A stretch of 64,000 nt of DNA. Source: Akkermansia muciniphila. Lineage in GTDB: Bacteria; Verrucomicrobiota; Verrucomicrobiia; Verrucomicrobiales; Akkermansiaceae. The DNA is taken from the NCBI RefSeq assembly GCF_018709685.1, contig NZ_JABDHQ010000001.1, forward strand, positions 186,001 through 250,000. The letters run 5' to 3'. Below, piece after piece: positions 1-64,000 of the stretch. The notes beneath the pieces are model-generated. The model searched no databases. It was not told where the DNA came from and saw only the letters and a list, made by a program, of their open reading frames with translations. Made by a program: the position numbers and the translations under genes. Numbering within the stretch: position 1 is the stretch's first letter; each line of letters opens with the position of its first letter.

Positions 1-514
1 CGAAGATGACGACGGTGGAAACGGCCACGGCCGCCTTGTACGGCTTGCTTTTTACCACGGGCTCCGCGCCCAGTACGGCCGCGGCGCCGCAAATGGAACT
101 GCCGATGGAGGTCAGCAGGGCCGTATCCCGGTCCATTTTCAAGAGCCGTCCCAGGCCCACCCCCAGCAGGATGGTAAGGGTAACGACAACCGCGTCAATA
201 AGCAGAGCCGCTCCGCCGATGTCAATCACGCTCTGGAACGTCAGCTTGAACCCGTAAAGTACAATCCCGGTTCTCAGAACCTGCTTGGTGCAGAACTGAA
301 TGCCGGGAACCCATGGTTCCGGAAGATGGTTGCGCAGGCTGTTGGCGTAAAGCATCCCCAGCACGATGCCGACGATCAACGGACTGAAGGAAAGGTGTTT
401 CACCCATTCAAAATCCGCAATGTAAAAGGCGGAAAAGGAGAACAGGACGATAAGCAGAATACCGTGTAGCGGATTGGCGAGGTGTTTGGGAGACATGGGC
501 TGTAGAATGGTCAT
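1..514 (-). CDS. YeiH-family putative sulfate exporter, N-terminal part
   Basis: This is the first ~171 residues of a polytopic membrane protein that runs off the left edge of the window. The reading starts MTILQPMSPKHLANPLHG, then shows several hydrophobic helices and the family-like stretches SPLIVGIVLGMLYAN, GIVLYGFKLTFQSV and SIGSSICGAAAVLGAEPVV. These match the UPF0324/YeiH family, annotated as putative sulfate exporters but with little direct biochemistry. A second in-frame ATG at 496 is an alternative start. The LysR gene just upstream on the same strand mirrors the yeiE-yeiH arrangement of enterobacteria, although there the genes are divergent. The family call is firm; the substrate is inferred. 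Confidence 0.82.
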   Translation of the reverse strand, partial: MTILQPMSPKHLANPLHGILLIVLFSFSAFYIADFEWVKHLSFSPLIVGIVLGMLYANSLRNHLPEPWVPGIQFCTKQVLRTGIVLYGFKLTFQSVIDIGGAALLIDAVVVTLTILLGVGLGRLLKMDRDTALLTSIGSSICGAAAVLGAEPVVKSKPYKAAVAVSTVVIF

Positions 515-587
515 CACTGCCGCCGGAGACGCCCGGATGAAGGCGTGCTGAAGCGGATGCGGTGGAGATATACTCCACTATTATGAT

Positions 588-625
588 AAAATCTAATCAG
601 AAATTGTTATAGACAATTAGATTTT
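588..625. promoter_or_regulatory. Inverted repeat, candidate LysR operator in front of yeiH-like gene
   Basis: A perfect 10-bp inverted repeat (AAAATCTAAT at 588-597, ATTAGATTTT at 616-625) encloses a second, smaller one (AATTGT...ACAATT). It lies in the ~100-bp gap between the LysR stop codon and the transporter start, and the right arm overlaps the LysR stop. AT-rich dyads of this kind are typical LysR-type binding sites. It could also act as a weak terminator for the regulator gene. Confidence 0.45.
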
Positions 626-1516
626 GTTATAATAATTCCGGCAGAATTTGATGAATAACTCATTGATTCTGCTGTGGTCTCCGTGCCCGGTGGCAAAATG
701 GAAGGAGCGGCGGATTTCCAATTGGCGGACGTGGATTTTTTTCAGATCCCCGCGTTTGAGTTCTTCCCGGACCGCGAGGGAGGAAAGAAAGGAACAGGCG
801 GGCGAATGCGCCAGATACAGCTTGATGCTCTCCGTGTTCCCCAGAGTCATCAGGATATTAAGACCGGAAGTGGTTATTCCGTGCGCCTTCAGGGCTTCCT
901 CCACCACCCGGCGTGTTCCGGACCCCGGCTCCCGCATAATCAGGGGAACGCCGGAAAGCTGGGGAAGGGAAAGCCCTTCCCGCGGCACGGCGGCGTGGGC
1001 GCCTCCGGCCAGAATAATTTCATCCTCCATGAAGGGCAGGTAATGCAGGTCCGTCCGCGTTGCTGTGCCTTCCACGATGCCCAGCTGCACGGCTTCATGC
1101 TGTACGGCCTGCTCCATTTCTTCCGTATTGCCGCTTTTCAGCCGTATCCTTATCTCCGGATAATGGCGGTTGAACAGGGCCAGCAGCGGAGGCAGCACGT
1201 ACTGGGACATGGTGGAGCTGGCCCCCAGGCTCAACTCTCCGGAAATGGGGGCGTTCCTGCCGGAAGACATGTCTTCCTCCAGCGTTTCATATTCTTTCAG
1301 AATGCGGCGGGAATGAGCCAGCAGGCGTGCGCCTTCCGTCGTCAGGGCGATGCCGCGGCCCTCCCTCTTGAAGAGTCGCACGTCCAGCAGACGTTCCAGT
1401 TCCTTGATATGGCGGGTGACAGCCGGCTGGGTAATGAACAGCTCCTCCGCCGCGCGGGTGAAGTTAAGCCGCCGCGCAACGGTCTCGAACACTTTCAGCC
1501 GGAAATCCGTAATCAT
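617..1516 (-). CDS. LysR-type transcriptional regulator (CysL/YeiE-like)
   Basis: A 299-residue LysR regulator. The first ~60 residues form the winged helix-turn-helix (FRLKVFETVARRLNFTRAAE, then QPAVTRHIKELE). The rest is a periplasmic-binding-like effector domain with GELSLGASSTMSQYVLPPLL and the phosphate/sulfate-binding-like turn REPGSGTRR typical of CysL and CbbR relatives. The start is placed at 1516 because MITDFRL aligns with the usual N-terminus; an ATG at 1537 would add seven residues. The neighbour on the same strand is the YeiH-like transporter, so this protein probably controls that gene in response to a sulfur or nitrogen compound (inference). Confidence 0.9.
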   Translation of the reverse strand: MITDFRLKVFETVARRLNFTRAAEELFITQPAVTRHIKELERLLDVRLFKREGRGIALTTEGARLLAHSRRILKEYETLEEDMSSGRNAPISGELSLGASSTMSQYVLPPLLALFNRHYPEIRIRLKSGNTEEMEQAVQHEAVQLGIVEGTATRTDLHYLPFMEDEIILAGGAHAAVPREGLSLPQLSGVPLIMREPGSGTRRVVEEALKAHGITTSGLNILMTLGNTESIKLYLAHSPACSFLSSLAVREELKRGDLKKIHVRQLEIRRSFHFATGHGDHSRINELFIKFCRNYYNKI

Positions 1517-1844
1517 GGAATGATGGCATTCAACCATTTCACCCGGTCCCCGGCAAGGTTCTTTCCCGGTTTCTACGGGCTGATAAAAAATACTTTCCCG
1601 GAGAATTGGATTACAAAATCACTCCTATAAGCGGTAATACCCGGTTTTTCATGGGTATGAATAAGTCCCCGGAAGCAGCTTGCTCTGTGGTGGCCATGCA
1701 AGACAGAAAGGAGGGAAAGTTTTGAATGTGGATTCGTTTCTGATTGAAGGTCAGATTGTTGTTTGCTGTGAATGAACCCCGGAAAAGGTTTTGCGGTCAC
1801 TCATGGTCTGAACGGTTGCGGGCGGAAGGGACTCCAATGCCTAT
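1517..1844. other. Divergent intergenic region, no gene seen
   Basis: This gap separates the divergent LysR and lipoprotein genes, so it should carry both promoters. A short imperfect hairpin (TACCCGG...ATGGGTA, around 1637-1657) is visible. I see no convincing coding frame or RNA gene. Confidence 0.4.
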
Positions 1845-2264
1845 ATGAAACTGCAATCCATGATCATTGTCGGCGGCGCCAGCCTTTTACTGCTGGGAGC
1901 CTGTTCGCCTTCATCCTATCAGACTACGTTTCCGGAACCGGCCTATGTGAAGGTTTCCACCAATAACGGAGCGTATGCGCCTTATCCGGATAATCCCGCG
2001 GGCCAGCAGGAACTGGTCTACTGGTATGATTCCCTGACCACCCCCATGACCGTGGTGGCGGAAGTGCCCCCTACCCCCATTGTGACCAAGGGGCCCGGCC
2101 CGGTGATACTTGATTCCGACGGTTTTTCCGCCAAACTGTACCGCGACAGGACGGAAGTGAAGAAGAAGGACAAGGACGGCAACTGGGTCACCAGCGTGCG
2201 CCCCACCACCCCTGCCGACCAGCGCATGAGGAATTATCTGATTGCTTCCAAGAAGGCCCGCTAA
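1845..2264 (+). CDS. Small predicted lipoprotein, unknown function
   Basis: A 139-residue protein beginning MKLQSMIIVGGASLLLLGAC, a type II signal peptide with lipobox LLGAC, so the mature protein would be lipid-anchored at about Cys20. The mature part is Pro/Thr-rich in the middle (MTVVAEVPPTPIVTKGPGP) and ends in a basic, charged tail with DRTEVKKKDKDGNWVTSV. I do not recognise a family. It stands alone between a divergent regulator and a convergent operon, and is followed by a strong terminator. Confidence 0.75.
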   Translation: MKLQSMIIVGGASLLLLGACSPSSYQTTFPEPAYVKVSTNNGAYAPYPDNPAGQQELVYWYDSLTTPMTVVAEVPPTPIVTKGPGPVILDSDGFSAKLYRDRTEVKKKDKDGNWVTSVRPTTPADQRMRNYLIASKKAR

Positions 2265-2299
2265 CCGCGGCTTTCATCAATTAGAACACGTTTAACCGC

Positions 2300-2339
2300 A
2301 TCCGGCCCGCTTTCCCCTTGAACGGGAAGCGGGCCGGAT
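2300..2339. terminator. Rho-independent terminator, probably bidirectional
   Basis: A strong stem pairs ATCCGGCCCGCTT(T)CCC with GGGAAGCGGGCCGGAT, with one bulged base, around the loop CTTGAAC. It lies between the convergent lipoprotein gene and the GH43 operon and could stop transcription from both sides. Confidence 0.8.
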
Positions 2340-2377
2340 TCATGGCAGGAGCACTCCTCCTTTCAGGAGGGAGGCGC

Positions 2378-3487
2378 TTACAGGTCTTTCAGCGTCCATT
2401 CATCCTTCCATTCCAGAATAATCTGGTCCCCGTCCCATTTCATGGGCAGCCACATGTGCCGCCCGTCAATGGCGTTTTTGGGCCTCCAGATGTCCGCCAT
2501 GAAGATGAATTTGCCGGGCTTGCCTTGCACGGGCAGGATGTAGGTGCTCTGGCCGCCGAAGGTGATGCCGGCTTTTGGCCCCACGCAGGGGTTCTTGAGT
2601 TCCGTCCACGGTCCGGCGATGTTCTTGGCTACGGCGCTGCGGGCGGCATTGGGCGCCCAGCCGGAGCACCCGGAAGCGATGAGGTAGTATTTCCCGTTGT
2701 GTTTGCAGATAGCCGGGGCTTCCATGTAGCGGTTGACGAAGGCCCGGACATATTTTCCCGTATGTCCCGTGTAGTCCGGCGTCAGTTCCGCGATGTGCAG
2801 GGTGATGTTGCCTTCCGAAGAGTAGATGTGGTAGGCCTTTCCGTTGTCGTCCACAAAGATGGTCATGTCCCGGCTCATCTGGCCTCCCGGGTAATCCCTG
2901 CGGATGATGCGGACGTAGTCGGGCATCTCCTTGGTGAACTCGGTCGTCCGGTCCTTTTTGTCCAGGTTCGCGGGCCATTTGCCCGGGTTGACGCGCCCGG
3001 CTTTCAGGAATGTGAACGGCCCCGTGGGTTTTGTGGCCGTCGCCACGCCAGCGTACGCGGAGCCGTAACCCTTCCCCTTGAGTTCCAGATGGAACCACAT
3101 CACGTATTTTTTAGTCTTTTTGTTGTAGACCACCTTGGGGCGTTCCAGGATGCATCCTTTGGCGATGGGGTGGGAGTTGTCCCCTTCCACCACTTTCAAC
3201 GCAATGCCTTCATCCTTCCAGTTGTACAGGTCCTTGGAGGAGTAGCAGTGCACGCCTACCTGGGCGCGGTTTCCGGCGTCTCCCTCCACCTTGTGCTCCC
3301 CGTACCAGTAGTAGGTGCCCTTGTCGTAAAGGATGCCGCCGCCGTGGGCGTTAATGTGCACGCCGTTGTTGTCCGTCCAGATTTCTCCCGGCTTGAAAGA
3401 CGTGTGCCTGACGGGGGCGTCAGCCGTGGCAACGGGGAAAAGGCAATAGGCCAGCCCGGCAAAAAAAGTAAGCAGAAGCGGTTTCAT
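2378..3487 (-). CDS. Secreted GH43-family glycosidase, paralog A
   Basis: A 369-residue protein with a signal peptide (MKPLLLTFFAGLAYCLFP, cleavage near residue 23). It matches the five-bladed beta-propeller GH43 family. INAHGGGILYDKGTYYWYGE near residues 45-64 is a hallmark of one GH43 subgroup. Asp39 is a possible base, Asp207 in SRDMTIFVDD the likely pKa modulator, and Glu256 in MEAPAI the likely general acid. GH43 enzymes remove arabinose, xylose or galactose units from polysaccharides; the substrate here is unknown. The start is the ATG at 3487, because the longer frame uses a TTG. It is the last gene of the run, 21 bases after paralog B. Confidence 0.88.
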   Translation of the reverse strand: MKPLLLTFFAGLAYCLFPVATADAPVRHTSFKPGEIWTDNNGVHINAHGGGILYDKGTYYWYGEHKVEGDAGNRAQVGVHCYSSKDLYNWKDEGIALKVVEGDNSHPIAKGCILERPKVVYNKKTKKYVMWFHLELKGKGYGSAYAGVATATKPTGPFTFLKAGRVNPGKWPANLDKKDRTTEFTKEMPDYVRIIRRDYPGGQMSRDMTIFVDDNGKAYHIYSSEGNITLHIAELTPDYTGHTGKYVRAFVNRYMEAPAICKHNGKYYLIASGCSGWAPNAARSAVAKNIAGPWTELKNPCVGPKAGITFGGQSTYILPVQGKPGKFIFMADIWRPKNAIDGRHMWLPMKWDGDQIILEWKDEWTLKDL

Positions 3488-3508
3488 GAGCAATGTTTGT
3501 AAGAGGTG

Positions 3509-4654
3509 TTACATGTCTTCCAGTTTCCATTCATCCTTCCATTCCAGCTTGATCTGGTCACCGTCAAACTGGATGGGCAGCCACAGGTAGCGGCCGTCTA
3601 TGGCGTTTTGGGGCCTCCAGATGTCCGCCATGAAGATGAATTTGCCGGGCTTGCCATGCACGGGCAGGATGTAGGTGCTTTGGCCATCGAAGGTTCTCCC
3701 CGCCTTGGGCCCCACGCAGGGATTTTTGAGCTCCGTCCACGGTCCGGCGATGTTTTTGGCTACGGCGCTGCGGGCGGCGTTGGGCGCCCAGCCCGTGCAG
3801 CCGGACGCGATGAAGTAGTATTTCCCGTTGTGCTTGAAAATGGCCGGAGCTTCCATGAAACGCCCCGGGAAGACACGCACGAATTTCCCGGTGTGCCCGG
3901 TGTAGTCCGGCGTCAGCTCCGCGATGTGCGTGGTGCTGTTTTCTTCCGAGGAATAGATGTGGTAGGCCTTTCCGTTGTCGTCCACAAAGATGGTCATGTC
4001 CCGGCTCATCTGGCCTTTTTCAAAGTCTTTCTTGAACATGTCCTCGGAACGGACTCCTTCCGGCAGTGCGCTGGAGGTCAGGCCGGGTACTCCCTTGAAC
4101 GTCTTCATGGTCTGGTCCTTCTTGTCCATGTTCGCGGGCCATTTGCCCGGATTGACGCGCCCGGCTTTCAGGAAGGTGAACGGTCCGGTGGGCTTGTCAG
4201 CCGTCGCCACCCCGGCGTAGGCCGCCCCGTAGCCCTTCCCCTTGAGTTCCAGATGGAACCACATCACGTATTTTTTAGTCTTTTTATTGTAGACCACCTT
4301 GGGGCGTTCCAGGATGCACCCTTTGGCGATGGGGTGGGAGTTGTCCCCTTCCACCACTTTCAACGCGATGCCTTCATCCTTCCAGTTGTACAGGTCCTTG
4401 GAGGAGTAGCAGTGCACGCCTACCTGGGCGTAGTTCCCGGCGTCACCCTCCACCTTGTGCTCCCCGTACCAGTAGTAGGTGCCCTTGTCGTAAAGGATGC
4501 CGCCGCCGTGGGCGTTGATGTGCACGCCGTTGTTGTCTGTCCAGATTTGTCCGGGCTTGAAGGAGGAATGTTTTTCCTGGGTCTCTCCGGTGGAGACGGC
4601 GGCTGCGCCGCAAAACAGGCAAAGGGCGGCAAGTGATTTAAGAACCTTGGTCAT
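3509..4654 (-). CDS. Secreted GH43-family glycosidase, paralog B
   Basis: A 381-residue close relative of the next gene downstream, with signal peptide MTKVLKSLAALCLFCGAAAV. It has the same propeller motifs (possible base Asp40, Asp219, Glu268). It differs by about 12 extra residues around 183-215 (GVPGLTSSALPEGVRSEDMF), next to the active-site blade. Its ATG overlaps the stop of the preceding gene as ATGA, which implies translational coupling. Parts of the two GH43 genes are almost identical at DNA level, so they are a recent duplication or are kept alike by gene conversion. They may split work on related substrates. Confidence 0.88.
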   Translation of the reverse strand: MTKVLKSLAALCLFCGAAAVSTGETQEKHSSFKPGQIWTDNNGVHINAHGGGILYDKGTYYWYGEHKVEGDAGNYAQVGVHCYSSKDLYNWKDEGIALKVVEGDNSHPIAKGCILERPKVVYNKKTKKYVMWFHLELKGKGYGAAYAGVATADKPTGPFTFLKAGRVNPGKWPANMDKKDQTMKTFKGVPGLTSSALPEGVRSEDMFKKDFEKGQMSRDMTIFVDDNGKAYHIYSSEENSTTHIAELTPDYTGHTGKFVRVFPGRFMEAPAIFKHNGKYYFIASGCTGWAPNAARSAVAKNIAGPWTELKNPCVGPKAGRTFDGQSTYILPVHGKPGKFIFMADIWRPQNAIDGRYLWLPIQFDGDQIKLEWKDEWKLEDM

Positions 4655-5901
4655 GGCTGAGTGGATTTGGGCGTGGTTAGTGGTCCGGTGGGCGTGCCGT
4701 AGAGCTTGTCCCATGCGCGGGAGAGGGCGTACAGGGCATAACCGGTACCGTAGAATTTGTGGTAATTGTACAGGGGATAGTCCCACCAGGAACCGTCGTC
4801 GCCTTGCCGGGTGAGAATATCGTTCGCCAGCAGAGACGCATGCCGTTTTACCTTGTTTGGGGGCAGCATGTCCAGACACATTCCCGAATAATAATATCCA
4901 TAATAAAAAAAGTAGCCGGAGTTCTGGGCAAAACTTTCATGCGGCGTCGGCTTGTGAAGGGCCATGGTCAGCCAGCCGCGGCGGCTCCACAGACGGTCCA
5001 GCCCGTCAATGAGCTGGCGCAGGGAGACGGCTTCCGGCTCCCACAGCCTGAGGGCGTAATCGCAGGCGGGGGTGCGGGCCAGGCTGCCGGTATGGCGGTT
5101 GATGGGGCGCCCGGGATAGAAGGCGTGCCCCAGGGAATAAACGTAGGTTCCCGCCGGAGTCCGCTGGGATTTCAGGAATTTCAGCGCCCGGCGGAATACC
5201 TTGCCGTCCAGGGAAAGATTGAATGTCCTGCCGGCCATCCAGGAGGAGATGAGTACCGTTCCCGTCAGGAAGGAAGTGGGTTCCGCCGCGGGCCGCCGGC
5301 TGTAGCCCGTGTAGGTCAGGTAGCCCCAGCCGCCTTTGGCGGAGGCCAGTTCATTGAGCCGGTCCACCTGGAACCGGGCGCAGCCCATCAGTTCCCGGTA
5401 GCGCGGGCTGTTCCGGTCCAGGGCGGCTGCCCGCATGCTCATGGCGTCCAGCACGTAGGTGTGGGCCCAGGTGTTGTAAATGCAGAGGGCGTCTCCCCGT
5501 TTCAAATGGGGCATCGTCCGGATCAGGTAATCTTCCGCACGGGTCATGGCCTGCTGCACGGCCGGTTCGTTCCGCAGGGGGCTGGCGTTCAGCCCCGCGA
5601 TGCACAGGGCCGTGCTGGCCGTTTTAAACGTCAGGGGGCCATCCGGATAGGGGCAGAGGATGTTCCACGTGCCGATCACCCGGTGATCACCCCAGGAGCC
5701 GTCTTTGTTCTGGCTCTTCAGCAGGAAGTCCGCGCCGCGGCGGAACGCCCGGTCAAACTGCCCGGCTTCCGCAGGGGGAACGTCCGGGATTTTGGCGATG
5801 GGGACGGCATCCGCATTGCCGGGGGGGGCGGACTCCGCTTCCACTGCGGCAGCGTGCAGGGTGGCCGTCAGGAACAGGCTGGTCAGCAGCAGGCGGAACA
5901 T
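4651..5901 (-). CDS. Secreted prenyltransferase/squalene-oxidase-repeat protein, paralog B
   Basis: A 416-residue protein with signal peptide MFRLLLTSLFLTATLHAAAV. It carries QW-like repeats (LKSQNKDGSWG near the N-terminus, RQGDDGSWWDYPLYNYHKFY near the C-terminus), which indicate an alpha/alpha-toroid fold like squalene cyclases and complement thioester domains. The DxDD acid motif of class II terpene cyclases is not evident and the protein is exported, so terpene cyclisation is unlikely. The start at 5901 is chosen because it follows the previous gene by 4 bases and begins a signal peptide; the longer frame would overlap that gene. Function unknown. Confidence 0.8.
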   Translation of the reverse strand: MFRLLLTSLFLTATLHAAAVEAESAPPGNADAVPIAKIPDVPPAEAGQFDRAFRRGADFLLKSQNKDGSWGDHRVIGTWNILCPYPDGPLTFKTASTALCIAGLNASPLRNEPAVQQAMTRAEDYLIRTMPHLKRGDALCIYNTWAHTYVLDAMSMRAAALDRNSPRYRELMGCARFQVDRLNELASAKGGWGYLTYTGYSRRPAAEPTSFLTGTVLISSWMAGRTFNLSLDGKVFRRALKFLKSQRTPAGTYVYSLGHAFYPGRPINRHTGSLARTPACDYALRLWEPEAVSLRQLIDGLDRLWSRRGWLTMALHKPTPHESFAQNSGYFFYYGYYYSGMCLDMLPPNKVKRHASLLANDILTRQGDDGSWWDYPLYNYHKFYGTGYALYALSRAWDKLYGTPTGPLTTPKSTQP

Positions 5902-5905
5902 GGGT

Positions 5906-7141
5906 TCAGGGGGCGGGAGCCGGGCTTGGAGGGTACAGTGAATCCCGCACGCGGGAAACGGCAAACAGGGCATAGCCGGTGCCGTAGAATTTGTGGTAGT
6001 TGTACAGGGGGTAGTCCCACCAGGAACCGTCCTTTTCCTGCATGGGCAGCAGGTCGGCCGCCAGATGGGAGGCGTGGCGCTTCAGGCGTTCCGCAGGCAC
6101 TTCGGAAAGGCAGCGGGCGGCATAATAGTAGCCGTAGTAGAAGAAGTAGCCCGCATTCTGGGCAAAGCTTTCATGCGGGATGGGCTTTTTCACGGCCAGT
6201 GAAAGCCATCCTCCGCGGCTCCAGATGCGTTCCAGGCCGTCTTCCAGCTGAAGCCTGGAAATGAAGTCCGGATCATACTGGATCAGGGCCAGATCCCCCG
6301 CCGGGGTGCGGGCCAGGCTGCCGGTGTGGCGGTTGATGGGCCTGCCGGGGTAGAAGGAGTGGGAGAAGGAATAAACGTAGCTCCCGGCGGGAGTGCGCAG
6401 TTTTTCCAGCCCGGCCACCGCCCGTTTGAGGATGCGGGGATCAGGCTTGAGGCCGAAGGCCCGTTCCGCATCCTTGTAGGCGATCAGCACCGTGGCGGTC
6501 AGGAAGGAGGTAGGTTCTCCGATAGGGCGTTTGGAGAAAGTCTGGAACGTGTAATACCCCCAGCCGCCCTGGACGTCCGCCATCTGGTCCAGCGCTTCCA
6601 CTTGCAGTGCCGCTACTTTTTTCAGTTCCGCATACCGGGGGGAGTCTTCCGGAAGGCCCCGGGCCGCCCTGCACAGGGCGGAAAGTCCGTAGGCATGCCC
6701 CCAGACGCCGAGCACGGTGCGCGTATCTCCGCGTTTCAGGGTGGGAAGCGTGGTAAGCAGGTACTGGATAGCCTTGTCCAGAGCCGTTTTCACGACCGGG
6801 TCTTCCTTCAGCGGGCTGGCGAGCAGGCCGATGACGCACAGGGAGGTGGAGGCGGTCCTGAATGACCTGGGGCCTTCCGGGTAGGGGCAGATGACGTTCA
6901 GCCCCTTGGTGAGCGTATGGCTTCCCCAGGAGCCGTCTTTGTTCTGGTTGCCCAGCAGGAAATCCGCCGCCTTGCGGATGGAGGCGTCCAGTTTTTCCCG
7001 GGAGGGCGGCGGAACGTCCGGCACCTTGGCGATGGGGATGGTGTCCCTTTTCTCCTTCTTTGCCGTATTTTCCGGTTGCGCGGGAGCGCAGAACGCCGTG
7101 CAGGCGCCCAGGGCGGCGAGAAGGAGGATAGCCTTGTTCAT
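5906..7141 (-). CDS. Secreted prenyltransferase/squalene-oxidase-repeat protein, paralog A
   Basis: A 411-residue paralog of the following gene. It has a signal peptide (MNKAILLLAALGACTAFCAP), then the shared linker IPIAKVPDVPPP and repeats of the alpha/alpha-toroid type (LLGNQNKDGSWGS, MQEKDGSWWDYPLYNYHKFY). Both paralogs end in a conserved aromatic block (YNYHKFYGTGYAL) that may be the working surface. The gene sits between the HlyD-like adaptor (16-base gap) and its paralog (4-base gap). The fold is confidently inferred from the repeats; the role is not known. Confidence 0.8.
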   Translation of the reverse strand: MNKAILLLAALGACTAFCAPAQPENTAKKEKRDTIPIAKVPDVPPPSREKLDASIRKAADFLLGNQNKDGSWGSHTLTKGLNVICPYPEGPRSFRTASTSLCVIGLLASPLKEDPVVKTALDKAIQYLLTTLPTLKRGDTRTVLGVWGHAYGLSALCRAARGLPEDSPRYAELKKVAALQVEALDQMADVQGGWGYYTFQTFSKRPIGEPTSFLTATVLIAYKDAERAFGLKPDPRILKRAVAGLEKLRTPAGSYVYSFSHSFYPGRPINRHTGSLARTPAGDLALIQYDPDFISRLQLEDGLERIWSRGGWLSLAVKKPIPHESFAQNAGYFFYYGYYYAARCLSEVPAERLKRHASHLAADLLPMQEKDGSWWDYPLYNYHKFYGTGYALFAVSRVRDSLYPPSPAPAP

Positions 7142-7157
7142 GGCAGTCCGTAGGGGC

Positions 7158-8342
7158 TTACGCCTGCTGGTCCTTGATCGTCACCTGGACGGGAAGGCCG
7201 GGGGCGAAGATCTGGCTGGCGGGAACCTTGGGCGTGATGATGATGCGCCGCTTGCCGTCGGCACCCGGAATGGGGCTGGCTTCCGTGATCACGCCCGGAA
7301 TCTGCATGTTCGTCACCTTGATGATGACAGTTTCCCCTACCTTGGGCGTGGCGGTGGAATCCGGCAATGTGGCCTGAACGATCAGTTCCGAATCAGGGGG
7401 GACAATGGTGGCTATTTTATCAAAAGCTTCCAGCTTGCCGCCGGGTTTCAGCTTTTCCGCCACCGGAATGGCTACCCATTTGTCCGCCACGTAGCCGCCG
7501 TAAAGCAGGATGCCACTTTCCGGCGCCTTGAAGGCGGCCATTTCCCGGTCCGCTTTCAGTTCATTGTACTTGTCCTGGAGGCGGCGCAGGGAGACTTCCG
7601 CTTCCGTCAGGGCTATCTTTTTCTGTTCCAGGTCAAAGTCCGCCTGTTTTTTGGCTTCCGCCAGGTCTGTCTGCTTTTCCCTGACCGCGGTGGCGTAGTC
7701 TTCCCCCAGGCGGTGGATGTTGCGCAGCTTGGCAAGTTCCGCGACGAGCTTGGCCCCCTGCACGGCAAATTCGCTTTCGCCCAGTTCGTTTTTCAGGCGC
7801 TTCAGGATGATCTCTTCCGTTTCTTCCGCCACCTGGTCGTCCTTGTACATCTTGGTGAGCTGGTTCAGCTCCTCCTGCTTGTAGGACATGTGGCGCAGGG
7901 CCCGGTTCACGCGTTCCTCCTCTTCCGCCAGCATGCGGGCCTTCCGCTTTTCCAGAAAGTCCTTCTGGTCCTCTTCCGTGCGCGTCAGGGCGGTCTGGTA
8001 TTTTTGCAGGGCCATGGCGGAGCGTTCCTTCTGCTGGTCCAGGGCGTAGCGGAGTTTCAGCACTTCCAGGTTCTTGCTTTTAATGGTGCGTTCGTAGTCC
8101 TCAATGCTCCTGTCCAGAATGCGGAAGTCGGCCTGCGCCACGGATTCCCCCTTTTTTACGGAACTGCCCTGGGACATGATGCCCAGGAGGAAGATGTCTG
8201 AGGTTCCCTTGGGGGAGAAGGAAATGGATTTGGTATTCTTTTTGGGCAGCAGGATGCCCGGGGCGATGGAGTCCGCCATGGCGGGGACTCCCATGAGGAG
8301 GGCGGCCAGAAGGCCGGCGGTGGTGAGGGATATGCGCTTCAT
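7158..8342 (-). CDS. HlyD-like periplasmic adaptor/membrane-fusion protein
   Basis: A 394-residue exported protein (signal peptide MKRISLTTAGLLAALLMGVPAMA). It has a lipoyl-like half near residues 30-75, a long charged coiled coil over roughly 75-270 (many E/K/R/L heptads), the returning lipoyl half AFKAPESGILLYGG, and a beta-barrel portion ending PASQIFAPGLPVQVTIKD. This is the layout of HlyD/RND/MacA adaptors. The usual N-terminal membrane anchor is replaced by a cleavable signal. No ABC or RND pump gene lies beside it, so its partner is unknown. It is probably co-transcribed with the genes on both sides (14-16 base gaps). Confidence 0.82.
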   Translation of the reverse strand: MKRISLTTAGLLAALLMGVPAMADSIAPGILLPKKNTKSISFSPKGTSDIFLLGIMSQGSSVKKGESVAQADFRILDRSIEDYERTIKSKNLEVLKLRYALDQQKERSAMALQKYQTALTRTEEDQKDFLEKRKARMLAEEEERVNRALRHMSYKQEELNQLTKMYKDDQVAEETEEIILKRLKNELGESEFAVQGAKLVAELAKLRNIHRLGEDYATAVREKQTDLAEAKKQADFDLEQKKIALTEAEVSLRRLQDKYNELKADREMAAFKAPESGILLYGGYVADKWVAIPVAEKLKPGGKLEAFDKIATIVPPDSELIVQATLPDSTATPKVGETVIIKVTNMQIPGVITEASPIPGADGKRRIIITPKVPASQIFAPGLPVQVTIKDQQA

Positions 8343-8356
8343 ATGGAATGGTGAAA

Positions 8357-9037
8357 TCAGGACTGGTGGGCGGAGAAGGGGACGAAACGCCCCTTCTTTC
8401 CAAGAAGAACGGTGTGAAAGGTGGTTTTCTTTCCTTTATGTGAGGCAGGCACGGCTTCCGTGCTGACTTCAAAGCCCGCTTTTTGCAGGGTGCGGGCCAG
8501 GCGGGTGTCCGGCCGGGCTATGGTGATGACCAGCAGGCCGCCCTGCTTGAGCGCGGCAAAATAGTCGGAAGCCTCCGCCACGGTCAGGTTCATGCGCTCA
8601 TGCGTGGAGCGGCACAGGATGGCATGGAAGCTCTTCGGGTTCTTGCGGGCCACCTGGAGCGCGGAAGTAAATTCCACGCTGACGCGGGGATCATGCAGAA
8701 AGCCGGGGCGTTCCTTATCCAGCAACTGCTCATGCCAGTCCACGAGCTGTTTGCAGGGTTCCCCCACAATGAAGCTGGCTTTTTCCCTCTGCACCTGGTC
8801 CATCAGGGCAAACAGGGTGAATCCCAGGCCGAGGCCGTCCAGGAGAAAAGAGGGCTGGTTGGCCCTTTTTACCGGGGCTGCGGCCATGGCTGCGGCCGTT
8901 TCATTGCTTCCATGGGAAAAACTGGACGCCATCTGCATGCCGTCACGGAGAAGAAAATGAAAGCCGTCCCGTTCCCAGAGTTCAAGAAGGGAACCGTCAG
9001 GCAGGCTGGTGGAAGCTAATTTGGTAATGGGTTTCAT
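8357..9037 (-). CDS. Spermidine-synthase-like SAM-dependent methyltransferase-fold protein
   Basis: A 226-residue cytoplasmic protein. The glycine-rich segment FLLDGLGLGFTLFALMDQV and the following VDWHEQLL match the Rossmann core of spermidine-synthase-like proteins, and GGLLVITIARPD fits a later strand of the fold. The family usually transfers aminopropyl or methyl groups, but the N-terminal barrel is short and I cannot name a substrate. The ATG at 9037 is preferred over an upstream GTG at 9058. It is the first gene of the six-gene minus-strand run. Confidence 0.72.
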   Translation of the reverse strand: MKPITKLASTSLPDGSLLELWERDGFHFLLRDGMQMASSFSHGSNETAAAMAAAPVKRANQPSFLLDGLGLGFTLFALMDQVQREKASFIVGEPCKQLVDWHEQLLDKERPGFLHDPRVSVEFTSALQVARKNPKSFHAILCRSTHERMNLTVAEASDYFAALKQGGLLVITIARPDTRLARTLQKAGFEVSTEAVPASHKGKKTTFHTVLLGKKGRFVPFSAHQS

Positions 9038-9226
9038 ATGAAATAATGCCGGATACACAGCGTAGGAAAGAACGCTTTTCAGGGCAAGTCCGGACAGCGT
9101 GTTTAGGATGGAATACGGTTCAATTTGAAAAAAATTGCACGGAATTCAGGCTTTGCGCATTCTTTTTCTTGATTTACGGACGGAAATAAGCGAGAGCTAT
9201 CGTTCAGCACAGCTATTTTTTCCGAT

Positions 9227-9934
9227 ATGAGTAATCCACCTCCCCCCTCCATTCCGGGCGGTACTCCGCCCCCGCCCAGCATCCCGACTCCGCCGGCAGC
9301 TCCTTCCGTGCCCAGTGCACCGGCAGCTCCCGCGGCGCCTCCCGTAGCCGGCGCTCCTGCGGCTCCCGCCGCTCCGCCTGCCGCCGCTGCGCCCACCATC
9401 CCCCTGCGTCCCGCCGGACTTGGCGGCGGCATCAAGCTTGGCGGCGGGTTGAAGACGGTTGCTCTTGGTTCCGCCACCACGCCCATCACTCCTCCTGCCG
9501 GTGCGGCCCCCGCCGCCGCTGCGCCCACCGTTCCCCTGACGCCTCCCGGCGCAGGAATGGCTACCGCCCAGCTTCCGCAGGCCACCATCGGGCTGAATAC
9601 CGCTCCTGCGGCCGCTCCCGTTTCCTCCACTTCCTTTACGGCCAAGAAATTTGAAGAGGATACGCAAGCCGCCCCCAATACGCTGCTGAATGTCCTTTCC
9701 TTCGTGGCCCTGGCTTTTGCGCTGATTTTTGTTGGTTACCAATACTTCACGGATACTCTGGAATCCCGCAGCATGACGGGCTGGCTGGGCGGCGATTCCA
9801 AGCCCGCCGCCGCGGCTCCCTCCGCCGCTGATGAAGAAGCAACGGAGGATACGGCTGCTGACGAGCCTTCCGATGACGCTTCCTCCGACACAGCCGCTGA
9901 CGAGTCTTCCGACAGTGCGGATGCAGAAGAATAA
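9227..9934 (+). CDS. Pro/Ala-rich single-pass membrane protein
   Basis: A 235-residue low-complexity protein. Residues 1-150 are mostly Pro, Ala and Gly with PxxP-like runs. A hydrophobic segment follows (about 151-172, LLNVLSFVALAFALIFVGYQ), then an acidic Ala/Asp/Glu/Ser tail of about 45 residues. There is no signal peptide, so the proline-rich part probably stays in the cytoplasm and the acidic tail faces the periplasm. It lies 38 bases upstream of thioredoxin on the same strand and may share its transcript. Composition-rich proteins like this are hard to place in a family. Confidence 0.72.
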   Translation: MSNPPPPSIPGGTPPPPSIPTPPAAPSVPSAPAAPAAPPVAGAPAAPAAPPAAAAPTIPLRPAGLGGGIKLGGGLKTVALGSATTPITPPAGAAPAAAAPTVPLTPPGAGMATAQLPQATIGLNTAPAAAPVSSTSFTAKKFEEDTQAAPNTLLNVLSFVALAFALIFVGYQYFTDTLESRSMTGWLGGDSKPAAAAPSAADEEATEDTAADEPSDDASSDTAADESSDSADAEE

Positions 9935-9972
9935 GTGAACGTAATCCTTGTTGAACTACTCTAAGCGGTACT

Positions 9973-10290
9973 ATGGCAAACGTATTTTCTGAAGCAAATT
10001 TTGAGGACGAAGTTCTTAAGTCCGACATCCCTGTGCTTGTCGACTTCTGGGCTACATGGTGCGGCCCCTGCCGCATGATCGCCCCGATCATTGACCAGCT
10101 CTCCACGGAACTGGCCGGCAAGATCAAGGTGGGCAAAGTGGATGTGGACGCCAATAACGGCCTGGCCGCTACCTACGGCGTGCGCACCATCCCCACGCTC
10201 CTGATTATCAAGGATGGGGAAATCATGGACACGATGGTGGGCGCCTCTTCCAAGGACGCCATCATGCAGCGCTTGCGCCCGTTCATGTAA
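9973..10290 (+). CDS. trxA: Thioredoxin
   Basis: A 105-residue classic thioredoxin with active site W29-C-G-P-C33, the preceding PVLVDFWAT strand, the cis-proline loop VRTIPTLLI and the central Asp of the fold. It lacks a signal peptide, so it is the cytoplasmic dithiol reductant for ribonucleotide reductase and other proteins. It is followed directly by a terminator. Confidence 0.97.
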
Positions 10291-10311
10291 CCGGACTGGT
10301 TATTCATTCAA

Positions 10312-10350
10312 GGCGGCCTGTTGCGGATTCACCGTGGCAGGCCGTTTTTT
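10312..10350 (+). terminator. Rho-independent terminator after trxA
   Basis: The stem CGGCCTG (10314-10320) pairs with CAGGCCG (10338-10344) and is followed by a run of T, 20 bases after the trxA stop. Confidence 0.8.
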
Positions 10351-10510
10351 GTATAAGGGATGGGCCTGAATGATCCTGATGCAGGGAAGGGGAACGGTCG
10401 CCTTTCCTCCAGTCCGCGTGATTCCTTTTTTCTTGGCAGAGCCGTCATGGGAGAATACATTGTCAGTATAAATCCCGCGCCGCGGGATAGCCCTCAACTC
10501 CTTTTCCGTG

Positions 10511-11791
10511 ATGCGCTTCATCTCTTCAGTCCTGTCTCTTTTTTCCGCCTGCTGTCTTCTTTCCGCTGCATGGGGTGCGGGGGACATTGCGCCGGATTTG
10601 AAGTCCGGTGCGTTCTGGAATCTGCCTCAACCGGATTTGTTCGGAAAATATTTTAACGGGGAGTCCGGAGGCTGGGTGGACAAGGGAAAAACCCAGCTGC
10701 GGATTGCGAAGCCTGCGATCAAGCTGGGAAAAATGTCCCTGGGGGAAATGCTGGTGCATTGGAAGGAGGGCGTTCCCCAGTCCATGACCATCATGATGTA
10801 TAACAAGGGGGACAACGGGGCCATTGACAAGGAAGAGTTTGAAAAGCGCCTGGACCATATCCGGGAGGCCCTGACCGGGCTCACCGGTGTGCAGCCCAAG
10901 GAATACCGGGCCTCCCGCCGGGAGGCGGTGGTGAAAGTCAACGGCTGGTCCTGGAACTGGGACAAGGGGGCGATTGCCCTGGAGATCAATACGTCCAGGG
11001 AGGGCAGGGAATTTGAAGCGGAATTCATCCGGTTGAAGGCCGGCCCCACGGAGGCTTCCATTGCGCGGGGAGACACTTCCTCCCGCGCCAGGAAGGCTGA
11101 CGTGAAACAGCATGTCAGGAAGGAGGGAAAACGCGTGGTGATCCATGATATTCCCATGGTGGACCAGGGGCAGAAGGGGTATTGCGTGGTGGCTACGGCA
11201 GCCCGCATTTTTGCTTATTACGGGATGGATTACGTGGACCAGCATGAACTGGCTTCCCTGGCCAATTCTTCCGCTGAAGGAGGCACCAGCACGAAGGAAA
11301 TGGCGGAGAACCTGAAAAAGATCGGGGCGCGCTTCCAGATCCGGATCAAGGTGCTGGATTCCCTGACGGATGCCCGGGATTTCAGGAACCTGCTGAAAGC
11401 CTACAACCGCGCGGCGTCCAAATTGAAAAAGGAGAAGTTCGAGGATGAATATGACTGGCCCGGCTTCTGGGACAATGCGGACGGGGAAGTGTTGAAACTG
11501 GCGCGGGCCGGATCTCCGTCCCAGATGGATAAATGGCTTAATTCCATCAAGCCTTATATCTCGGCGGGCATTCCCGTACTGTGGTCCGTGCAGCTTGGAG
11601 TGGTTCCGGAACCGATGCGCATTTCCCAGACGCGCGGCGGGCACCTGAGGCTCATCATCGGCTTTGATGAGGAAAAGAAGACGCTGATCTTCTCGGATTC
11701 CTGGGGAGTGGAGCACACGGAGAAGGAAATGCCTTTGGCGGACGCCATTGCCATTACGACGGGGCGGCAGGTCATGCAGCCCTCCAAGTAA
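10511..11791 (+). CDS. Secreted papain-like (C39-type) cysteine peptidase
   Basis: A 426-residue exported protein (signal peptide MRFISSVLSLFSACCLLSAAWG). The C-terminal half carries a papain-fold triad: Cys225 in QGQKGYCVVATAARIFAYYG, His378 in RGGHLRLIIGFD and Asp396 in FSDSWG, as in C39-type peptidases. The N-terminal ~200 residues are unfamiliar and may be a pro- or targeting domain. ATG 10511 is used rather than the GTG just before it. It stands alone between trxA and asnS, so context gives no substrate. Confidence 0.8.
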   Translation: MRFISSVLSLFSACCLLSAAWGAGDIAPDLKSGAFWNLPQPDLFGKYFNGESGGWVDKGKTQLRIAKPAIKLGKMSLGEMLVHWKEGVPQSMTIMMYNKGDNGAIDKEEFEKRLDHIREALTGLTGVQPKEYRASRREAVVKVNGWSWNWDKGAIALEINTSREGREFEAEFIRLKAGPTEASIARGDTSSRARKADVKQHVRKEGKRVVIHDIPMVDQGQKGYCVVATAARIFAYYGMDYVDQHELASLANSSAEGGTSTKEMAENLKKIGARFQIRIKVLDSLTDARDFRNLLKAYNRAASKLKKEKFEDEYDWPGFWDNADGEVLKLARAGSPSQMDKWLNSIKPYISAGIPVLWSVQLGVVPEPMRISQTRGGHLRLIIGFDEEKKTLIFSDSWGVEHTEKEMPLADAIAITTGRQVMQPSK

Positions 11792-11884
11792 AGCGGCTTT
11801 GCCTCCCCTTCTTTCCCTGGCTGGAACGCCGGATTATTCTCCGCGCGGGAAGGTAATTCTGCTGGAATGGGAAGGGAGCTGTAT

Positions 11885-11890
11885 TATACT
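11885..11890 (+). promoter_or_regulatory. Candidate -10 element for asnS, nearly leaderless
   Basis: TATACT, overlapping TATTAT, ends only six bases before the asnS ATG at 11897, so transcription would begin at or within a base or two of the start codon. No clear -35 box is seen. Confidence 0.35.
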
Positions 11891-11896
11891 TGCGCC

Positions 11897-13267
11897 ATGA
11901 TCAGCAGAACATTGGTGAAGCATGCCCTGGCCAGTGAGGCGGAAATACCGGACGTACTGATTCAGGGCTGGGTGCGGACGCGCCGTGATTCCAAGGCCTT
12001 TTCCTTTCTGGAGGTAAATGACGGCTCCTCCGTGGCTTCCCTCCAGGTGGTGGCGGATGAAGGCATTCCCGGCTATGAACGGATCGGGGAGATGACTACC
12101 GGGTCCGCCGTGAGCATCCGCGGGGCTCTCGTCGCCGGGCAGGGCAGGCAGCGCTGGGAACTGCGCGCCTCTTCCCTGGAGCTGGTGGGGACCGCCCCGG
12201 ATTCCTACCCCTTGCAGAAAAAGGGGCATACGCCGGAATTCCTGCGTTCCATTGCCCATCTGCGGCCCCGCACCAACCTGTTCGGCGCCGTGTTCCGCAT
12301 GCGCAGCAGGCTGGCGTTTGCCATTCACCGGTTTTTCCAGGCCAGGGACTTTTCCTGGGTCAGCACGCCCATCATTACCGCCAGCGACTGCGAGGGAGCG
12401 GGTGAAATGTTCCGCGTAACGACGCTGGAAGTGGGTGACGCCGCTTCTCGGGACGCCGCCCGTGATTTCTTCGGCAAGGCGGCATACCTCACCGTGAGCG
12501 GCCAGCTGGAAGGGGAGGCCTTTGCGTGCGCCCTGAGCAATATTTATACCTTCGGCCCCACCTTCCGGGCGGAGAACTCCAATACCACGCGCCACGCGGC
12601 GGAATTCTGGATGGTGGAGCCGGAAATGGCCTTCTGCGACCTGCACGGGGACATGGACATGGCGGAAGCGTTCATCCGCTTCCTGGTCAGCGATGCCCTG
12701 GAAAACAGCGCGGAGGAAGTAGAATTCCTGACCAGGTTTGTGGACAAGGGGCTGAAAGAGCGGCTGGAGCATGTGAAGGAAACGCCGTTTGTGCGCTGTT
12801 CCTATACGGAGGCCGTGGACATCCTTCTCAGGAGTGGAAAGGCGTTTGATTATCCTGTTTCCTGGGGCATCAACCTCCAGAGCGAGCACGAACGCTTCCT
12901 GACGGAAGAGCATTTCAAGTGCCCGGTCATCGTGTACAACTACCCGAAGGAGATCAAGCCTTTCTACATGCGCCTGAATGAGGACGGTAAGACCGTTACC
13001 GCCATGGATGTGCTAGTGCCCGGCATCGGGGAAATCGTGGGAGGGAGCCAGCGTGAAGAGAGGCTGGACATCCTGCTGGAAAACATGAACCGCATGGGCA
13101 TGAATGAGGAGGCGTACCAATGGTATGCCGACCTGCGCCGTTACGGCACCGTGCCGCATGCCGGATTCGGCGCCGGGTTTGAACGCCTGCTGATGTTCAT
13201 TACCGGAGTGACCAACATCCGGGACGTGCTGCCCTTTGCGCGCACTCCGCGGAACTGTGAGTTTTGA
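11897..13267 (+). CDS. asnS: Asparaginyl-tRNA synthetase
   Basis: A 456-residue class IIb synthetase that charges tRNA-Asn. The N-terminal OB-fold anticodon-binding domain (residues ~15-110, [20 protein letters not shown]) is followed by the catalytic core with motif 2 ([20 protein letters not shown]) and motif 3 ([20 protein letters not shown]). The C-terminal [11 protein letters not shown] is characteristic of AsnRS rather than AspRS. The ATG at 11897 fits the family N-terminus. Its presence suggests direct Asn-tRNA formation. Confidence 0.97.
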
Positions 13268-13376
13268 CCGGAGCCGCAAACAGCCCGTTTTTCCGTCCGG
13301 GGCGGTTCAGGGCGGCCTGGGGCGGAACTCTTGACGCATAAGGCGGGGGAGATTTGTGTGAACTGGCTCCGCGGTA

Positions 13377-13416
13377 AAAGAAAACCCCGGCTTTTCCTTT
13401 CAGGAACAAGCCGGGG
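13377..13416 (-). terminator. Rho-independent terminator for the PEP-CTERM gene
   Basis: The stem CCCCGGCTT (13385-13393) pairs with AAGCCGGGG (13408-13416), extended inward by TTCC/GGAA. Read on the minus strand it is followed by TTTTCTTTT. It lies just beyond the 3' end of the minus-strand PEP-CTERM gene and may also help stop asnS. Confidence 0.75.
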
Positions 13417-13443
13417 GATCAAACCGTTTCTGCGGCAGTGAGG

Positions 13444-14187
13444 CTACTGCCTCTTTCTTCTTAACAGTAGGGCGCCCAGTCCCAGGAGGCTCAGCGTGGC
13501 CGTGGCGGGCTCCGGAACGGTTTCATAGTTCACGAGCACCTTGGTAACGCCGTTTTCCGTGACCTGCGTCACGGTCGCATGAACCTGGGAGTTGCTGGCG
13601 ATGTTCAGGCCGCTCAGGTCCAGGTTGAGATTGCCTCCCTGCTGGGCGGCTTTGATGGAAGCCAGTTCAATGGTTCCACTTCCGGAAAGGCTGTTCATGT
13701 CCAGCGTGCCGGTGAAGGTGACGGTCTTTCCATTGGTCCAGAAGTTGGTGAGGTCCGTGGCAACCCAGGAACCGTGTTCCGCTGCTGAGAAGGTGCCGAA
13801 GTCCAGCGTAAAGTCCCGGCCCAGTCCAAAGGCGTTGGTAGATTCGAATACCAGCTGGGAATTGCCGTCCAGCTTGAAGGAATTGACGTTGAGGTCTCCT
13901 ACCGTGGTGGTGCAGAGCAACGTGCTTCCGGAACCGATCTGGACCGTATTGGTGGCGCCGAAGAAGCCTTGGGCAGTGGACCACGTAATGGTTCCGGCAT
14001 CTTCTCCAATGACGGCGTTGTCATTGGTGCTGTGCTGCGGGTAATAGCCGTTTGGCGTACCGTTCACGGTCCAGTTATTGGAATCTCCGTAAATCCCGTT
14101 TCCTGCCGCTCCGCTCCAGACGTAAGTGGCGGCCTCGGAAATCCCCGCGGACAGGCAGCATAAAATGCAGAATGTAGATAGCTTCAT
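13444..14187 (-). CDS. PEP-CTERM sorting-domain protein
   Basis: A 247-residue secreted protein with signal peptide MKLSTFCILCCLSAGISEA, a beta-rich mature region starting TYVWSGAAGNGIYGDSNNW, and a C-terminal sorting tail. The tail is VPEP, then a hydrophobic helix (LSLLGLGALLL), then RRKRQ. That architecture is recognised by the exosortase/PEP-CTERM system of biofilm-forming Gram-negatives, which places the protein at the cell surface. The mature domain is not recognised. No exosortase gene is in this window. Confidence 0.9.
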   Translation of the reverse strand: MKLSTFCILCCLSAGISEAATYVWSGAAGNGIYGDSNNWTVNGTPNGYYPQHSTNDNAVIGEDAGTITWSTAQGFFGATNTVQIGSGSTLLCTTTVGDLNVNSFKLDGNSQLVFESTNAFGLGRDFTLDFGTFSAAEHGSWVATDLTNFWTNGKTVTFTGTLDMNSLSGSGTIELASIKAAQQGGNLNLDLSGLNIASNSQVHATVTQVTENGVTKVLVNYETVPEPATATLSLLGLGALLLRRKRQ

Positions 14188-14219
14188 GCTTAACAGATAC
14201 TTTAACGAGGATACGGATA

Positions 14220-14393
14220 ACGGATTTCCAATCCGGGGTCAATGCAAATGTTTGAAGGAAGACGGCATCAGAAAAACATATCTTTACTACAAGTTTAAAG
14301 GAAAAAGTAGCCGTGGGTATTTAATTAATTCATAATCCATTATCCGTGAGATATTTGTTTTCCGGCAAACTGTGAACCGGATTGGAAATCCGT
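14220..14393. repeat. 17-bp perfect inverted repeat around a 140-bp spacer
   Basis: ACGGATTTCCAATCCGG at 14220-14236 is the exact reverse complement of 14377-14393. The AT-rich spacer has no convincing coding frame. It lies in the gap between the PEP-CTERM gene start and the autotransporter 3' end, so it sits in the PEP-CTERM upstream region. It could be a small mobile-element remnant (MITE-like) or a regulatory dyad. Confidence 0.6.
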
Positions 14394-14477
14394 AAGGCCG
14401 TTGGCCCTTTATTGGAGAATGCCGTTTTTAAAAGAAAAGATTTAATGCGCGGCGGCATGCCATATGTAAATACACGG

Positions 14478-14508
14478 AAAACCCTTTCCCGCGCCAGGCG
14501 GGAAAGGG
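14478..14508 (-). terminator. Rho-independent terminator after the autotransporter gene
   Basis: The perfect stem CCCTTTCCCGC (14482-14492) and GCGGGAAAGGG (14498-14508) has a T run on the minus strand. It lies 45 bases past the autotransporter stop. Confidence 0.85.
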
Positions 14509-14552
14509 CCTACCATAACCAAGTAAAAGCATGCGCTAAAGCGCTCTCCTAC

Positions 14553-17500
14553 TTAGAACGTATAGCTGATGGCGCCGTTAATGCCGTGGGCGGTCAGCTT
14601 GTTGCGGGTCTCGAACTGGTAGCAAAGGCGGGCTCCCCAGTTGCTGGAGAACAGCACGTCAATGCCGGCATTCAGGCGGAACGCGGTGCGGCCGACGTTG
14701 ACGCCGCGGGCGTTCCAGGCTCCGAGGGGCCCGGCGACATTGGATTTCGGGTTCATGCGGCTCACATCCTGCGCCGCGGCTACCGTCAAAGCCGGGGTGA
14801 TGGTGGTGCCGCCGTCCGTCTGGTAGGCGCGGGCAATCGTGACGCCGACCGGAATGGTCCAGTTCTGGGCCCGGGCATGGCCGAAGGTGCGTCCATAAGG
14901 ACCGCTTTCAGAGAAGCCCTTGAGCTCGGAGGTCATGAATTCGATACCCGTGTAAGGCGTTACGTAAGCCTTGCCGAGTGCGAAACGTTCCGTCCAGGTA
15001 CCGTACAGGCCACCGCTGAAGGTATCCGTATCTGCTCTGCCGTTGGCGGCGGAACCCATGATGTAGGAATTACCCTTGAAACGGGAGCGGCCGTAGGCGC
15101 CGTAGCCGTCCAGCGTGAACTTGCTGTCCCTGAAGGGATGCATGCGTCCGTAAATCATGGCCAGGAAGGAGTCGACGTCGTAGTCGGCGCCGATGCCCGT
15201 CTTGTCCTTGAAGTCACCGAAGCTCTGGCCGGCGGCGATACCGATCAGGGAACCCTGCGCAGCCTTGTAGTCGATGCCCACGGCATAGCCGCCGACATTG
15301 TACTTGTAACCGGAAACTCCGTCACGGGCGTCCTGGTCATCCCAGATGCCCATGCCGCCTACCCAGATGTTGCCGTTGCCCTTGGCGATCGTCTTGCGGG
15401 CGATCGGGGAGCCCTTGGCGTCCACCACTTCAATGGTGTCTTCCGTCTGGCGCGCCATGGAGGCGGCGGACTGGATGCGTCCCAGGTCGGCGAAGTTCCG
15501 TACGGTGCGGCTGGCTGCCCAGGTGAAGTTCACTATATGTTCACCACTGACGGATTGAATAATGCGGGCGGCTTCATCCGCGCTCGTGGACCGGAACAGG
15601 TTTTCATAGAACTGGGCGGCGGGAGAACCGGCGGCCACGTTCAGGCGGTTGTTTTCCAGGGCGGCCGCTACGGTGTAAACGTTGCCGTTGTAGCCGGACA
15701 TGGGGCCGTCAATGCCTTTCATGTTCTGGGTGATGGTGGTGGTGCCTTCCGTCGTTCCCGGAGCCATGGTGGTGTTCAGGAACAGGTTGTTCAGCAAGCG
15801 TCCGGAAATGTCCGTGCCGTTCAGCGTGACTGTCACGCTTTCCATGCCCTTCTGAAGTTGGGCAAGCGGGACGGGATTGCCGGTGGCGTCGGATACCTGG
15901 ATGCCCACGCGGGAATTATCCGTGAATGTGGCGGGAGTGCCGAAGTCCAGCACGGAGCCGTCGCTCAGCAGCAGGGTGGAATCACCGCCGAAGGTGGCGG
16001 AAGCCCCCTTCATGGTGGAGTTCTGCGCCAGGGTCACTTGGCCCGTCCGGATGTCGTAAACCGTATCGTCCGTGCCCATCACGGCAGCGCCGATGGACTG
16101 AAGAGGGCCGACCTTTCCGGTAGCGGCGTCCACCGTGCCGAAGGTGGCATGGCCGATAATCAGGTTGCCTTCAAGCTGCTGGTAGGTGCCTCCGAACGTG
16201 TCGGTGGCTTCGCCACTGCCATAGACGAGGGTGCCTGCGCCGGTCTTCGTCATGACGGTCTGGTCAGCGGCCAGCGGGGCGGCGTCAGCCGTGGGTGCGG
16301 CGGCGGGTGCGGTGGAGATGCCGTCATTAATGAAGGTGTAGGCGGCGGCGTCCGTATAAACGTTAATCTGGGTGTTCTGGCCCGCATGCACGGAACCAAG
16401 GGCGCCGTTGGACGTATTGTCGGAAAGGACTGCGCCGGAACCGATGTACAGGGTCTGGCCGTCCGCCAGGTTGATGGCGGCCTTGTCAGCGTTGGTGGCG
16501 GTATTGCCCACGACCTGAGTGCCGTCTCCGATGGAGATCTGCCCTCCCGCGGTGATGATGCCGTCAGCGGCGGTATTGCCGGTGATGACGCTGTTGTCGC
16601 CGATGGCAATATTGTCGTCCGCCGTCAGCGTGGCGTTTCCCTTGACAGTGGTATTGTCGCCCAGCGTGATGCTGCCTTCGATGGTGTCCAGCTTTTCCGT
16701 ACCCACGACAGTGTTCCAGTTGCCGTCGTCATTGCTGTAGACGGTCTTGTTCAGGTCCACGGATTCCGCGGAAACGGTGGTGCCGTTCAGGACGGAGTTG
16801 TCCCCCAGGGAAACATTGCCGCCCTGGGTCTTGATGTCGATGGCTCCGGCCGTGGTTTCGCCAAGGACGATGCCGCCGGAAATGCTGTCATCCATGGAGT
16901 CGATGACGGTTTTGCTGTTCTGGTTGTTGGCCGCGTCAAATTGTTCCGTGGTCACGGTGCCGATTCCCGCCGTGGAGGTCACGTCTCCGTTCAGCGTAAC
17001 TTTGGCATCCGGATTGCTGACGATCTGGCCGGTAGCGGTCACGGTGTCCTGCATGGTGACGTTGTTGCCCAGGACCACGGCCTGTTCGTTGGAATCATTG
17101 TAGGTGTCGTAGGTCGTCCTGGTATAGGCCTGGCCTGCCGGGGGCGTGGCGGGGTCTACCGTGTGGGCTGCCTGGCCGGTGACGGTCACGGCTTTTTCCA
17201 TGGAAACGTTGTCGCCGATGCCTACCTGTCCATTCGTGGAAGTGACGGTGGCGCCGACCGTCTTGGGATTGGCGGCGTCATTCGTGCCTTCGATGGCAAT
17301 GTTCCTGCCATCAATGGTGGTGGTGTCCGTGGCGTTCGTCACCACGATGTCATTGTCGCTTCCCAGGGGTTCGCTCAGCGTGATGTCGTTGAAGCTGACC
17401 TGACCATTAACCAGATCATAGTTGAAATTGACTAATTTGCCGCTGGCGTCCGTCATCTGGACGGTCACATTGCCCGTTCCGGAGATGGCATTGAGCTGGG

Positions 17501-17711
17501 CCCGTTGTTCCTGGGTCAGCGTGATGTTGTCGGAACCTGCCGGCACGGTGATAGTGATGGTTGAAGCTTCGTTGGAAGCGGCAGCCTGGTTCCAGGCCGT
17601 AACGAATGTATCGGCACTGTTGGCTGTGTAGTCGGCTGCGGTAGCAACGGATAAGCTACCGAGGCAGGCGATCACCGCTGCCAGCAGCATATGTGGGAGT
17701 CTTAATTTCAT
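14553..17711 (-). CDS. Outer-membrane autotransporter with beta-barrel
   Basis: A 1052-residue type V secretion protein. It has a signal peptide (MKLRLPHMLLAAVIACLGSL, cleavage near residue 26) and a long Asn/Thr/Asp-rich passenger with repeated short units such as IGDNSVITGNT and LGDNTTVKGNA, likely a beta-solenoid. A ~270-residue autotransporter barrel (from about 780, NIWVGGMGIWDDQDA onward) ends in the BAM signal GAISYTF with terminal Phe. It is a monocistronic gene with its own terminator. The passenger's target is unknown; adhesion to host glycans is possible but not shown. Confidence 0.93.
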   Translation of the reverse strand: MKLRLPHMLLAAVIACLGSLSVATAADYTANSADTFVTAWNQAAASNEASTITITVPAGSDNITLTQEQRAQLNAISGTGNVTVQMTDASGKLVNFNYDLVNGQVSFNDITLSEPLGSDNDIVVTNATDTTTIDGRNIAIEGTNDAANPKTVGATVTSTNGQVGIGDNVSMEKAVTVTGQAAHTVDPATPPAGQAYTRTTYDTYNDSNEQAVVLGNNVTMQDTVTATGQIVSNPDAKVTLNGDVTSTAGIGTVTTEQFDAANNQNSKTVIDSMDDSISGGIVLGETTAGAIDIKTQGGNVSLGDNSVLNGTTVSAESVDLNKTVYSNDDGNWNTVVGTEKLDTIEGSITLGDNTTVKGNATLTADDNIAIGDNSVITGNTAADGIITAGGQISIGDGTQVVGNTATNADKAAINLADGQTLYIGSGAVLSDNTSNGALGSVHAGQNTQINVYTDAAAYTFINDGISTAPAAAPTADAAPLAADQTVMTKTGAGTLVYGSGEATDTFGGTYQQLEGNLIIGHATFGTVDAATGKVGPLQSIGAAVMGTDDTVYDIRTGQVTLAQNSTMKGASATFGGDSTLLLSDGSVLDFGTPATFTDNSRVGIQVSDATGNPVPLAQLQKGMESVTVTLNGTDISGRLLNNLFLNTTMAPGTTEGTTTITQNMKGIDGPMSGYNGNVYTVAAALENNRLNVAAGSPAAQFYENLFRSTSADEAARIIQSVSGEHIVNFTWAASRTVRNFADLGRIQSAASMARQTEDTIEVVDAKGSPIARKTIAKGNGNIWVGGMGIWDDQDARDGVSGYKYNVGGYAVGIDYKAAQGSLIGIAAGQSFGDFKDKTGIGADYDVDSFLAMIYGRMHPFRDSKFTLDGYGAYGRSRFKGNSYIMGSAANGRADTDTFSGGLYGTWTERFALGKAYVTPYTGIEFMTSELKGFSESGPYGRTFGHARAQNWTIPVGVTIARAYQTDGGTTITPALTVAAAQDVSRMNPKSNVAGPLGAWNARGVNVGRTAFRLNAGIDVLFSSNWGARLCYQFETRNKLTAHGINGAISYTF

Positions 17712-18568
17712 GCTTTTTTTATTAGTTTAATGATTAGGTGGTTATGCGTTCGTGACAATCACGGCGCTCAAGAGATTAGATGGTTCTCATTCCGGGCCGT
17801 TCAAGGACATGACAAGGGGGAAAGTGATAGAACCTGAAAATGAAATTACTCATAATGAATAACTTATGTATAATCTCTAAATGTGTCATTCATGACGGAG
17901 TTTTTAAGCCTGATCATGAACGATAATTCAATGAGGCATCAGGGGAATTCATTTCCAGGACAAATAAAATAATCACATTGATCATAAATGTATTACGGAG
18001 TCTTCAGGAGCCTCTTTTATTCGTGCCGGGATTCTGCCGAAATAAGGGGCGTCAACATGTTCAGCGCATGAACGAAAAAAATCCGTTTTTACAGGCAACC
18101 GGGGCTGGCATGCCGTGTTTTTCTCCTGCCGTGTGCACCCGTTGAAAAAGGGCCGTATCCAAATAGGGCCAGGGTGGGAAATCCTCTTCTCTGTCAACAG
18201 GCGGCATAACATGGACAGGGATGGATGACCTTCCAAAATTTGGAATCACTGGAACATAAGGTGGAGATGCGCAGATGGGGAAGGACTGCAGACAGGAATG
18301 GAGAGAAAACAGCTATTATATATAGTGGCGCGGATGAAGGGGTGAACCGTACCGTCATCCATGAGGCCGTGGTGCTCAAAAAACGGCGCGCCATGAAGGA
18401 ATTTCCTTTTCCGGGAAAGCATCAAATAACGCCGGTCCGGAACCGGACGGAAGGCCTCCGGCGGATTGCGTCCAGTGGCTCCTGAAACTTCCGGGGAATG
18501 CTTCCTCTTCCGCAGAGAGAATTGAAGTTCCGGCGCGTCTCCGCTTTATGGCGGCAGGGGCGGAAAAT
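17712..18568. other. Long intergenic region without a supported gene
   Basis: This 857-base gap is more AT-rich than the flanks up to about 18.0 kb. The stretch next to 17711 must hold the autotransporter promoter; TTGTCA...TAATCA with 16-base spacing on the minus strand is a weak candidate. Two short open frames (17982-18236 minus and 18225-18485 plus) overlap each other, lack ribosome-binding sites and have no recognisable motif. A small palindromic AT block (CTATTATATATAG) occurs near 18312. No tRNA-like cloverleaf was seen. Confidence 0.4.
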
Positions 18569-20578
18569 TCACTCCACCTGCCACTCTTCCACCAGGCTGG
18601 CGGGGAATTCATCCAGAAAGCGGGAAGGCATCTGCATGAAGGTGCCCCCCTGCGCGCGGCAATTCCAGCGGGGATAGGTCAGGTAAAGCTGGTCCTTGGC
18701 GCGGGTGATGCCCACGTAGAAGAGGCGGCGCTCCTCCTCCAGCCCCGCCAGGTCTCCGTCATCAATCACGCGCTGGTGCGGGAACATGCCGTCGCACAGG
18801 CCGATCAGGAAGACCACGGACCATTCCAGCCCCTTGGCCTGGTGGATGGTGGACAGGGTGACGGCCCCTCCGGAGAGGTCCGCGGCTGCGCTTTCATCAT
18901 CCGTATTGCCCAGCAGGGAAAGCTGGGAGAGGAAGTCCTCCGCGGAATCAAAGCGCTCGGAAAATCCGGCCAGGTGCAACAGGTCCTGCCTGCGCTGGTC
19001 ATAGTTCTCAAAAGCGGACTGCATGTACTCGTCATACACGGCTTCATTGATGGAAAGGAGCATGGACGCCGGTCCGGCGATTTTACCGGCAGGGGCCAGT
19101 TCGTCCAGCGTGTAGCAGAGCTGCGTCCAGCCTGTTTTGGACTTGGCCGGGACCGGAAAGTCCAGCATCAGGGCGGAGAAGGATTCCGGTGGCGTTTCCA
19201 AACGGCTTTCCGGGCACGCGGCCCAGCGTGTCCAGAGCTTCTGGGCCATGCCGGGGCCTATGCCGGGCAGCAGCATCACCATGCGGCGGAAGGAGAGTTC
19301 ATCCCTGGGATTGACCACAAAGCGCATGAACGCCACCACGTCCTTGATGTGGGCCTGTTCAAAAAACCTGATGCCGCTGGTGATGCGGAAGGGGATTTCC
19401 CCGCGGGTCAGTTCCATCTGCAGCTCCATGCTGTGGAAGTGGGCGCGGTAGAGCACGGCTATTTCATTGGGGTCCGTTCCTTCTTCAATGAGGTCCCGGA
19501 TGCGCTGGGCGATGAATTTGGCCTGCATCCTGTCGTCATTGAGTGGGACGAGGGCGGGCGGCATTTCCCCGGTAGGGCGCACGGAGCGGAGCTGCTTTTC
19601 AATCTGCACCTCGTTGGCGGCGATGGCGGCGTTGGAAAGCTCCAGAATCTCCGGCACGCTGCGGTAGTTGGTCTCTATCTTGAAGGTTTTTGCGGCCGGG
19701 TAGCGGGTGGTGAAGCTGAGGATGTTCTCCATGTCCGCCCCGCGCCAGGAGTAAATGCTCTGGGCGTCGTCCCCCACTACCATGAGCTGGCCGTGCTCCC
19801 GGGACAGCATGTCAATGAAGCGGCTCTGGAGGTAATTGGTGTCCTGGTATTCGTCCACCAGGATGTGCTGGAAGCGGGAGCCGTACAGGGCGCGCAGGTG
19901 TTCCTGCTCCTGGAAGAGCCTCACGACGTTGAGCAGCAGGTCGTCAAAGTCCATGCTGTTGGTCTCCTGCTTGCGCGCCACGTACTGTTCGTGCACGTCC
20001 AGGATGGCGTCCAGGTGGTTGGAAAGGTACGGATAGGCGTTTTCCAGCGTTTCCTGGATATTGGCGCCTTCGTTGTCCGCCAGGCTGAACAGGGAGGAAA
20101 GAACCTCCGCCTTGGGAAAGCGGGTGGATTTTTCATCCAGCTTGAGGGATTTGACCACGCTTTTGATCATGGATTTGCGGTCGTCGGAATCCATGATGGT
20201 GAAAGCCGGGGTATAGCCCAGGTATTCCGCATGCTGGCGCAGGATGCGGTTGGCTATGGAATGGAAGGTGCCGCTCCACAGGCGGGACAGGTCCAGCGGA
20301 ATCAGGGAGCGCACCCGCTCCGTCATTTCCCGCGCCGCCTTGTTGGTGAAGGTCAGCAGCAGGATGTTCCACGGGTCCGTGCCATGGTCCAGAAGCCACG
20401 CCACGCGGTAGGTCAGCGTGCGCGTTTTTCCGGAACCCGCCCCGGCAATGACGAGCGCCGCCCCCGGTTCCGAAGAAACGGCGGCGTACTGTTCTTCATT
20501 GAGGGCCGTGCGGTAGTCAATCCCTGAGATGGGCGCGGCTGGCGCGGCATCCTGCTTGATGACGTAACGGCGGGCCAT
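18569..20578 (-). CDS. UvrD/PcrA-like superfamily 1 DNA helicase
   Basis: A 669-residue SF1A helicase. Walker A GAGSGKT lies at 46-52, Walker B/DExx is ILVDEYQDTNY, motif III is VVGDDAQSIYSWRGA, motif IV/V is TIHQAKGLEWSVVFL, and motif VI is RRLFYVGITRAKDQLYL. It unwinds DNA 3'-5' in repair or replication restart. It is shorter than typical UvrD (~720) and lacks the C-terminal Tudor-like tail, so UvrD-, PcrA- or Rep-like cannot be settled by eye. It is the last gene downstream of the OmpA-domain gene, after an 84-base repeat-bearing gap. Confidence 0.92.
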   Translation of the reverse strand: MARRYVIKQDAAPAAPISGIDYRTALNEEQYAAVSSEPGAALVIAGAGSGKTRTLTYRVAWLLDHGTDPWNILLLTFTNKAAREMTERVRSLIPLDLSRLWSGTFHSIANRILRQHAEYLGYTPAFTIMDSDDRKSMIKSVVKSLKLDEKSTRFPKAEVLSSLFSLADNEGANIQETLENAYPYLSNHLDAILDVHEQYVARKQETNSMDFDDLLLNVVRLFQEQEHLRALYGSRFQHILVDEYQDTNYLQSRFIDMLSREHGQLMVVGDDAQSIYSWRGADMENILSFTTRYPAAKTFKIETNYRSVPEILELSNAAIAANEVQIEKQLRSVRPTGEMPPALVPLNDDRMQAKFIAQRIRDLIEEGTDPNEIAVLYRAHFHSMELQMELTRGEIPFRITSGIRFFEQAHIKDVVAFMRFVVNPRDELSFRRMVMLLPGIGPGMAQKLWTRWAACPESRLETPPESFSALMLDFPVPAKSKTGWTQLCYTLDELAPAGKIAGPASMLLSINEAVYDEYMQSAFENYDQRRQDLLHLAGFSERFDSAEDFLSQLSLLGNTDDESAAADLSGGAVTLSTIHQAKGLEWSVVFLIGLCDGMFPHQRVIDDGDLAGLEEERRLFYVGITRAKDQLYLTYPRWNCRAQGGTFMQMPSRFLDEFPASLVEEWQVE

Positions 20579-20584
20579 GGCGTT

Positions 20585-20655
20585 TCAGTTAATAGTTAAT
20601 AGAGAATAGTTAATGGAATTGGCCGAAAAACTTTTCTCTCCACTCTCCACTCTAA
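20585..20655. repeat. Short tandem-like AT and CT repeats between two genes
   Basis: The gap holds several copies of TTAATAG (AGTTAATAGTTAATAG, then AGAATAGTTAATGG) followed by a CTCTCCACTCTCCACTCT run. Nearby repeats of this style are unlike the rest of the window. Their role is unknown. Confidence 0.45.
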
Positions 20656-20662
20656 TCACTCT

Positions 20663-21982
20663 TTAAAAGTCCAGGTACATTTCCGCGCGGCGGTTTTCCT
20701 TGCGGGCTTCGTCCCGCGTTCCTTCGTCCGCCGTGGGGGAATAGGTGCGGCGCGGCTGTGATTTGCCGAATCCCTTTGTAACGATTCTTTCCGCAGGCAC
20801 GCCGAATTGGACGAGCTGGGCCTTGACCGCCGCCGCCCGGCGTTCGGAGAGGCCCTGATTGTAGCGTTCGCTGCCCACGTCGTCCGTGTGCCCGCTGATT
20901 TCCAGCTTCTTGCCGCCGTCCATCTTGATGGCTTCCGCCACGATCTGGAGCTGGCGTTCGGAACGCTTGGAGAGGGCATCTTCATTAAAGCCGAAGAACA
21001 GGGCCAGGGAATCCCCCCCCTGCGGGTTCTTTACGATGGGAATGAAGATGTCGTCCCCGGCGCCCTGCCGTTTGGTATAGGCTTCCAGCATGCTGTCCAG
21101 GGAGGCTTCCGCAACCAGCCATTGTTCATCCTTCTTGGCTACGGTCAGGCCCACGTTGCCGGCTTTCCGGCCCTGGGCGTCCTGAAGATGCACGAAGAAC
21201 CCGGCGTTGGTGGGAGCCTCATAGGCGGTCTTGATGGGGGCATCCTCCCGGAGGCGGAAGGCCCCTTCCTCAAACAGGATGCACAGCCCGGCCACGGTGG
21301 CGTCCTGCACCCTGGCTCCGTCCACGAATTTCCGCGCCGTGCGGAAGTCCGCCTTGGCGACGGCGTCCATGAAGGAGCTGACGACGCCCATGGGATCATT
21401 CATGGCCATGGGGGCGGCCTTGTCCTTGGCCAGGTCCTGCTTGCTGGGCAGGGTGAGGGTGTCCAGCGTCCACTGCTGCTTGTCATTGCGCTTCATGTCC
21501 AGGTAGCCGCGCGCGCCGCTGCTGAAATTGAGCGTGTATCTGGCCGTAGGGTTGGCCCCCTGGTTGTTGGCGCCGATGCTGGTGATGCCGGGAGTGGAAA
21601 GGCGCACGTGGCGCGCATCCATGAGCTCCCGGATGGTGCGGCTCTGGGCTTCCGTGACGGCCTGCTGGATTTCCAGGGATTTCAAGGTGTCCGCGTCCCT
21701 GTCCTGGATGACCTTGGCAATGGCCTGGGCCAGCGTCTGGGGGGAATTGAGGTTGACCACGGAGGACGGCGTGGCCGTCTGCCGGCTGATGTCCTCCTTG
21801 GTAAGCGGGTCCACGGTGGGCTGGGGCGTCACCGTCTGGCGCGCCGGAACTTCCGTTTGCGCCGCGGGTTCCGTGGCGGCTGGCTCGTCCTCCCGGTTGC
21901 CCAGGAACAGGAAGACCAGGGCCAGGCTGCCCACGACCAGGAAGCTGATGATGAAGGCGGTGATGGTGGATGCGTTTTTCAT
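20663..21982 (-). CDS. OmpA-domain membrane protein
   Basis: A 439-residue protein. It has an N-terminal membrane helix (about 9-28, AFIISFLVVGSLALVFLFLG), a Thr/Pro/Ala-rich linker, a middle domain of unknown type (about 85-300) and a C-terminal OmpA-like peptidoglycan-binding domain. The last has SLALFFGFNEDALSK, ISGHTDDVG and KENRRAEMYLDF near residues 322-439. It would anchor the inner membrane to the cell wall. It lies 27 bases downstream of mpl in the same run. Confidence 0.87.
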   Translation of the reverse strand: MKNASTITAFIISFLVVGSLALVFLFLGNREDEPAATEPAAQTEVPARQTVTPQPTVDPLTKEDISRQTATPSSVVNLNSPQTLAQAIAKVIQDRDADTLKSLEIQQAVTEAQSRTIRELMDARHVRLSTPGITSIGANNQGANPTARYTLNFSSGARGYLDMKRNDKQQWTLDTLTLPSKQDLAKDKAAPMAMNDPMGVVSSFMDAVAKADFRTARKFVDGARVQDATVAGLCILFEEGAFRLREDAPIKTAYEAPTNAGFFVHLQDAQGRKAGNVGLTVAKKDEQWLVAEASLDSMLEAYTKRQGAGDDIFIPIVKNPQGGDSLALFFGFNEDALSKRSERQLQIVAEAIKMDGGKKLEISGHTDDVGSERYNQGLSERRAAAVKAQLVQFGVPAERIVTKGFGKSQPRRTYSPTADEGTRDEARKENRRAEMYLDF

Positions 21983-22009
21983 TGGAGATGAATAATGTAG
22001 GAAAAAGGG

Positions 22010-23392
22010 TCAGGCGTTCAGGGCTTCCAGCAGTTTGGCGTGAATTCCGTCAAAACCGCCGTTGCTCATTACCAGAATAACGTCTCCCGGCTGGGCTTTC
22101 TTGCAGACGGCGGAGACGATTTCCTGCGCATGGCCTCCAATGAGAGCGTCCTTGCCCAGCGCGGACAGGTCATTGGAGAGCTTGGTGAGGTCCAGGCGTT
22201 CTTCCAGGGCCACCTTGTCCGGGTGGTCCACGGCGGCCACCACGGGGAAATCCGCTGTGGCGAGGGACAGAGCCAGTTCATTCTGGAAGATGTTGCGGCG
22301 CGTGGTGTTGGAGCGCGGTTCAAAGATGGCCCAGATGCGTGAGTCCGGGTAACGCTGGCGCAGTCCCAGGATGGCCTGCCTGATGGCTGTGGGGTGGTGC
22401 GCGAAGTCGTCCACCACGGAAATGCCGTTAACCACTCCCTTGACTTCCTGGCGGCGCGCCACGCCCTCAAAGCGGGCCATGGAGTCTGCGAGCTGCTTGA
22501 CGTTCAGGCCCGCGAACTGCGCGGCGGTGATCGCCATGGCGGCATTGCGGATGTTGAATTCCCCGATCATCGGCACATAGTACCGGGTGCCTTCCAGCGT
22601 GAAGTGGCTTCCGTCCGTGGAAGTTTCCACATCCAGGATGCGGATATTGGAGGAGTCGGAAAAGCCCAGCGTCTTGACGGGGCAGGGCGCCCCCTTCACC
22701 ACGTCCAGGCAGTTGGGATCGTCCGCATTCACCAGAGCCAGGCCGTTGCGGGGGATGATCTTGGTCAGGCGGCGAAAGCTCAGCTTGATTTCCTCCAGGG
22801 AGTTGTAAATGTCCGCGTGGTCAAACTCAATGTTGTTGATGACCACCAGTTCCGGCAGATAGTGCAGGAACTTGGAGCGTTTGTCGAAAAAGGCCGTGTC
22901 GTACTCGTCCCCTTCCAGCACGGAAAAGTCGGAATCCGTGAAACGGCCGCCGCGGCCCAGGTTGCGGGCAATCCCGCCGATCATGAAGCTGGGGTTCAGG
23001 CCGGAGTCTTCCATGAGCCACGCCAGCATGGACGTGGTGGTGGTTTTGCCGTGGGTGCCGGTCACCACGTAGTTGCGCTTGCCGCGCAGGAAATATTCCT
23101 TCATCGTTTCCGGCAGGGAGAGGTAGCGCAGGCGGCGCTGGAGCACGGCTTCCACCTCTTCATTGCCGCGGCTCATGGCGTTGCCGATGACGATGACGTC
23201 CGCATCCTTGGGGATGTTGGCCGCCTTGTAGCCTTCAAAAAGGGTGATGCCCTCTTCCTCCAGGAAGGTGGACATGGGGGGGTATACGTTGGCGTCCGAC
23301 CCGGTGACGGTGTAGCCGCGGCGCGCCATGGCGGCGGCTACCGCCCCCATGGCGGTTCCGCAGATGCCGAGAAAGTGAAAATGATTGTTCAT
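22010..23392 (-). CDS. mpl: UDP-MurNAc:L-alanyl-gamma-D-glutamyl-meso-DAP ligase
   Basis: A 460-residue Mur ligase of the Mpl type, which attaches recycled murein tripeptide to UDP-MurNAc. It shows the N-terminal FLGICGTAMGAVAAAMARRG, ATP loop VVTGTHGKTTTTSMLAWL, LEGDEYDTAFFDKRSKF (the GDEYD box of Mpl rather than MurC), VINNIEFDHADIY and VVDDFAHHPTAI. A separate MurC is present in the dcw cluster, which supports Mpl here. It lies between the HAD phosphatase and OmpA genes (24- and 27-base gaps). Confidence 0.95.
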   Translation of the reverse strand: MNNHFHFLGICGTAMGAVAAAMARRGYTVTGSDANVYPPMSTFLEEEGITLFEGYKAANIPKDADVIVIGNAMSRGNEEVEAVLQRRLRYLSLPETMKEYFLRGKRNYVVTGTHGKTTTTSMLAWLMEDSGLNPSFMIGGIARNLGRGGRFTDSDFSVLEGDEYDTAFFDKRSKFLHYLPELVVINNIEFDHADIYNSLEEIKLSFRRLTKIIPRNGLALVNADDPNCLDVVKGAPCPVKTLGFSDSSNIRILDVETSTDGSHFTLEGTRYYVPMIGEFNIRNAAMAITAAQFAGLNVKQLADSMARFEGVARRQEVKGVVNGISVVDDFAHHPTAIRQAILGLRQRYPDSRIWAIFEPRSNTTRRNIFQNELALSLATADFPVVAAVDHPDKVALEERLDLTKLSNDLSALGKDALIGGHAQEIVSAVCKKAQPGDVILVMSNGGFDGIHAKLLEALNA

Positions 23393-23416
23393 GACGGGGA
23401 GAGGAATGGAACAGGT

Positions 23417-24301
23417 TTATTTGGAAAAGGAGGGAGCCGCCACGCAGGAATCCGCCAGGGCGCGGTCCCGGCGGCGCACGATGCCGTTGGCGATGTCCGT
23501 GACCATGCCGGACAGAACGCGGGTAAGGTGGCTTCCGGGCGTGTAGTCCGCCGGGGCGATGAAGTTGACGCGGTCGGAATTGGAGGCCAGGTTGTAGCAC
23601 TTGCGGAAGCTGCGGCCCGTTTCATCCTCCGGGTTGTAAACGGCCACGGCATGGCCGCCGTTCCTGCGCATGACGGTAAAGCAGGGAACGTCCGTGGGGC
23701 CGTCGCCGATGTAAATCATGTTGGCGAAGGGGATGGGGCGCATGTCCTCCGGCATGTGGTCGTTCACGTCCTGGTCGTAATCCAGCATGCCCTTGTTGAT
23801 GCGGAAGAGGTACTGGGTCTTCGTGGTGTGGGAGATGACCCTTTTGGGAAAGTTGATGTGCCCGTCCATTTCGCTGAACTCGCAGCCGAACACGGCCTTG
23901 AAATAGGGGCGCAGGGCGGAGCCGTCAATCAGGGCTTTCAGGCCGGAGGAGATGATGTAGTATTCAATGTTGATGCCCAGGTCCGTATGAAGGGAGGAAA
24001 GGGTCATGGCCGGGAAGGCGTCAAAAAACTCCGGCAGGCCGGGATAAAAAGTGAGACGTTCACCGAGCTGGGTGAGCCGGGCATTGCTGACGCGGTCCAG
24101 GGAGAGGGCGTCCAGCAGGCTTTTCATGTAAATCAGTTCACCGTCCCAGCCTTCCTTTTCCCCGGTGGCGTTGCACCGGGTCCAGAACTCCTGCGGGGAG
24201 ATGCCGAATTCCGGAAAAATGGCCTGGTCCTGCATGTAGAAAGGGCTCAGGGTCTGGTCATAGTCGAACACCAGGGCGATTGTATTCTGCGGGGAGGACA
24301 T
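23417..24301 (-). CDS. HAD-superfamily phosphatase
   Basis: A 294-residue HAD hydrolase. Motif I is FDYDQTLSP (nucleophile Asp in DYDQT), motif II lies around [14 protein letters not shown], and motif III/IV is [13 protein letters not shown]. The cap is a mainly helical insertion between motifs I and II, as in phosphoserine-phosphatase-like members. Its position in the LPS operon makes a Kdo-8-phosphate or other sugar-phosphate substrate possible, but KdsC proteins are much shorter, so this is only a suggestion. Confidence 0.8.
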
Positions 24302-24321
24302 GGGACTGGCGGAAGGAGGTG

Positions 24322-25068
24322 TTACATGCGGAACTGGTCGCCCAGGTACTGCTTACGGGCGATGGGGTCACTGGCGATTTCCTCTGAAGTGCCGTGCTTG
24401 ATCACTTTCCCTTCAAACAGGATGTAGGCGCGGTCCACGATGTGGAGGGTTTCCCGCACGTTGTGGTCCGTGATCAGGATGGAAAGGCCGTCCGTGTCCC
24501 GCAGTTCCATGACGATCTTCTGGATGTCTGAAACGGCAATGGGGTCCACCCCGCTGAACGGCTCGTCCAGCATCAGCAGCTTTGGATTGGTGGCGAGGGC
24601 GCGGGCGATGGTCAGCCGCCTCTTTTCCCCGCCGGAAAGCTGGATGGCCATGGAGCGGCGCAGCTTGGTGATGCCGAAGCGGTCCATCAGCTCCACGGCG
24701 CGGTCCTTCTGCTGGCGGGAGGTCATGTCCTTGCGCGTCTGGAGAATGGCCAGGAGGTTGTCTTCCACGGAAAGCTTGCGAAAGATGGATTCCTCTTGCG
24801 GCAAGTAGCCCATGCCGCGCCTGGCGCGCAGGTTCATGGGCAGTTCCGTGATGTTCTCATCCGCAAAGATTACCTGGCCCTCATCCGGGCGCACGAGCCC
24901 CGCCACCATGTAAAAGGAGGTGGTTTTTCCCGCGCCGTTGGGTCCCAGCAGGCCCACGATTTCGCCGTGGCCCACCTTCAGGCTGACCTGGTCCACGACC
25001 GTGCGCGTCTTATAGGTTTTGCAGATGCCTTCGGCGCTCAGCAAAGGGGAGGAGTGGAAGGAACTCAC
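24322..25068 (-). CDS. lptB: LPS export ABC transporter ATPase LptB
   Basis: A 248-residue ATPase that powers LPS extraction from the inner membrane with LptFG. Walker A is GPNGAGKTT, the signature is [15 protein letters not shown], Walker B is [16 protein letters not shown], and the H-loop is [11 protein letters not shown]. The FSGVDPIAV and DHNVRETL wording is specific to LptB. It starts with GTG, and GTGA overlaps the stop of the lptA-like gene, which suggests coupled translation. lptF and lptG are not in the window. Confidence 0.96.
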
Positions 25069-26039
25069 GGCTTGCGGTTGGTTTTCTGTTTTTCCTGGTC
25101 GGAAAGTTTTTTATCTATGTGGCGGAACGTGGTCTTGGTTCCCCGGCTGCTGTACATGTTTCCGTTTGAGTACACGCGGATGAAGGCGTTCTTGTTCGGA
25201 TTCTTGATGATGGCGTCCGGCGTGATGATCACCGGGGAGCCTGTCAGAATGATTTCCCCGGTTTTGGCGTTATAAGTGATCTTGTCCGCCTGGGCGTTGC
25301 TGGTTTCCCCTTCCTTGTTGGTATAGCTGGCTCTTACGTTGCCGGAAGCCGCGACGGTTTTAATGGAGTTATAGTCAAAGTTGCCGCCGTTGGGGAGGGC
25401 CACCTGGGGCTTCTCTCCCTCTTTTTCTCCGGCTTTTTCCTTTTCCTTCTCCTGCTTGCGTTCGGAAGGCTTTTTGTCGCCCGGCTTTTTGGGAACGAAC
25501 TCCGCATAAATCTTCAGGTGGTCCGCGCAGTCCATGGAAAGGTTGGGGTTGCGCACCCGGACGTTTTTCATGAACACCAGCACGCCTTCTTCCATGTCAA
25601 AGTACAGGTCCCCGTCACAATCCACGGAGTACAGGTTGTTTGCGGAGTTGGAGCGCATGAAGCTTTCTTCCGGATCGGGCGCAGCGGGGGCGGCTTCCGC
25701 TGCCGGGACGGCGGAATTGCCGGTGACCTGGTGCTTTTGCCGGAACTCCTGGATCTGCCCTTCCACGGCTTTTTCCTGCTCATTGTAGGTGTTGATCGCC
25801 TTCTCCCCGTCTTTCTTCAGATGCGCAGCCGGAACGGGGGCCAGCTCCTGGTTTCTTCGGGCGGTTTCTTCCGCCGTCATGGGGCGTACGATGTTGGAGG
25901 GAGGAGTCAGGGGTGGTTCCAGGCGGGGATCCAGTTCTTTAGGCAGGGGCTGGACGATGTGGGCCGGGACGCCGTCAGAGGCGCCGCAGGCCAGGCCCCC
26001 GGTCAGGGCGAGCAGCAGCAGGGAGGAAAGTTTCTTCAT
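25065..26039 (-). CDS. LptA/OstA-like LPS transport protein
   Basis: A 324-residue exported protein (signal MKKLSSLLLLALTGGLACG). Its second half resembles the LptA/OstA jellyroll: DCDGDLYFDMEEGVLVFMKN near 160 and KTVAASGNVRASYTNKEGET through SPVIITPDAII near 240-285. The jellyroll is interrupted by a lysine/glutamate-rich insert (about residues 190-225). The N-terminal Pro-rich ~130 residues are unusual for LptA, which is normally ~180 residues. It precedes lptB with a 4-base overlap, as in proteobacterial lptA-lptB. Confidence 0.82.
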   Translation of the reverse strand: MKKLSSLLLLALTGGLACGASDGVPAHIVQPLPKELDPRLEPPLTPPSNIVRPMTAEETARRNQELAPVPAAHLKKDGEKAINTYNEQEKAVEGQIQEFRQKHQVTGNSAVPAAEAAPAAPDPEESFMRSNSANNLYSVDCDGDLYFDMEEGVLVFMKNVRVRNPNLSMDCADHLKIYAEFVPKKPGDKKPSERKQEKEKEKAGEKEGEKPQVALPNGGNFDYNSIKTVAASGNVRASYTNKEGETSNAQADKITYNAKTGEIILTGSPVIITPDAIIKNPNKNAFIRVYSNGNMYSSRGTKTTFRHIDKKLSDQEKQKTNRKP

Positions 26040-26050
26040 GAAAGTAATGG

Positions 26051-26530
26051 TTACTTGTTGCGGTGATCCGTGCGGATGGTTGTTTGGACGGGGCCCAGGA
26101 TGATGCCCCTCTTGATATCGGTATCCAGGTAAAGGCCGGTTCCCCGGGCGGAGATATTCTCTTCCTTGAGAGTGGTTTCCGTATGGGAGACAACCAGTTT
26201 TTTGTCCAGAAAGTAGGACGCGGCCCTGGTGAAAAGCCGGGAAGTCTGGCTGTCCTTCCCGTACAGGTAAATATTCAGGATGCTGGCTGCGATTTCCTGC
26301 GGGGCGGCTACCGTCACGCTTGACGCGGTCAGCAGCATGGAAAGGCGCGGGCCTTCATAACGTGACAGGCTCACCTTGGGCAGTACCTTGCCCACGGGCA
26401 GGAGCTCCAGCATGGGCAGTTTCTTGTCCACCCCGGCGAAAGGCGTGGCTGCGGGCAGGCTGGTATCCGCCTGCGCCGCCATGCTGTGCATGGCCGTCGC
26501 CAGAATGCATGTGGACAATAATTTCATCAT
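26051..26530 (-). CDS. Small exported protein, probable LptC-like/OstA-like
   Basis: A 159-residue exported protein (signal MMKLLSTCILATAMHSMAAQ). The short beta-strand pattern (NIYLYGKDSQTSRLFTRAAS, then ISARGTGLYLDTDIKRGIIL) resembles LptC or one arm of an OstA domain, and it lies directly upstream of the LptA-like gene (11-base gap). LptC normally keeps an uncleaved membrane helix, so a cleaved signal would be unusual. Its ATGA start overlaps the stop of kdsA by four bases; the ATG at 26527 is an alternative. Confidence 0.65.
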   Translation of the reverse strand: MMKLLSTCILATAMHSMAAQADTSLPAATPFAGVDKKLPMLELLPVGKVLPKVSLSRYEGPRLSMLLTASSVTVAAPQEIAASILNIYLYGKDSQTSRLFTRAASYFLDKKLVVSHTETTLKEENISARGTGLYLDTDIKRGIILGPVQTTIRTDHRNK

Positions 26531-27342
26531 GACTGAACCGCCTGATGGATGGACTGAAGGCGTTTCAGCACTCCTTCAAGCAGGTGGAGGGGGATTTGGT
26601 TGGGACCGTCGGAAAGCGCTTTGGACGGATCCTTGTGCACTTCCATGAACACGCCGTCAATGCTGCCCGTCGCCATGGCGGCGGACGCCAGCACAGGGGC
26701 CAGCTCACTGTCCCCTCCCGTGGTTCCGCCCAGGCCGCCGGGCCGCTGGACTGCGTGGGTGGCGTCAAATACGACGGGGAAGCCTTCCTGCTTCATCCAG
26801 TACAGGGAGCGCATGTCCACCACCAGATTGTTGTAGCCGAAGGAGGTGCCGCGTTCGCACATCATGAACTTGTCACAGCCGAAGGCGCGCATCTTTTCCC
26901 CGATGTTCACGGTATCCCACGGAGCCAGGAACTGGCCTTTCTTGATATTCACGGGGCGCCCGCTCTTGGCGCAGGCTTCCAGAAGGTCCGTCTGGCGGCA
27001 CAGGAAGGCGGGAATTTGGAGCAGGTCCACATACTCGGCGGCAACTTCCGCTTCCTGGGCCGTATGCACGTCCGTGACCACGGGAATTTTTAATTCCTTC
27101 CCTATTTCCGACAGGATGCGGCAGCCTTCCCGGACGCCGGGACCTCGGAAAGAGGTGATGGAAGTCCTGTTGGCCTTGTCGTAGGAGGCCTTGAAGATAA
27201 GGGGAATATCCAGGTTTTCCGCGATGGACTTGATGGAGCGGGCCATCTCCCAGACGAAGGATTCGCATTCCAGGGAGCAGGGGCCCAGAAGGTAGAACGG
27301 CCGGGGGCCGCCGATTTCAACGGATTGAATGTAAAACGACAT
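26527..27342 (-). CDS. kdsA: 3-deoxy-8-phosphooctulonate (Kdo-8-P) synthase
   Basis: A 271-residue enzyme that condenses arabinose-5-phosphate with phosphoenolpyruvate for the LPS inner core. It shows YLLGPCSLE, FKASYDKANRTSITSFRGPG, VVTDVHTAQEAEVAAEYVDL, IPAFLCRQTDLL, CERGTSFGYNNLVVDMRSL and FDATHAVQRPGG. The metal/PEP loop and the NR pair in KANRTS are as in KdsA rather than DAHP synthase. It is first in the LPS/Mpl operon and has a clear promoter. Confidence 0.97.
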   Translation of the reverse strand: MSFYIQSVEIGGPRPFYLLGPCSLECESFVWEMARSIKSIAENLDIPLIFKASYDKANRTSITSFRGPGVREGCRILSEIGKELKIPVVTDVHTAQEAEVAAEYVDLLQIPAFLCRQTDLLEACAKSGRPVNIKKGQFLAPWDTVNIGEKMRAFGCDKFMMCERGTSFGYNNLVVDMRSLYWMKQEGFPVVFDATHAVQRPGGLGGTTGGDSELAPVLASAAMATGSIDGVFMEVHKDPSKALSDGPNQIPLHLLEGVLKRLQSIHQAVQS

Positions 27343-27366
27343 AAAACAAAACCTGTATGTCTTTAT

Positions 27367-27395
27367 ATTATGACGGTTTCAAGACCTCCGGTCAA
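27367..27395 (-). promoter_or_regulatory. Sigma-70-type promoter for the kdsA operon
   Basis: On the minus strand, TTGACC (27395-27390) and CATAAT (27372-27367) are separated by exactly 17 bases. Transcription would start near 27360, about 18 bases before the kdsA ATG. The rest of the divergent gap (27396-27665) shows a poorer plus-strand box, TTGACA at 27481-27486, for the chelatase gene. Confidence 0.75.
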
Positions 27396-27665
27396 GCCGC
27401 TATCCTGCCTCCGGCGGAGATTGGAAGGGAGGGTTGCATTTTATCCGGAACGTTTCTTTTAAAAATTTATAACACAATAATTGACAGCATGATAAGTTGA
27501 TTTTGTATTCCATTTTCCGGAGGTTGAAAACTCATCAATGGAAAAGACGGTTATGGTATTGCCGTAATCCGGAGTTTCTGTTACAAACGGCAGGCATGCG
27601 CTGCCCGGCGTCTCCGGACGGGGAGAGATGCTGAACGCCGCTTCCCCTCCGGGGTCTTACTTGAC

Positions 27666-28394
27666 ATGCCCAGAAAGATTTACACGTTATGCGTCTCCTA
27701 TGATGAGGCGGGGGCCGAACTGCGGCAGCATCTGGCCGATGGCCTCCGGGCGCGGAGCCTGAACCACGCTCCCGTCTGGCAGGCTTCCTTCAGGGACATG
27801 GAAACGGCTGACCTGCCGCCGGGCGACGGAGTGGTCCGGGTTTATCCGCTTTTCATGCAGAGCGGCTGGACGGTGACGGAGGCGCTCCCGGAAAAATTGC
27901 GTGCCCTGTATGCGGAACGCGGCCTATCCCCGGAATTGGAATTCAAGCCGGTCTGGGGGGCCGGAGAAGGTGTGGAAAACTTCCACGGCGTTATTGGCGC
28001 CGCCCTCGCGAAGGAGCTGGAGCCGGGTACGTCCCTGCTGCTTGTGGCGCATGGGGTGGTGGGGAAGGAGCTGCCCCCGGAGCCGGCCGGATTTCTGCGG
28101 GCGCTCCGCCCCTGGTTGCAGCCGCAGGTAAAGGACATGGCCCTGGCGTATTTCGGCGCTTCCCCCTCCGTGGAGGAGGTGCTTCCACGATTGAAAGGGA
28201 ACAGGATCGTAGTGCTGCCGTTCCTGATTGGGGAAGGAAAGCATGTGAGGGAGGACATGCCTTCTCCGGAACTGGCGGCAAAGTTTGGCAAGGAACTTAC
28301 GGTTTTACCTCCCATTGGCGCGTTTTATTTGCAGAAGGCGCGGGAATACTGGGGAAGGGAGCATTCCGGGTTTTCCGCAAAGGCCTGTGATTGA
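27666..28394 (+). CDS. CbiX/SirB-like sirohydrochlorin chelatase
   Basis: A 242-residue class II chelatase-like protein with the paired motifs LLLVAHGVVGKE (His129) and LPFLIGEGKHVREDMPS (Glu190, His193), which bind the metal in CbiX/SirB enzymes. Such enzymes put Co or Fe into sirohydrochlorin for cobalamin or siroheme. No other corrin or siroheme gene is near, so the product is not decided. The monomer looks like two fused halves, as in the long CbiX form. Confidence 0.82.
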   Translation: MPRKIYTLCVSYDEAGAELRQHLADGLRARSLNHAPVWQASFRDMETADLPPGDGVVRVYPLFMQSGWTVTEALPEKLRALYAERGLSPELEFKPVWGAGEGVENFHGVIGAALAKELEPGTSLLLVAHGVVGKELPPEPAGFLRALRPWLQPQVKDMALAYFGASPSVEEVLPRLKGNRIVVLPFLIGEGKHVREDMPSPELAAKFGKELTVLPPIGAFYLQKAREYWGREHSGFSAKACD

Positions 28395-28473
28395 CCCATG
28401 CGGGGGCCATGACGGCTTTCCTTTTCTTCCGCTGGTGCATCGGTTCCCGGGGCAAGGCCGCAAAACGCTGCCG

Positions 28474-29880
28474 TTACACGGCCTGCCGGACGGCTTCCGG
28501 TTCTTCCTCACAACATGGCGGAAAGGTCTGCTTCATGGACTGCATCATTTTTCTGCTGGTGAAGTAATAGGCGATGGCGAGCGGCACGCAGGAGCCTATC
28601 CAGGCGGCGGGGCTCGCCATGCTGGCGCCCGTAAAGCCCAGGTAGCGCGCCAGGATGATCGCGGCCAGGGCGCGCATGCACAGCTCCATGACGCCCGCGA
28701 AGGTGGGCACAATGCTCTGGCCCAGTCCCTGAAGCGTGTACCGGAAGACGAAGAGGAGCGCCAGCACCCAGTACATGGAGGCGTTGATGTTCAGGTAGGT
28801 CTGGGCCAGGCTGACGACTTCCTTTTCTCCGTCTCCCACGAACAGCCTGATCAATTCAGGCCCCCAGGCAATGTTGACGGCCGCTACGGCGATGCTGAAC
28901 CCCACGGACATCAGGTTGCACTGGAGAACGCCCTGCCGGATGCGCGCCAGGTTCCTGGCTCCGTAATTCTGCGCCACGTACGTAGCCATCGTGATGCCGA
29001 AGGACATCATGGGCAGCGTGGCTACCATGTCAATTTTCTGGGCTGCGCTGAAAGCGGCCACCGACTGCGCCCCCAGCCGGTTGAGGGCAAACTGCACCAG
29101 AATGGCCCCCATGGCGATGATGGAGGCCTGGAACCCCATGGGAAGGGCCACGCGGATGTGGGCCCAGAGGTAGCGGCGACTCATGTTCCAGTCCGCCCGG
29201 GTCAGCCGGAGAATGGGGAACTTTTTAAAGACGTAAGCGGCGCAGCACAGCCCCGCAACGAGCTGGGAGGCTACGGTGGCGACGGCCGCGCCCGCAGGCC
29301 CCATGCCGAACCGCAGGATCAGCGCCAGGTCCAGCGCGATGTTCAGCACGCAGGCCAGAACCAGGAAATAAAGGGGCGTCCGGCTGTCCCCCAGGGCGCG
29401 TAGCACGTTGGAAAGGAGGTTGAACAGCATGGCCGCGCCGATGCCCCAGGAGATGACAATGATATAGGCATGGGCCGCATCCAGGATTTCCGGCGGCGTT
29501 TGCAGCAGTTCCAGCACCGGACGTGCAAAGACGACGCTGACAGCCGTCAGCAGGACGGTCATGACAGAACTCAGGACGATGCAGACGGCAAAGCTGCGCC
29601 GCACCGCACGCCTGCGTCCGGCGCCGAAGCGCTGTGCCGTGATGATGGCCAGCCCCGCTGTAAACCCGATGACGAAGCCGAGGATGAAGAACATCAGCCC
29701 TCCCGTGCAGCCCACCGCCGCCAGCGCCTCCACGCCCAGCGTGCGGCCCACGATCAGGGTGTCCGCCATGTTGTAAAACTGCTGGAACAGGTTCCCGATC
29801 AGCAGGGGTATGGTAAACAGGAAAATCAATTTGGCGGGATTGCCGCTTGTCAGGGTCTTGGTCATCCGGAACGCCCGCAT
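28474..29880 (-). CDS. MATE-family multidrug efflux transporter
   Basis: A 468-residue, 12-helix transporter of the MATE family. The N-terminus MTKTLTSGNPAKLIFLFTIP followed by QQFYNMADTLIVGR is typical of the DinF/NorM-like branch. The start at 29880 has a good ribosome-binding site (GGAAGAGG) about six bases upstream. It exports cationic drugs or metabolites by Na+ or H+ exchange. It is convergent with the chelatase gene. Confidence 0.92.
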   Translation of the reverse strand: MRAFRMTKTLTSGNPAKLIFLFTIPLLIGNLFQQFYNMADTLIVGRTLGVEALAAVGCTGGLMFFILGFVIGFTAGLAIITAQRFGAGRRRAVRRSFAVCIVLSSVMTVLLTAVSVVFARPVLELLQTPPEILDAAHAYIIVISWGIGAAMLFNLLSNVLRALGDSRTPLYFLVLACVLNIALDLALILRFGMGPAGAAVATVASQLVAGLCCAAYVFKKFPILRLTRADWNMSRRYLWAHIRVALPMGFQASIIAMGAILVQFALNRLGAQSVAAFSAAQKIDMVATLPMMSFGITMATYVAQNYGARNLARIRQGVLQCNLMSVGFSIAVAAVNIAWGPELIRLFVGDGEKEVVSLAQTYLNINASMYWVLALLFVFRYTLQGLGQSIVPTFAGVMELCMRALAAIILARYLGFTGASMASPAAWIGSCVPLAIAYYFTSRKMMQSMKQTFPPCCEEEPEAVRQAV

Positions 29881-30038
29881 GGAACGCCTCTTCCGCGTTT
29901 TTTCCAAGACTGTTTTGCGGCATGTTCCTGTTTTTTGTACGATAAGGGTTCGGCGGAATAGGAAAGACTGTGCCGGAGGCCTCTTTCAGGCTATCTCCGC
30001 GGATGGCGGAATGGCTGCGTAAATCAATGATTTATGCT

Positions 30039-30067
30039 TTGACAAGAAGGCCGTTCCGGAGTACATT
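30039..30067 (+). promoter_or_regulatory. Sigma-70-type promoter for rpsB-tsf
   Basis: A perfect TTGACA (30039-30044) is followed after 17 bases by TACATT (30062-30067). It predicts a start near 30074 and a leader of about 110 bases. Confidence 0.75.
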
Positions 30068-30073
30068 ATCTGT

Positions 30074-30183
30074 CCCTCGCGTGATTCGTCGCAACCTAAA
30101 CAATGGGGATCGGAGGGGTAGAAAGCGGCGAAGTCCCCAAAAAACGCTTTTCCTGACGCAAGGAAAGCCACCTACATACAAAT
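30074..30183 (+). promoter_or_regulatory. Structured 5' leader of rpsB, candidate autoregulatory RNA
   Basis: The leader contains a long-range pair GGGGA (30105-30109) with TCCCC (30134-30138) enclosing a purine-rich loop, then a tight hairpin TTTCCT/AGGAAA close to the start codon. Ribosomal protein S2 controls its own operon through leader RNA in other bacteria. No leader of this exact shape is known to me. Confidence 0.4.
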
Positions 30184-30879
30184 ATGATTAATGATCTGAT
30201 TAACCAGATGGTTGAAGCCGGTGTTCATTTGGGCCACCAAACCCGCAAATGGCACCCCAGCATGAAGAAGTACCTTCTCAAGGACAAGGCCGGTATCCAT
30301 ATCATCAACCTTGAGGAAACGGAAAAATGCCTGGACAAGGCTTGCTCCTTCCTGGCCGATCTGGCACGCCGCAACAAGAAGATTCTCTTCGTCGGCTGCA
30401 AGCGCCAGGCCCAGGAAGCCGTCCGCGAAGCCGCGGAAGCCACTGGTCAGTACTACGTCAACCATCGCTGGCTGGGCGGCATGCTCACCAACATGAGCAC
30501 GATCCGCAAGAGCATCGAACGCCTTGCCTACCTTGAAGGGATTGAAAAGACCCCGGAATTCAAGAGCATGTCCAAGAAGGAACTGGCCGCTCTGGACCGC
30601 GAACGCCAGAAGCTGGAACGCAACCTCCAGGGTATCCGCAACATGGGCGGCGCTCCGGACGCCATGGTAGCCATCGGCGCCGATCATGAAGACATCGCCA
30701 TCCGTGAAGCCCATCGCCTGAACATCCCCGTCTGCGTGCTGGTTGACACCAACGCCGACCCGAAGGAAATTGACTTCCCGATTCCCGGCAACGACGACGC
30801 CGTCCGTTCCATCCGCCTGGTGCTTGACTGCATTGTCAAGGCCATCAACGAAGGCAAGGGCGCTCCCGCCGAAGCCTGA
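30184..30879 (+). CDS. rpsB: 30S ribosomal protein S2
   Basis: A 231-residue S2 with the hallmark N-terminus MVEAGVHLGHQTRKWHPSMK, NHRWLGGMLTN, LERNLQGIRNMGGAPDAMV and IPVCVLVDTNADP. It assembles late on the small subunit and recruits S1. It is first in the rpsB-tsf operon, 28 bases upstream of tsf. Confidence 0.98.
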   Translation: MINDLINQMVEAGVHLGHQTRKWHPSMKKYLLKDKAGIHIINLEETEKCLDKACSFLADLARRNKKILFVGCKRQAQEAVREAAEATGQYYVNHRWLGGMLTNMSTIRKSIERLAYLEGIEKTPEFKSMSKKELAALDRERQKLERNLQGIRNMGGAPDAMVAIGADHEDIAIREAHRLNIPVCVLVDTNADPKEIDFPIPGNDDAVRSIRLVLDCIVKAINEGKGAPAEA

Positions 30880-30907
30880 ACACCGATTTAGAAAGAATAG
30901 AAACACT

Positions 30908-31786
30908 ATGGCAGAAATTACTGCAGCTCTCGTCAAGGCCCTCCGTGACAAAACGGACGCCGGCATGATGGATTGCAAGAAGGCCCTCAACGAATGCAAC
31001 GGCGACATGGACGCCGCCGTGAAGTATCTCCGCGAAAAGGGCATTGCCAAGGCCGCCGCCAAGGCTGACCGCGATGCCAAGGAAGGCGTGATCCGCGCCG
31101 CCGTGGCCCCCTGCGGCTGCTCCGGCATCATCCTTGAACTCAACTGTGAAACGGACTTCTGCGCCAAGGGCGACAAGTTCCAGGGCCTGGTGAACGACGT
31201 TGCCAAGGCTCTCATGGATTCCAAGGCCGCTACGCTGGAGGAAGCCCTCCAGGTGGCTATGCCGGAAGGTTCCACGGAAGAATACATCAAGGCCATGTGC
31301 AGCTCCATCGGCGAAAACATGGCTCTCCGCAAGTTCGCCCGCCTGACGGCGGACGGCACCGGCGCCGTGGTCTCCTACATCCACATGGGCGGCAAGGTAG
31401 GCGTTCTCCTGTCCATCAAGGCCGGCAAGGAAGAAACCGTCAAGTCTGACGCGTTCAAGGCCCTGGCCAAGGACCTTACCCTGCACATCGCCGCCGCCGC
31501 TCCCAAGAGCGTCAGCTCCGACAGCCTGGACCCCTCCTTCGTAGCCGAGGAACAGGAAATCGCCAAGCAGCAGCTCATCCAGGAAGGCAAGCCCGAACAC
31601 CTGCTGGAAAAGATTCTTCCCGGCAAGCTGAAGGCCCTGTATGCCCAGTCCTGCCTGCTGAACCAGGTGTTTGTGAAGGACCCTGCCGGAAAGATGACGG
31701 TGGAAGCCCTGCTCAATCAGGTCGGCAAGGAACTCGGCGACGAAATTACCGTCGTCTCCTTCGTCCGCTACCAGCTCGGCGCGTAA
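30908..31786 (+). CDS. tsf: Translation elongation factor Ts
   Basis: A 292-residue guanine-nucleotide exchange factor for EF-Tu. It has the N-terminal UBA-like domain with LRDKTDAGMMDCKKALNECN, then the core with LNCETDFCAKGDKFQ (the TDF motif that contacts EF-Tu) and VEALLNQVGKELGDEI near the end. The start at 30908 gives the family N-terminus MAEITAALVKALRDKTDAG. It is followed directly by a terminator. Confidence 0.98.
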   Translation: MAEITAALVKALRDKTDAGMMDCKKALNECNGDMDAAVKYLREKGIAKAAAKADRDAKEGVIRAAVAPCGCSGIILELNCETDFCAKGDKFQGLVNDVAKALMDSKAATLEEALQVAMPEGSTEEYIKAMCSSIGENMALRKFARLTADGTGAVVSYIHMGGKVGVLLSIKAGKEETVKSDAFKALAKDLTLHIAAAAPKSVSSDSLDPSFVAEEQEIAKQQLIQEGKPEHLLEKILPGKLKALYAQSCLLNQVFVKDPAGKMTVEALLNQVGKELGDEITVVSFVRYQLGA

Positions 31787-31808
31787 GCTCCGCGGCAGCA
31801 TCAATCTC

Positions 31809-31840
31809 AGGAGCCGTTCCCTTCACGGGGAGCGGCTCCT
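31809..31840 (+). terminator. Rho-independent terminator after tsf
   Basis: AGGAGCCGTTCCC pairs with GGGGAGCGGCTCCT and is followed by TTT, 22 bases past the tsf stop. Confidence 0.8.
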
Positions 31841-32132
31841 TTGCATTCCGCGAATGCGCTGCATTTCCATTTTCCGCTGCGTTTTTCATTATCTGGCTAT
31901 CAATTCATTTATTTTAAATGTCATACACAAGTTTCCCGGAAGCCGGAACACCGGGGAGAGCTGGCGGGATGCGAACCGGAGGCGGACGGAACGGTTAAAG
32001 CTCCGCTTCATTCCCTCCTAAGGCGCCGTAACCGGCCGTTCCGGCGGGGATGAGTCCGGGTTGGCTGCGTGTTGACGAAGCTGGCACGGTTGGGGTCTTG
32101 TCTTGCTCCGGGAGGCTTGTTAGAGTGATGGC
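31841..32132. other. Intergenic region, no gene seen
   Basis: No convincing coding frame or structured RNA is seen between the tsf terminator and the OppF-type gene. The last 40 bases should hold the promoter of the latter. Confidence 0.4.
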
Positions 32133-32921
32133 ATGGCTTTTCTGGAACTGGATCATGTGAGCGTTGTCTTTCCTGCGGTGCAGGGGCTTCTCTCCTCCCG
32201 TAAACCGGCGCCCGTGGTGGCGGTGGACGGGGTATCCCTGTCCGTAGAGCGCGGGGAAATCCTGGGCCTGGTGGGGGAATCCGGCTGTGGCAAGTCCACG
32301 CTGTCCCGGACGGTCATGCTGCTCCAGAAACCCACGGAGGGCCGCATTTGGCTGGAGGGGGAGGAGCTGACCGCCCTGTCCCCTTCCGAGGTCAGGAAGC
32401 GCCGCCCGGATTTCCAGATGGTTTTCCAGGACCCTTACGCCTCCCTGAATCCGCGTTTCACCGTGTACGCCACGCTGAAGGAGGCTCTGGAATGCCGTTC
32501 CCGCAAGCGTTCCTTTTCCCAGATGAGGGATGCCGTGGCGGAACTGATGGAGCGGGTGGGGCTGAATCCCTCCCTGATGCGGAAGTATCCGCATGAATTT
32601 TCCGGAGGGCAGCGCCAGCGCGTCGCCATTGCGCGCGCCCTGGCACCGGAGCCCAGGCTGGTTATTGCGGATGAACCCGTCTCCGCGCTGGACGTCTCCA
32701 TCCAGTCCCAGATTTTAAATCTTCTCATCTCCCTGGCCCGTGACTTGAACCTGACCATGATTTTCATTTCCCATGACTTGTCCGTGGTTCATTACATTGC
32801 GGACCGCATTGCCGTGATGCGCAAAGGCCGCATTGTCGAGTACGGGGAGGCGGAGCAGGTGTTCTCCTCCCCTGCCCATGAGTATACGCAGGCATTGCTG
32901 GCTGCCGTGCCGCGACTGTAG
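32133..32921 (+). CDS. Oligopeptide-type ABC transporter ATPase (OppF/DppF-like)
   Basis: A 262-residue ATPase with Walker A GESGCGKSTLS, Q-loop FQMVFQDPYASLNPRF, signature FSGGQRQRVAIARAL, Walker B LVIADEPVSALDVSIQ and H-loop FISHDLSVVHYIAD. The DPYASLNPR and SALDVSIQ wording is specific to OppF/DppF-type peptide and nickel importers. It ends shortly after HEYTQALLAAVP, as OppF does, but lacks the usual partner ATPase and permeases nearby, so it may work with proteins encoded elsewhere. Confidence 0.92.
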   Translation: MAFLELDHVSVVFPAVQGLLSSRKPAPVVAVDGVSLSVERGEILGLVGESGCGKSTLSRTVMLLQKPTEGRIWLEGEELTALSPSEVRKRRPDFQMVFQDPYASLNPRFTVYATLKEALECRSRKRSFSQMRDAVAELMERVGLNPSLMRKYPHEFSGGQRQRVAIARALAPEPRLVIADEPVSALDVSIQSQILNLLISLARDLNLTMIFISHDLSVVHYIADRIAVMRKGRIVEYGEAEQVFSSPAHEYTQALLAAVPRL

Positions 32922-33050
32922 GTGAATGGAAGGAAAAAGAAGAGGGAGGGATTCCTGCCCAATGAATAGATTCGCTCCATCTATGTCCTTTCCAACGATT
33001 AGCAAAAGGGAAGTGTCCGGGCTACCTGTCCTGCATGACTAAATGGAGGA

Positions 33051-33060
33051 TCAAGAAAGT
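33051..33060 (+). repeat. Left copy of 10-bp direct repeat flanking the AT-rich island
   Basis: TCAAGAAAGT occurs here and again at 35357-35366, close to the two points where base composition changes. It could be a target-site or recombination footprint, or chance. Confidence 0.35.
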
Positions 33061-33171
33061 GCGATGCAGTCATCAAATCCCGGTCAGTAATTTGAGAATT
33101 TTACATTATTCCCATTTCCATTTGTCATTAGGGATAAGGCACATTCTTTTTTAAGCGGAATATCATGGCAA

Positions 33172-33629
33172 TTAAAGGTTAAAGTGATTGAGTGGGGATT
33201 GGACCATATTTCCACTACTGTAATGATACATCCGGGCCAGTGTTATTGTTTTGGAAAAACGGGAATGTTGGATGGGTACCAAAGGTATGCTGATGCCAAT
33301 TATTTTCAGGATGGAATTGATGATTTTATTGTATTTAGGCCTGTAGTAATGGTCGCCGTAAAATCGTTCAGGATAGATGATACGGTCCGTGAATTCAGTA
33401 TGGAATTCTAAATTTATTTTAATTTCATATCCGCATATCTGGCTCATGTATGAAAGTCGTTTGTTGATTTCATTGATATTTTCGTCTGTAACCAGTGTAT
33501 CTGACCAGTATTCTTTAAATATAATAATACATGCTGGTTGCTGTCTATATGCAGGGAATCATTTTCCCACCATTCAACGATGCCTGTTAGCTGATGCAAA
33601 TCAATATTTGAAATGCCGGTTCTTTTCAT
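33172..33629 (-). pseudogene. Frameshifted small orphan gene
   Basis: Two open frames on the minus strand read like one protein of about 150 residues split by a frameshift. The upstream frame (33629 to 33444) encodes MKRTGISNIDLHQLTGIVEW and then WENDSLHIDSN. The downstream frame is free of stops from 33558 to 33172 and encodes PACIIIFKEYWSDTLVTDEN, then MSQICGYEIKINLEFHTEF. The protein-like text switches frame near 33540. It is AT-rich, unlike its flanks. It is probably a decayed gene; a sequencing error or programmed shift is possible. No family recognised. Confidence 0.6.
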
Positions 33630-33709
33630 TTACTTTCATTGGCTCATCGGTTTACAAGCGTGATTTGGTTTTCCTGAATATTAAAATTTCCTTTATGATG
33701 CTTTGAAAC

Positions 33710-34162
33710 TTATAATTCTGAGAAATGGCTATTTTCAGTAAAAATTTCTAAAGAAACTTCCATTGCGTTTTCAAAATTTAATACTTTTTTTTGTTCAATG
33801 ATGTATTCAGGATCTTCTTCGATTATTATTTCAGCATAATTTTTTAGGTTGGATAAGAAATTATGTGACGAATAGTAACCGCCATAAAATATTCTGGTTT
33901 TTCCTGAAGGCATTTTAATGAGAATAATTCCATTTGGAAGTATATGGCGAGTATTCGGTATGCAAATACTTGTGTAAACACCTACATGCGTTGTAAGAGT
34001 TTCAATTTGATCGTATTTATTTCTTATTTCCTCCGGAGAAGAAGCATTAAATGTTTCTTCAAGATGGCAGGCCTGTCTTTTATTGTTTTCAGAAATGAGG
34101 AAAAATGATAAAATAAGAATACATAATAAAAAAGTGAGCCAGAATATGATTTTTTTTAACAT
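33710..34162 (-). CDS. Small membrane-anchored orphan protein
   Basis: A 150-residue protein with one N-terminal helix (about 3-23, KKIIFWLTFLLCILILSFFL). A soluble domain of about 125 residues follows, with short beta-like stretches (GVYTSICIPNTRHILPNGII, KTRIFYGGYYSSHNF). The ATG at 34162 is preferred to the upstream TTG. It is AT-rich and lies directly upstream of the frameshifted gene. The size and layout would suit an immunity-type or small exported protein, but no family is recognised. Confidence 0.65.
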   Translation of the reverse strand: MLKKIIFWLTFLLCILILSFFLISENNKRQACHLEETFNASSPEEIRNKYDQIETLTTHVGVYTSICIPNTRHILPNGIILIKMPSGKTRIFYGGYYSSHNFLSNLKNYAEIIIEEDPEYIIEQKKVLNFENAMEVSLEIFTENSHFSEL

Positions 34163-34405
34163 CCGTTGAAGCAATTTTAATAAAATTAATTAAATAATTT
34201 TTAATATGGATACTGAAATTTACCAATATTTCTATATCCAAATACATCGAATTTTACAAGAGAAAATATCCTGCAATGAATTCGTAATCCATCATTTTAC
34301 CCCAAATGGCAAGGTTTCAATTCCACTTCACATTTTCACAGCAACAGTGTTCGCCAGAATTAAAATCCACCGGAGGAAAGGTCTCATAAACCGTATCTTT
34401 TATTT

Positions 34406-34507
34406 TTAATTGTTTTTTATTTCTTCAAAGACCCAATCTTTCGTTTTGCTTTCCGGGATAAAAGATATAATTAATGCTGATACGTTGCTTGTCTGATCTT
34501 GATCAAT
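34406..34507 (-). pseudogene. C-terminal coding remnant
   Basis: A stop-to-stop segment reads TSNVSALIISFIPESKTKDW followed by VFEEIKNN and a stop. It looks like the natural end of a protein but has no start codon. It is probably what is left of a deleted gene in the AT-rich island. Confidence 0.35.
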
Positions 34508-34655
34508 TTACTACAGTTGCCATTTCTCCTTTTCTGGAAAGCTCATAGACTGTAAAAGTCGGGATATTGAGCTTGAGGAGTCAGGTATTCATAGGCCATG
34601 CTATTGGAGAAGGGGGGCTATTGAGGAAGCTCCCGGTTACGATATTCTAGTTTAG
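34503..34655 (+). pseudogene. Coding remnant on the opposite strand
   Basis: A 50-codon open segment without a start codon reads YYSCHFSFSGKLIDCKSRDI and later GIHRPCYWRRGAIEEAPGYD before its stop. The text is protein-like with a mixed, non-repetitive composition. It may be a toxin or effector tail fragment, but no family is recognised. The rest of the gap to 34801 shows no intact gene. Confidence 0.3.
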
Positions 34656-34801
34656 TCATCTGGGATATTGCATACAGGAATGGAAACTAAGATTGTTATT
34701 CATATTGGTGAAGGATGGCGTCCGCTGTGAAATCTATGGAGAAAATTATGGTAGCTCGCATGAGGAAGAAGTTCATGACAGATGCATTATCGTCACATAT
34801 T

Positions 34802-35302
34802 CTATTTTTCTAATTTTTCTTTCATCCATCCAAGTATGTGGAGGTTTTGGTCAAGCAGGAAATAGTAAATTGTTTTATCTGAAAGATATCCCAAATTAGC
34901 CTTGGTGCGTCCCCATGCTGTCCTTGTCTCATAGCCAACTATATATTTTACTTTATTGGCCTCTCTATTTTCGGAGTACCAGTTGATATGCAGGGAATTT
35001 AATTTCCCCTCTGTTATGTATCTGGCTGTGACTCGCTCCAGCCGTTCCATATAGGACTGAAAAGCGGAATCATCCTGCTTGGGAGGAACTCTGCTCTTAT
35101 CTAATCGTTGTTCTATATCATATATCTCTTTAGGATTTTCTTTGATGATTTCATTCATCATCCCAGGAGTCATATCGGGGTTTAAAGTGTATTTTACGTA
35201 TAAAAAGGGATACATAAAATAAAACGGCATAAAGATCCATATAAATCCGACTACAACAATAATACCTACAATCCATTTGAAAATAATCTTTATTGTTTTC
35301 AT
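34802..35302 (-). CDS. Small membrane-anchored orphan protein
   Basis: A 166-residue protein with one or two N-terminal membrane segments (about 7-35, IIFKWIVGIIVVVGFIWIFM). A charged soluble domain with NEIIKENPKEIYDIEQRLDK and SLHINWYSENREANKVKYIV follows. It is AT-rich and isolated in the island, with no clear promoter or partner. Layout and size resemble the other membrane protein of the island (33710-34162), but I see no convincing sequence match. Function unknown. Confidence 0.7.
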   Translation of the reverse strand: MKTIKIIFKWIVGIIVVVGFIWIFMPFYFMYPFLYVKYTLNPDMTPGMMNEIIKENPKEIYDIEQRLDKSRVPPKQDDSAFQSYMERLERVTARYITEGKLNSLHINWYSENREANKVKYIVGYETRTAWGRTKANLGYLSDKTIYYFLLDQNLHILGWMKEKLEK

Positions 35303-35356
35303 ATTTAGTCTGTCTTGAGATCACCATATAATAAATCAAATGCGTTATACTTAATT

Positions 35357-35366
35357 TCAAGAAAGT
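35357..35366 (+). repeat. Right copy of 10-bp direct repeat flanking the AT-rich island
   Basis: TCAAGAAAGT, identical to 33051-33060 and in the same orientation. Base composition returns to the GC-rich genome average shortly after it. Confidence 0.35.
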
Positions 35367-35516
35367 CTGAAAGTAGAAAACCTTCCAGGAGTGATTGGCT
35401 TGATTTTACGGGGTTCATGTTTGACCTTTGAAAATTATGAAATGATGGCACAATTTTATGGAATAAAAGTCATTGTGCGTTGTCTGAATAAGAACAGTCC
35501 TTCCAGTTTTGCAAAC

Positions 35517-36731
35517 ATGAGAATATCGTTTTTAACCTTACTGGCTCTTTTCTTTCAGGCTGTTTCGGCCATGGCGCAACAACCGGAGGTGCGGAGCGCC
35601 GCCAGGGACGCCGTGGAGTGGAGGCACCACATTCACCAGAACCCGGAATTGTCTTTTGAAGAATACAAGACGAGCAATTATGTGGCGGACCTGCTTGCCT
35701 CGTTCGGACACATTGAAGTCCTGCGGCCTACAAAGACCTCCGTGATCGGCATTCTGCGCGGCGGAAAACCCGGGAAGACCGTCGGGTTCCGGGCGGACAT
35801 GGATGCGCTTCCCGTGCAGGAGGAGACAGGATTTTCCTTTGCCAGCAAAACGCCGGGCGTAAGCCATGCCTGCGGACATGACATGCACACGGCCATGCTG
35901 TTGGGGACGGCCAGGGTTCTGGCTTCCATGCAGAAGGAGCTGCCCGGCACGGTCTATTTCATTTTCCAGCCCGGTGAGGAAAAGTCGCCCGGCGGCGCCC
36001 TCCCGATCATCAAGAGCGGAGCGCTCAAGGGCGTGGACGCCATCTTCGGCGCGCATGTGATGCCCAATGCTCCCGCGGGCTCCATCGGCATTCTGCCGGC
36101 AGGGGCCGCTTCCTCCGCCTCAGACGGTTTTTTCCTGACCATCCAGGGAAAAGGTTCCCATGGCTCCATGCCGCAGATGGGCGTGGACCCCATCGTCACG
36201 GGGTCTGAAATCGTCATGGCGCTGCAAACGGTTGTTTCACGCAGCGCCACGCCCGGAGACATGGCCGTGGTGACCGTGGGCAAGTTCCAGTCCGGCAACG
36301 CCCCCAACGTCATTCCGGACAAGGCGGAGCTGGGGGCCTCCATCCGTTCCGTGACGCCGGAAACCCGCAAATTGCTGGAGGAACGCATCCGGACCATCAT
36401 TGACCACGTATGCAAGGCAAACGGAGCACAGTACAAGCTGGATTACGTCCTGGGTTATCCGTCTATCCAGAATGACGCCGCATTGCGTGAACTGGTGAAG
36501 AAGGCGGCCATTGAGGCGGTAGGGGAGAAGAACGTTTTTGACGCTCCCAGAATTCCGGCCAGCGAGGATTTTTCCTATTATGCGCAGGTGGCCCCCACCT
36601 ATTTCATCACCGTGGGTTCCGGGGACGGTCCCGCCAACCATAATCCCGGCTTCAAGGCAGACGACGGCGCGATTTCCAACGGAATCAAGACCGAGGTTCA
36701 AATGATCCTGGATTACCTGAACGCCAAATAA
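35517..36731 (+). CDS. Secreted M20D-family amidohydrolase (aminoacylase/hippurate hydrolase-like)
   Basis: A 404-residue metalloenzyme with a signal peptide (MRISFLTLLALFFQAVSAMA). The metal ligands are visible: Cys119, His121 in SHACGHDMHTAMLLG, Glu154-Glu155 in FQPGEEKSPGG and His180 in FGAHVMPNAPAG. Family members remove acyl groups from N-acyl amino acids or cleave small peptides. The export signal is unusual, since most relatives are cytoplasmic, and suggests a role on external substrates. The start at 35517 begins the signal peptide. It is convergent with the cyclase gene. Confidence 0.92.
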   Translation: MRISFLTLLALFFQAVSAMAQQPEVRSAARDAVEWRHHIHQNPELSFEEYKTSNYVADLLASFGHIEVLRPTKTSVIGILRGGKPGKTVGFRADMDALPVQEETGFSFASKTPGVSHACGHDMHTAMLLGTARVLASMQKELPGTVYFIFQPGEEKSPGGALPIIKSGALKGVDAIFGAHVMPNAPAGSIGILPAGAASSASDGFFLTIQGKGSHGSMPQMGVDPIVTGSEIVMALQTVVSRSATPGDMAVVTVGKFQSGNAPNVIPDKAELGASIRSVTPETRKLLEERIRTIIDHVCKANGAQYKLDYVLGYPSIQNDAALRELVKKAAIEAVGEKNVFDAPRIPASEDFSYYAQVAPTYFITVGSGDGPANHNPGFKADDGAISNGIKTEVQMILDYLNAK

Positions 36732-36757
36732 AGGAGGCGTCCAGGGTTCACGCTCCC

Positions 36758-37915
36758 TTAGTTGTAACAGCGGGCGGCTTTCTCCATTTCCCGGATGCAT
36801 TCCTCCATCAGGGCGGCGTCTATTTCATGGACATCCTTTCCCCGGCCTATGCCGGTGAGCATCAGGATGGTCAAATGGCCGCCCAGATGCTCGCGGAAGG
36901 CCTCCAGGCCCTTCAGGACTTCGCACCGCCCATTCTCCGTCCTGCGGGAGAGCAGGGGATGAAATACGGGCAGTTCCAGGGCTTTCAGCACGGAGATGAT
37001 TTTTTCCGCCTCTCCGGCAGCCAGCCATCCCTTTTTGACGGAGTAGAGAATGTCCAGGCACATGCCCACGGAGACGGCTTCCGCATGGCCCAGCGTGTAG
37101 CCGGACATGGTTTCCATGTAATGGGCCGCCCAATGCCCGAAGTCCAGGGGGCGGCTGGACCCCAGTTCAAAGGCGTCCCCCCCGCGGGCGATGTGGGAGG
37201 CGTGCAGCAGGGCGGAATGTTCCACGGCGTATTCCAGCGCATCCCGTTCGCAGGCGGCCAGCGCAGGGGCGTTTTCTTCCAGCCAGTCAAAGAAGGCGGC
37301 GTCTTTCACCACGGCCACTTTCACCACTTCCGCCAGTCCGGCCCTCTTCAGGGCAAGGGGCTGGGAATGCAGGAACAGGAAATCATTGAGCGTAGCCCAC
37401 GCTACGGCGAAGGTGCCCAGGTAGTTTTTCTGCCCCATGAAGTTGATGCCGTTTTTAACGCCCACGCCGGAGTCCGCCTGGGAGAGGGTGGTGGTGGGCA
37501 CGCGCAGCAGGCGGATGCCGCGGTGGGCCGTGGCAGCGGCAAAGCCCGCTACGTCCAGAAACGCCCCGCCGCCCACGGCAATGATGTAGGAATGACGGTC
37601 AATGCCCGCTTCCACAATGTGGCGCAGGGCCGTTTCCCAGGCGGCGAAGGTGGTTTTGGCCGCCTCCCCTCCCGGAACGGGACGGCAACCTGCATAGGCC
37701 AGTTCCCCGGCGTTTTTCTCAAAATAACGGTCAATCTCCGCGGGGAGTTCCGGGTAAAACCGTTCCAGGCCTTCTTCCATCAGCACGAGGATGCGGCCTC
37801 CGGGCCTCTGCTCCATCAGGCTGGACAGCGCGCCGTTTTCCGGATGGAAGGCCCCATGGGTGAAGCCTGTCCTGTAGGGAAAATCCAGACGGATGTTCAG
37901 CGTATGGAGGGACAT
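36758..37915 (-). CDS. Dehydroquinate-synthase-like sugar phosphate cyclase (EboD-like)
   Basis: A 385-residue NAD-dependent cyclase of the dehydroquinate synthase superfamily. It shows AVGGGAFLDVAGFAAATAHR, LRVPTTTLSQADSGVGVKNG, LAEVVKVAVVKD and FGHWAAHYME, with the metal ligands of the fold (Glu in AEVVK, the two His regions). The text DSGVGVKNGIN and NYLGTFA fits the EboD-type branch better than housekeeping AroB (DSSVGGKTGIN). EboD belongs to a pathway involved in exporting lipid-like compounds in algae and cyanobacteria. AroB cannot be ruled out by eye. No shikimate or other ebo gene is in the window. Confidence 0.8.
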   Translation of the reverse strand: MSLHTLNIRLDFPYRTGFTHGAFHPENGALSSLMEQRPGGRILVLMEEGLERFYPELPAEIDRYFEKNAGELAYAGCRPVPGGEAAKTTFAAWETALRHIVEAGIDRHSYIIAVGGGAFLDVAGFAAATAHRGIRLLRVPTTTLSQADSGVGVKNGINFMGQKNYLGTFAVAWATLNDFLFLHSQPLALKRAGLAEVVKVAVVKDAAFFDWLEENAPALAACERDALEYAVEHSALLHASHIARGGDAFELGSSRPLDFGHWAAHYMETMSGYTLGHAEAVSVGMCLDILYSVKKGWLAAGEAEKIISVLKALELPVFHPLLSRRTENGRCEVLKGLEAFREHLGGHLTILMLTGIGRGKDVHEIDAALMEECIREMEKAARCYN

Positions 37916-37955
37916 TTCAGAATGGATGCAATGGAATGGCGGAACGCTGCGGGGC

Positions 37956-39536
37956 CTAATCCCTGCGGAGTACGGGCACGGCCCTCATCTGGATGAAGCG
38001 GTCCGCCTTGGCGGCCTCCTTCTGGGACATGTACATGGTGTACGGCTGCTGGGTCACCTCAATGCGGTGCGTGCCGCCGGGAGCGGGCAGGTCCAGAAGC
38101 TGGTTGAGGTGCTTGAGGCTTTTCACCTGCACGCCATTCACTTTTTCCACAATGGAGGGGCTCATCTGGGCATAGCCCAGCGTGGCCTGGGTGGGCAGCG
38201 CCATCAGGAAGACCACGATTTCATCCACGCCCTTTTTCCGGATGTCCTCTTTCTTCTGAATGGCTTCCACCAGATTGAGGGGGGGGCGGTTTTTGCTGAG
38301 CTTGTTGATTTCCCCTATCAGGGCCCCGGTCAGGGGAACGAAGACCAGGCCGCCGTAAATGCGGTAGGGGGGATTGGAGACAAAGGGGGCCGGATTGACC
38401 AGGTCGCCGTCCAGGGCGCTGCGGTCCAGCTTGACGTCCAGGGTCATGGGCTGGCTGACGCCGTCCTTGTCCTTGCGGCGGATGCCCAGTGTGATGGTGT
38501 CCCCCGGCATGGCGGAATCACGGAACAGGACATTGGCGGAGACGGGCCCCAGCGCGGGGTCCTTGATCAGTCCCTTGCTGTCCAGCGGGATGCCGTTGAC
38601 GCTTTCCACCACGTCTCCGGGGCGGACCCCGGCTTTGTAGAATGAACCGTAGACGGGCAGCTTCACCACGTAAAAACCGCCTCCGGTTTCAGGAAGGCCC
38701 AGGAATTTGCGGAAAACGGGGTCCGTCAGTTCCGTAACCTGGGTGCCGTCCGCCGGGAAGCCGGTGTAGTTGCCGGACCGGGCCTGCTTGAGGAAGCGGG
38801 AAATCATGGTCTGGGTGACGGCCAGCGCCTTCTGGGCGGAGGGGTCGCAGCTGGCGCTGAGAGCCACCAGTTCATTATCCCTCATGATGGGGTTGCCCGC
38901 GCCGCCCTTCAGGGGCGTGACGGAGGATTTGACATTGTACAGGACAAAGGGTTCGCTGTTCGTGAAGGGGCTGGCGCTTTCCGTAGCCAGAAGGGTGCCG
39001 GAGGTGGTGATGGGAAGGCCGTCGTCATTGAACTGCCAGAAGGCCACCTTGTCCCCCAGGCGGGGGGCGCTCCCCAGCGTAACGGGCACCAGCTTGTCCA
39101 GGAATGGGGCGTCCTTTTCATTTTTCAGGCGCAGCAGGGCAAGATTGGCCTCCGGGTCAAAGGCGGTCACGGTCACGGGAACCGTCTGGGAGCCGTCCGC
39201 GGAGGTCACCTCCACGAAACTGGCGGAATAAACGATGTTGGCCGCCGTCAGGATGTCGCCGTCCCCCAGGTAGATGCCGAAGCCCTGGCTGTACGCCGGG
39301 TTTTCCTTGCTCCACGGCTGGACCATGGCATAGCCCTGGTTGGTGGCGTTAATGCCCACCATGGAGTTGGTGGGGGAGGGGAGACTGGCCGGGGCAGGCG
39401 CTTCCTCCGGCTGTTCCTGAGGGGATTCCGGCTGCTGTTCGGGCTGCGGCGCGGGGGCCGGGCGGCTGTCTTCGCGCGGCTGGCAGCCGCTGAGGAGAAT
39501 CAGGGAAGCAAGGGAGAAAAGGGAAAGAATTTTCAT
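37956..39536 (-). CDS. DegP-like lipoprotein with lost catalytic triad (pseudoprotease)
   Basis: A 526-residue predicted lipoprotein (lipobox LLSGC, Cys18) with a Pro/Glu-rich linker, a trypsin-like domain and PDZ-like domains. Each catalytic position is changed: TAANIV has Asn100 where His is expected, ANLALL has Asn131 for Asp, and GGAGNP has Ala213 for Ser. It is therefore unlikely to cut proteins and may bind substrates or regulate the active paralog encoded 5 bases upstream. The C-terminal PDZ region (SIVEKVNGVQVKSLKHLNQL) is clearly related to that paralog. Confidence 0.88.
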   Translation of the reverse strand: MKILSLFSLASLILLSGCQPREDSRPAPAPQPEQQPESPQEQPEEAPAPASLPSPTNSMVGINATNQGYAMVQPWSKENPAYSQGFGIYLGDGDILTAANIVYSASFVEVTSADGSQTVPVTVTAFDPEANLALLRLKNEKDAPFLDKLVPVTLGSAPRLGDKVAFWQFNDDGLPITTSGTLLATESASPFTNSEPFVLYNVKSSVTPLKGGAGNPIMRDNELVALSASCDPSAQKALAVTQTMISRFLKQARSGNYTGFPADGTQVTELTDPVFRKFLGLPETGGGFYVVKLPVYGSFYKAGVRPGDVVESVNGIPLDSKGLIKDPALGPVSANVLFRDSAMPGDTITLGIRRKDKDGVSQPMTLDVKLDRSALDGDLVNPAPFVSNPPYRIYGGLVFVPLTGALIGEINKLSKNRPPLNLVEAIQKKEDIRKKGVDEIVVFLMALPTQATLGYAQMSPSIVEKVNGVQVKSLKHLNQLLDLPAPGGTHRIEVTQQPYTMYMSQKEAAKADRFIQMRAVPVLRRD

Positions 39537-39541
39537 GGCGG

Positions 39542-41113
39542 TTAACGGGCGGGAGTGGTGTTCCTTTCAGGCTGGCGGCCGGGAATGGCGCTGTCCAGGC
39601 GGGCATTTTTCGGAATGTTGTAGGTTTTGGAGATGCGCTTGTTGGCCGCCTCCATGGCCTTGCCTTCAAAGACCAGGGGGCGTTCCCCGTCTTTCAGTTC
39701 AATGACCACGTATTCCGGCATGTTCTTCGGGTAAAGCAGCTCGTAGGCGTGGGTGAGGCCCTTGACCTTCACCCCGTTGATTTTTTCCACAATGGCGTTG
39801 GAGATGGAGCCGGACAGGCGGGCATTCACTTCATCGTCCAGCACCTTGGTAATAATCACCATGTCTTCATGGTCCACGCAGCCCCCGTCTTCCTGGTAAT
39901 CCCGGATGTCCAGGGCCACGTCCAGCAGGGAGATGTCCGCCGCCGCCAGCACGTTGCGCTGGATGGGCTGGAACACCAGGCCGCCAAAAACGACGTAACG
40001 GGGCATTTTATCGTATTCAGCCATCAGCAGGTCTTTGGAAAGAGAGGGTTTCATCACCATGTCCACTTTCATGGGCTTGCCGTCCCGGATGATGTCCAGC
40101 GGGAGCCGGTCATCCTTGAAACAGCGTTCAATGAGCTCTTTCATGCTGATTTTCTGGCCGTCCAGCTCAATCATGGCGGAGCTGTCCACGTCGTACCCGT
40201 CCACCTTCATCAGCAGGTCTCCGTTGCGCAGCACGCCGTCCGCGGAGGAGCCCTTGAGCACCTTGCCGATCAGGACGCCCTTTTCGTCGTCCGGCAGGCC
40301 GAATGCCTTGCGCATGGCGGGATTCAGGATGGGTGCGGCCTGGATGCCCATGTCCACATAGCCGTCATAGACGCCGTCCTTGATGTCTTCCAGAAAGTGG
40401 CGGATGACGGGCGTGGGAATCACGTACCCCGTATTGTTGGCGTTGTTCAGGCCCTGGAAGGCCACGCCGATGACTTTGTTCCCCATCAGGGCAGGGCCGC
40501 CGCTGTTGCCCGGATTGATGGCGGCGTCCACCTGGATGGTCAGGTGCTCCGTGTTCCGGGGATGGGCGTACGTGGTGAAGTCAATGCGGGAGACCACGCC
40601 GCGCGTGACGGAAAGCCTGTTCCCGCCGATGGGGTAGCCGATCACCCGCACTTCATCTTCCAGATGGGGCAGGCTTTTACTGAATTCAAAGGGCTTGATG
40701 CCCTTGAAGGGCTTTGGGTCCTCTGCCTCCAGCAGGGCCAGGTCCGCGTCATGGGCAATGAATTTGACCCTGGCGGGAATCTTGCGGGAGTCCCCGTACA
40801 TGGAGATGTAAATGCGCTCCGCGTTGCTGACCACGTGGGCGTTCGTCATGAACGCGTTTTCCCCGATCAGGAAACCGGTGCCGATGCCGCCCTGGTAGCG
40901 GCCCGTGTCCCACGGCGTGGCGTAATCCGGCGTCAGGGAGTCCACTTCAATCTTGACTACTCCCTTGTACTGGTCGTTAATGGAAAGGACAGGGCCGGAC
41001 ATGACCTTGTCCACGCCGAAGTCTGAGAGGGAAACGGCCGGTTCATCCGCATGGGAAAGAGCGGCGGCGGCGAGGACTGCGCACAGCCCTTGGAAGCAGG
41101 TATGGGAATACAT
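39542..41113 (-). CDS. Exported DegP/HtrA-type serine protease
   Basis: A 523-residue periplasmic protease with a signal peptide (about 1-22) and an intact trypsin-like triad: His93 in FMTNAHVV, Asp124 in HDADLALL and Ser204 in NPGNSGGPAL. Two PDZ-like regions follow, the second with AIVEKINGVKVKGLTHAYEL. The layout resembles plant Deg-type proteases rather than E. coli DegP. It would degrade or refold damaged envelope proteins. The next gene encodes its inactive relative, 5 bases away and surely co-transcribed. Confidence 0.93.
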   Translation of the reverse strand: MYSHTCFQGLCAVLAAAALSHADEPAVSLSDFGVDKVMSGPVLSINDQYKGVVKIEVDSLTPDYATPWDTGRYQGGIGTGFLIGENAFMTNAHVVSNAERIYISMYGDSRKIPARVKFIAHDADLALLEAEDPKPFKGIKPFEFSKSLPHLEDEVRVIGYPIGGNRLSVTRGVVSRIDFTTYAHPRNTEHLTIQVDAAINPGNSGGPALMGNKVIGVAFQGLNNANNTGYVIPTPVIRHFLEDIKDGVYDGYVDMGIQAAPILNPAMRKAFGLPDDEKGVLIGKVLKGSSADGVLRNGDLLMKVDGYDVDSSAMIELDGQKISMKELIERCFKDDRLPLDIIRDGKPMKVDMVMKPSLSKDLLMAEYDKMPRYVVFGGLVFQPIQRNVLAAADISLLDVALDIRDYQEDGGCVDHEDMVIITKVLDDEVNARLSGSISNAIVEKINGVKVKGLTHAYELLYPKNMPEYVVIELKDGERPLVFEGKAMEAANKRISKTYNIPKNARLDSAIPGRQPERNTTPAR

Positions 41114-41159
41114 GGTGGTCAGCGGTTGAGGATAATGCTGTTAAGAAAGGGGGCTGTGT

Positions 41160-42281
41160 TTACAAATTGCTCTTCCGGCTTTGGGTGGCCAGGCTTTCCT
41201 GGAAGGAGTTGACCTCCTCCAGCAGGGAGGAGAAGCGTTCCGTCACCTCGCCGTCCACCTGGCTGCCGCGGTTGTCCAGAATGCCGACGGTCTGGCGCGT
41301 CTGTTCCACGCACAGGGCCATGCGGGCCGCCATGGTGCAGTAGTCCGCATCGTTGTCCTTCTCCTGGAGGAGGCAGGAAAGAATGCGCGGGGTAATATAG
41401 CGGATGCAGTAGAAAATCTGGCTCAGGGGTTCCGGCGGTTCCGTACGGTTCCGCTGGGACTTGCTGATCTCCCTGCTGAACTTGCGCTGGCACAGGTCCG
41501 TCAGCTCCATGACCTGCTGGAACAGGGGGTGGAACATGCAGGACTGCACTTCCTGGGCCTCCTCTTCATTGAGGATGTCAAACAGGCTGAGCATGCCGGT
41601 GCTTTTACAGGAGCACGGGGTTCCCGTTTCTTCCGACTGGGCAATGTTGTCCAGCACGTCGTCCCAGCCCATTACAAAGGCAAGGCGGATGTCCCCGCTG
41701 GGGTTCAGCCTGTATTTCTGGAACACCTCCTGATAGGCGATGGCGATGGCTTCCGCCTCCCGCAGGCGCTTGTCCCAGTGGTGGTCCGGCAGGTTGCCGT
41801 CCTCCTGGTTGTTGGAGTAGGCTCTGGACCATTCCCTCACCTGGGTGCGCAGCATCTGCTGGCTCGCCATGATCTGGGCCTGTTCCTCACAGGAATCCAT
41901 TACCCATTCCGGCAGGGATACCTTGGTGGAAAAAGCCGTGCTTTCCAGCAGCACCATGTCGTGATGGTCCGTGAACCATTCCAGGTACAGGGCGTTTTCC
42001 ATGGTTTTCTTCCCCTTGACGGGCACGCGGCGGCTGGCCGTCATGTCTCCCGCCACGCCCCGGATGTTTTCCGGGAGCTGGGTGAGCTCCGCAGGGAGCC
42101 GCTGGGGGGAGGGGTTCCTGAAATCCGCCGTGCATCCGGCCAGATCCTGCAAACAATCCCCCTGCAGGGTGATGTTCACCGGATGGGACAGCCCCATGAG
42201 CTGCAGCGTAAGTTTGACGGTTCCGCGTTCACGGTTGTCCAGGGTGCCGTAGTGGACGTAGTCTGTAATTCTGAAAATCAT
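41160..42281 (-). CDS. Hypothetical cytoplasmic protein
   Basis: A 373-residue soluble protein without a signal or membrane segment. It starts with a beta-rich part (MIFRITDYVHYGTLDNRERG and VKLTLQLMGL), then is mostly helical, with a CSCKST cysteine pair near residue 222 and a charged C-terminus. I do not recognise a family. It lies 39 bases downstream of leuD and 46 upstream of the protease pair, so it may share their transcript. That does not reveal a role. Confidence 0.75.
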   Translation of the reverse strand: MIFRITDYVHYGTLDNRERGTVKLTLQLMGLSHPVNITLQGDCLQDLAGCTADFRNPSPQRLPAELTQLPENIRGVAGDMTASRRVPVKGKKTMENALYLEWFTDHHDMVLLESTAFSTKVSLPEWVMDSCEEQAQIMASQQMLRTQVREWSRAYSNNQEDGNLPDHHWDKRLREAEAIAIAYQEVFQKYRLNPSGDIRLAFVMGWDDVLDNIAQSEETGTPCSCKSTGMLSLFDILNEEEAQEVQSCMFHPLFQQVMELTDLCQRKFSREISKSQRNRTEPPEPLSQIFYCIRYITPRILSCLLQEKDNDADYCTMAARMALCVEQTRQTVGILDNRGSQVDGEVTERFSSLLEEVNSFQESLATQSRKSNL

Positions 42282-42320
42282 ATGGGGAGTAGGGGTAGGG
42301 GGAGATTGGTGAATACAGGA

Positions 42321-42929
42321 TCAGCAGGCTGCCGTTACCTGGGGCAGCTCCGCGTTTTTCTTTTCCACGGCCTCCATGTTGACAAGCAGTTCAGCGATGG
42401 AATCCCAGCGGCCCCTGCTCAGGGCTTCCCGGGCTTCCGCAGGCATCCGGATGGGGAAGGAACCTTCCTTCCAGGAGGCTGTCATGTTCAGGAGATCGAT
42501 CGTCACTTCCGTTTCCGGATGATCGGAGATGTACTGGGCCAGGGCGGCAATGTCCGCGGCGGACGCGCACACGCAGGGCAGGCCGATGCCGGTGCTGTTG
42601 CCGAAGAAGATTTCCGCGAAGGATTCCGCGATGACGGCATTGACGCCGGAGCGCTTAATGGTCTGCGGAGCGTGCTCGCGGGAGGAGCCGCAGCCGAAGT
42701 TGGAGCCACCCAGGATGATGGAAGCCCCCTTGAAACGGGGATCGTCCACCGGGTGGGATTTGGACTGTCCGTTTTCATCAAAACGTTCGTCCCAGAACAT
42801 GACCCCCGCCAGCTCGTCAAACGTGATGCACTTGAGGAAGCGGGAGGGAATGATGCGGTCCGTGTCCATGTCCGGTCCGGGAACGGGAACGCACGTGCCG
42901 GTGATGGAGGTGAATTTGGTCAGAGACAT
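42321..42929 (-). CDS. leuD: 3-isopropylmalate dehydratase small subunit
   Basis: A 202-residue swivelling domain subunit of isopropylmalate isomerase in leucine synthesis. It shows PDMDTDRIIPSRFL, ILGGSNFGCGSSREHAPQTI, VIAESFAEIFFGNSTGIGLP and the C-terminal helix. GSSREHAP is the conserved substrate loop. The start at 42929 fits the family N-terminus and leaves a 19-base gap from leuC. Confidence 0.96.
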   Translation of the reverse strand: MSLTKFTSITGTCVPVPGPDMDTDRIIPSRFLKCITFDELAGVMFWDERFDENGQSKSHPVDDPRFKGASIILGGSNFGCGSSREHAPQTIKRSGVNAVIAESFAEIFFGNSTGIGLPCVCASAADIAALAQYISDHPETEVTIDLLNMTASWKEGSFPIRMPAEAREALSRGRWDSIAELLVNMEAVEKKNAELPQVTAAC

Positions 42930-42948
42930 ATAGGTAAAAGCTGGATAG

Positions 42949-44361
42949 TTAATTGAAGGAGAATACTTCGCGGGCGTCACAGACTTTCCCGGTCAGGGCG
43001 GCGGCGGCCACCATGGCGGGGCTCATCAGCAGGGTGCGCCCGGTGGGGCTTCCCTGGCGTCCCTTGAAATTCCGGTTGGAGGAGCTGGCGCAGAGCTGGT
43101 CCCCCTGGAGCTTGTCCGGGTTCATGGCCAGGCACATGGAGCACCCCGCCAGGCGCCACTCAAAACCGGCTTCACGGAAGATGTCCGCAATGCCTTCCTC
43201 TTCACACTGCTTTGCAGTCATCTGGGAGCCGGGAACGGCCAGCGCCCGGACGCCGGGCGCCACATGGCGCCCCTTGATGAGGGCGGCCACTTCCCGGAAG
43301 TCGGAGATGCGGCCATTGGTGCAGGAGCCTACAAAGCACACCTGCACCGGCAGTCCTTTAAGGGGCATTCCAGCGGGGAATTTCATGTATTCCAGCGCTT
43401 CATGAATCATCTTGCGTTCGTCGTCATCTTTGGCGGAGGCGGGGCTGGGCGTGCTGCCGCTGATGCCCGTGTTCTGGTCCGGGGAAATGCCCCACGTTAC
43501 CGTCGGTTCAATGGCGGCGCCGTCAATCTCCACAATCTCGTCGTATTCCGCGTCCGCATCGGAGGCGAAGCCCAGCCAGCGTTCCACGGCCTTGTCCCAG
43601 TCCGCGCCGGCGGGGGCGAACAGGCGCCCCTTGATGTATTCCACCGTAGTCTGGTCAGGATTCACGTAACCGCAGCGGGCCGCGCCTTCAATGGACATGT
43701 TGCAGAGGGTCATGCGTTCGTCCATGCTCATGGCGTCAATCACGCTGCCGCCGTATTCATAGGCGAAGCCCAGGCCGCCCTTGGCGCCCAGAAGGCCGAT
43801 GATGTGCAGGGCCACGTCCTTGGCGCGCACGCCGGGGGCCAGTTTTCCGTTTACATTGATGCGGCGCACCTTGAGCGGGCTGAGCGCCATGGTCTGCGTA
43901 GCCAGCACGTCGCGCACCTGCGTGGTGCCGATGCCCATGGCAATGGAGCCGAAGGCGCCGTGAGTGGCCGTGTGGGAGTCACCGCACACGATGGTCATGC
44001 CCGGCTGGGTGATGCCGAGTTCCGGGCCCACCATATGAACGATGCCCTGGAGTCCGGTAGGGAGGTCAAAAAAGCGGATGCCGTTTTCCGCGCAGTTCCG
44101 GCGCAGTTCCTTGATCATGGCGTCAGCTGTGGCGTCCGCGAACGGTTCCTCCTGGTTGTCCGTGGGAATGATGTGGTCCACGGTGGCAAAGGTGCGTTCC
44201 GGATGGCGCACGGCAAGGCCCAGGTCCCGGACCATTCCGAAGGCCTGCGGAGAGGTGACTTCATGCAGCAGGTGAGTAGCGATGAACATTTGCGTTCTTC
44301 CGTCCGGCAGGGTGCCGACGGAATGAGCGTCCCAGATTTTTTGGAAAAGCGTTTTCCCCAT
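42949..44361 (-). CDS. leuC: 3-isopropylmalate dehydratase large subunit
   Basis: A 470-residue aconitase-family enzyme that isomerises 2- to 3-isopropylmalate. It binds a [4Fe-4S] cluster through cysteines in [13 protein letters not shown] and [14 protein letters not shown], and shows [17 protein letters not shown]. Length and text match LeuC rather than aconitase or homoaconitase. ATG 44361 is chosen for the family start [13 protein letters not shown]; ATGs at 44370 and 44376 are alternatives. The 173-base gap upstream has a small GACAC/GTGTC hairpin (44420-44434) of unknown role. Confidence 0.96.
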
Positions 44362-44534
44362 AGCTGGCATAAGCATCCGTCCGTTCGGGAACCGCGTCAA
44401 GATGCAAGGGCGTATTGCTGACACGGTCTGTGTCTTACAAAGAGTGTTTTTTTGAACATTTCCTCCGCCTTCATGGTCTGAATTGGCCCTTCCCATTCTT
44501 TGCCTCATTTCCGTCTTCAAGGAAAGGCGGGCTT

Positions 44535-45191
44535 TCAGCGTTCTTCTGCATTGGAATTCCTGTGGAATTTTTCCTTCCACAGTTCTGCGAAAACATCCCC
44601 GAACCGGGTCAGCAGCGCGTCCCCCGGAGCAGGGTCCGGCATTTCGTTTTCCAGGCAGGTCATCTGCACGCCCTGAATGCCGCAGGGGGTGATGGCCTGG
44701 AAGGGAGGCAGGGATTCACGGGTTACGTTGAAGGCGAAGCCGTGCATGGCAATCCATTTTTTCACCCCCACGCCGATGGAGGCTATTTTGCGGTCCTCCA
44801 CCCACACGCCCACCAGTCCTTCCCGGATGCGTGCCTGCACGCCGAACCGGGCGCAGGTTTCAATCAGGGCGTTTTCCAGGGCCGTAACGTAGTTGTGCAG
44901 GTCCCTTCCGCAGCGGTTCAGGTCCGTAATGGGGTACCCTACCAGCTGGCCGGGGCCGTGGTAGGTGGCCTGCCCTCCGCGGTTGATTTCATAAATGGGG
45001 TACGGGAGCACGGAACCGGGGTGCAGGCTGGCGTGGTCCCGCGTGCGGCCGATGGTGTAAACCCCGGCGTGTTCCAGCAGGAGCAGGTCGTCTTCACGCT
45101 CCGGGTCTTCCTGGTGGGCGCGGACCAGTTGTTCCTGGAGCTGTAGGGTTTCCTGATAGTCTGCCAGGCCGGGGATGCGGATGATGTTCAT
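44535..45191 (-). CDS. lipB: Octanoyl-[ACP]:protein N-octanoyltransferase
   Basis: A 218-residue LipB that moves octanoate from acyl carrier protein to lipoyl domains. It shows [30 protein letters not shown], Lys135 in [11 protein letters not shown] and Cys170 in [10 protein letters not shown]. These last two are the catalytic pair of the family. The start at 45191 follows the amidase by 32 bases. The gene is probably co-transcribed with the amidase. Confidence 0.95.
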
Positions 45192-45223
45192 ACGGCGGGT
45201 GGCGACGCCCGGTAAGGCCGGGG

Positions 45224-46243
45224 TTAACGCGTTCTGCGCGCCTGCTGGCCCAGGGCGGTGCGGTACTGGCGCACGGCGGCGGCCAGGGAGGAGGCCATGA
45301 AGTTCTGGTAGCGTTCCGTGGCGATGAGCAGGGCTTCCTGCGGGTTGGACATGAAACCGCCTTCCACCAGGATGGCCGGATGCTTGATGGTGCACAGCAC
45401 GGAATACCGCGCGCGCTTGATGCCGCGGTCAACCATGGAGATGCCTTCCTTGATGGCGAGCGGCCCTTTCAGCATGTGCCCTTGCACGGCGGTAGCCAGG
45501 GCGATGTTCATGCTGTCCTGGGCGTTGCCCTGCAACGCGTCCTGCCGGATATTGCGGGACATGGAGGAGGAAGTCCCCGCGGGGGCCAGCGTGAAGGTTT
45601 CCACCCCGCGGGCGGAGGGGCCGCCGTCATTGAAGTGGATGCTGATGAAAATGGCGTTGTTGTGCCTGTTGGCGATGCGGACGCGGTCCTGAAGGGTGAT
45701 GAAGTTGTCCGTGTCACGGGTCATCACCACCTGGTAGCCCATGCCCTTGAGGCGGTCGCGCAGTTTTTTGGCCACGGAAAGGTTGATGTCCGCCTCCCGG
45801 CTGATGCGGTTGCGCGTGCCGCTGTCGTGCCCGCCGTGGCCGGGGTCAATGACCACCGTGTTGAAGCTGCGGCGGTTGGCGATGTAAATGGGGCGCAGGA
45901 CCGGATCAATGATTTTATGCAGGTCCATGTTGGAGACCATCAGCCCCTTGGAGGGATGGTCCGCCACGGGGTAGGAAAGCACGAACTTCATGTTGTTCAT
46001 GAACATGTCCTGGCTGTGAGCCTGCATGCGGATCTGGATCTTTTCCGGCACTTCGTAAACTTTCTGCCGCCCTTCCGTACGCTCACGGGTCAGCTTGTAA
46101 TGGGTGCGCACCTCGGACATCGGTATATACTGTATCCCGTTGATGGTTTCCGGGTTCCATCCGAAGGCCGTGGACAGCGTCAGCAGAAACATGCCCAAAA
46201 CGCCAAGCATGGCTGCAAATGATGTGCGAGAGGTCGGATACAT
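45224..46243 (-). CDS. N-acetylmuramoyl-L-alanine amidase (Amidase_3 type)
   Basis: A 339-residue exported zinc amidase that cuts the bond between glycan and stem peptide. It has an N-terminal export helix (MYPTSRTSFAAMLGVLGMFL), an AMIN-like N-terminal region and the Amidase_3 domain. Visible residues are the zinc ligands in VVIDPGHGGHDSG (His), READINLSVA (Glu) and IFISIHFND (His), and the catalytic Glu in ILVEGGFMSN. ATG 46243 is preferred because it begins the signal helix; 46279 would add 12 residues. It probably acts in cell separation or recycling. Confidence 0.92.
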   Translation of the reverse strand: MYPTSRTSFAAMLGVLGMFLLTLSTAFGWNPETINGIQYIPMSEVRTHYKLTRERTEGRQKVYEVPEKIQIRMQAHSQDMFMNNMKFVLSYPVADHPSKGLMVSNMDLHKIIDPVLRPIYIANRRSFNTVVIDPGHGGHDSGTRNRISREADINLSVAKKLRDRLKGMGYQVVMTRDTDNFITLQDRVRIANRHNNAIFISIHFNDGGPSARGVETFTLAPAGTSSSMSRNIRQDALQGNAQDSMNIALATAVQGHMLKGPLAIKEGISMVDRGIKRARYSVLCTIKHPAILVEGGFMSNPQEALLIATERYQNFMASSLAAAVRQYRTALGQQARRTR

Positions 46244-46337
46244 AGGACGATATCGCGTCCAGACTAACGGATTTTTCATGACGCACAAGAGAAAAATTCC
46301 CGTGAAAGATTCTTTTGTATCCGCGTCCGTAAAGGGG

Positions 46338-46369
46338 AAAGGCGGCTTCCGGAAACGGAAGCCGCCTTT
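46338..46369 (-). terminator. Rho-independent terminator after recA
   Basis: The perfect 14-bp stem AAAGGCGGCTTCCG / CGGAAGCCGCCTTT with a GAAA loop is very stable and lies 29 bases past the recA stop on the minus strand. Confidence 0.88.
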
Positions 46370-46397
46370 GATAGGGGGGTGAAGGGAAGAAGCCGGA

Positions 46398-47438
46398 TTA
46401 TTTGGCCGCCTTCTCGTCCATCTTGGCCTTGACCAGTTCTTCGATTTCCTTGTACAGGTCGGGGTTGGACTTGAGGGCTTCCTTAGCGGCGTCCCGGCCC
46501 TGGGCAATCTGGCTGCCGTTGTAGCTGATCCAGGAGCCGCGCTTCTGGATAATGTCATATTCCATCGCCAGGTCCAGCAGGCTTCCCACGGAGGAGATGC
46601 CTTCATTGTACATGATGTCGAACTCGCATTCCGTAAAGGGCGGCGCCACCTTGTTCTTGACCACCTTGATCTTGGTGCGGTTCCCGGCCACGGTTCCGTC
46701 GCTGGCCTTGATCTGGCCGATGCGGCGGATGTCCACGCGCACGGAAGCGTAGAATTTCAGGGCGCGTCCGCCGGGAGTGGTTTCCGGGTTGCCGAACATG
46801 ACGCCGATTTTTTCACGGATCTGGTTGGTGAAGACGCACACGGTGCGCGCCTTGGAGATGAAGCTGGTAAGCTTGCGGAGGGCTGCGGACATCAGGCGCG
46901 CCTGGGCGCCCACCGTGGAGTCCCCGATTTCGCCGTCCAGCTCCTGCTTGGTGACCAGGGCGGCTACGGAATCCAGCACGATGACGTCAATGGAGTTGGA
47001 GCGCACCAGGGCTTCGCAGATTTGCAGGGCTTCTTCACCGGAGCTCGGCTGGGAGACCAGCAGGTCGTCCAGGTTCACGCCCAGGCGTGCGGCGTACTGG
47101 GGGTCCAGCGCGTGTTCCACGTCAATGAACGCGGCCAGGCCGCCGGCCTTCTGGGCCTGGGCGATGGCCGTCAGGGTCAGCGTGGTCTTGCCGGAGGACT
47201 CCGGTCCGTAGATTTCCACGATGCGGCCGCGGGCGAAGCCGCCCACGCCCAGCGCGCGGTCAATGAGAAGGTTGCCGGTGGGGATGACGTCCACTTCCAT
47301 TTTTGCGTTGTCGCCAAGACGCATGATGGCATTTTCACCGAAGTCTTTCTGGATCTGGGAGAGGGCCAGGTCAAGGTTGCGCTTGCGGGCCGCTGCCAGT
47401 TTTTCAGCTTCGGGGGATAAAGATGTTTCGTTACTCAT
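46398..47438 (-). CDS. recA: Recombinase RecA
   Basis: A 346-residue RecA that coats single-stranded DNA and drives strand exchange and SOS cleavage. It shows Walker [61 protein letters not shown] and [18 protein letters not shown]-terminal acidity is reduced ([10 protein letters not shown]). It has its own short-leader promoter and a terminator, so it is a single-gene unit wedged between the dcw cluster and the amidase. Confidence 0.98.
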
Positions 47439-47450
47439 AATATCGCGGAA

Positions 47451-47478
47451 AGTATAGCTGACGCGGCCCTGATGGCAA
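47451..47478 (-). promoter_or_regulatory. recA promoter with very short leader
   Basis: On the minus strand TTGCCA (47478-47473) and TATACT (47456-47451) are 16 bases apart. Transcription would start only about six bases before the recA ATG. No standard LexA box is recognised nearby. Confidence 0.7.
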
Positions 47479-47590
47479 GTGTTCAGTAGGTCTTCACGGC
47501 CTCATTTCCCGTTGAGGAAGAACAGAATTCTGACATGGGGGAAATCCTGTGAAAACCGGGTATTCCCTCCGTTGGGGATTGAGGAAAAAT

Positions 47591-47602
47591 GGAGAATTCT
47601 CC
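47591..47602. promoter_or_regulatory. Perfect 12-bp palindrome between ftsQ and recA
   Basis: GGAGAATTCTCC is a perfect dyad. It lies ~150 bases upstream of the recA start and 60 bases past the ftsQ stop. It could be a repressor site or a weak end-of-operon hairpin. Confidence 0.3.
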
Positions 47603-47662
47603 GTGGGCGGGAAGGGGGAGAACGGGTGAGGCCGCGCCATCGGGAAGGAGCGCGCGGGGGCG

Positions 47663-48613
47663 TCACTCCTCAATCGGTTCCGCCAGGGGGATATCCTCGT
47701 AGGCATCGTCAAAGATGACGGGGATGTTATGTTCCGGAATCAGGTTGATGGCGCTGATTTTGCGGTGCGTCTGGCGCGCGTGCTGAAGCGCCTTGGAGAG
47801 TTTTTCCACCTGGTGCTCCAGGCCGTAATGGCTGAAAGTGGCCTGGCAGTCATTGGAGAAGCGCACGCAGAAAGACCAGTCATTGGGCGTGGTGATGGAG
47901 ACGATGCTGGGCAGGAATTCCGTCACGCTGCCGGACAGCAGCTCAATAAGCTGCATGGGCGCTTCCAGCTCACGGATGCTGATGCCGTAAGTGAGCTGGC
48001 CGGAGCTGGGCGGCCTGAGGGTCACGGAAGGCATGTGCCTGCCCTGGATGTAGGGCAGGTGGACCTGCTCCATGCAGGGGAAGATGACGCCCTCCTTGTC
48101 CGCCAGAACGCCGTACCTGGCGTCACCGGGGCGGATGCCGAGCTCCGGGCAGTCAATCCATGCTACGGGGATGCGCGCGTCAATGTCCACCAGCAGGGTG
48201 GGATCAGAGGATATCTGGCGTTTGACGGACGCCCGGCGGATGGCCGGGCATTTCAGCAGGCGTTGTTCCAGCTCTGCGGCGTCCATGGCAAAGATGTTGT
48301 CTGCGGGCCCCACGCCCATGAGGGAGAAGGCCTGCTCCGCGTTGAAGATGCCGTTGCTTTTCAGCGTAACGGTATCAATGGAGAGCCAGTCGTATTTAAG
48401 GATGTAGTCCTTCCACAGGAAGACAATGGCCCCGATGAGGCCAAAGATGAGCGTGTAAACGGTGAGGATGTGGAACAGCCTGCGCCGGAAGAGCCAGAAA
48501 CGGTAGTTCCTGCCCTTGCGCTCAATGGTTTCTTTTCTCGCCTCCCGTTCCAGCAGGAGCAGTTCCGGCCTCTTGGCGGAACGGGGGACTGGCGTTGTGG
48601 CTTTGTGCGACAT
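47663..48613 (-). CDS. ftsQ: Cell division protein FtsQ
   Basis: A 316-residue bitopic protein of the divisome that bridges early and late division proteins with FtsL and FtsB. It has a basic cytoplasmic tail, a membrane helix near 48-67 (FHILTVYTLIFGLIGAIVFL), a POTRA-type segment (LSIDTVTLKSNGIFNAEQAF) and an FtsQ/DivIB domain. It is the last gene of the dcw run, 47 bases after ddl. ftsA and ftsZ do not follow. Confidence 0.85.
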   Translation of the reverse strand: MSHKATTPVPRSAKRPELLLLEREARKETIERKGRNYRFWLFRRRLFHILTVYTLIFGLIGAIVFLWKDYILKYDWLSIDTVTLKSNGIFNAEQAFSLMGVGPADNIFAMDAAELEQRLLKCPAIRRASVKRQISSDPTLLVDIDARIPVAWIDCPELGIRPGDARYGVLADKEGVIFPCMEQVHLPYIQGRHMPSVTLRPPSSGQLTYGISIRELEAPMQLIELLSGSVTEFLPSIVSITTPNDWSFCVRFSNDCQATFSHYGLEHQVEKLSKALQHARQTHRKISAINLIPEHNIPVIFDDAYEDIPLAEPIEE

Positions 48614-48660
48614 CGGGGGGTGTGGGAGGGGCAGCTCCCCGCCCTCTGTCAGATATTACG

Positions 48661-49596
48661 CTATTTCCGGGGGGTGGCTAGCGATAATTCCGCTATTTTT
48701 TCGCAAAGGGAGCCGTAGGGCCATCCTGCAGCCGCGGCGGCCTTGGGCAGCAGGCTGGAGGGGGTCATGCCGGGAATGGTGTTGATTTCCAGCACAAAAG
48801 GCTCGCCGTCCTGTTCACGCAGCAGCACGTCCACGCGGCCGTACACTTCCACGCCGGCGGCGCGGTAGGCCTTCAGGGCGGCATCCTGCACCTTTTGGGC
48901 GGTATCCTCCGGCAGGTCCGCGGGGCAGATGTAGTCCGTGCCGCCGCCCATGTTCATCCACGGGTACTTGTTGCTCAGGTCGTAGAACCCGGAGCGGGGG
49001 CAGATATGGATGACGGGGAGGGCCTCCCCGTCCAGAACGCCCACCGTAAGTTCACGGCCCTGAATGAATTCCTCCACCAGCACGGTGGAACCGTGGGTAA
49101 CGGCTTCCTCCATGGCGGGGAGAATGTCTTCCTGCCTGTGGACAATGTGGACGCCCACGCTGGAACCCTCGCAGGGGGGCTTGATGACGAAGGGGAGGGG
49201 GAGGGAAGGCATCACGATGCCGCCGGAACAGTCCAGAATTTCCGCGCGCGGGGTGGGCACTCCGGCGTCCAGGAACACTTTCTTGGATTTGGCCTTGTCA
49301 AAGCACAGGGCGCTGGAACGGGAGCCGGCACCCGTGTACGGAATGCCGCGTTCCTCCAGAATGGTTTGAAGGGCTCCGTCCTCGCCGAAGGTGCCGTGGA
49401 TGATGTTGTAGGCCAGTTCCGTGCCTTCCGGCAGGAGGAAGTCCGGGCCGTGCACGTCCACCTGCGTTACGTTGGTGAATCCGGCCTGGCACAGGGCGTC
49501 GTAAACGGATTTGCCGGAGACGAGGGATACTTCCCGTTCAGCTCCGGGACCGCCCAGAAGAAGGGCGATCCTGAGGTCGCGCTTGAGAGTGCTCAT
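48661..49596 (-). CDS. ddl: D-alanine--D-alanine ligase
   Basis: A 311-residue ATP-grasp ligase making the D-Ala-D-Ala dipeptide for MurF. It shows LLGGPGAEREVSLVSGKSVY at the N-terminus, VIKPPCEGSSVGVHIV, LVEEFIQGRELTVGVL and FVLEINTIPGMTPSSLLPKA. The length is typical of DdlB. Gaps of 23 and 47 bases join it to murC/B and ftsQ. Confidence 0.97.
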   Translation of the reverse strand: MSTLKRDLRIALLLGGPGAEREVSLVSGKSVYDALCQAGFTNVTQVDVHGPDFLLPEGTELAYNIIHGTFGEDGALQTILEERGIPYTGAGSRSSALCFDKAKSKKVFLDAGVPTPRAEILDCSGGIVMPSLPLPFVIKPPCEGSSVGVHIVHRQEDILPAMEEAVTHGSTVLVEEFIQGRELTVGVLDGEALPVIHICPRSGFYDLSNKYPWMNMGGGTDYICPADLPEDTAQKVQDAALKAYRAAGVEVYGRVDVLLREQDGEPFVLEINTIPGMTPSSLLPKAAAAAGWPYGSLCEKIAELSLATPRK

Positions 49597-49619
49597 GTTG
49601 GAATAAAATAATGAATAGG

Positions 49620-51929
49620 TTAAAATTGAGGTTCCCGGTCACCGATGACCTGGGCTTCCGATTTCAGGTCAATGCCGCGGTTTTCCATGGCTTCTTTCCG
49701 GATCATGTCAATCAGGATGGTGATGTCCCGCGCCCTGGCGTGGCCGCGGTTGATGATGAAGTTGGCATGCACGTCGGACACGCAGGCATCCCCCACGCAG
49801 GCGTTTTTGAGGCCCAGCTCGTCAATGAGCCTGCCCGCCGGGATTTCCGGCGGGTTCTTGAAGATACATCCTGAGCTGGCTCCTACGGGCTGGGTGAGCT
49901 TGCGCTTGGCGCGGGCTTCTTCCAGGCGCTGCTCCATTTCCCGGGTAGAAGCGGGTTGCGTCTCAAACACGGCCTGAAGAACAAAGTTGTGGGCCAGGTC
50001 CGGAATGGAACGGTACTGGGCGTTCAGTTCCTCCTTCGTATGGCTGCGGATTTCCCCGTCTTCATCCAGGCAGACGACGGAGACCAGGTTTTGAATCATG
50101 TCCATGCCCATGGCTCCGGCGTTCATGCGGAGGCTTCCCCCCACGTTGCCGGGAATGCCGTCCATCCATTCCAGGCCGCCAAGGCCGTTCTGGACGGAGG
50201 CGGAGACCAGCTTTTTCAGGCGCACGCCCGCACCGGCGGAGATATGGCTGCCCTGGATGTCCAGCTCGTCGAATTCGCCGCCGGAGGGGTGGATGACGGC
50301 GCCGCGCAGGCCGCCGTCCCTGACGATGATGTTGGAGCCGCGGCCAATGACGTGCACGGGGATGTTCCGGTCCCGGCAGTAGTTGACCGCCGTCCGCATC
50401 CCGGAAAAGGTGGAGGGCTCCAGCCAGTACTGGGCGCAGCCGCCCACGCCCATGGTGGTGTGGCGTGACATGGGCTCGTACAGCCTGCCTTTCAAATCTT
50501 CCCCCGCGGTGCGTTCCAGGTCTTCCAGCAGGGCCAGGTCATGGGCAATGCGCATGCCGCATTCATGGACGTTCCCGGCTCCCAGCGTCAGGAACAGGTC
50601 TCCGGGGTTCAGCGCGTTGCCGATGGCGTGGTGCGCCGTGGCGAGGTTGGGGAGGTAGTGGGTTTCCACCGGGCCGTGCTTGTGCATGGCGTCAATGATG
50701 GTCTGCCCGCTCACTCCCTTGATGGGCAGTTCGCTGGCGGGATAAACGTCCGCCACAAAGACGAGGTCCGCCGCCTGGAGCACCTTGCCGAAGTCGTCCG
50801 CCAGCATCTGCGTGCGCGTGTAGCGGTGCGGCTGGAAGTACACTACCAGGCGGTTCGGCTGGAGGGAACGGGCGGTTTGGAGGGTGGCGGCTATCTCCGT
50901 GGGATGGTGGCCGTAATCGTCCACAATCCGGATGGAGGGGGAAAGGTATTTGGTTTCAAAGCGGCGCTTGGCTCCGGCAAAGGAGGCCAGCCCGCGCGTC
51001 ACCGCCGGGAAATCCACGCCCAGTTCCGTTGCCAGCGCGATGGCCGCCAGGGAGTTCAGCACGTTGTGGCGGCCGGGAATGCCCAGCTCCACGCGGCCCA
51101 GTTCCTCCCCCCCCTTCAGCACGGTGAACAGGGTGCGGCCGCGGCGTTCCAGAACGTCCGTGGCGGTATAGTCCGCATCGGACCAGCCGTAGGAAACGGA
51201 ATTGGGGTATGCGGCGCATACGTCCGCAGCGCCAGGATGGGCGCGGCAGTAGATGATGCTGCCCCGCGTCTGGGAGCACAGCTGGTTGAACACGGCCTTG
51301 ATTTCATCCAGGTCCTTGTAATGGTCCAGGTGTTCCGGCTCAATGTTGAGGACGATGCTGTGCTCCGGGATGTAGTTCACCAGCGTGCCGTCGCTTTCGT
51401 CCCCTTCCGCCACCAGGTACTCGCTGTCCTCGTTCCAGTGGGCGTTGGTGCCCAGCACGGGGATTTCCGCTCCCACGTAGTGGCACGGGCGCATGCGGCC
51501 TTCCCGCATCAGGTGCGCGCAGAGGGCTGAAGTGGTGGTTTTCCCGTGCGTGCCGGAGACCACCACGCCCTTCTTCCCGTTCAGGATGGCCGCCAGGCAT
51601 TCCGCGCGGCGCATGCAGGGGATGTCCAGCTTGCGCGCGGCGGCCAGGGCCGGATTGTCCTCCCGGATGGCGCTGGAATAAATGACGATTTCCGCGTCCG
51701 AGACGGCGTCCGCGGAGTGGGGGCATGAGAAGGACAGGCCCAGGCTCTGGAGCCGTTCCGTTTCCGTGCTCGTAACCCGGTCGCAGCCGCTTACCCGGTG
51801 GCCCATCTCCATCAGCATGAGCGCCAGGCCGGACATGCCGGAACCCGCTACGCCGATGAGGTGCAGGCGTGCCGGGTGTTCCCTGTCCATCAGGCGTTTG
51901 CGTAAAATATCAATCATGGATGGCTGCAT
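49620..51929 (-). CDS. murC/murB: Fused MurC-MurB: UDP-MurNAc-L-alanine ligase and UDP-MurNAc dehydrogenase
   Basis: A 769-residue bifunctional protein. The N-terminal ~455 residues are MurC: IGVAGSGMSGLALMLMEMGH, ATP loop VVSGTHGKTTTSALCAHL near 124-141, VDDYGHHPTEI. The C-terminal ~300 are MurB: MGVGGCAQYW, GRGSNIIVRDGG, IPGNVGGSLRMNAGAMG and ASSGCIFKNPP, the last carrying the active-site region of type I MurB. One protein would therefore carry two neighbouring cytoplasmic steps, reduction to UDP-MurNAc and L-Ala addition. The start at 51929 overlaps murG by 20 bases; 51917 is an alternative. This fusion is known from a few lineages. Confidence 0.95.
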   Translation of the reverse strand: MQPSMIDILRKRLMDREHPARLHLIGVAGSGMSGLALMLMEMGHRVSGCDRVTSTETERLQSLGLSFSCPHSADAVSDAEIVIYSSAIREDNPALAAARKLDIPCMRRAECLAAILNGKKGVVVSGTHGKTTTSALCAHLMREGRMRPCHYVGAEIPVLGTNAHWNEDSEYLVAEGDESDGTLVNYIPEHSIVLNIEPEHLDHYKDLDEIKAVFNQLCSQTRGSIIYCRAHPGAADVCAAYPNSVSYGWSDADYTATDVLERRGRTLFTVLKGGEELGRVELGIPGRHNVLNSLAAIALATELGVDFPAVTRGLASFAGAKRRFETKYLSPSIRIVDDYGHHPTEIAATLQTARSLQPNRLVVYFQPHRYTRTQMLADDFGKVLQAADLVFVADVYPASELPIKGVSGQTIIDAMHKHGPVETHYLPNLATAHHAIGNALNPGDLFLTLGAGNVHECGMRIAHDLALLEDLERTAGEDLKGRLYEPMSRHTTMGVGGCAQYWLEPSTFSGMRTAVNYCRDRNIPVHVIGRGSNIIVRDGGLRGAVIHPSGGEFDELDIQGSHISAGAGVRLKKLVSASVQNGLGGLEWMDGIPGNVGGSLRMNAGAMGMDMIQNLVSVVCLDEDGEIRSHTKEELNAQYRSIPDLAHNFVLQAVFETQPASTREMEQRLEEARAKRKLTQPVGASSGCIFKNPPEIPAGRLIDELGLKNACVGDACVSDVHANFIINRGHARARDITILIDMIRKEAMENRGIDLKSEAQVIGDREPQF

Positions 51930-53034
51930 GGTCCGTGTTTTCAATGACGTTGGCGATGCGGGATACTGCATCAGGCGTATCCAGACGTAAAGCACATTCA
52001 TTCATGGAGGCCAGCAGGGAGGAATCCTTGAAGACTTCATTCAGAAAAGCCGTAATATCGTCCGGCGTGAGGGTGTTTTCACGCATCATGCGCGCCGCGC
52101 CGTGGGCGGCGAAGACGCGCGCGTTATGCGCCTGGTGGTCGTCCGCGGCAAAGGGGTAGGGAACCAGCAGGGCCGCCTTCCCCATGTGGGCCAGCTCCGT
52201 CAGGCTGGACGCCCCGGAGCGGGAAATGACCACGTCCGCCGCGGCGTACGCGGTAGCCATGGCGGAACAGAATTCAATGACGTGCACATGGGGCATGTCC
52301 GCCGTGAGCTGGCTCACGCGCGCAAAATCCGCGGAGCCGGTGATGATGAGGAAGTCGCACAGGTCCGCGCATTGCCGGGCCGCTTCAATGACCAGGGAAT
52401 TGAGGTTCCTGGCCCCCTGGGAGCCGCCCATCACCAGGGCCACGCGGCGGTCCTTGGGCAGGTTGAGCTCCGCCCTGGATTCATCCTTGTCCCTGCGCTC
52501 CTCCATCTCCTGGCGCACCGGGGTGCCGGTGACGATGCACTTGGCGGGGTTGAAGTAGTGCCTGGCTTCCTCAATGCCCAGCAGCACGTTCGTGCAGCAC
52601 TTGGCGGTCATGCGGTTGGCCTTGCCGGGCAGGGCGTTGGAGTCATGCACGTAAGTGCGGATGCCCTTGCGGTGGGCGGCGTACACGGGCGGGAAGGAGG
52701 TGAACCCTCCCATGCCGATGACGACGTCCGCGTTCACCTCGTCCAGCAGGCTGCGGCTGAAACGGATGGCCTTGTACAGCTTGATCCCGAACCCCAGCAG
52801 GGACATGGACGGGATTTTAGGCATGGCAATGGCCTCAATGGTGCGGAAGTTGAGATCGCCGTAATTCCGGCTGGCCTGGGCGTCCACCTTCTTCTGGGAG
52901 ATGAGCAGGGTAACGTTGTGGCCGCGCTTTTTAAGTTCCTGGGCCACGGCGATGCCGGGAAAAAGGTGCCCCCCCGTGCCGCCGCAGGCAATCACGATGT
53001 TCAGGGGGGGGCGTGTGGAAGAGGGTTCAGTCAT
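51910..53034 (-). CDS. murG: UDP-GlcNAc:lipid I GlcNAc transferase MurG
   Basis: A 374-residue GT-B enzyme that turns lipid I into lipid II on the inner face of the membrane. It shows IACGGTGGHLFPGIAVAQEL, VIGMGGFTSFPPVYAA, ALVMGGSQGARNLNSLV, VISRSGASSLTELAHMGKAA and YPFAADDHQAHNARVF. ATGA overlap with ftsW (53031-53034) couples their translation. Confidence 0.97.
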   Translation of the reverse strand: MTEPSSTRPPLNIVIACGGTGGHLFPGIAVAQELKKRGHNVTLLISQKKVDAQASRNYGDLNFRTIEAIAMPKIPSMSLLGFGIKLYKAIRFSRSLLDEVNADVVIGMGGFTSFPPVYAAHRKGIRTYVHDSNALPGKANRMTAKCCTNVLLGIEEARHYFNPAKCIVTGTPVRQEMEERRDKDESRAELNLPKDRRVALVMGGSQGARNLNSLVIEAARQCADLCDFLIITGSADFARVSQLTADMPHVHVIEFCSAMATAYAAADVVISRSGASSLTELAHMGKAALLVPYPFAADDHQAHNARVFAAHGAARMMRENTLTPDDITAFLNEVFKDSSLLASMNECALRLDTPDAVSRIANVIENTDHAAIHD

Positions 53035-54173
53035 AATCTTACATCAATGGAGCGTTCGTCTTTGCGGGTAATTTCACAGTTGGGCTGTGCCCCGGTGGAA
53101 AATCTCTGGATGCTGGTGAGCATGCCCAGGGCGGCCAGCGTGAAGACCAGGTTGGTCCCCCCGAAGCTGATGAAGGGCAGGGGCAGGCCGGAGTTGGGAA
53201 CGGCGTTGGTCACCACCGCAATGTTCAGGATGGCGGGGCAGAAGATGATGGCGACAATCCCCACGGCCAGGAACCGCCCGTAGGCGTCCCGGCACTGCAT
53301 GGCCACGCCGATGCCGGCGTACGTCATCAGGAAGTAGCAGAGCAGGACGAACATGGTTCCGTAAAAGCCGAATTCCTCGCCCAGCGGAGCGAAGATAAAG
53401 TCCGTATGGGCAAAGGGCAGCGTGCCGTGCTTCTCCGCGCTGTTGCCCAGGCCCACCCCGTCCAGTCCCCCGCGGGACAGGGCGATGGAGGCGCGGTACT
53501 GCTGGAGCCCCGCGCCCAGGCGGTGGGCGTCCAGGTCCTTCCAGGCCAGGAAGCGTTCCAGGCGGTTGGCGTTGCTCTGCACCAGAACGTAGAGGGCTCC
53601 CCCCGCCAGGGCCAGGGCGCCGCCCAGGTAAATTTTACGCGTGCCCGCCACGAACATCACGCAGAACGCGGCCAGGGCCAGCGCTACGGAGGTGCCCATG
53701 TCCTTTTCAAAAAGAATCAGCGCCAGCGGAACGCCGAAGATGATGCCGGGCATGGCGAACCCCCACCAGAAGGAGGTGGTGCGGTCCCGGTACAGGGCCA
53801 GCCAGTGGGCCAGCGCCATCATCATGCAGAGCTTGGCGCATTCACTGGGCTGGAACTGCATGCCGATGGTGATCCAGCGGCGTTCCCCGTTGATTTCCTT
53901 GCCGATGCCCGGCACGTAGCACAGCACCAGCAGGAAGGAGGCGAACCCCAGGATCCACCAGATGTACTTCCTCCATATCCGGTAATCTATCCGGGAGAGG
54001 ACCAGGGCCCCCAGCAGGCCCGCGCAGGCAAAGGCCGTCTGCTTGAACAGGGGTTCGTAAGGGTGCGTGGTTTCCTCCGCCCACGCCGCCGTGCTGGATA
54101 CCATCACCAGGCCCACGACCAGAAGGCAGATGACGAAAAACCAGACCAGAATCATGCAGACTTTGGAAGACAT
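53031..54173 (-). CDS. ftsW: Septal peptidoglycan polymerase FtsW
   Basis: A 380-residue SEDS-family membrane protein with about 10 helices. It shows FAGCLLVV-like helices at the start, then QFQPSECAKLCMMMALAHWL, LGNSAEKHGTLPFAHTDFIF (the periplasmic loop with the conserved HTDFIF), and NSGLPLPFISFGGTNLVFTL. It polymerises lipid II together with FtsI, and lies between the LysM gene and murG. Confidence 0.95.
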   Translation of the reverse strand: MSSKVCMILVWFFVICLLVVGLVMVSSTAAWAEETTHPYEPLFKQTAFACAGLLGALVLSRIDYRIWRKYIWWILGFASFLLVLCYVPGIGKEINGERRWITIGMQFQPSECAKLCMMMALAHWLALYRDRTTSFWWGFAMPGIIFGVPLALILFEKDMGTSVALALAAFCVMFVAGTRKIYLGGALALAGGALYVLVQSNANRLERFLAWKDLDAHRLGAGLQQYRASIALSRGGLDGVGLGNSAEKHGTLPFAHTDFIFAPLGEEFGFYGTMFVLLCYFLMTYAGIGVAMQCRDAYGRFLAVGIVAIIFCPAILNIAVVTNAVPNSGLPLPFISFGGTNLVFTLAALGMLTSIQRFSTGAQPNCEITRKDERSIDVRL

Positions 54174-54201
54174 GGCGGGAGGGGCTGGGAAGGGAGAAGA
54201 A

Positions 54202-55008
54202 CTACTTCTTGGGAATCATGATTTTTTGACCAATCTTGAGGCGAGCTACGTCCTTGTCACTCATCTTGTTGAATTTCTGGATATTGCGCCAGTTCATCTT
54301 GTACTTGCGGCCGATGACGGAGAGGGTTTCTCCCTTTTTCACGATGTGCGGCACGCCGTCCAGTTCCGCTTCAGCCGCGGCGGTTTTTTCCTGCACGGGC
54401 TTGTCGCCGGGGCGTGCGGGAATGACCAGCGTGCTTCCGCTGACAAGGCGCTGCACCTTGGGGTTGACGGCCTTCAGGTCATTGACGGCCACCCGGTTGT
54501 CACGGGCAACGCGTTCCCACGTATCCCCCGTGCGCACAATGTGGCGCGCAGGACCTGCCACCGGAGCGGCGTCCGGAATATGTTCCTGGGCGGCGGGGGC
54601 GGGAGCCGGATGCCTGTTCGGCCGGGCGTCCACCACCTGTTCCGGCTGCGTGATGGTGACCGGGGCGGCGGGAGCGGCCTGCGGAACACGGGGCAGAACC
54701 GCGGGAGCCGCCGCAGGCGCGGGCGTCTGGGCAACGGTGGGCGGCGTAGGCAGTGTGGCTGCCATTTCCACGGTTTCCGTGGTGTTCCTGAACCAGGTGC
54801 TGCGGACATAGACGCCGCCGATCACGAGAAGGTGGAGAAGAAGGAGGACGACGAGCCAGCGCACGACGGTGCTGCTGGGGGCGTCATCTTCAAATTCGGA
54901 GACGCGGGCGCGGTACCTGCTGAGCTTGGCGCGGAGCACGGTGCCCATTTTGCGTTTCGGACGGGTGCGTCCGGTCGGATTGTGATCGGGGGTCTTGGTC
55001 GTTTTCAT
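54202..55008 (-). CDS. LysM-repeat membrane protein inside the dcw cluster
   Basis: A 268-residue bitopic protein. It has a basic cytoplasmic N-terminus, a membrane helix (about 49-69, VVRWLVVLLLLHLLVIGGVY), a Pro/Ala-rich linker and two LysM repeats. The repeats are HIVRTGDTWERVARDNRVAV and HIVKKGETLSVIGRKYKMNW, each ending in a VIPA or MIPKK strand. LysM binds GlcNAc-rich peptidoglycan. Its place between murD and ftsW is not usual for dcw clusters and suggests a divisome or wall-growth role (inference). Confidence 0.9.
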   Translation of the reverse strand: MKTTKTPDHNPTGRTRPKRKMGTVLRAKLSRYRARVSEFEDDAPSSTVVRWLVVLLLLHLLVIGGVYVRSTWFRNTTETVEMAATLPTPPTVAQTPAPAAAPAVLPRVPQAAPAAPVTITQPEQVVDARPNRHPAPAPAAQEHIPDAAPVAGPARHIVRTGDTWERVARDNRVAVNDLKAVNPKVQRLVSGSTLVIPARPGDKPVQEKTAAAEAELDGVPHIVKKGETLSVIGRKYKMNWRNIQKFNKMSDKDVARLKIGQKIMIPKK

Positions 55009-55031
55009 GATGGTGGGTTTCTGGTGGGTTG

Positions 55032-56342
55032 TCAGGGAAGGGGGGTAAGGGCGTTCACCGCGTCCCGGAAGGCCTGGCCGCGCTGGACGTAGCCGGTGAA
55101 CATGTCAAAGGAGGAAGTGCCGGGGGAGAACAGGACGGTGTCTCCCGGCCGCGCCAGCGCGCGGGCGCGGGCCACGCAGTCCGCCACGTCCGCGGCTTTT
55201 TCCGTGGGAACCACGGGGGAAAAGGCGTCCTGAAGCTGGTCCGCGATCTGGCCGAAGACGACGCACGCGCGCGCCTTCTCCTTCAGCGCAGGCCGCAGGG
55301 GCACGTAATCCAGCCCCTTGTCCTTGCCTCCGGCAATGAGGACCACGGGGGAGTTCTGGGATTTCAGCGCCGCCTCCAGCGCGTGCAGGTTCGTGGCCTT
55401 GGAATCGTTCAGCCACAGCACGCCGTCCAGTGTGCGGACGGTCTCGCAGCGGTGGCCGGGGGGCGTGAACTCCTTCAATACCTCCGCGGCGGTTTCCGCG
55501 GGAATGCCCAGGTGGCGGCAGGCCAGCACGGCGGCCATGACGTTTTCCGCGTTGTGGCGCTGGTTCAGGGTGGTGTCCGCCAGATTCAGCAGCGCGGCGC
55601 CTTTCTCCATAACCTGGGATTCACGGTAATAAAGGTCCGCCGCCGGGGCTTCCGAACTGAAGGTGCGGACGGGGGCGTTCAGGCTCGGGAGCCGTTCCCC
55701 GGCGCGCACCACGGCCAGGTCGCTTGCCGTCTGGTTGTCGAAGATGTGCAGCTTGGCCTGGTAGTAATCCTCCACGGACTTGTAGCGGTCCATGTGGTCC
55801 GGCGCGAAGTTGAGCCATACGGCCACGTCCGGGTGAAAGTCGCGGATGGTTTCCAGCTGGAAGGAGCTGACCTCCAGCGCCAGCACGTCCGGCACGGAAT
55901 CCCGGAGCAGGATTTCCGACATCGGAACGCCGTAATTGCCGCAGGCCACGGCTTCCTTTCCGGCGCGCAGCAGGATTTTTTCTACCAGGGACGTGGTGGT
56001 GGTTTTTCCGTTGGTTCCGGTGATGGCGATGATGCGGCCATGGTAAAAGCGGAACGCGAGTTCCATTTCACCGATGGTCTCCACGCCTTCCCGCCCGAAT
56101 GATTTGACGAAGGGGCTGTCCGTCTCAATGCCGGGGGAGATAACCACCAGGTCCGCACGGAAGGCGCGCCCGTCTTCCTCCGTGGCGGCGGCGTGCAGCG
56201 GAATGTCTTCCGGCCAGTTGCCGATGGAGGCGGAAGTGTCAAACACGCGTACGCGTGCGCCGTGCTTCATAGCGAGGCGCGCGGCGGCGCGTCCGCTTCT
56301 TCCCGCTCCCAGAACGGCTATGTTGAGGTTGTTGAGCTGCAT
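55032..56342 (-). CDS. murD: UDP-MurNAc-L-alanine--D-glutamate ligase MurD
   Basis: A 436-residue Mur ligase with VLGAGRSGRAAARLAMKHG, ATP loop ITGTNGKTTTTSLVEK, ALEVSSFQLETI, LNFAPDHMDRY, LNDSKATNLHALEAAL and GGKDKGLDY. It adds D-Glu to UDP-MurNAc-L-Ala. It is 12 bases after mraY and 23 before the LysM gene. Confidence 0.97.
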   Translation of the reverse strand: MQLNNLNIAVLGAGRSGRAAARLAMKHGARVRVFDTSASIGNWPEDIPLHAAATEEDGRAFRADLVVISPGIETDSPFVKSFGREGVETIGEMELAFRFYHGRIIAITGTNGKTTTTSLVEKILLRAGKEAVACGNYGVPMSEILLRDSVPDVLALEVSSFQLETIRDFHPDVAVWLNFAPDHMDRYKSVEDYYQAKLHIFDNQTASDLAVVRAGERLPSLNAPVRTFSSEAPAADLYYRESQVMEKGAALLNLADTTLNQRHNAENVMAAVLACRHLGIPAETAAEVLKEFTPPGHRCETVRTLDGVLWLNDSKATNLHALEAALKSQNSPVVLIAGGKDKGLDYVPLRPALKEKARACVVFGQIADQLQDAFSPVVPTEKAADVADCVARARALARPGDTVLFSPGTSSFDMFTGYVQRGQAFRDAVNALTPLP

Positions 56343-56354
56343 GTCCGTGGCTTG

Positions 56355-57458
56355 TCAGGCGGTGGTAATCAGGAACAGGCCCAGGAACGCCAGCAGGAGG
56401 CTGATCATCCAGAAGCGGGTGATTACCTGCGTTTCCTTCCATCCCTTAAGTTCAAAGTGGTGGTGAATGGGGGCCATGGCGAAGATGCGCTTGCCGTGGC
56501 GCAGCTTGTAGCTGCCCACCTGGAGGACGACGGACGTAGCTTCCATGACGAAGACGCCCCCGATGACGATGAAGAGAAGTTCCTGCGCCGTGCAGACGGC
56601 GGCCATGCCGAACGCCCCGCCCAGGGCCAGGGAGCCGGTATCCCCCATGAAGACCTTGGCCGGGTAGCAGTTGTGCCACAGGAAGCCCAGGCAGGCCCCC
56701 ACCAGGGCCATCATGAAGACGCTGATTTCACCTGCGCCGGGGTGGAAGGGAATGTCCAAGGAATCCGCCATCAGCCAGTTCCCGCAGACGGCGGCAAGAA
56801 TGGCGTAGGAAATGCCCGTGGTGACGGAGCAGCCGGAAGCGAGCCCGTCCAGCCCGTCCGTCAGGTTCACCGCATTGGAGGCGGACATGATGACCACGGT
56901 GCCGAAGGGGATGTAAACGTACCACGGCAGGTTCACCTGGCCGTAAAACGGGATGAAGAGGGAGGAAACGTAGTCATTCAGTTCCACGCGGGGAGTGCCT
57001 TCCGGGTACAGGTACAGGAACGTGACGCCTATCAGCCCGGCCAGGAACTGGATGAGGAGTTTTTTGCGCGCGGAAATGCCGTCCGAGGTTTTCTTGGCTA
57101 CCTTCAGGTAATCGTCCCGGAAGCCGAGCAGCCCCAGAGCCAGCGTGACGAACAGGCAGGCGATGATGAAGGGATTGCTCATTCTGGCGCATACCAGGGT
57201 GGCCGCCACCATGGAACCTGTAATCAGCACGCCGCCCATGGTGGGCGTCCCCGCCTTGGCGCCGTGGAGCTCCGCCAGCTTGTGCACTTCCTCCGCCGTC
57301 CTGATGGGCTGGCCGATTTTCAGGGAAATCAGCGCGCGGATGACCCGCGGGGCGAACATCATGGTCAGGACAAAGGAGATGAGGCAGGCCAGCAGGGCTC
57401 TCCCTGCCGGTTCTGCAAACGCCCCTGCGGGGCTGAGCTGTTCAATGAGGGAATGCAT
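56355..57458 (-). CDS. mraY: Phospho-MurNAc-pentapeptide translocase MraY
   Basis: A 367-residue, ~10-helix integral enzyme that makes lipid I from UDP-MurNAc-pentapeptide and undecaprenyl phosphate. It shows KAGTPTMGGVLI, FRDDYLKVAKK (the metal-binding DD), NAVNLTDGLDGLASG, GACLGFLWHNCYPAKVFMGD and PIHHHFELKGW. The start at 57458 follows murF closely (5-base gap). Confidence 0.97.
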   Translation of the reverse strand: MHSLIEQLSPAGAFAEPAGRALLACLISFVLTMMFAPRVIRALISLKIGQPIRTAEEVHKLAELHGAKAGTPTMGGVLITGSMVAATLVCARMSNPFIIACLFVTLALGLLGFRDDYLKVAKKTSDGISARKKLLIQFLAGLIGVTFLYLYPEGTPRVELNDYVSSLFIPFYGQVNLPWYVYIPFGTVVIMSASNAVNLTDGLDGLASGCSVTTGISYAILAAVCGNWLMADSLDIPFHPGAGEISVFMMALVGACLGFLWHNCYPAKVFMGDTGSLALGGAFGMAAVCTAQELLFIVIGGVFVMEATSVVLQVGSYKLRHGKRIFAMAPIHHHFELKGWKETQVITRFWMISLLLAFLGLFLITTA

Positions 57459-57463
57459 AAAAT

Positions 57464-58837
57464 TTACTGGGGCGGGAAGGTGAGGTTCATGACTTGCTCC
57501 ATCCGGGCAAGGCGGCTGCCCTTGAAGAGAACGATGTCTCCCGGAGCCGTGTGGCTGCGGAGCCATTCGGCGGCTTCTTCTGCGGTGTCCAGGTTCACGG
57601 CCCGGGTGGAGGAGCCGGGGGAAATGGCGTCCGTAATGCGCGCGGCGTCCGGCCCCACGCTGACCACGCAGTCAAAGCGGAGCTGTTCCGCCGTGCGGCC
57701 CACCAGGGCGTGGCCTTCCGCGGAGAACGTGCCCAGTTCCCCCATTCTGCCCAGCACGGCAAAGCGCCTGCCGGTGCAGGAAAGTTCCGCTGCGGTGCGC
57801 AGGGCGGCCTGCATGGAATCCGGGTTGGCGTTATAGGTATCGTCCACCACCAGGATATCATTGACCCGGGTGCAGTGGAGCCTGCCGCCCGTAAGCTGCG
57901 CCCGGTTGAGGCCGGAGACGATTTGCTCCTTCGCAAGACCTGCCACCCAGCCGGCGGCGGCGGCCAGCAGCGCATTGCCCACCATGTGGCGGCCGTGCAC
58001 GGGCAGTTCCACCTCCTCCCGGCAGAAGCCCGGGATAGCGAGGGTGAAGCACGTCCCGTTTTCCGTGGAAACGGGGTTTTCCGCGCGGACGGTTCCGGCG
58101 TCAATGCCGCAGTCAATGCAGGCGGCGCGGGTGGACTGGCGGATCATGTCCGCGTAATCGCAGTCCGCCGGAAAAATCATGAAGCCGTCTTCCGGCAGGC
58201 AGCGCGCCACCGTGCATTTTTCCCGGGCGATGTTTTCCCGGGAACCCATGTATTCAATGTGGGAGGTGCCGATGCTGGTGATGATGCCGATCTTCGGGCG
58301 CGTCATGTCGCACAGCGGGGCCAGTTCTCCCGGATGGTTCATGCCCATTTCCCACACGGCGGCTTCATCCGCCGGGGAGGCCTGGAGGATGCTGAGGGGA
58401 ACGCCGATGTGGTTGTTCAGGTTGCCTTTCGTGGCAATGGTCCGGAGACCCTGGGAAAGGACGGAGGCCGCCAGGTCCTTCGTGGACGTTTTTCCGTTGG
58501 AGCCCGTCAGCCCCACGGCAGTGAGGGTCAGGCCCGCGCGCCACCAGGAGGCGAGTTTCTGAAGGGCTTTCAGCGTATCCTCCACCAGGATGACGGCGCA
58601 GGAGGGGTCCATGCCCGGTTCCACGCGGCTGACGACGACTGCCGCCGCGGTGCGGGAGGCTTCCGGCGCAAACAGGTTGCCGTCAAAATGCTCCCCCCCC
58701 AGAGCGAAGAAAACGGCATGGGGCGGCAGGGCGCGGCTGTCCGTGCACACGCCTCCGGAGGCGACCCTGTCCAGGGGGCCGCTGACCGGTGTTCCGCCGA
58801 TGGCATTGCAGATGCCTTGTGCCGTGAGGGAGGTCAT
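57464..58837 (-). CDS. murF: UDP-MurNAc-tripeptide--D-Ala-D-Ala ligase MurF
   Basis: A 457-residue Mur ligase with ATP loop GLTGSNGKTSTKDLAASVL, AVWEMGMNHPGELAPL, TSIGTSHIEYMGSRENIA and VVDDTYNANPDSMQAAL. It uses the D-Ala-D-Ala from Ddl encoded in the same cluster. The start at 58837 leaves a 19-base gap after murE. Confidence 0.96.
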   Translation of the reverse strand: MTSLTAQGICNAIGGTPVSGPLDRVASGGVCTDSRALPPHAVFFALGGEHFDGNLFAPEASRTAAAVVVSRVEPGMDPSCAVILVEDTLKALQKLASWWRAGLTLTAVGLTGSNGKTSTKDLAASVLSQGLRTIATKGNLNNHIGVPLSILQASPADEAAVWEMGMNHPGELAPLCDMTRPKIGIITSIGTSHIEYMGSRENIAREKCTVARCLPEDGFMIFPADCDYADMIRQSTRAACIDCGIDAGTVRAENPVSTENGTCFTLAIPGFCREEVELPVHGRHMVGNALLAAAAGWVAGLAKEQIVSGLNRAQLTGGRLHCTRVNDILVVDDTYNANPDSMQAALRTAAELSCTGRRFAVLGRMGELGTFSAEGHALVGRTAEQLRFDCVVSVGPDAARITDAISPGSSTRAVNLDTAEEAAEWLRSHTAPGDIVLFKGSRLARMEQVMNLTFPPQ

Positions 58838-58856
58838 GAAAATGATGGTGCGTGTA

Positions 58857-60362
58857 TTATGCCTGCGGGAATTCTTCCCGCTCCTTGATGAACATGTTGC
58901 GGCGCACTTCCTTGGCGTCGCTGAAATCAATGCGCCCGGTGGAAAGCTCCTGGTAATTTTCATGGCCCTTGCCCGCAATGAGGACGATGTCCCCCAGCCG
59001 GGCCTGTTCAATGGCCGTGGCGATGGCCCGGGCTCGGTCCGGGATGATGGCGTACCTGCCTTCCGGCATGCCCGCCGTGATCTGGCTGATGATGGAGAGG
59101 GGTTCCTCGCTCCGGGGATTGTCGGAGGTGACGATGCAGGCGTCAGACAGGCGCGCGGCCACGGCGCCCATCAGCGGGCGCTTGCCTTTGTCCCGGTCCC
59201 CGCCGCAGCCGAACACGGTGATTAGGCGGCGGGAGCAGATTTCCTTGAGCGTCTTGCAGACGTTTTCCAGGGCGTCCGGCGTGTGGGCGTAGTCAATGAA
59301 GATCTGGGCGCCTCCGGGGTGGGTGAACAATTGCAGTCTGCCGGGAACCTGCGGAATGTTCTGGAGATTCGCAATGGCGTCCCGCACCGGGATGCCGGCG
59401 CAGATGACGGCCGCTAGCGCGGCCAGGCTGTTGTACATGTTGAATTTGCCAATCAGGGGCACGCGCACCAGGTAGCTTTTTCCCTTGTATTCCAGTTCAT
59501 ACTCGCTGCCCTTGGCCGTGGCGTGGTGCACCAGCATGCGGAAATCCGCGCCCAGGGCGGAACCGTAGGTCTTCACGGCCATGCGGCCGGAGAACATCTC
59601 CGCCAGGCGGCGGCCGTAGGCGTCGTCAATGTTGATGACGGCCACGGGCTTGCGGCGGGCCTTGGTTTCCTGCGCCATCTGCTCGAACAGCTTCGCCTTG
59701 GCCTGGAAATAGTTTTCCATGGTGTGGTGGTAGTCCAGATGGTCCTGGGTCAGGTTGGTGAAAATGCCCACGTTGAAATTGATGCCCGCCACGCGTTCCT
59801 GGTCCAGCGCATGGGAGGATACCTCCATGGAGACGCCGCGGCAGCCGTTTTCCTCCATTTCCTTCAGCAGGTGCTCCAGTTCCAGCGGGCCGGGCGTGGT
59901 GTGGGTGGAGGGGGTGATTTCCTCCCCGTTGTCATAGGCGATGGTGCCGATCAGCCCGGCGCGCATCCAGGACTGCTTGAGCAGGGAATGGGTGATGTAG
60001 GCCGTGGTGGTCTTTCCGTTCGTCCCCGTCACGCCGATCATGGTCATGTGGCGGGAGGGATGGCCGTTCCAGGCCGCGCCCATCAGGCTGGCGGCCAGGC
60101 GGGAATCATTTACCTCCACCCAGGAGACGCCGCCGTCCCGCGCTTCCTTCGTGCAGGGCATTTCCGCGACGATGGCGCAGGCCCCGCGGCGGATGGCTTC
60201 CGGGATGAACTCATGGCCGTCCGCCTGGGTTCCCTTTACGGCAATGTAGCAGGAGCCGGGCAGAACGCGGCGGCTGTCGCATTCCAGATGGGAGATTTTC
60301 ACCTGGGGGGAGCCGGTGAGCGTATGGGCGGGAAGGTCTTTGAGTAACGTAAGTAGCTTCAT
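58857..60362 (-). CDS. murE: UDP-MurNAc-tripeptide synthetase MurE (meso-DAP adding)
   Basis: A 501-residue Mur ligase with CDSRRVLPGSCYIAVKGTQA, ATP loop GVTGTNGKTTTAYITHSLL, MEVSSHALDQERVAGINFNV, FIDYAHTPDALENVCKTL and the amino-acid motif TSDNPRSEEP. DNPR at that position is associated with meso-diaminopimelate rather than lysine, so the wall should be of DAP type. It is 8 bases after ftsI. Confidence 0.97.
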   Translation of the reverse strand: MKLLTLLKDLPAHTLTGSPQVKISHLECDSRRVLPGSCYIAVKGTQADGHEFIPEAIRRGACAIVAEMPCTKEARDGGVSWVEVNDSRLAASLMGAAWNGHPSRHMTMIGVTGTNGKTTTAYITHSLLKQSWMRAGLIGTIAYDNGEEITPSTHTTPGPLELEHLLKEMEENGCRGVSMEVSSHALDQERVAGINFNVGIFTNLTQDHLDYHHTMENYFQAKAKLFEQMAQETKARRKPVAVINIDDAYGRRLAEMFSGRMAVKTYGSALGADFRMLVHHATAKGSEYELEYKGKSYLVRVPLIGKFNMYNSLAALAAVICAGIPVRDAIANLQNIPQVPGRLQLFTHPGGAQIFIDYAHTPDALENVCKTLKEICSRRLITVFGCGGDRDKGKRPLMGAVAARLSDACIVTSDNPRSEEPLSIISQITAGMPEGRYAIIPDRARAIATAIEQARLGDIVLIAGKGHENYQELSTGRIDFSDAKEVRRNMFIKEREEFPQA

Positions 60363-60370
60363 GATGTGGT

Positions 60371-62470
60371 TTATCTGCGCGGCGGTTTGGACGTGGAGGA
60401 AGAGGCTTGCGCCCGGGAGGCTTTCTTGTCCGCATCTGCGGAAGGAGTGTTTTTGGGAATGTTCATGGCCGCCGCCAGCCGGGTGGCCAGTTTCTGGAAA
60501 ACCGGGGCGCATACGGTGCCGCCGCCGGGGTGGCAGTGCTTGGAGGTGGGATCGTCAATGACGATGAGGCAGACGAAGGCCGGGTCTTCCACCGGAAGCA
60601 TCCCCACGAAGGAGACGGTATAGCGGTTTTCAAAATAGCCGCCCGTGGGCTTCACCTTGTGGGCGGTTCCGGTCTTGCCCCCCACGTTGTAGCCTTCAAT
60701 CCGCGCCCTTTTGGCGGTGCCGTCCAGGTCCGTGACGTGGAACAGGGCGTTCCGGAGGTTCCGCGCCGTTTTAACGCTCATGACCCGGCAGGCTTCCACG
60801 GGAGGGGAGGGCTGGAAGTTCTTGTCATCCACATAAATGCCGTCCACCAGGCGCGGGCGCATGCGCACCCCGTCATTGGCAATGGCGGCGTAAGCCATGG
60901 CGACCTGGAGGGGGGAGACCATCAGGGAATAGCCGAAGCTGATGCGGGAGAAGTTGACGAAGTTGTTGCCGTCCTGGCACTGGCTGCTGGTTTCCCCCGG
61001 CAGGTCGATACCCGTCTTGGAGGAAAAGCCATACAGGTCAAAGTACTTTTTATAGGTGGGCCAGCCGGACCTGAGCGCAATGCGGAAGGCCCCCGGATTG
61101 CTGGACTTTTTCAGCACTCCGGCTACGGTCAGGCCGCTGTAGAAGCGGGGGGCGTCCGTGACGGGGCGGGAGCCTGGGACCATGTACGGCGTGCAGTTGA
61201 TCATGGTGTCAAACGTGGCCTTCCCGGTATCCACGGCGGAAGTGACGGAAACGATCTTGAAGGTGGAGCCGGGTTCGTACAGGGACTGCACGGCGAAGTG
61301 GTAGGCTCCCTCCTGAAGCCCCTCGCGCGTATTTAAATTATAGTGGGGGCGGCTGGCCATCGCCAGGATGCTGCCGGTCTTGGGCTCCACCACGATGATG
61401 CAGCCGCGGGGCTTGTGGGTCTGGTCCGTGTAAAAGGAAATGGCGGCGTCCAGTTCCTCCTCCACGATGGTCTGGTACTCCATGTTCACCGTCAGGCGCA
61501 CATTCAAGCCGTCCACGGCGTCCTTGAACCGGGAATCCGCGGAGGGGATGATGCGCCCGCGGCTGTCCTTCCGGTACTCCCTGATGCCGTTGTGGCCCAG
61601 AAGCTGGTCGTCCAGCTGCTTTTCCAGGCCGGAAAGCGCCACGGGCCGGGGGCCGCTGTCCTTCGTCTGGGCAATGTAGCCCAGGATGTGCACCATGCAT
61701 TCCGGCACGGAATAAACGCGTTTGGAAGAAGTCTCAAACCGGAACCCCTGGACGCGGGCGTTCTGGATGGCCTGCCGCAGCAGCTCCGCTTTTTCCTCGG
61801 ACAGGTTCTTGGCGATGACGATGCGCTTCTTGGGAATCTCCCCGTCCTTTTCCACCGTGTTGATGATGTCCTGCACGCTTACGTCCGGCAGGAAAGGGGC
61901 GATCACGCGGGCGGCGTATTCCAGATGGGCCTGCACGTACTCCTTCACCATCTCCGGCTCATAAAGCTCTTCCAGCTTCTTTTTGGCCATGTCCACCCCT
62001 TCCGGGCCGTCCTCGGGTTCTTCCAGCAGGATTTTCGCCAGGTTGTGTTCCTTGCTGCCGTCCTTTCTGCTGGCCGCCTGGCCCAGAATCTTGCTGCGGA
62101 AGCCGGAAACGAGCTTCTCCTTTTCCTTTTCCGTCACGGCTTTTTCCCAGAAGGCGGAATGGACGGCCTTGGAATAGGCAAGCGCCCAGCTGATGGTCTT
62201 GGGATCGTTCAGGTGGTAGCCGTCCGCGATCAGCTCGGAGCTCTGCATGTTGTTGGTCAGGATTTCCTCATTGGCGTCCATGATGCGGCCGCGCTGGGGC
62301 AGGAGAACCTCCCGTTCAATGATGCCGCCGCTGGGCACGCCGCCCGTTTTCCGGGGGGAAACCAGCTGAAGGTTGACCAGCGTCAGCATCAGCCAGATGA
62401 CCGCAGCGCCCGCCACGCCGCACAGGACGAGGCTTCTTCTGGCAAATCTGGACTTCGTGATCGTGGTCAT
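60371..62470 (-). CDS. ftsI: Division transpeptidase FtsI (PBP3)
   Basis: A 699-residue class B penicillin-binding protein with an N-terminal helix (about 14-35), a dimerisation domain and a transpeptidase domain. Catalytic motifs are S402-T-F-K405, S456-S-N458 and K599-T-G601 (GGKTGTAHK). It crosslinks septal peptidoglycan with FtsW. It is longer than E. coli FtsI (588) because of a charged insert at about 110-220. No PASTA repeat is present. Confidence 0.95.
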   Translation of the reverse strand: MTTITKSRFARRSLVLCGVAGAAVIWLMLTLVNLQLVSPRKTGGVPSGGIIEREVLLPQRGRIMDANEEILTNNMQSSELIADGYHLNDPKTISWALAYSKAVHSAFWEKAVTEKEKEKLVSGFRSKILGQAASRKDGSKEHNLAKILLEEPEDGPEGVDMAKKKLEELYEPEMVKEYVQAHLEYAARVIAPFLPDVSVQDIINTVEKDGEIPKKRIVIAKNLSEEKAELLRQAIQNARVQGFRFETSSKRVYSVPECMVHILGYIAQTKDSGPRPVALSGLEKQLDDQLLGHNGIREYRKDSRGRIIPSADSRFKDAVDGLNVRLTVNMEYQTIVEEELDAAISFYTDQTHKPRGCIIVVEPKTGSILAMASRPHYNLNTREGLQEGAYHFAVQSLYEPGSTFKIVSVTSAVDTGKATFDTMINCTPYMVPGSRPVTDAPRFYSGLTVAGVLKKSSNPGAFRIALRSGWPTYKKYFDLYGFSSKTGIDLPGETSSQCQDGNNFVNFSRISFGYSLMVSPLQVAMAYAAIANDGVRMRPRLVDGIYVDDKNFQPSPPVEACRVMSVKTARNLRNALFHVTDLDGTAKRARIEGYNVGGKTGTAHKVKPTGGYFENRYTVSFVGMLPVEDPAFVCLIVIDDPTSKHCHPGGGTVCAPVFQKLATRLAAAMNIPKNTPSADADKKASRAQASSSTSKPPRR

Positions 62471-62485
62471 GAACGGCTCAACGCA

Positions 62486-62830
62486 TTAATTGCCTGCCGC
62501 GGCAATGCGGGAGGCGTTTTCAGAGGAAATGTATTCGATGGCGGAGGGCTCAATAGGCTGCAGGCTGGACTTGTCCTGGGCCAGACGGTCGCGGATGGCC
62601 CAGCGGCTGGTCAGGGAGGAAGTCTTGGAGCGGTAGTATTCCTTCGTGAGTTCGCAGGAGGCGATCTCCTCGTTCATTTGCTTGATGTCGCGGGCGACCT
62701 GGATCTGGTCGTTCTTCAGCACGGCATAAGTGATGCCCGCTCCGCAGGTCAGGGCGGCGAAGGCAATGAGCCACATGATCATGCTTACGCTGATCTGGTG
62801 GCCGGTGAAACGCTGTTTGAATTTTTTCAT
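62486..62830 (-). CDS. ftsL: FtsL-like division protein
   Basis: A 114-residue bitopic protein with a basic tail, one membrane helix (about 14-36, VSMIMWLIAFAALTCGAGIT) and a coiled-coil-prone periplasmic segment (QIQVARDIKQMNEEIASCEL). Size, layout and place between rsmH and ftsI are those of FtsL, whose sequence is poorly conserved. The start at 62830 leaves a 22-base gap after rsmH. Confidence 0.82.
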   Translation of the reverse strand: MKKFKQRFTGHQISVSMIMWLIAFAALTCGAGITYAVLKNDQIQVARDIKQMNEEIASCELTKEYYRSKTSSLTSRWAIRDRLAQDKSSLQPIEPSAIEYISSENASRIAAAGN

Positions 62831-62852
62831 GGTGGTGGCGAAGGAGAGGGTG

Positions 62853-64000
62853 TCAGATGATTTTTTCCACGCCGCGCAATTTGGCGCTGCGGGAACGGTG
62901 GTTGGTTGAAAGTTCTTCTTCTCCCGCGGTGACGGGTTTGCGGGAAAGCAGGCGGAAGCAGTAATCCGGATTGGGGCGCGGCGCCGGCCATTCCGGGCGG
63001 TCGATCTCCGGACGGCTCCGGAGGTCGAAGAACTGCTTGACCCTGCGGTCTTCCAGGCTGTGGAAGGTGATGACGGCCATGCGCCCCCCCTTGCCGAGCA
63101 GGCGCACGGAGGAATCCAGCAGGGCGTCCAGGGCGTCCAGCTCACCGTTGACGGCGATTCTCAGGGCCTGGAATGTGCGGGTGCCGGGGTGCTGCCTGCC
63201 CTTGCGGGGGAGAACGGATTCCACCACGCGGGCAAGCTGGGTAGTGGTGGTGATGGGAGCCTGGGAGCGGGCCTTCACGATGGCGCGGGCGATGGCGCGG
63301 GAGGCGCGTTCCTCGCCGAACTGCCAGAGAATGTCCGCGATCTCTTCCTCCGGAGCCTCGTTTACCAGGTTCCGGGCGGAGAAGGCGGCGCGGGTATCCA
63401 TGCGCATGTCCAGCGGGCCGTCTTCCCGGAAGGAAAAGCCGCGGGAGGCGGTGTCAAGCTGGTGGGAGGAAACGCCCAGGTCCGCCAGAAGGCCGTCCAC
63501 CCGGGAAACGCCCTGCCCGGCGAGGATGGCTTCCACATCCTGGAAATTGCCCGCGAGCACCTTGAAGCGGTCACCGAAGCGGGCCAGCTTGAGCATGGCG
63601 GCGCGGCGGGCGTCAGGATCACGGTCAATGCCCCAGACGGTAGCGCCCTGCTCCAGAAGAAGTTCCGTGTGGCCGCCGCCGCCCAGCGTGCAGTCCACGA
63701 TGAGTTTGCCGGGGCCTGCCTCCAGCATGTCCACCGTTTCATGCAGCAGGACGGTGATGTGGCTGAAGCCGCTGCCGGAGGCGGCTTCGTCCGTTTCCGC
63801 GTCAGCGGCGGCGGAAACGGCGTCATCCCCCAGCTCGGCAATCAGGGCGTCCACTTTGGCTCCGGCTTCCTGAGCCTTCAGGGCTTCCGTGTGGTACACG
63901 TTTTCCCAGGCCATGGAGGGGGCGAGCGCCTTCCAGGAGCAGACCAGTTCATCCACTCCCTTTTCCTCCGTCAGCTCCGCAACCACATGCACATGGTTGC
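62853..64000 (-). CDS. rsmH: 16S rRNA (cytosine-1402-N4) methyltransferase RsmH, possibly N-terminally extended
   Basis: SAM-dependent methyltransferase first in the dcw run. It shows HITVLLHETVDML, VDCTLGGGGHTELLLEQGAT (SAM loop), WGIDRDPDA, GLLADLGVSSHQLD, DGPLDMRMD, TRTFQALRIAVNGELDALD and ITFHSLEDRRVKQFF. The usual protein starts about 8 residues before the HITVLLHE motif. Here the frame stays open for ~75 more residues to a GTG at 63992 and on to the window edge. An internal ATG at 63914 is another possible start. The extension (WENVYHTEALKAQEAGAKVD) has no family I know; the true 5' end may lie outside. Confidence 0.93.
   Translation of the reverse strand, partial: NHVHVVAELTEEKGVDELVCSWKALAPSMAWENVYHTEALKAQEAGAKVDALIAELGDDAVSAAADAETDEAASGSGFSHITVLLHETVDMLEAGPGKLIVDCTLGGGGHTELLLEQGATVWGIDRDPDARRAAMLKLARFGDRFKVLAGNFQDVEAILAGQGVSRVDGLLADLGVSSHQLDTASRGFSFREDGPLDMRMDTRAAFSARNLVNEAPEEEIADILWQFGEERASRAIARAIVKARSQAPITTTTQLARVVESVLPRKGRQHPGTRTFQALRIAVNGELDALDALLDSSVRLLGKGGRMAVITFHSLEDRRVKQFFDLRSRPEIDRPEWPAPRPNPDYCFRLLSRKPVTAGEEELSTNHRSRSAKLRGVEKII

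Follow-up and report, generated by a model that had tools for sequence, protein, structure and literature searches.

An exported adaptor and toroid pair shared by Verrucomicrobiota and Planctomycetota, found within a six-gene operon of Akkermansia muciniphila

A six-gene operon in Akkermansia

The window, that is, the whole 64,000-nucleotide stretch of A. muciniphila DNA analyzed here, contains six tightly packed genes on the minus strand. These genes and the features discussed below are the following:

8357..9037, minus strand: SAM-fold protein resembling spermidine synthase, 226 aa; first in the operon, an Akkermansia-type accessory recognized by profile match
7158..8342, minus strand: HlyD/MacA/EmrA-like periplasmic adaptor without a pump, 394 aa; first core gene
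7539..8123, minus strand: long alpha-hairpin of the adaptor, residues 74–268 (helices 74–168 and 173–268), in an AlphaFold2 model (pLDDT 89.3)
7797..7874, minus strand: hairpin-tip motif, residues 157–182; conservation peak of a 56-row alignment, where an RLS site would be expected
5906..7141, minus strand: toroid 1, an exported protein with an (alpha/alpha)6 fold, 411 aa; second core gene
4651..5901, minus strand: toroid 2, likewise exported, 416 aa; by identity and tree a paralogue of toroid 1
3509..4654, minus strand: GH43a, predicted GH43 subfamily-24-type exo-beta-1,3-galactosidase, 381 aa; accessory, from alignment to 6EUG
2378..3487, minus strand: GH43b, second GH43_24-type enzyme, 369 aa; accessory, from alignment to GH43a
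2301..2338, minus strand: strong GC-rich hairpin past the last gene, without a T run; possible transcript end

From the first gene to the last, the genes are separated by 14, 16, and 4 nt, overlap by 4 nt at an ATGA (4651–4654), and are then 21 nt apart, as an earlier note on this DNA had described. Other observations of that note held as well. The toroids (55% identical) and the GH43 enzymes (81% identical) form tandem paralogue pairs, and a crude heuristic found signal-peptide-like N-termini in five of the six products, the spermidine-synthase-like protein being the exception. The adaptor scored 28.1 bits against Pfam HlyD_3 (cut-off 22.2), and no pump gene lies next to it. The first gene matched the spermidine synthase profiles 1iy9 (E 2e-7) and 1inl (1.4e-5), while no Pfam or NCBIfam family scored over its cut-off for the encoded protein.

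The arrangement was repeated in all 13 surveyed Akkermansia genomes that carry the toroid, and it is therefore not a product of chance. In each of the 13 Akkermansia genomes that have the module, the spermidine-synthase-like gene lay upstream of the adaptor gene; a relative of its product, 32% identical, occurred in one other Akkermansiaceae locus (L026). Scans of positions 1500–10500 were uninformative either way: no sigma-70-like site was found on the minus strand, and terminators were not in excess (11 found for 12.1 expected). As for transcription, in the available part of a published ox-bile RNA-seq study of A. muciniphila, a toroid gene was slightly up (log2 +0.21) and the GH43 genes were down (−0.64 and −0.81) (PMC7671984). 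This agrees in part with separate transcripts, which the earlier note had named as an outcome that would speak against its operon. A plasmid origin was considered and rejected, its sole trace being a 217-base match of a GH43 gene to a Parabacteroides plasmid.

Downstream of the toroids, the content of the operon varied. Both GH43 genes were present in 10 of the 13 Akkermansia genomes, one GH43 in another, and a GH36 gene took their place in the remaining two (loci L011 and L016, the latter with a GH20 one gene further). In one genome of the GH36 type (G228), a GH43 was retained more than 1 Mb away, at 1.66 Mb, the module lying near 0.46 Mb. The module itself was retained in four other genera of Akkermansiaceae. 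GH43_24 is a known exo-galactosidase family, and GH43a aligned to 6EUG (E 7e-131) and also to a Phanerochaete enzyme. Going by these alignments, GH43a retains the Glu acid, the Glu that binds C4, and the Gln that replaces the Asp base, with residue roles taken from PMC7939473; judged by alignment to GH43a, GH43b retains the same catalytic stretches. A. muciniphila GH43_24 enzymes have been assayed as candidate beta-galactosidases (PMC11790493).

The adaptor–toroid pair across two phyla

We ran the adaptor and toroid profiles on 779 genomes, 387 from Verrucomicrobiota and 392 from Planctomycetota. The adaptor hairpin motif was found in 151/392 Planctomycetota and 26/387 Verrucomicrobiota genomes, and each of these 177 genomes also had a toroid. 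Conversely, where the toroid match was strong (E<1e-60), 159 of 161 genomes had the adaptor (133/135 in Planctomycetota, 26/26 in Verrucomicrobiota), and the toroid lay near a contig end in the other two. Where it was middling (1e-60 to 1e-40), the adaptor was missing from 7/23 genomes. Since the genomes are related, these counts overstate the number of independent cases. A separate scan of genome contigs returned seven loci, all from Akkermansia/Akkermansiaceae and Planctomycetota.

At the level of loci, 55 of the 60 fetched from Planctomycetota had the adaptor adjoining the toroid, and a hairpin match was present elsewhere in the assembly for each of the other five. Among 66 adaptor–toroid pairs with a gap below 120 nt, 21 overlapped by exactly 4 nt, the count being made without the near-copies L014, L015, and L034–L041 and without toroids under 140 bits. 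Genes at homologous loci were called by a composition-scored caller with profile hits forcibly included, so that start codons are rough and large negative gaps are 5' over-extensions (e.g. L093, where a 221-aa adaptor precedes the toroid). Among the best 150 places per search, 27 adaptors were not directly followed by a listed toroid and 21 toroids were not directly preceded by a listed adaptor; some of these are second or tandem copies or lie at contig ends. In a listing restricted to toroid hits of 60 bits or more, L021 is a lone toroid, the second of its genome. Outside the strong set, we also noticed a 94-bit toroid relative of 721 aa without an adaptor (L033, genome G293).

Apart from adaptor and toroid, no gene family, pumps included, was a frequent neighbor in the 60 Planctomycetota loci (rough gene calls, five genes per side), and the next commonest families reached 7/60. 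No glycan enzyme recurred beside the module in these loci either. Collectively, these data support well a partnership between adaptor and toroid. The six-gene operon is real, yet the evolutionary unit is made of two genes, the adaptor and the toroid, a core to which Akkermansia has added the GH43_24 enzymes. The earlier note had suggested that the six genes together may be the system and proposed a search for their order in relatives. The adaptor–toroid order did extend across Verrucomicrobiota and Planctomycetota, but among the fetched loci the six-gene order did not leave Akkermansia. We rejected the six-gene unit because, in the fetched loci from outside Akkermansia, adaptor and toroid alone travel together without the other four genes, and because the GH43 pair is itself exchanged for GH36 in two Akkermansia genomes. 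Among the matches listed in our search of the open-licence literature, we found no description of the adaptor–toroid pair.

These distributions also bear on the idea that the locus is an ordinary mucin-degradation operon, with adaptor and toroids as incidental passengers. The exo-galactosidase family of its GH43 enzymes fits such a role, and Amuc_0697 and Amuc_0698 were tabulated in 2026 as important in mucin growth (PMC12834350, available part). However, adaptor and toroid are conserved without these glycoside hydrolases in two phyla and the hydrolases vary between Akkermansia lineages, which makes this idea highly improbable.

The hairpin tip and the toroid cavity

The closest matches of the adaptor profile among PDB sequences were MexC-like (E 2.3e-36) and MacA (5.8e-31) proteins, with AcrA-like ones also close, and its nearest relatives by fold were EmrA and MacA. 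In the AlphaFold2 model, the most conserved segment coincides with the turn of the hairpin. The family consensus there is EExxQLxKMYxxDDLTEETEEIVLxR, and residues 161–180 carried 3.05–3.22 bits per column, compared with 0.9–2.4 in the other ten-residue blocks of the 56-row alignment. Of 83 fetched adaptors, 73 passed a redundancy filter, and 55 of them were aligned with that of the window after removal of 11 short and seven over-extended forms; since the short adaptors were left out, the conservation figures describe full-length forms.

Docking of adaptors to TolC involves an RLS motif, RxxxLxxxxxxS/T (PMC3391258). At the position of its Arg, 82 of the 83 module adaptors have Gln and one has Glu, a count that spans all copies, some of them near-identical ones from Akkermansia. 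The RLS pattern occurred somewhere in 19/83 of these adaptors, which is near the estimated chance level, and in 0/83 at the aligned tip. The control set comprised 23 adaptor-like proteins outside the module, taken from four genomes and including some near-copies between two Akkermansia genomes. The RLS pattern was found in 14 of them, 12 times at residues 126–180, and the tip motif of the module in none. The beta-barrel region was present in 72/83 adaptors and unrecognizable in 11 (10 loci), which retained hairpin and toroid. Lipobox-like N-termini were seen in 7/83 (heuristic).

One could propose that the adaptor works for an ABC or RND pump whose gene lies elsewhere, with the toroid as that pump's periplasmic substrate-loading or cargo protein. 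The MexC-, MacA-, and AcrA-like profiles, the EmrA and MacA folds, and the beta-barrel kept by most copies would agree with this. On the other hand, no pump commonly adjoins the module in the 60 loci, an ABC-ATPase-like family (recognized by first residues) being near the toroid in four; the RLS Arg is replaced almost throughout; and 11 adaptors have no recognizable barrel. We thus regard a distant pump as rather improbable.

Toroid 1 was predicted with confidence as an (alpha/alpha)6 barrel (pLDDT 93.0, pTM 0.91). Its nearest folds were tied, with Z scores of 23.1 for squalene-hopene cyclase, 22.8 for a GH76 mannanase, and 22.3 for a GH88-type glucuronyl hydrolase; absence of a family from this VIA-align list excludes nothing. 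The toroid matched PF13243 and has QW-like DGSWG repeats, the sequence match to cyclases lying mainly in a stretch of some 80 profile positions that contains the QW-type repeat. No glycoside hydrolase family of Pfam scored over its cut-off, the only such row being GH88 at E 0.089. For the alignment, 87 of 108 toroid-family sequences passed the redundancy filter, and 85 of these were aligned with the two toroids of the window. Going by secondary structure, the invariant H, R, D, Y, and W residues fall on the side of the cavity. On this mapping, R137, W147, Y257, R278, H323, E324, Y332, and D376 would line a putative pocket.

DxDD is the acid motif of class II terpene cyclases such as squalene-hopene cyclase. 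As the earlier note had pointed out, it is absent from both toroids of the window, and we found the pattern in 3/108 family members. The available part of the A. muciniphila bile study treats the toroids as terpene cyclases and reads AMUC_RS03775 as a hopanoid gene (PMC7671984). The corresponding explanation, a hopanoid or terpenoid enzyme pair, is consistent with the squalene-hopene cyclase among sequence and fold relatives and with the slight rise in ox-bile noted above. The export signals, the scarcity of DxDD, and the limited extent of the cyclase match argue against it, and we hold it to be very unlikely. The module questions the terpene-cyclase/hopanoid annotation behind the bile-tolerance model, as far as the available part of that publication presents it.

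Another possibility was a scaffold or spacer, in which the toroid and an oligomer of hairpins make up a non-catalytic tether in the periplasm or at the outer membrane of PVC bacteria. Lipobox-like N-termini (27/108 toroids by the same heuristic, in addition to the seven adaptors), the existence of hairpin-only adaptors, and upstream proteins that are PDZ-bearing toroid relatives, adjoining eight modules, are in favor of a tether. The invariant cavity-side H, R, D, Y, and W resemble a ligand site rather than an assembly surface, and a purely structural role seems unlikely to us, if still worth keeping in mind.

A proposed two-protein module and its relation to known systems

The reading we prefer, to which we give a probability of about 0.5, is that adaptor and toroid form an obligate export module of two proteins, in which the adaptor tip holds the toroid and the toroid handles a polar ligand, likely a glycan. 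The adaptor, of the same kind as HlyD, MacA, and EmrA, would operate in the periplasm without a pump. Its hairpin tip, having lost the TolC-docking Arg and acquired a family-specific motif instead, would dock the toroid, whose pocket may bind or process the ligand. In Akkermansia, downstream exo-glycosidases (two GH43_24 or a GH36) would have joined this complex in the operon and trim the same or a neighboring glycan. The analysis shows the genes with their order and co-occurrence, the altered tip, the loss of pump-side parts from some copies, the predicted fold, and the invariant residues; tip–toroid docking, pocket, and glycan ligand are inferred. Since we found no glycan enzyme recurring beside the module outside Akkermansia, the case for a glycan is built on Akkermansia and on the likeness of folds. 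The toroid fold also serves terpene cyclases, which counts against a glycan. In the available part of the one bile study, the toroid and GH43 transcripts shifted in opposite directions (PMC7671984), and this counts against the explanation as a whole. The earlier note had suggested an envelope system that trims a polysaccharide: its placement in the envelope, the lack of a pump, and toroids that are not cyclases were borne out, but not the six genes as the system. Polysaccharide trimming fits the glycosidases, and the core may handle glycans.

Selfish uptake and periplasmic storage of polysaccharides have been reported in Verrucomicrobiota and Planctomycetota. A bolder and rather doubtful proposal is that the module is an undescribed periplasmic machine of PVC bacteria, in which pump-free adaptor oligomers carry toroid glycan-processing heads on their tips for selfish polysaccharide uptake and storage, and which exo-galactosidases turned to mucin in Akkermansia. 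A drug-pump adaptor homologue that gave up docking to a pump and became tied to a partner in two phyla would demonstrate a second use of this architecture in the bacterial envelope. The module also offers a compact, testable target for the handling of large glycans in the periplasm, made of two genes, one tip motif, and one supposed pocket.

Compared with known systems, the operon shares genus and mucin setting with the loci MUL1 and MUL2 of Akkermansia. MUL1 has been characterized as Sus-like and without synteny among aquatic relatives, and MUL2 corresponds to amuc_1099–1102, with pilin and PilM (PMC13174399); the operon differs from MUL2 in gene content and location. Like the GH43_24 exo-beta-1,3-galactosidases BT3683 and Pc1,3Gal43A, GH43a and GH43b retain the catalytic residues, but they have no detected carbohydrate-binding domain and stand as a tandem pair beside the adaptor and toroid. 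With GH76, GH88/GH105, and AGE-type epimerases, the toroid shares the fold (Z 20–23, tied with the cyclases) and polar and aromatic cavity-side invariants, without a family-level sequence match. With squalene-hopene and other class II terpene cyclases, it shares an (alpha/alpha)6 barrel that is common to many other enzymes; it differs by being exported, by its single small barrel, by its other invariant residues and, in the window copies, by the absence of DxDD. Finally, the adaptor resembles MacA, EmrA, AcrA, MexA, and HlyD in its lipoyl domain, long hairpin, export signal and, in most copies, beta-barrel. It departs from adaptors of tripartite pumps in that it has no common pump neighbor, carries Gln at the RLS Arg position, dispenses with the beta-barrel in some copies, has its tip as the most conserved part, and keeps an apparently obligate toroid partner.

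Operon layout and the variable glycosidase part

The earlier note had suggested that six minus-strand genes at 2378-9037 may form an envelope system. All six were confirmed at these positions in the window sequence (source genome G000, 2.86 Mb, 99.89% complete), in the order spermidine-synthase-like gene, HlyD-like adaptor, toroid, toroid, GH43, GH43, and spaced by 14, 16 and 4 nt, then an ATGA overlap, then 21 nt. Another feature lies 3' of the last gene:
2301-2338, strong GC hairpin in the window sequence

The first product resembles spermidine synthase (1iy9, E 2e-7, profile against PDB sequences), and the adaptor scores 28.1 bits with PF13437. The proposed tandem paralog pairs were borne out, the toroids being 55% and the GH43s 81% identical to each other. 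Among solved structures, 6EUG was the closest relative of the first GH43, GH43a (E 7e-131); other galactosidases came next, along with exo-beta-1,3-galactanases. In the GH43a alignment, the acid (Glu), the C4-binding residue (Glu) and the base position (Gln instead of Asp) are all retained, roles that we took from the extracts of PMC7939473. Judged by sequence, both GH43s are subfamily-24-like; GH43_24 enzymes were tested as candidate beta-galactosidases in PMC11790493.

Divergent from the operon, 9227-13267 (+) holds a Pro/Ala-rich protein and genes resembling by eye thioredoxin and asparaginyl-tRNA synthetase, and L011 and L016, deep Akkermansia loci, have these neighbours next to the module as well. 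G000 encodes further PF13243-matching proteins at C23:117925-121439 (L002, L003, L006), C34:39066 (L001) and C9:21155 (L005), three of which are consecutive, of ~500 aa and apparently membrane-anchored. None was matched by our toroid profile at E<=1e-15, and they therefore belong to other families.

Consecutive numbers and products in the extracts of PMC7671984 suggest that, in A. muciniphila, the toroids correspond to AMUC_RS03775/03780 (terpene cyclase/mutase) and the GH43s to AMUC_RS03785/03790 (beta-glucanase). There, terpene-cyclase-like genes were interpreted as hopanoid genes, and ox-bile changed RS03775 by +0.21 and the two beta-glucanases by -0.638 and -0.814 (log2). With the toroid slightly up and the GH43s down, the two messages can diverge. 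These opposite RNA-seq responses speak in part against a single transcript unit. Divergence despite the ATGA overlap at 4651-4654 between toroid 2 and GH43a may point to a promoter inside the operon, or to decay of the GH43 part (2378-4654) on its own. Amuc_0697 and Amuc_0698 are tabulated as important for mucin growth in the extracts of PMC12834350.

Among the 387 Verrucomicrobiota genomes searched, 23 were listed under the window's own genome, its species or its genus; the toroid was present in 13 of these and absent from 10. The order SpdS-like gene, adaptor, toroid, toroid was the same in all 13. In G217 (L017, C1:1450248-1451448), toroid 2 is split across two frames and the remaining five operon genes are present. 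Both GH43s accompany 10/13 modules, a single one is found in G024, and a GH36 alpha-galactosidase fills the GH43 slot in two, with a GH20 one gene beyond the GH36 in L016. In G228, the module lies near 0.46 Mb and a GH43 far off at 1.66 Mb. The GH43 search gave a match in 7/40 genomes, two of which (G790 and G799) lay outside the module survey, and no operon-type GH43 in the five module-less genomes that it included (G005, G066, G102, G134, G190). Because GH43 number, GH36 replacement and location differ among Akkermansia genomes, the glycosidases are an exchangeable addition to the module. As a system of six genes, the operon was not upheld: its glycosidase part varies within Akkermansia, whereas adaptor and toroid stay paired elsewhere. 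The Akkermansia glycosidases would be extra tools set beside an older envelope module.

Pairing of adaptor and toroid

The toroid profile (E<=1e-15) matched 186/392 Planctomycetota and 27/387 Verrucomicrobiota genomes, the latter being 24 of the window's family, two of family f40, and G293, whose match is weak. We compared neighbourhoods in 60 Planctomycetota and 28 Verrucomicrobiota stretches. A HlyD-like gene stood immediately 5' of the toroid, on the same strand, in 13/13 Akkermansia genomes, 14/16 other Verrucomicrobiota loci (exceptions: L021, a second toroid copy, and L033, a weak 721-aa relative; the L023 adaptor is a mere fragment at a contig end) and 55/60 Planctomycetota loci. When pairs less than 120 nt apart were considered, 21/66 showed an exact 4-nt overlap and 28/66 gaps of 0-40 nt. 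By comparison, within five genes around the toroid, the runner-up neighbour families reached 7 of the 60 Planctomycetota loci each and an ABC-ATPase-like family, judged from first residues, four. No common pump family was found in this set, and the earlier remark that the adaptor has no pump gene beside it holds.

Several Planctomycetota loci (L068, L071, L073, L095, L101) carry toroids in tandem, three at most, and in L095 two adaptor-toroid pairs follow one another. L093 encodes, at 4469-5134 (+), a 221-aa hairpin-only adaptor with a lipoprotein-like N-terminus, immediately 5' of its toroid.

At the genome level, a profile built from the adaptor hairpin alone matched 151/392 Planctomycetota and 26/387 Verrucomicrobiota genomes, and all 177 had the toroid, counts that are less than independent since the surveyed genomes share kinship, for which reason the Fisher value calculated for the pairing carries no weight here. 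Conversely, of the 135 Planctomycetota genomes whose toroid match reached E<1e-60, 133 had the adaptor; in the other two (G526, G676) the toroid starts at most ~750 bases from a contig end. The share fell to 16/23 between 1e-60 and 1e-40 and to 2/28 above 1e-40, as expected if those matches are mostly other toroid families. Among the best 150 adaptor places listed, a listed toroid lay directly 3' of 123 and not of 27; among the best 150 toroid places, 21 had no listed adaptor 5'. The five Planctomycetota loci without an adjoining adaptor (L046, L054, L056, L066, L072) gave no hairpin match inside the stretch, and their genomes (G632, G474, G751, G455, G468) each have at least one elsewhere; those whose place is listed lie on other contigs. 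As the L066 toroid begins at a contig end, its missing adaptor may reflect a contig break.

In eight Planctomycetota loci, a gene 5' of the adaptor encodes a protein of 856-905 aa. This protein scores weakly with the toroid profile (52-92 bits) and contains PDZ domains, situated, in those read, between N- and C-terminal toroid-like parts.

PDZ and toroid-like proteins upstream of the adaptor
L085 8355-11063, minus strand
L086 8233-10839, minus strand
L087 1616-4240, plus strand
L088 7979-10570, minus strand
L090 1712-4282, plus strand
L091 1228-3945, plus strand
L092 1304-3955, plus strand
L097 1382-4072, plus strand

A tree of 87 toroids placed Akkermansia together (100/100), beside other Akkermansiaceae with weak support (89/73), the Akkermansiaceae being nested in a mostly planctomycetal family. 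Long-standing vertical inheritance is plausible; transfer is possible.

Hairpin tip and predicted toroid cavity

The adaptor model (pLDDT 89.3, pTM 0.68), whose nearest folds are EmrA and MacA, shows a hairpin of two helices of ~95 residues each with the turn at 169-172. Conservation peaks at the tip, with 3.05-3.22 bits per column at 161-180 versus 0.9-2.4 in other blocks. Pump adaptors bind TolC through RxxxLxxxxxxS (RLS) at this tip, according to the extracts of PMC3391258. In contrast, 82/83 module adaptors carry Gln at the aligned Arg position; the two RLS positions after it hold Met or Leu and, respectively, Thr, Ala or others. As a control, among 23 other adaptor-like proteins of four genomes, several being near-copies between two Akkermansia genomes, none had the module tip motif. 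An RLS pattern occurred in 14 and lay within residues 126-180 in 12 of these. The pattern is loose and occurs somewhere in 19/83 module adaptors, never at the aligned tip position. Moreover, the beta-barrel was not recognisable in 11/83 adaptors (10 Planctomycetota loci), in which little beyond the hairpin is left and the toroid is still 3'. Taken together, tip conservation, Arg replacement and barrel loss say that selection keeps the tip most, not the pump side, and the toroid is its obvious partner.

The toroid model, from 87 sequences, is confident (pLDDT 93.0, pTM 0.91) and depicts an (alpha/alpha)6 barrel built of twelve main helices plus a short one. Three fold neighbours are tied, namely squalene-hopene cyclase (Z 23.1), a GH76 mannanase (22.8) and a GH88-type hydrolase (22.3), with sugar epimerases slightly behind. 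Twelve positions are invariant in 87/87 rows (G70, G73, W147, G192, G193, Y196, Y257, R278, H323, Y332, G372, D376), and R137, E324, Q66, G274 and T388, among others, are 97-99% conserved. By the helix list, conserved positions fall in loops preceding, and at starts of, alternate helices, places that line the cavity in such barrels; in the model, the conserved residues would thus be cavity-lining.

Very probably, adaptor and toroid act together. Docking of the toroid at the hairpin tip is the likelier arrangement, a glycan ligand is a tentative proposal, and enzyme or binder is close to an even call. We give a probability of about 0.5 to the joint reading, a partnership with docking and a glycan as its likeliest detail.

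Comparison with known systems

PMC13174399 describes MUL1, MUL2 and periplasmic glycan storage in Verrucomicrobiota; the MUL2 genes differ from those of this operon. Terpene cyclases carry the acid motif DxDD, whereas, as the earlier note had remarked, both window toroids are devoid of it, and they bear a predicted export signal. We know of no described system with an adaptor-toroid pair, and none appeared among the papers listed by searches of open-licence literature. Since the module departs from the defining features of both parent groups, adaptors (its tip lacks RLS and its locus a pump) and cyclases (no DxDD, export signal present), and no described pair was found, we regard it as a new kind of system; its component folds are already known.
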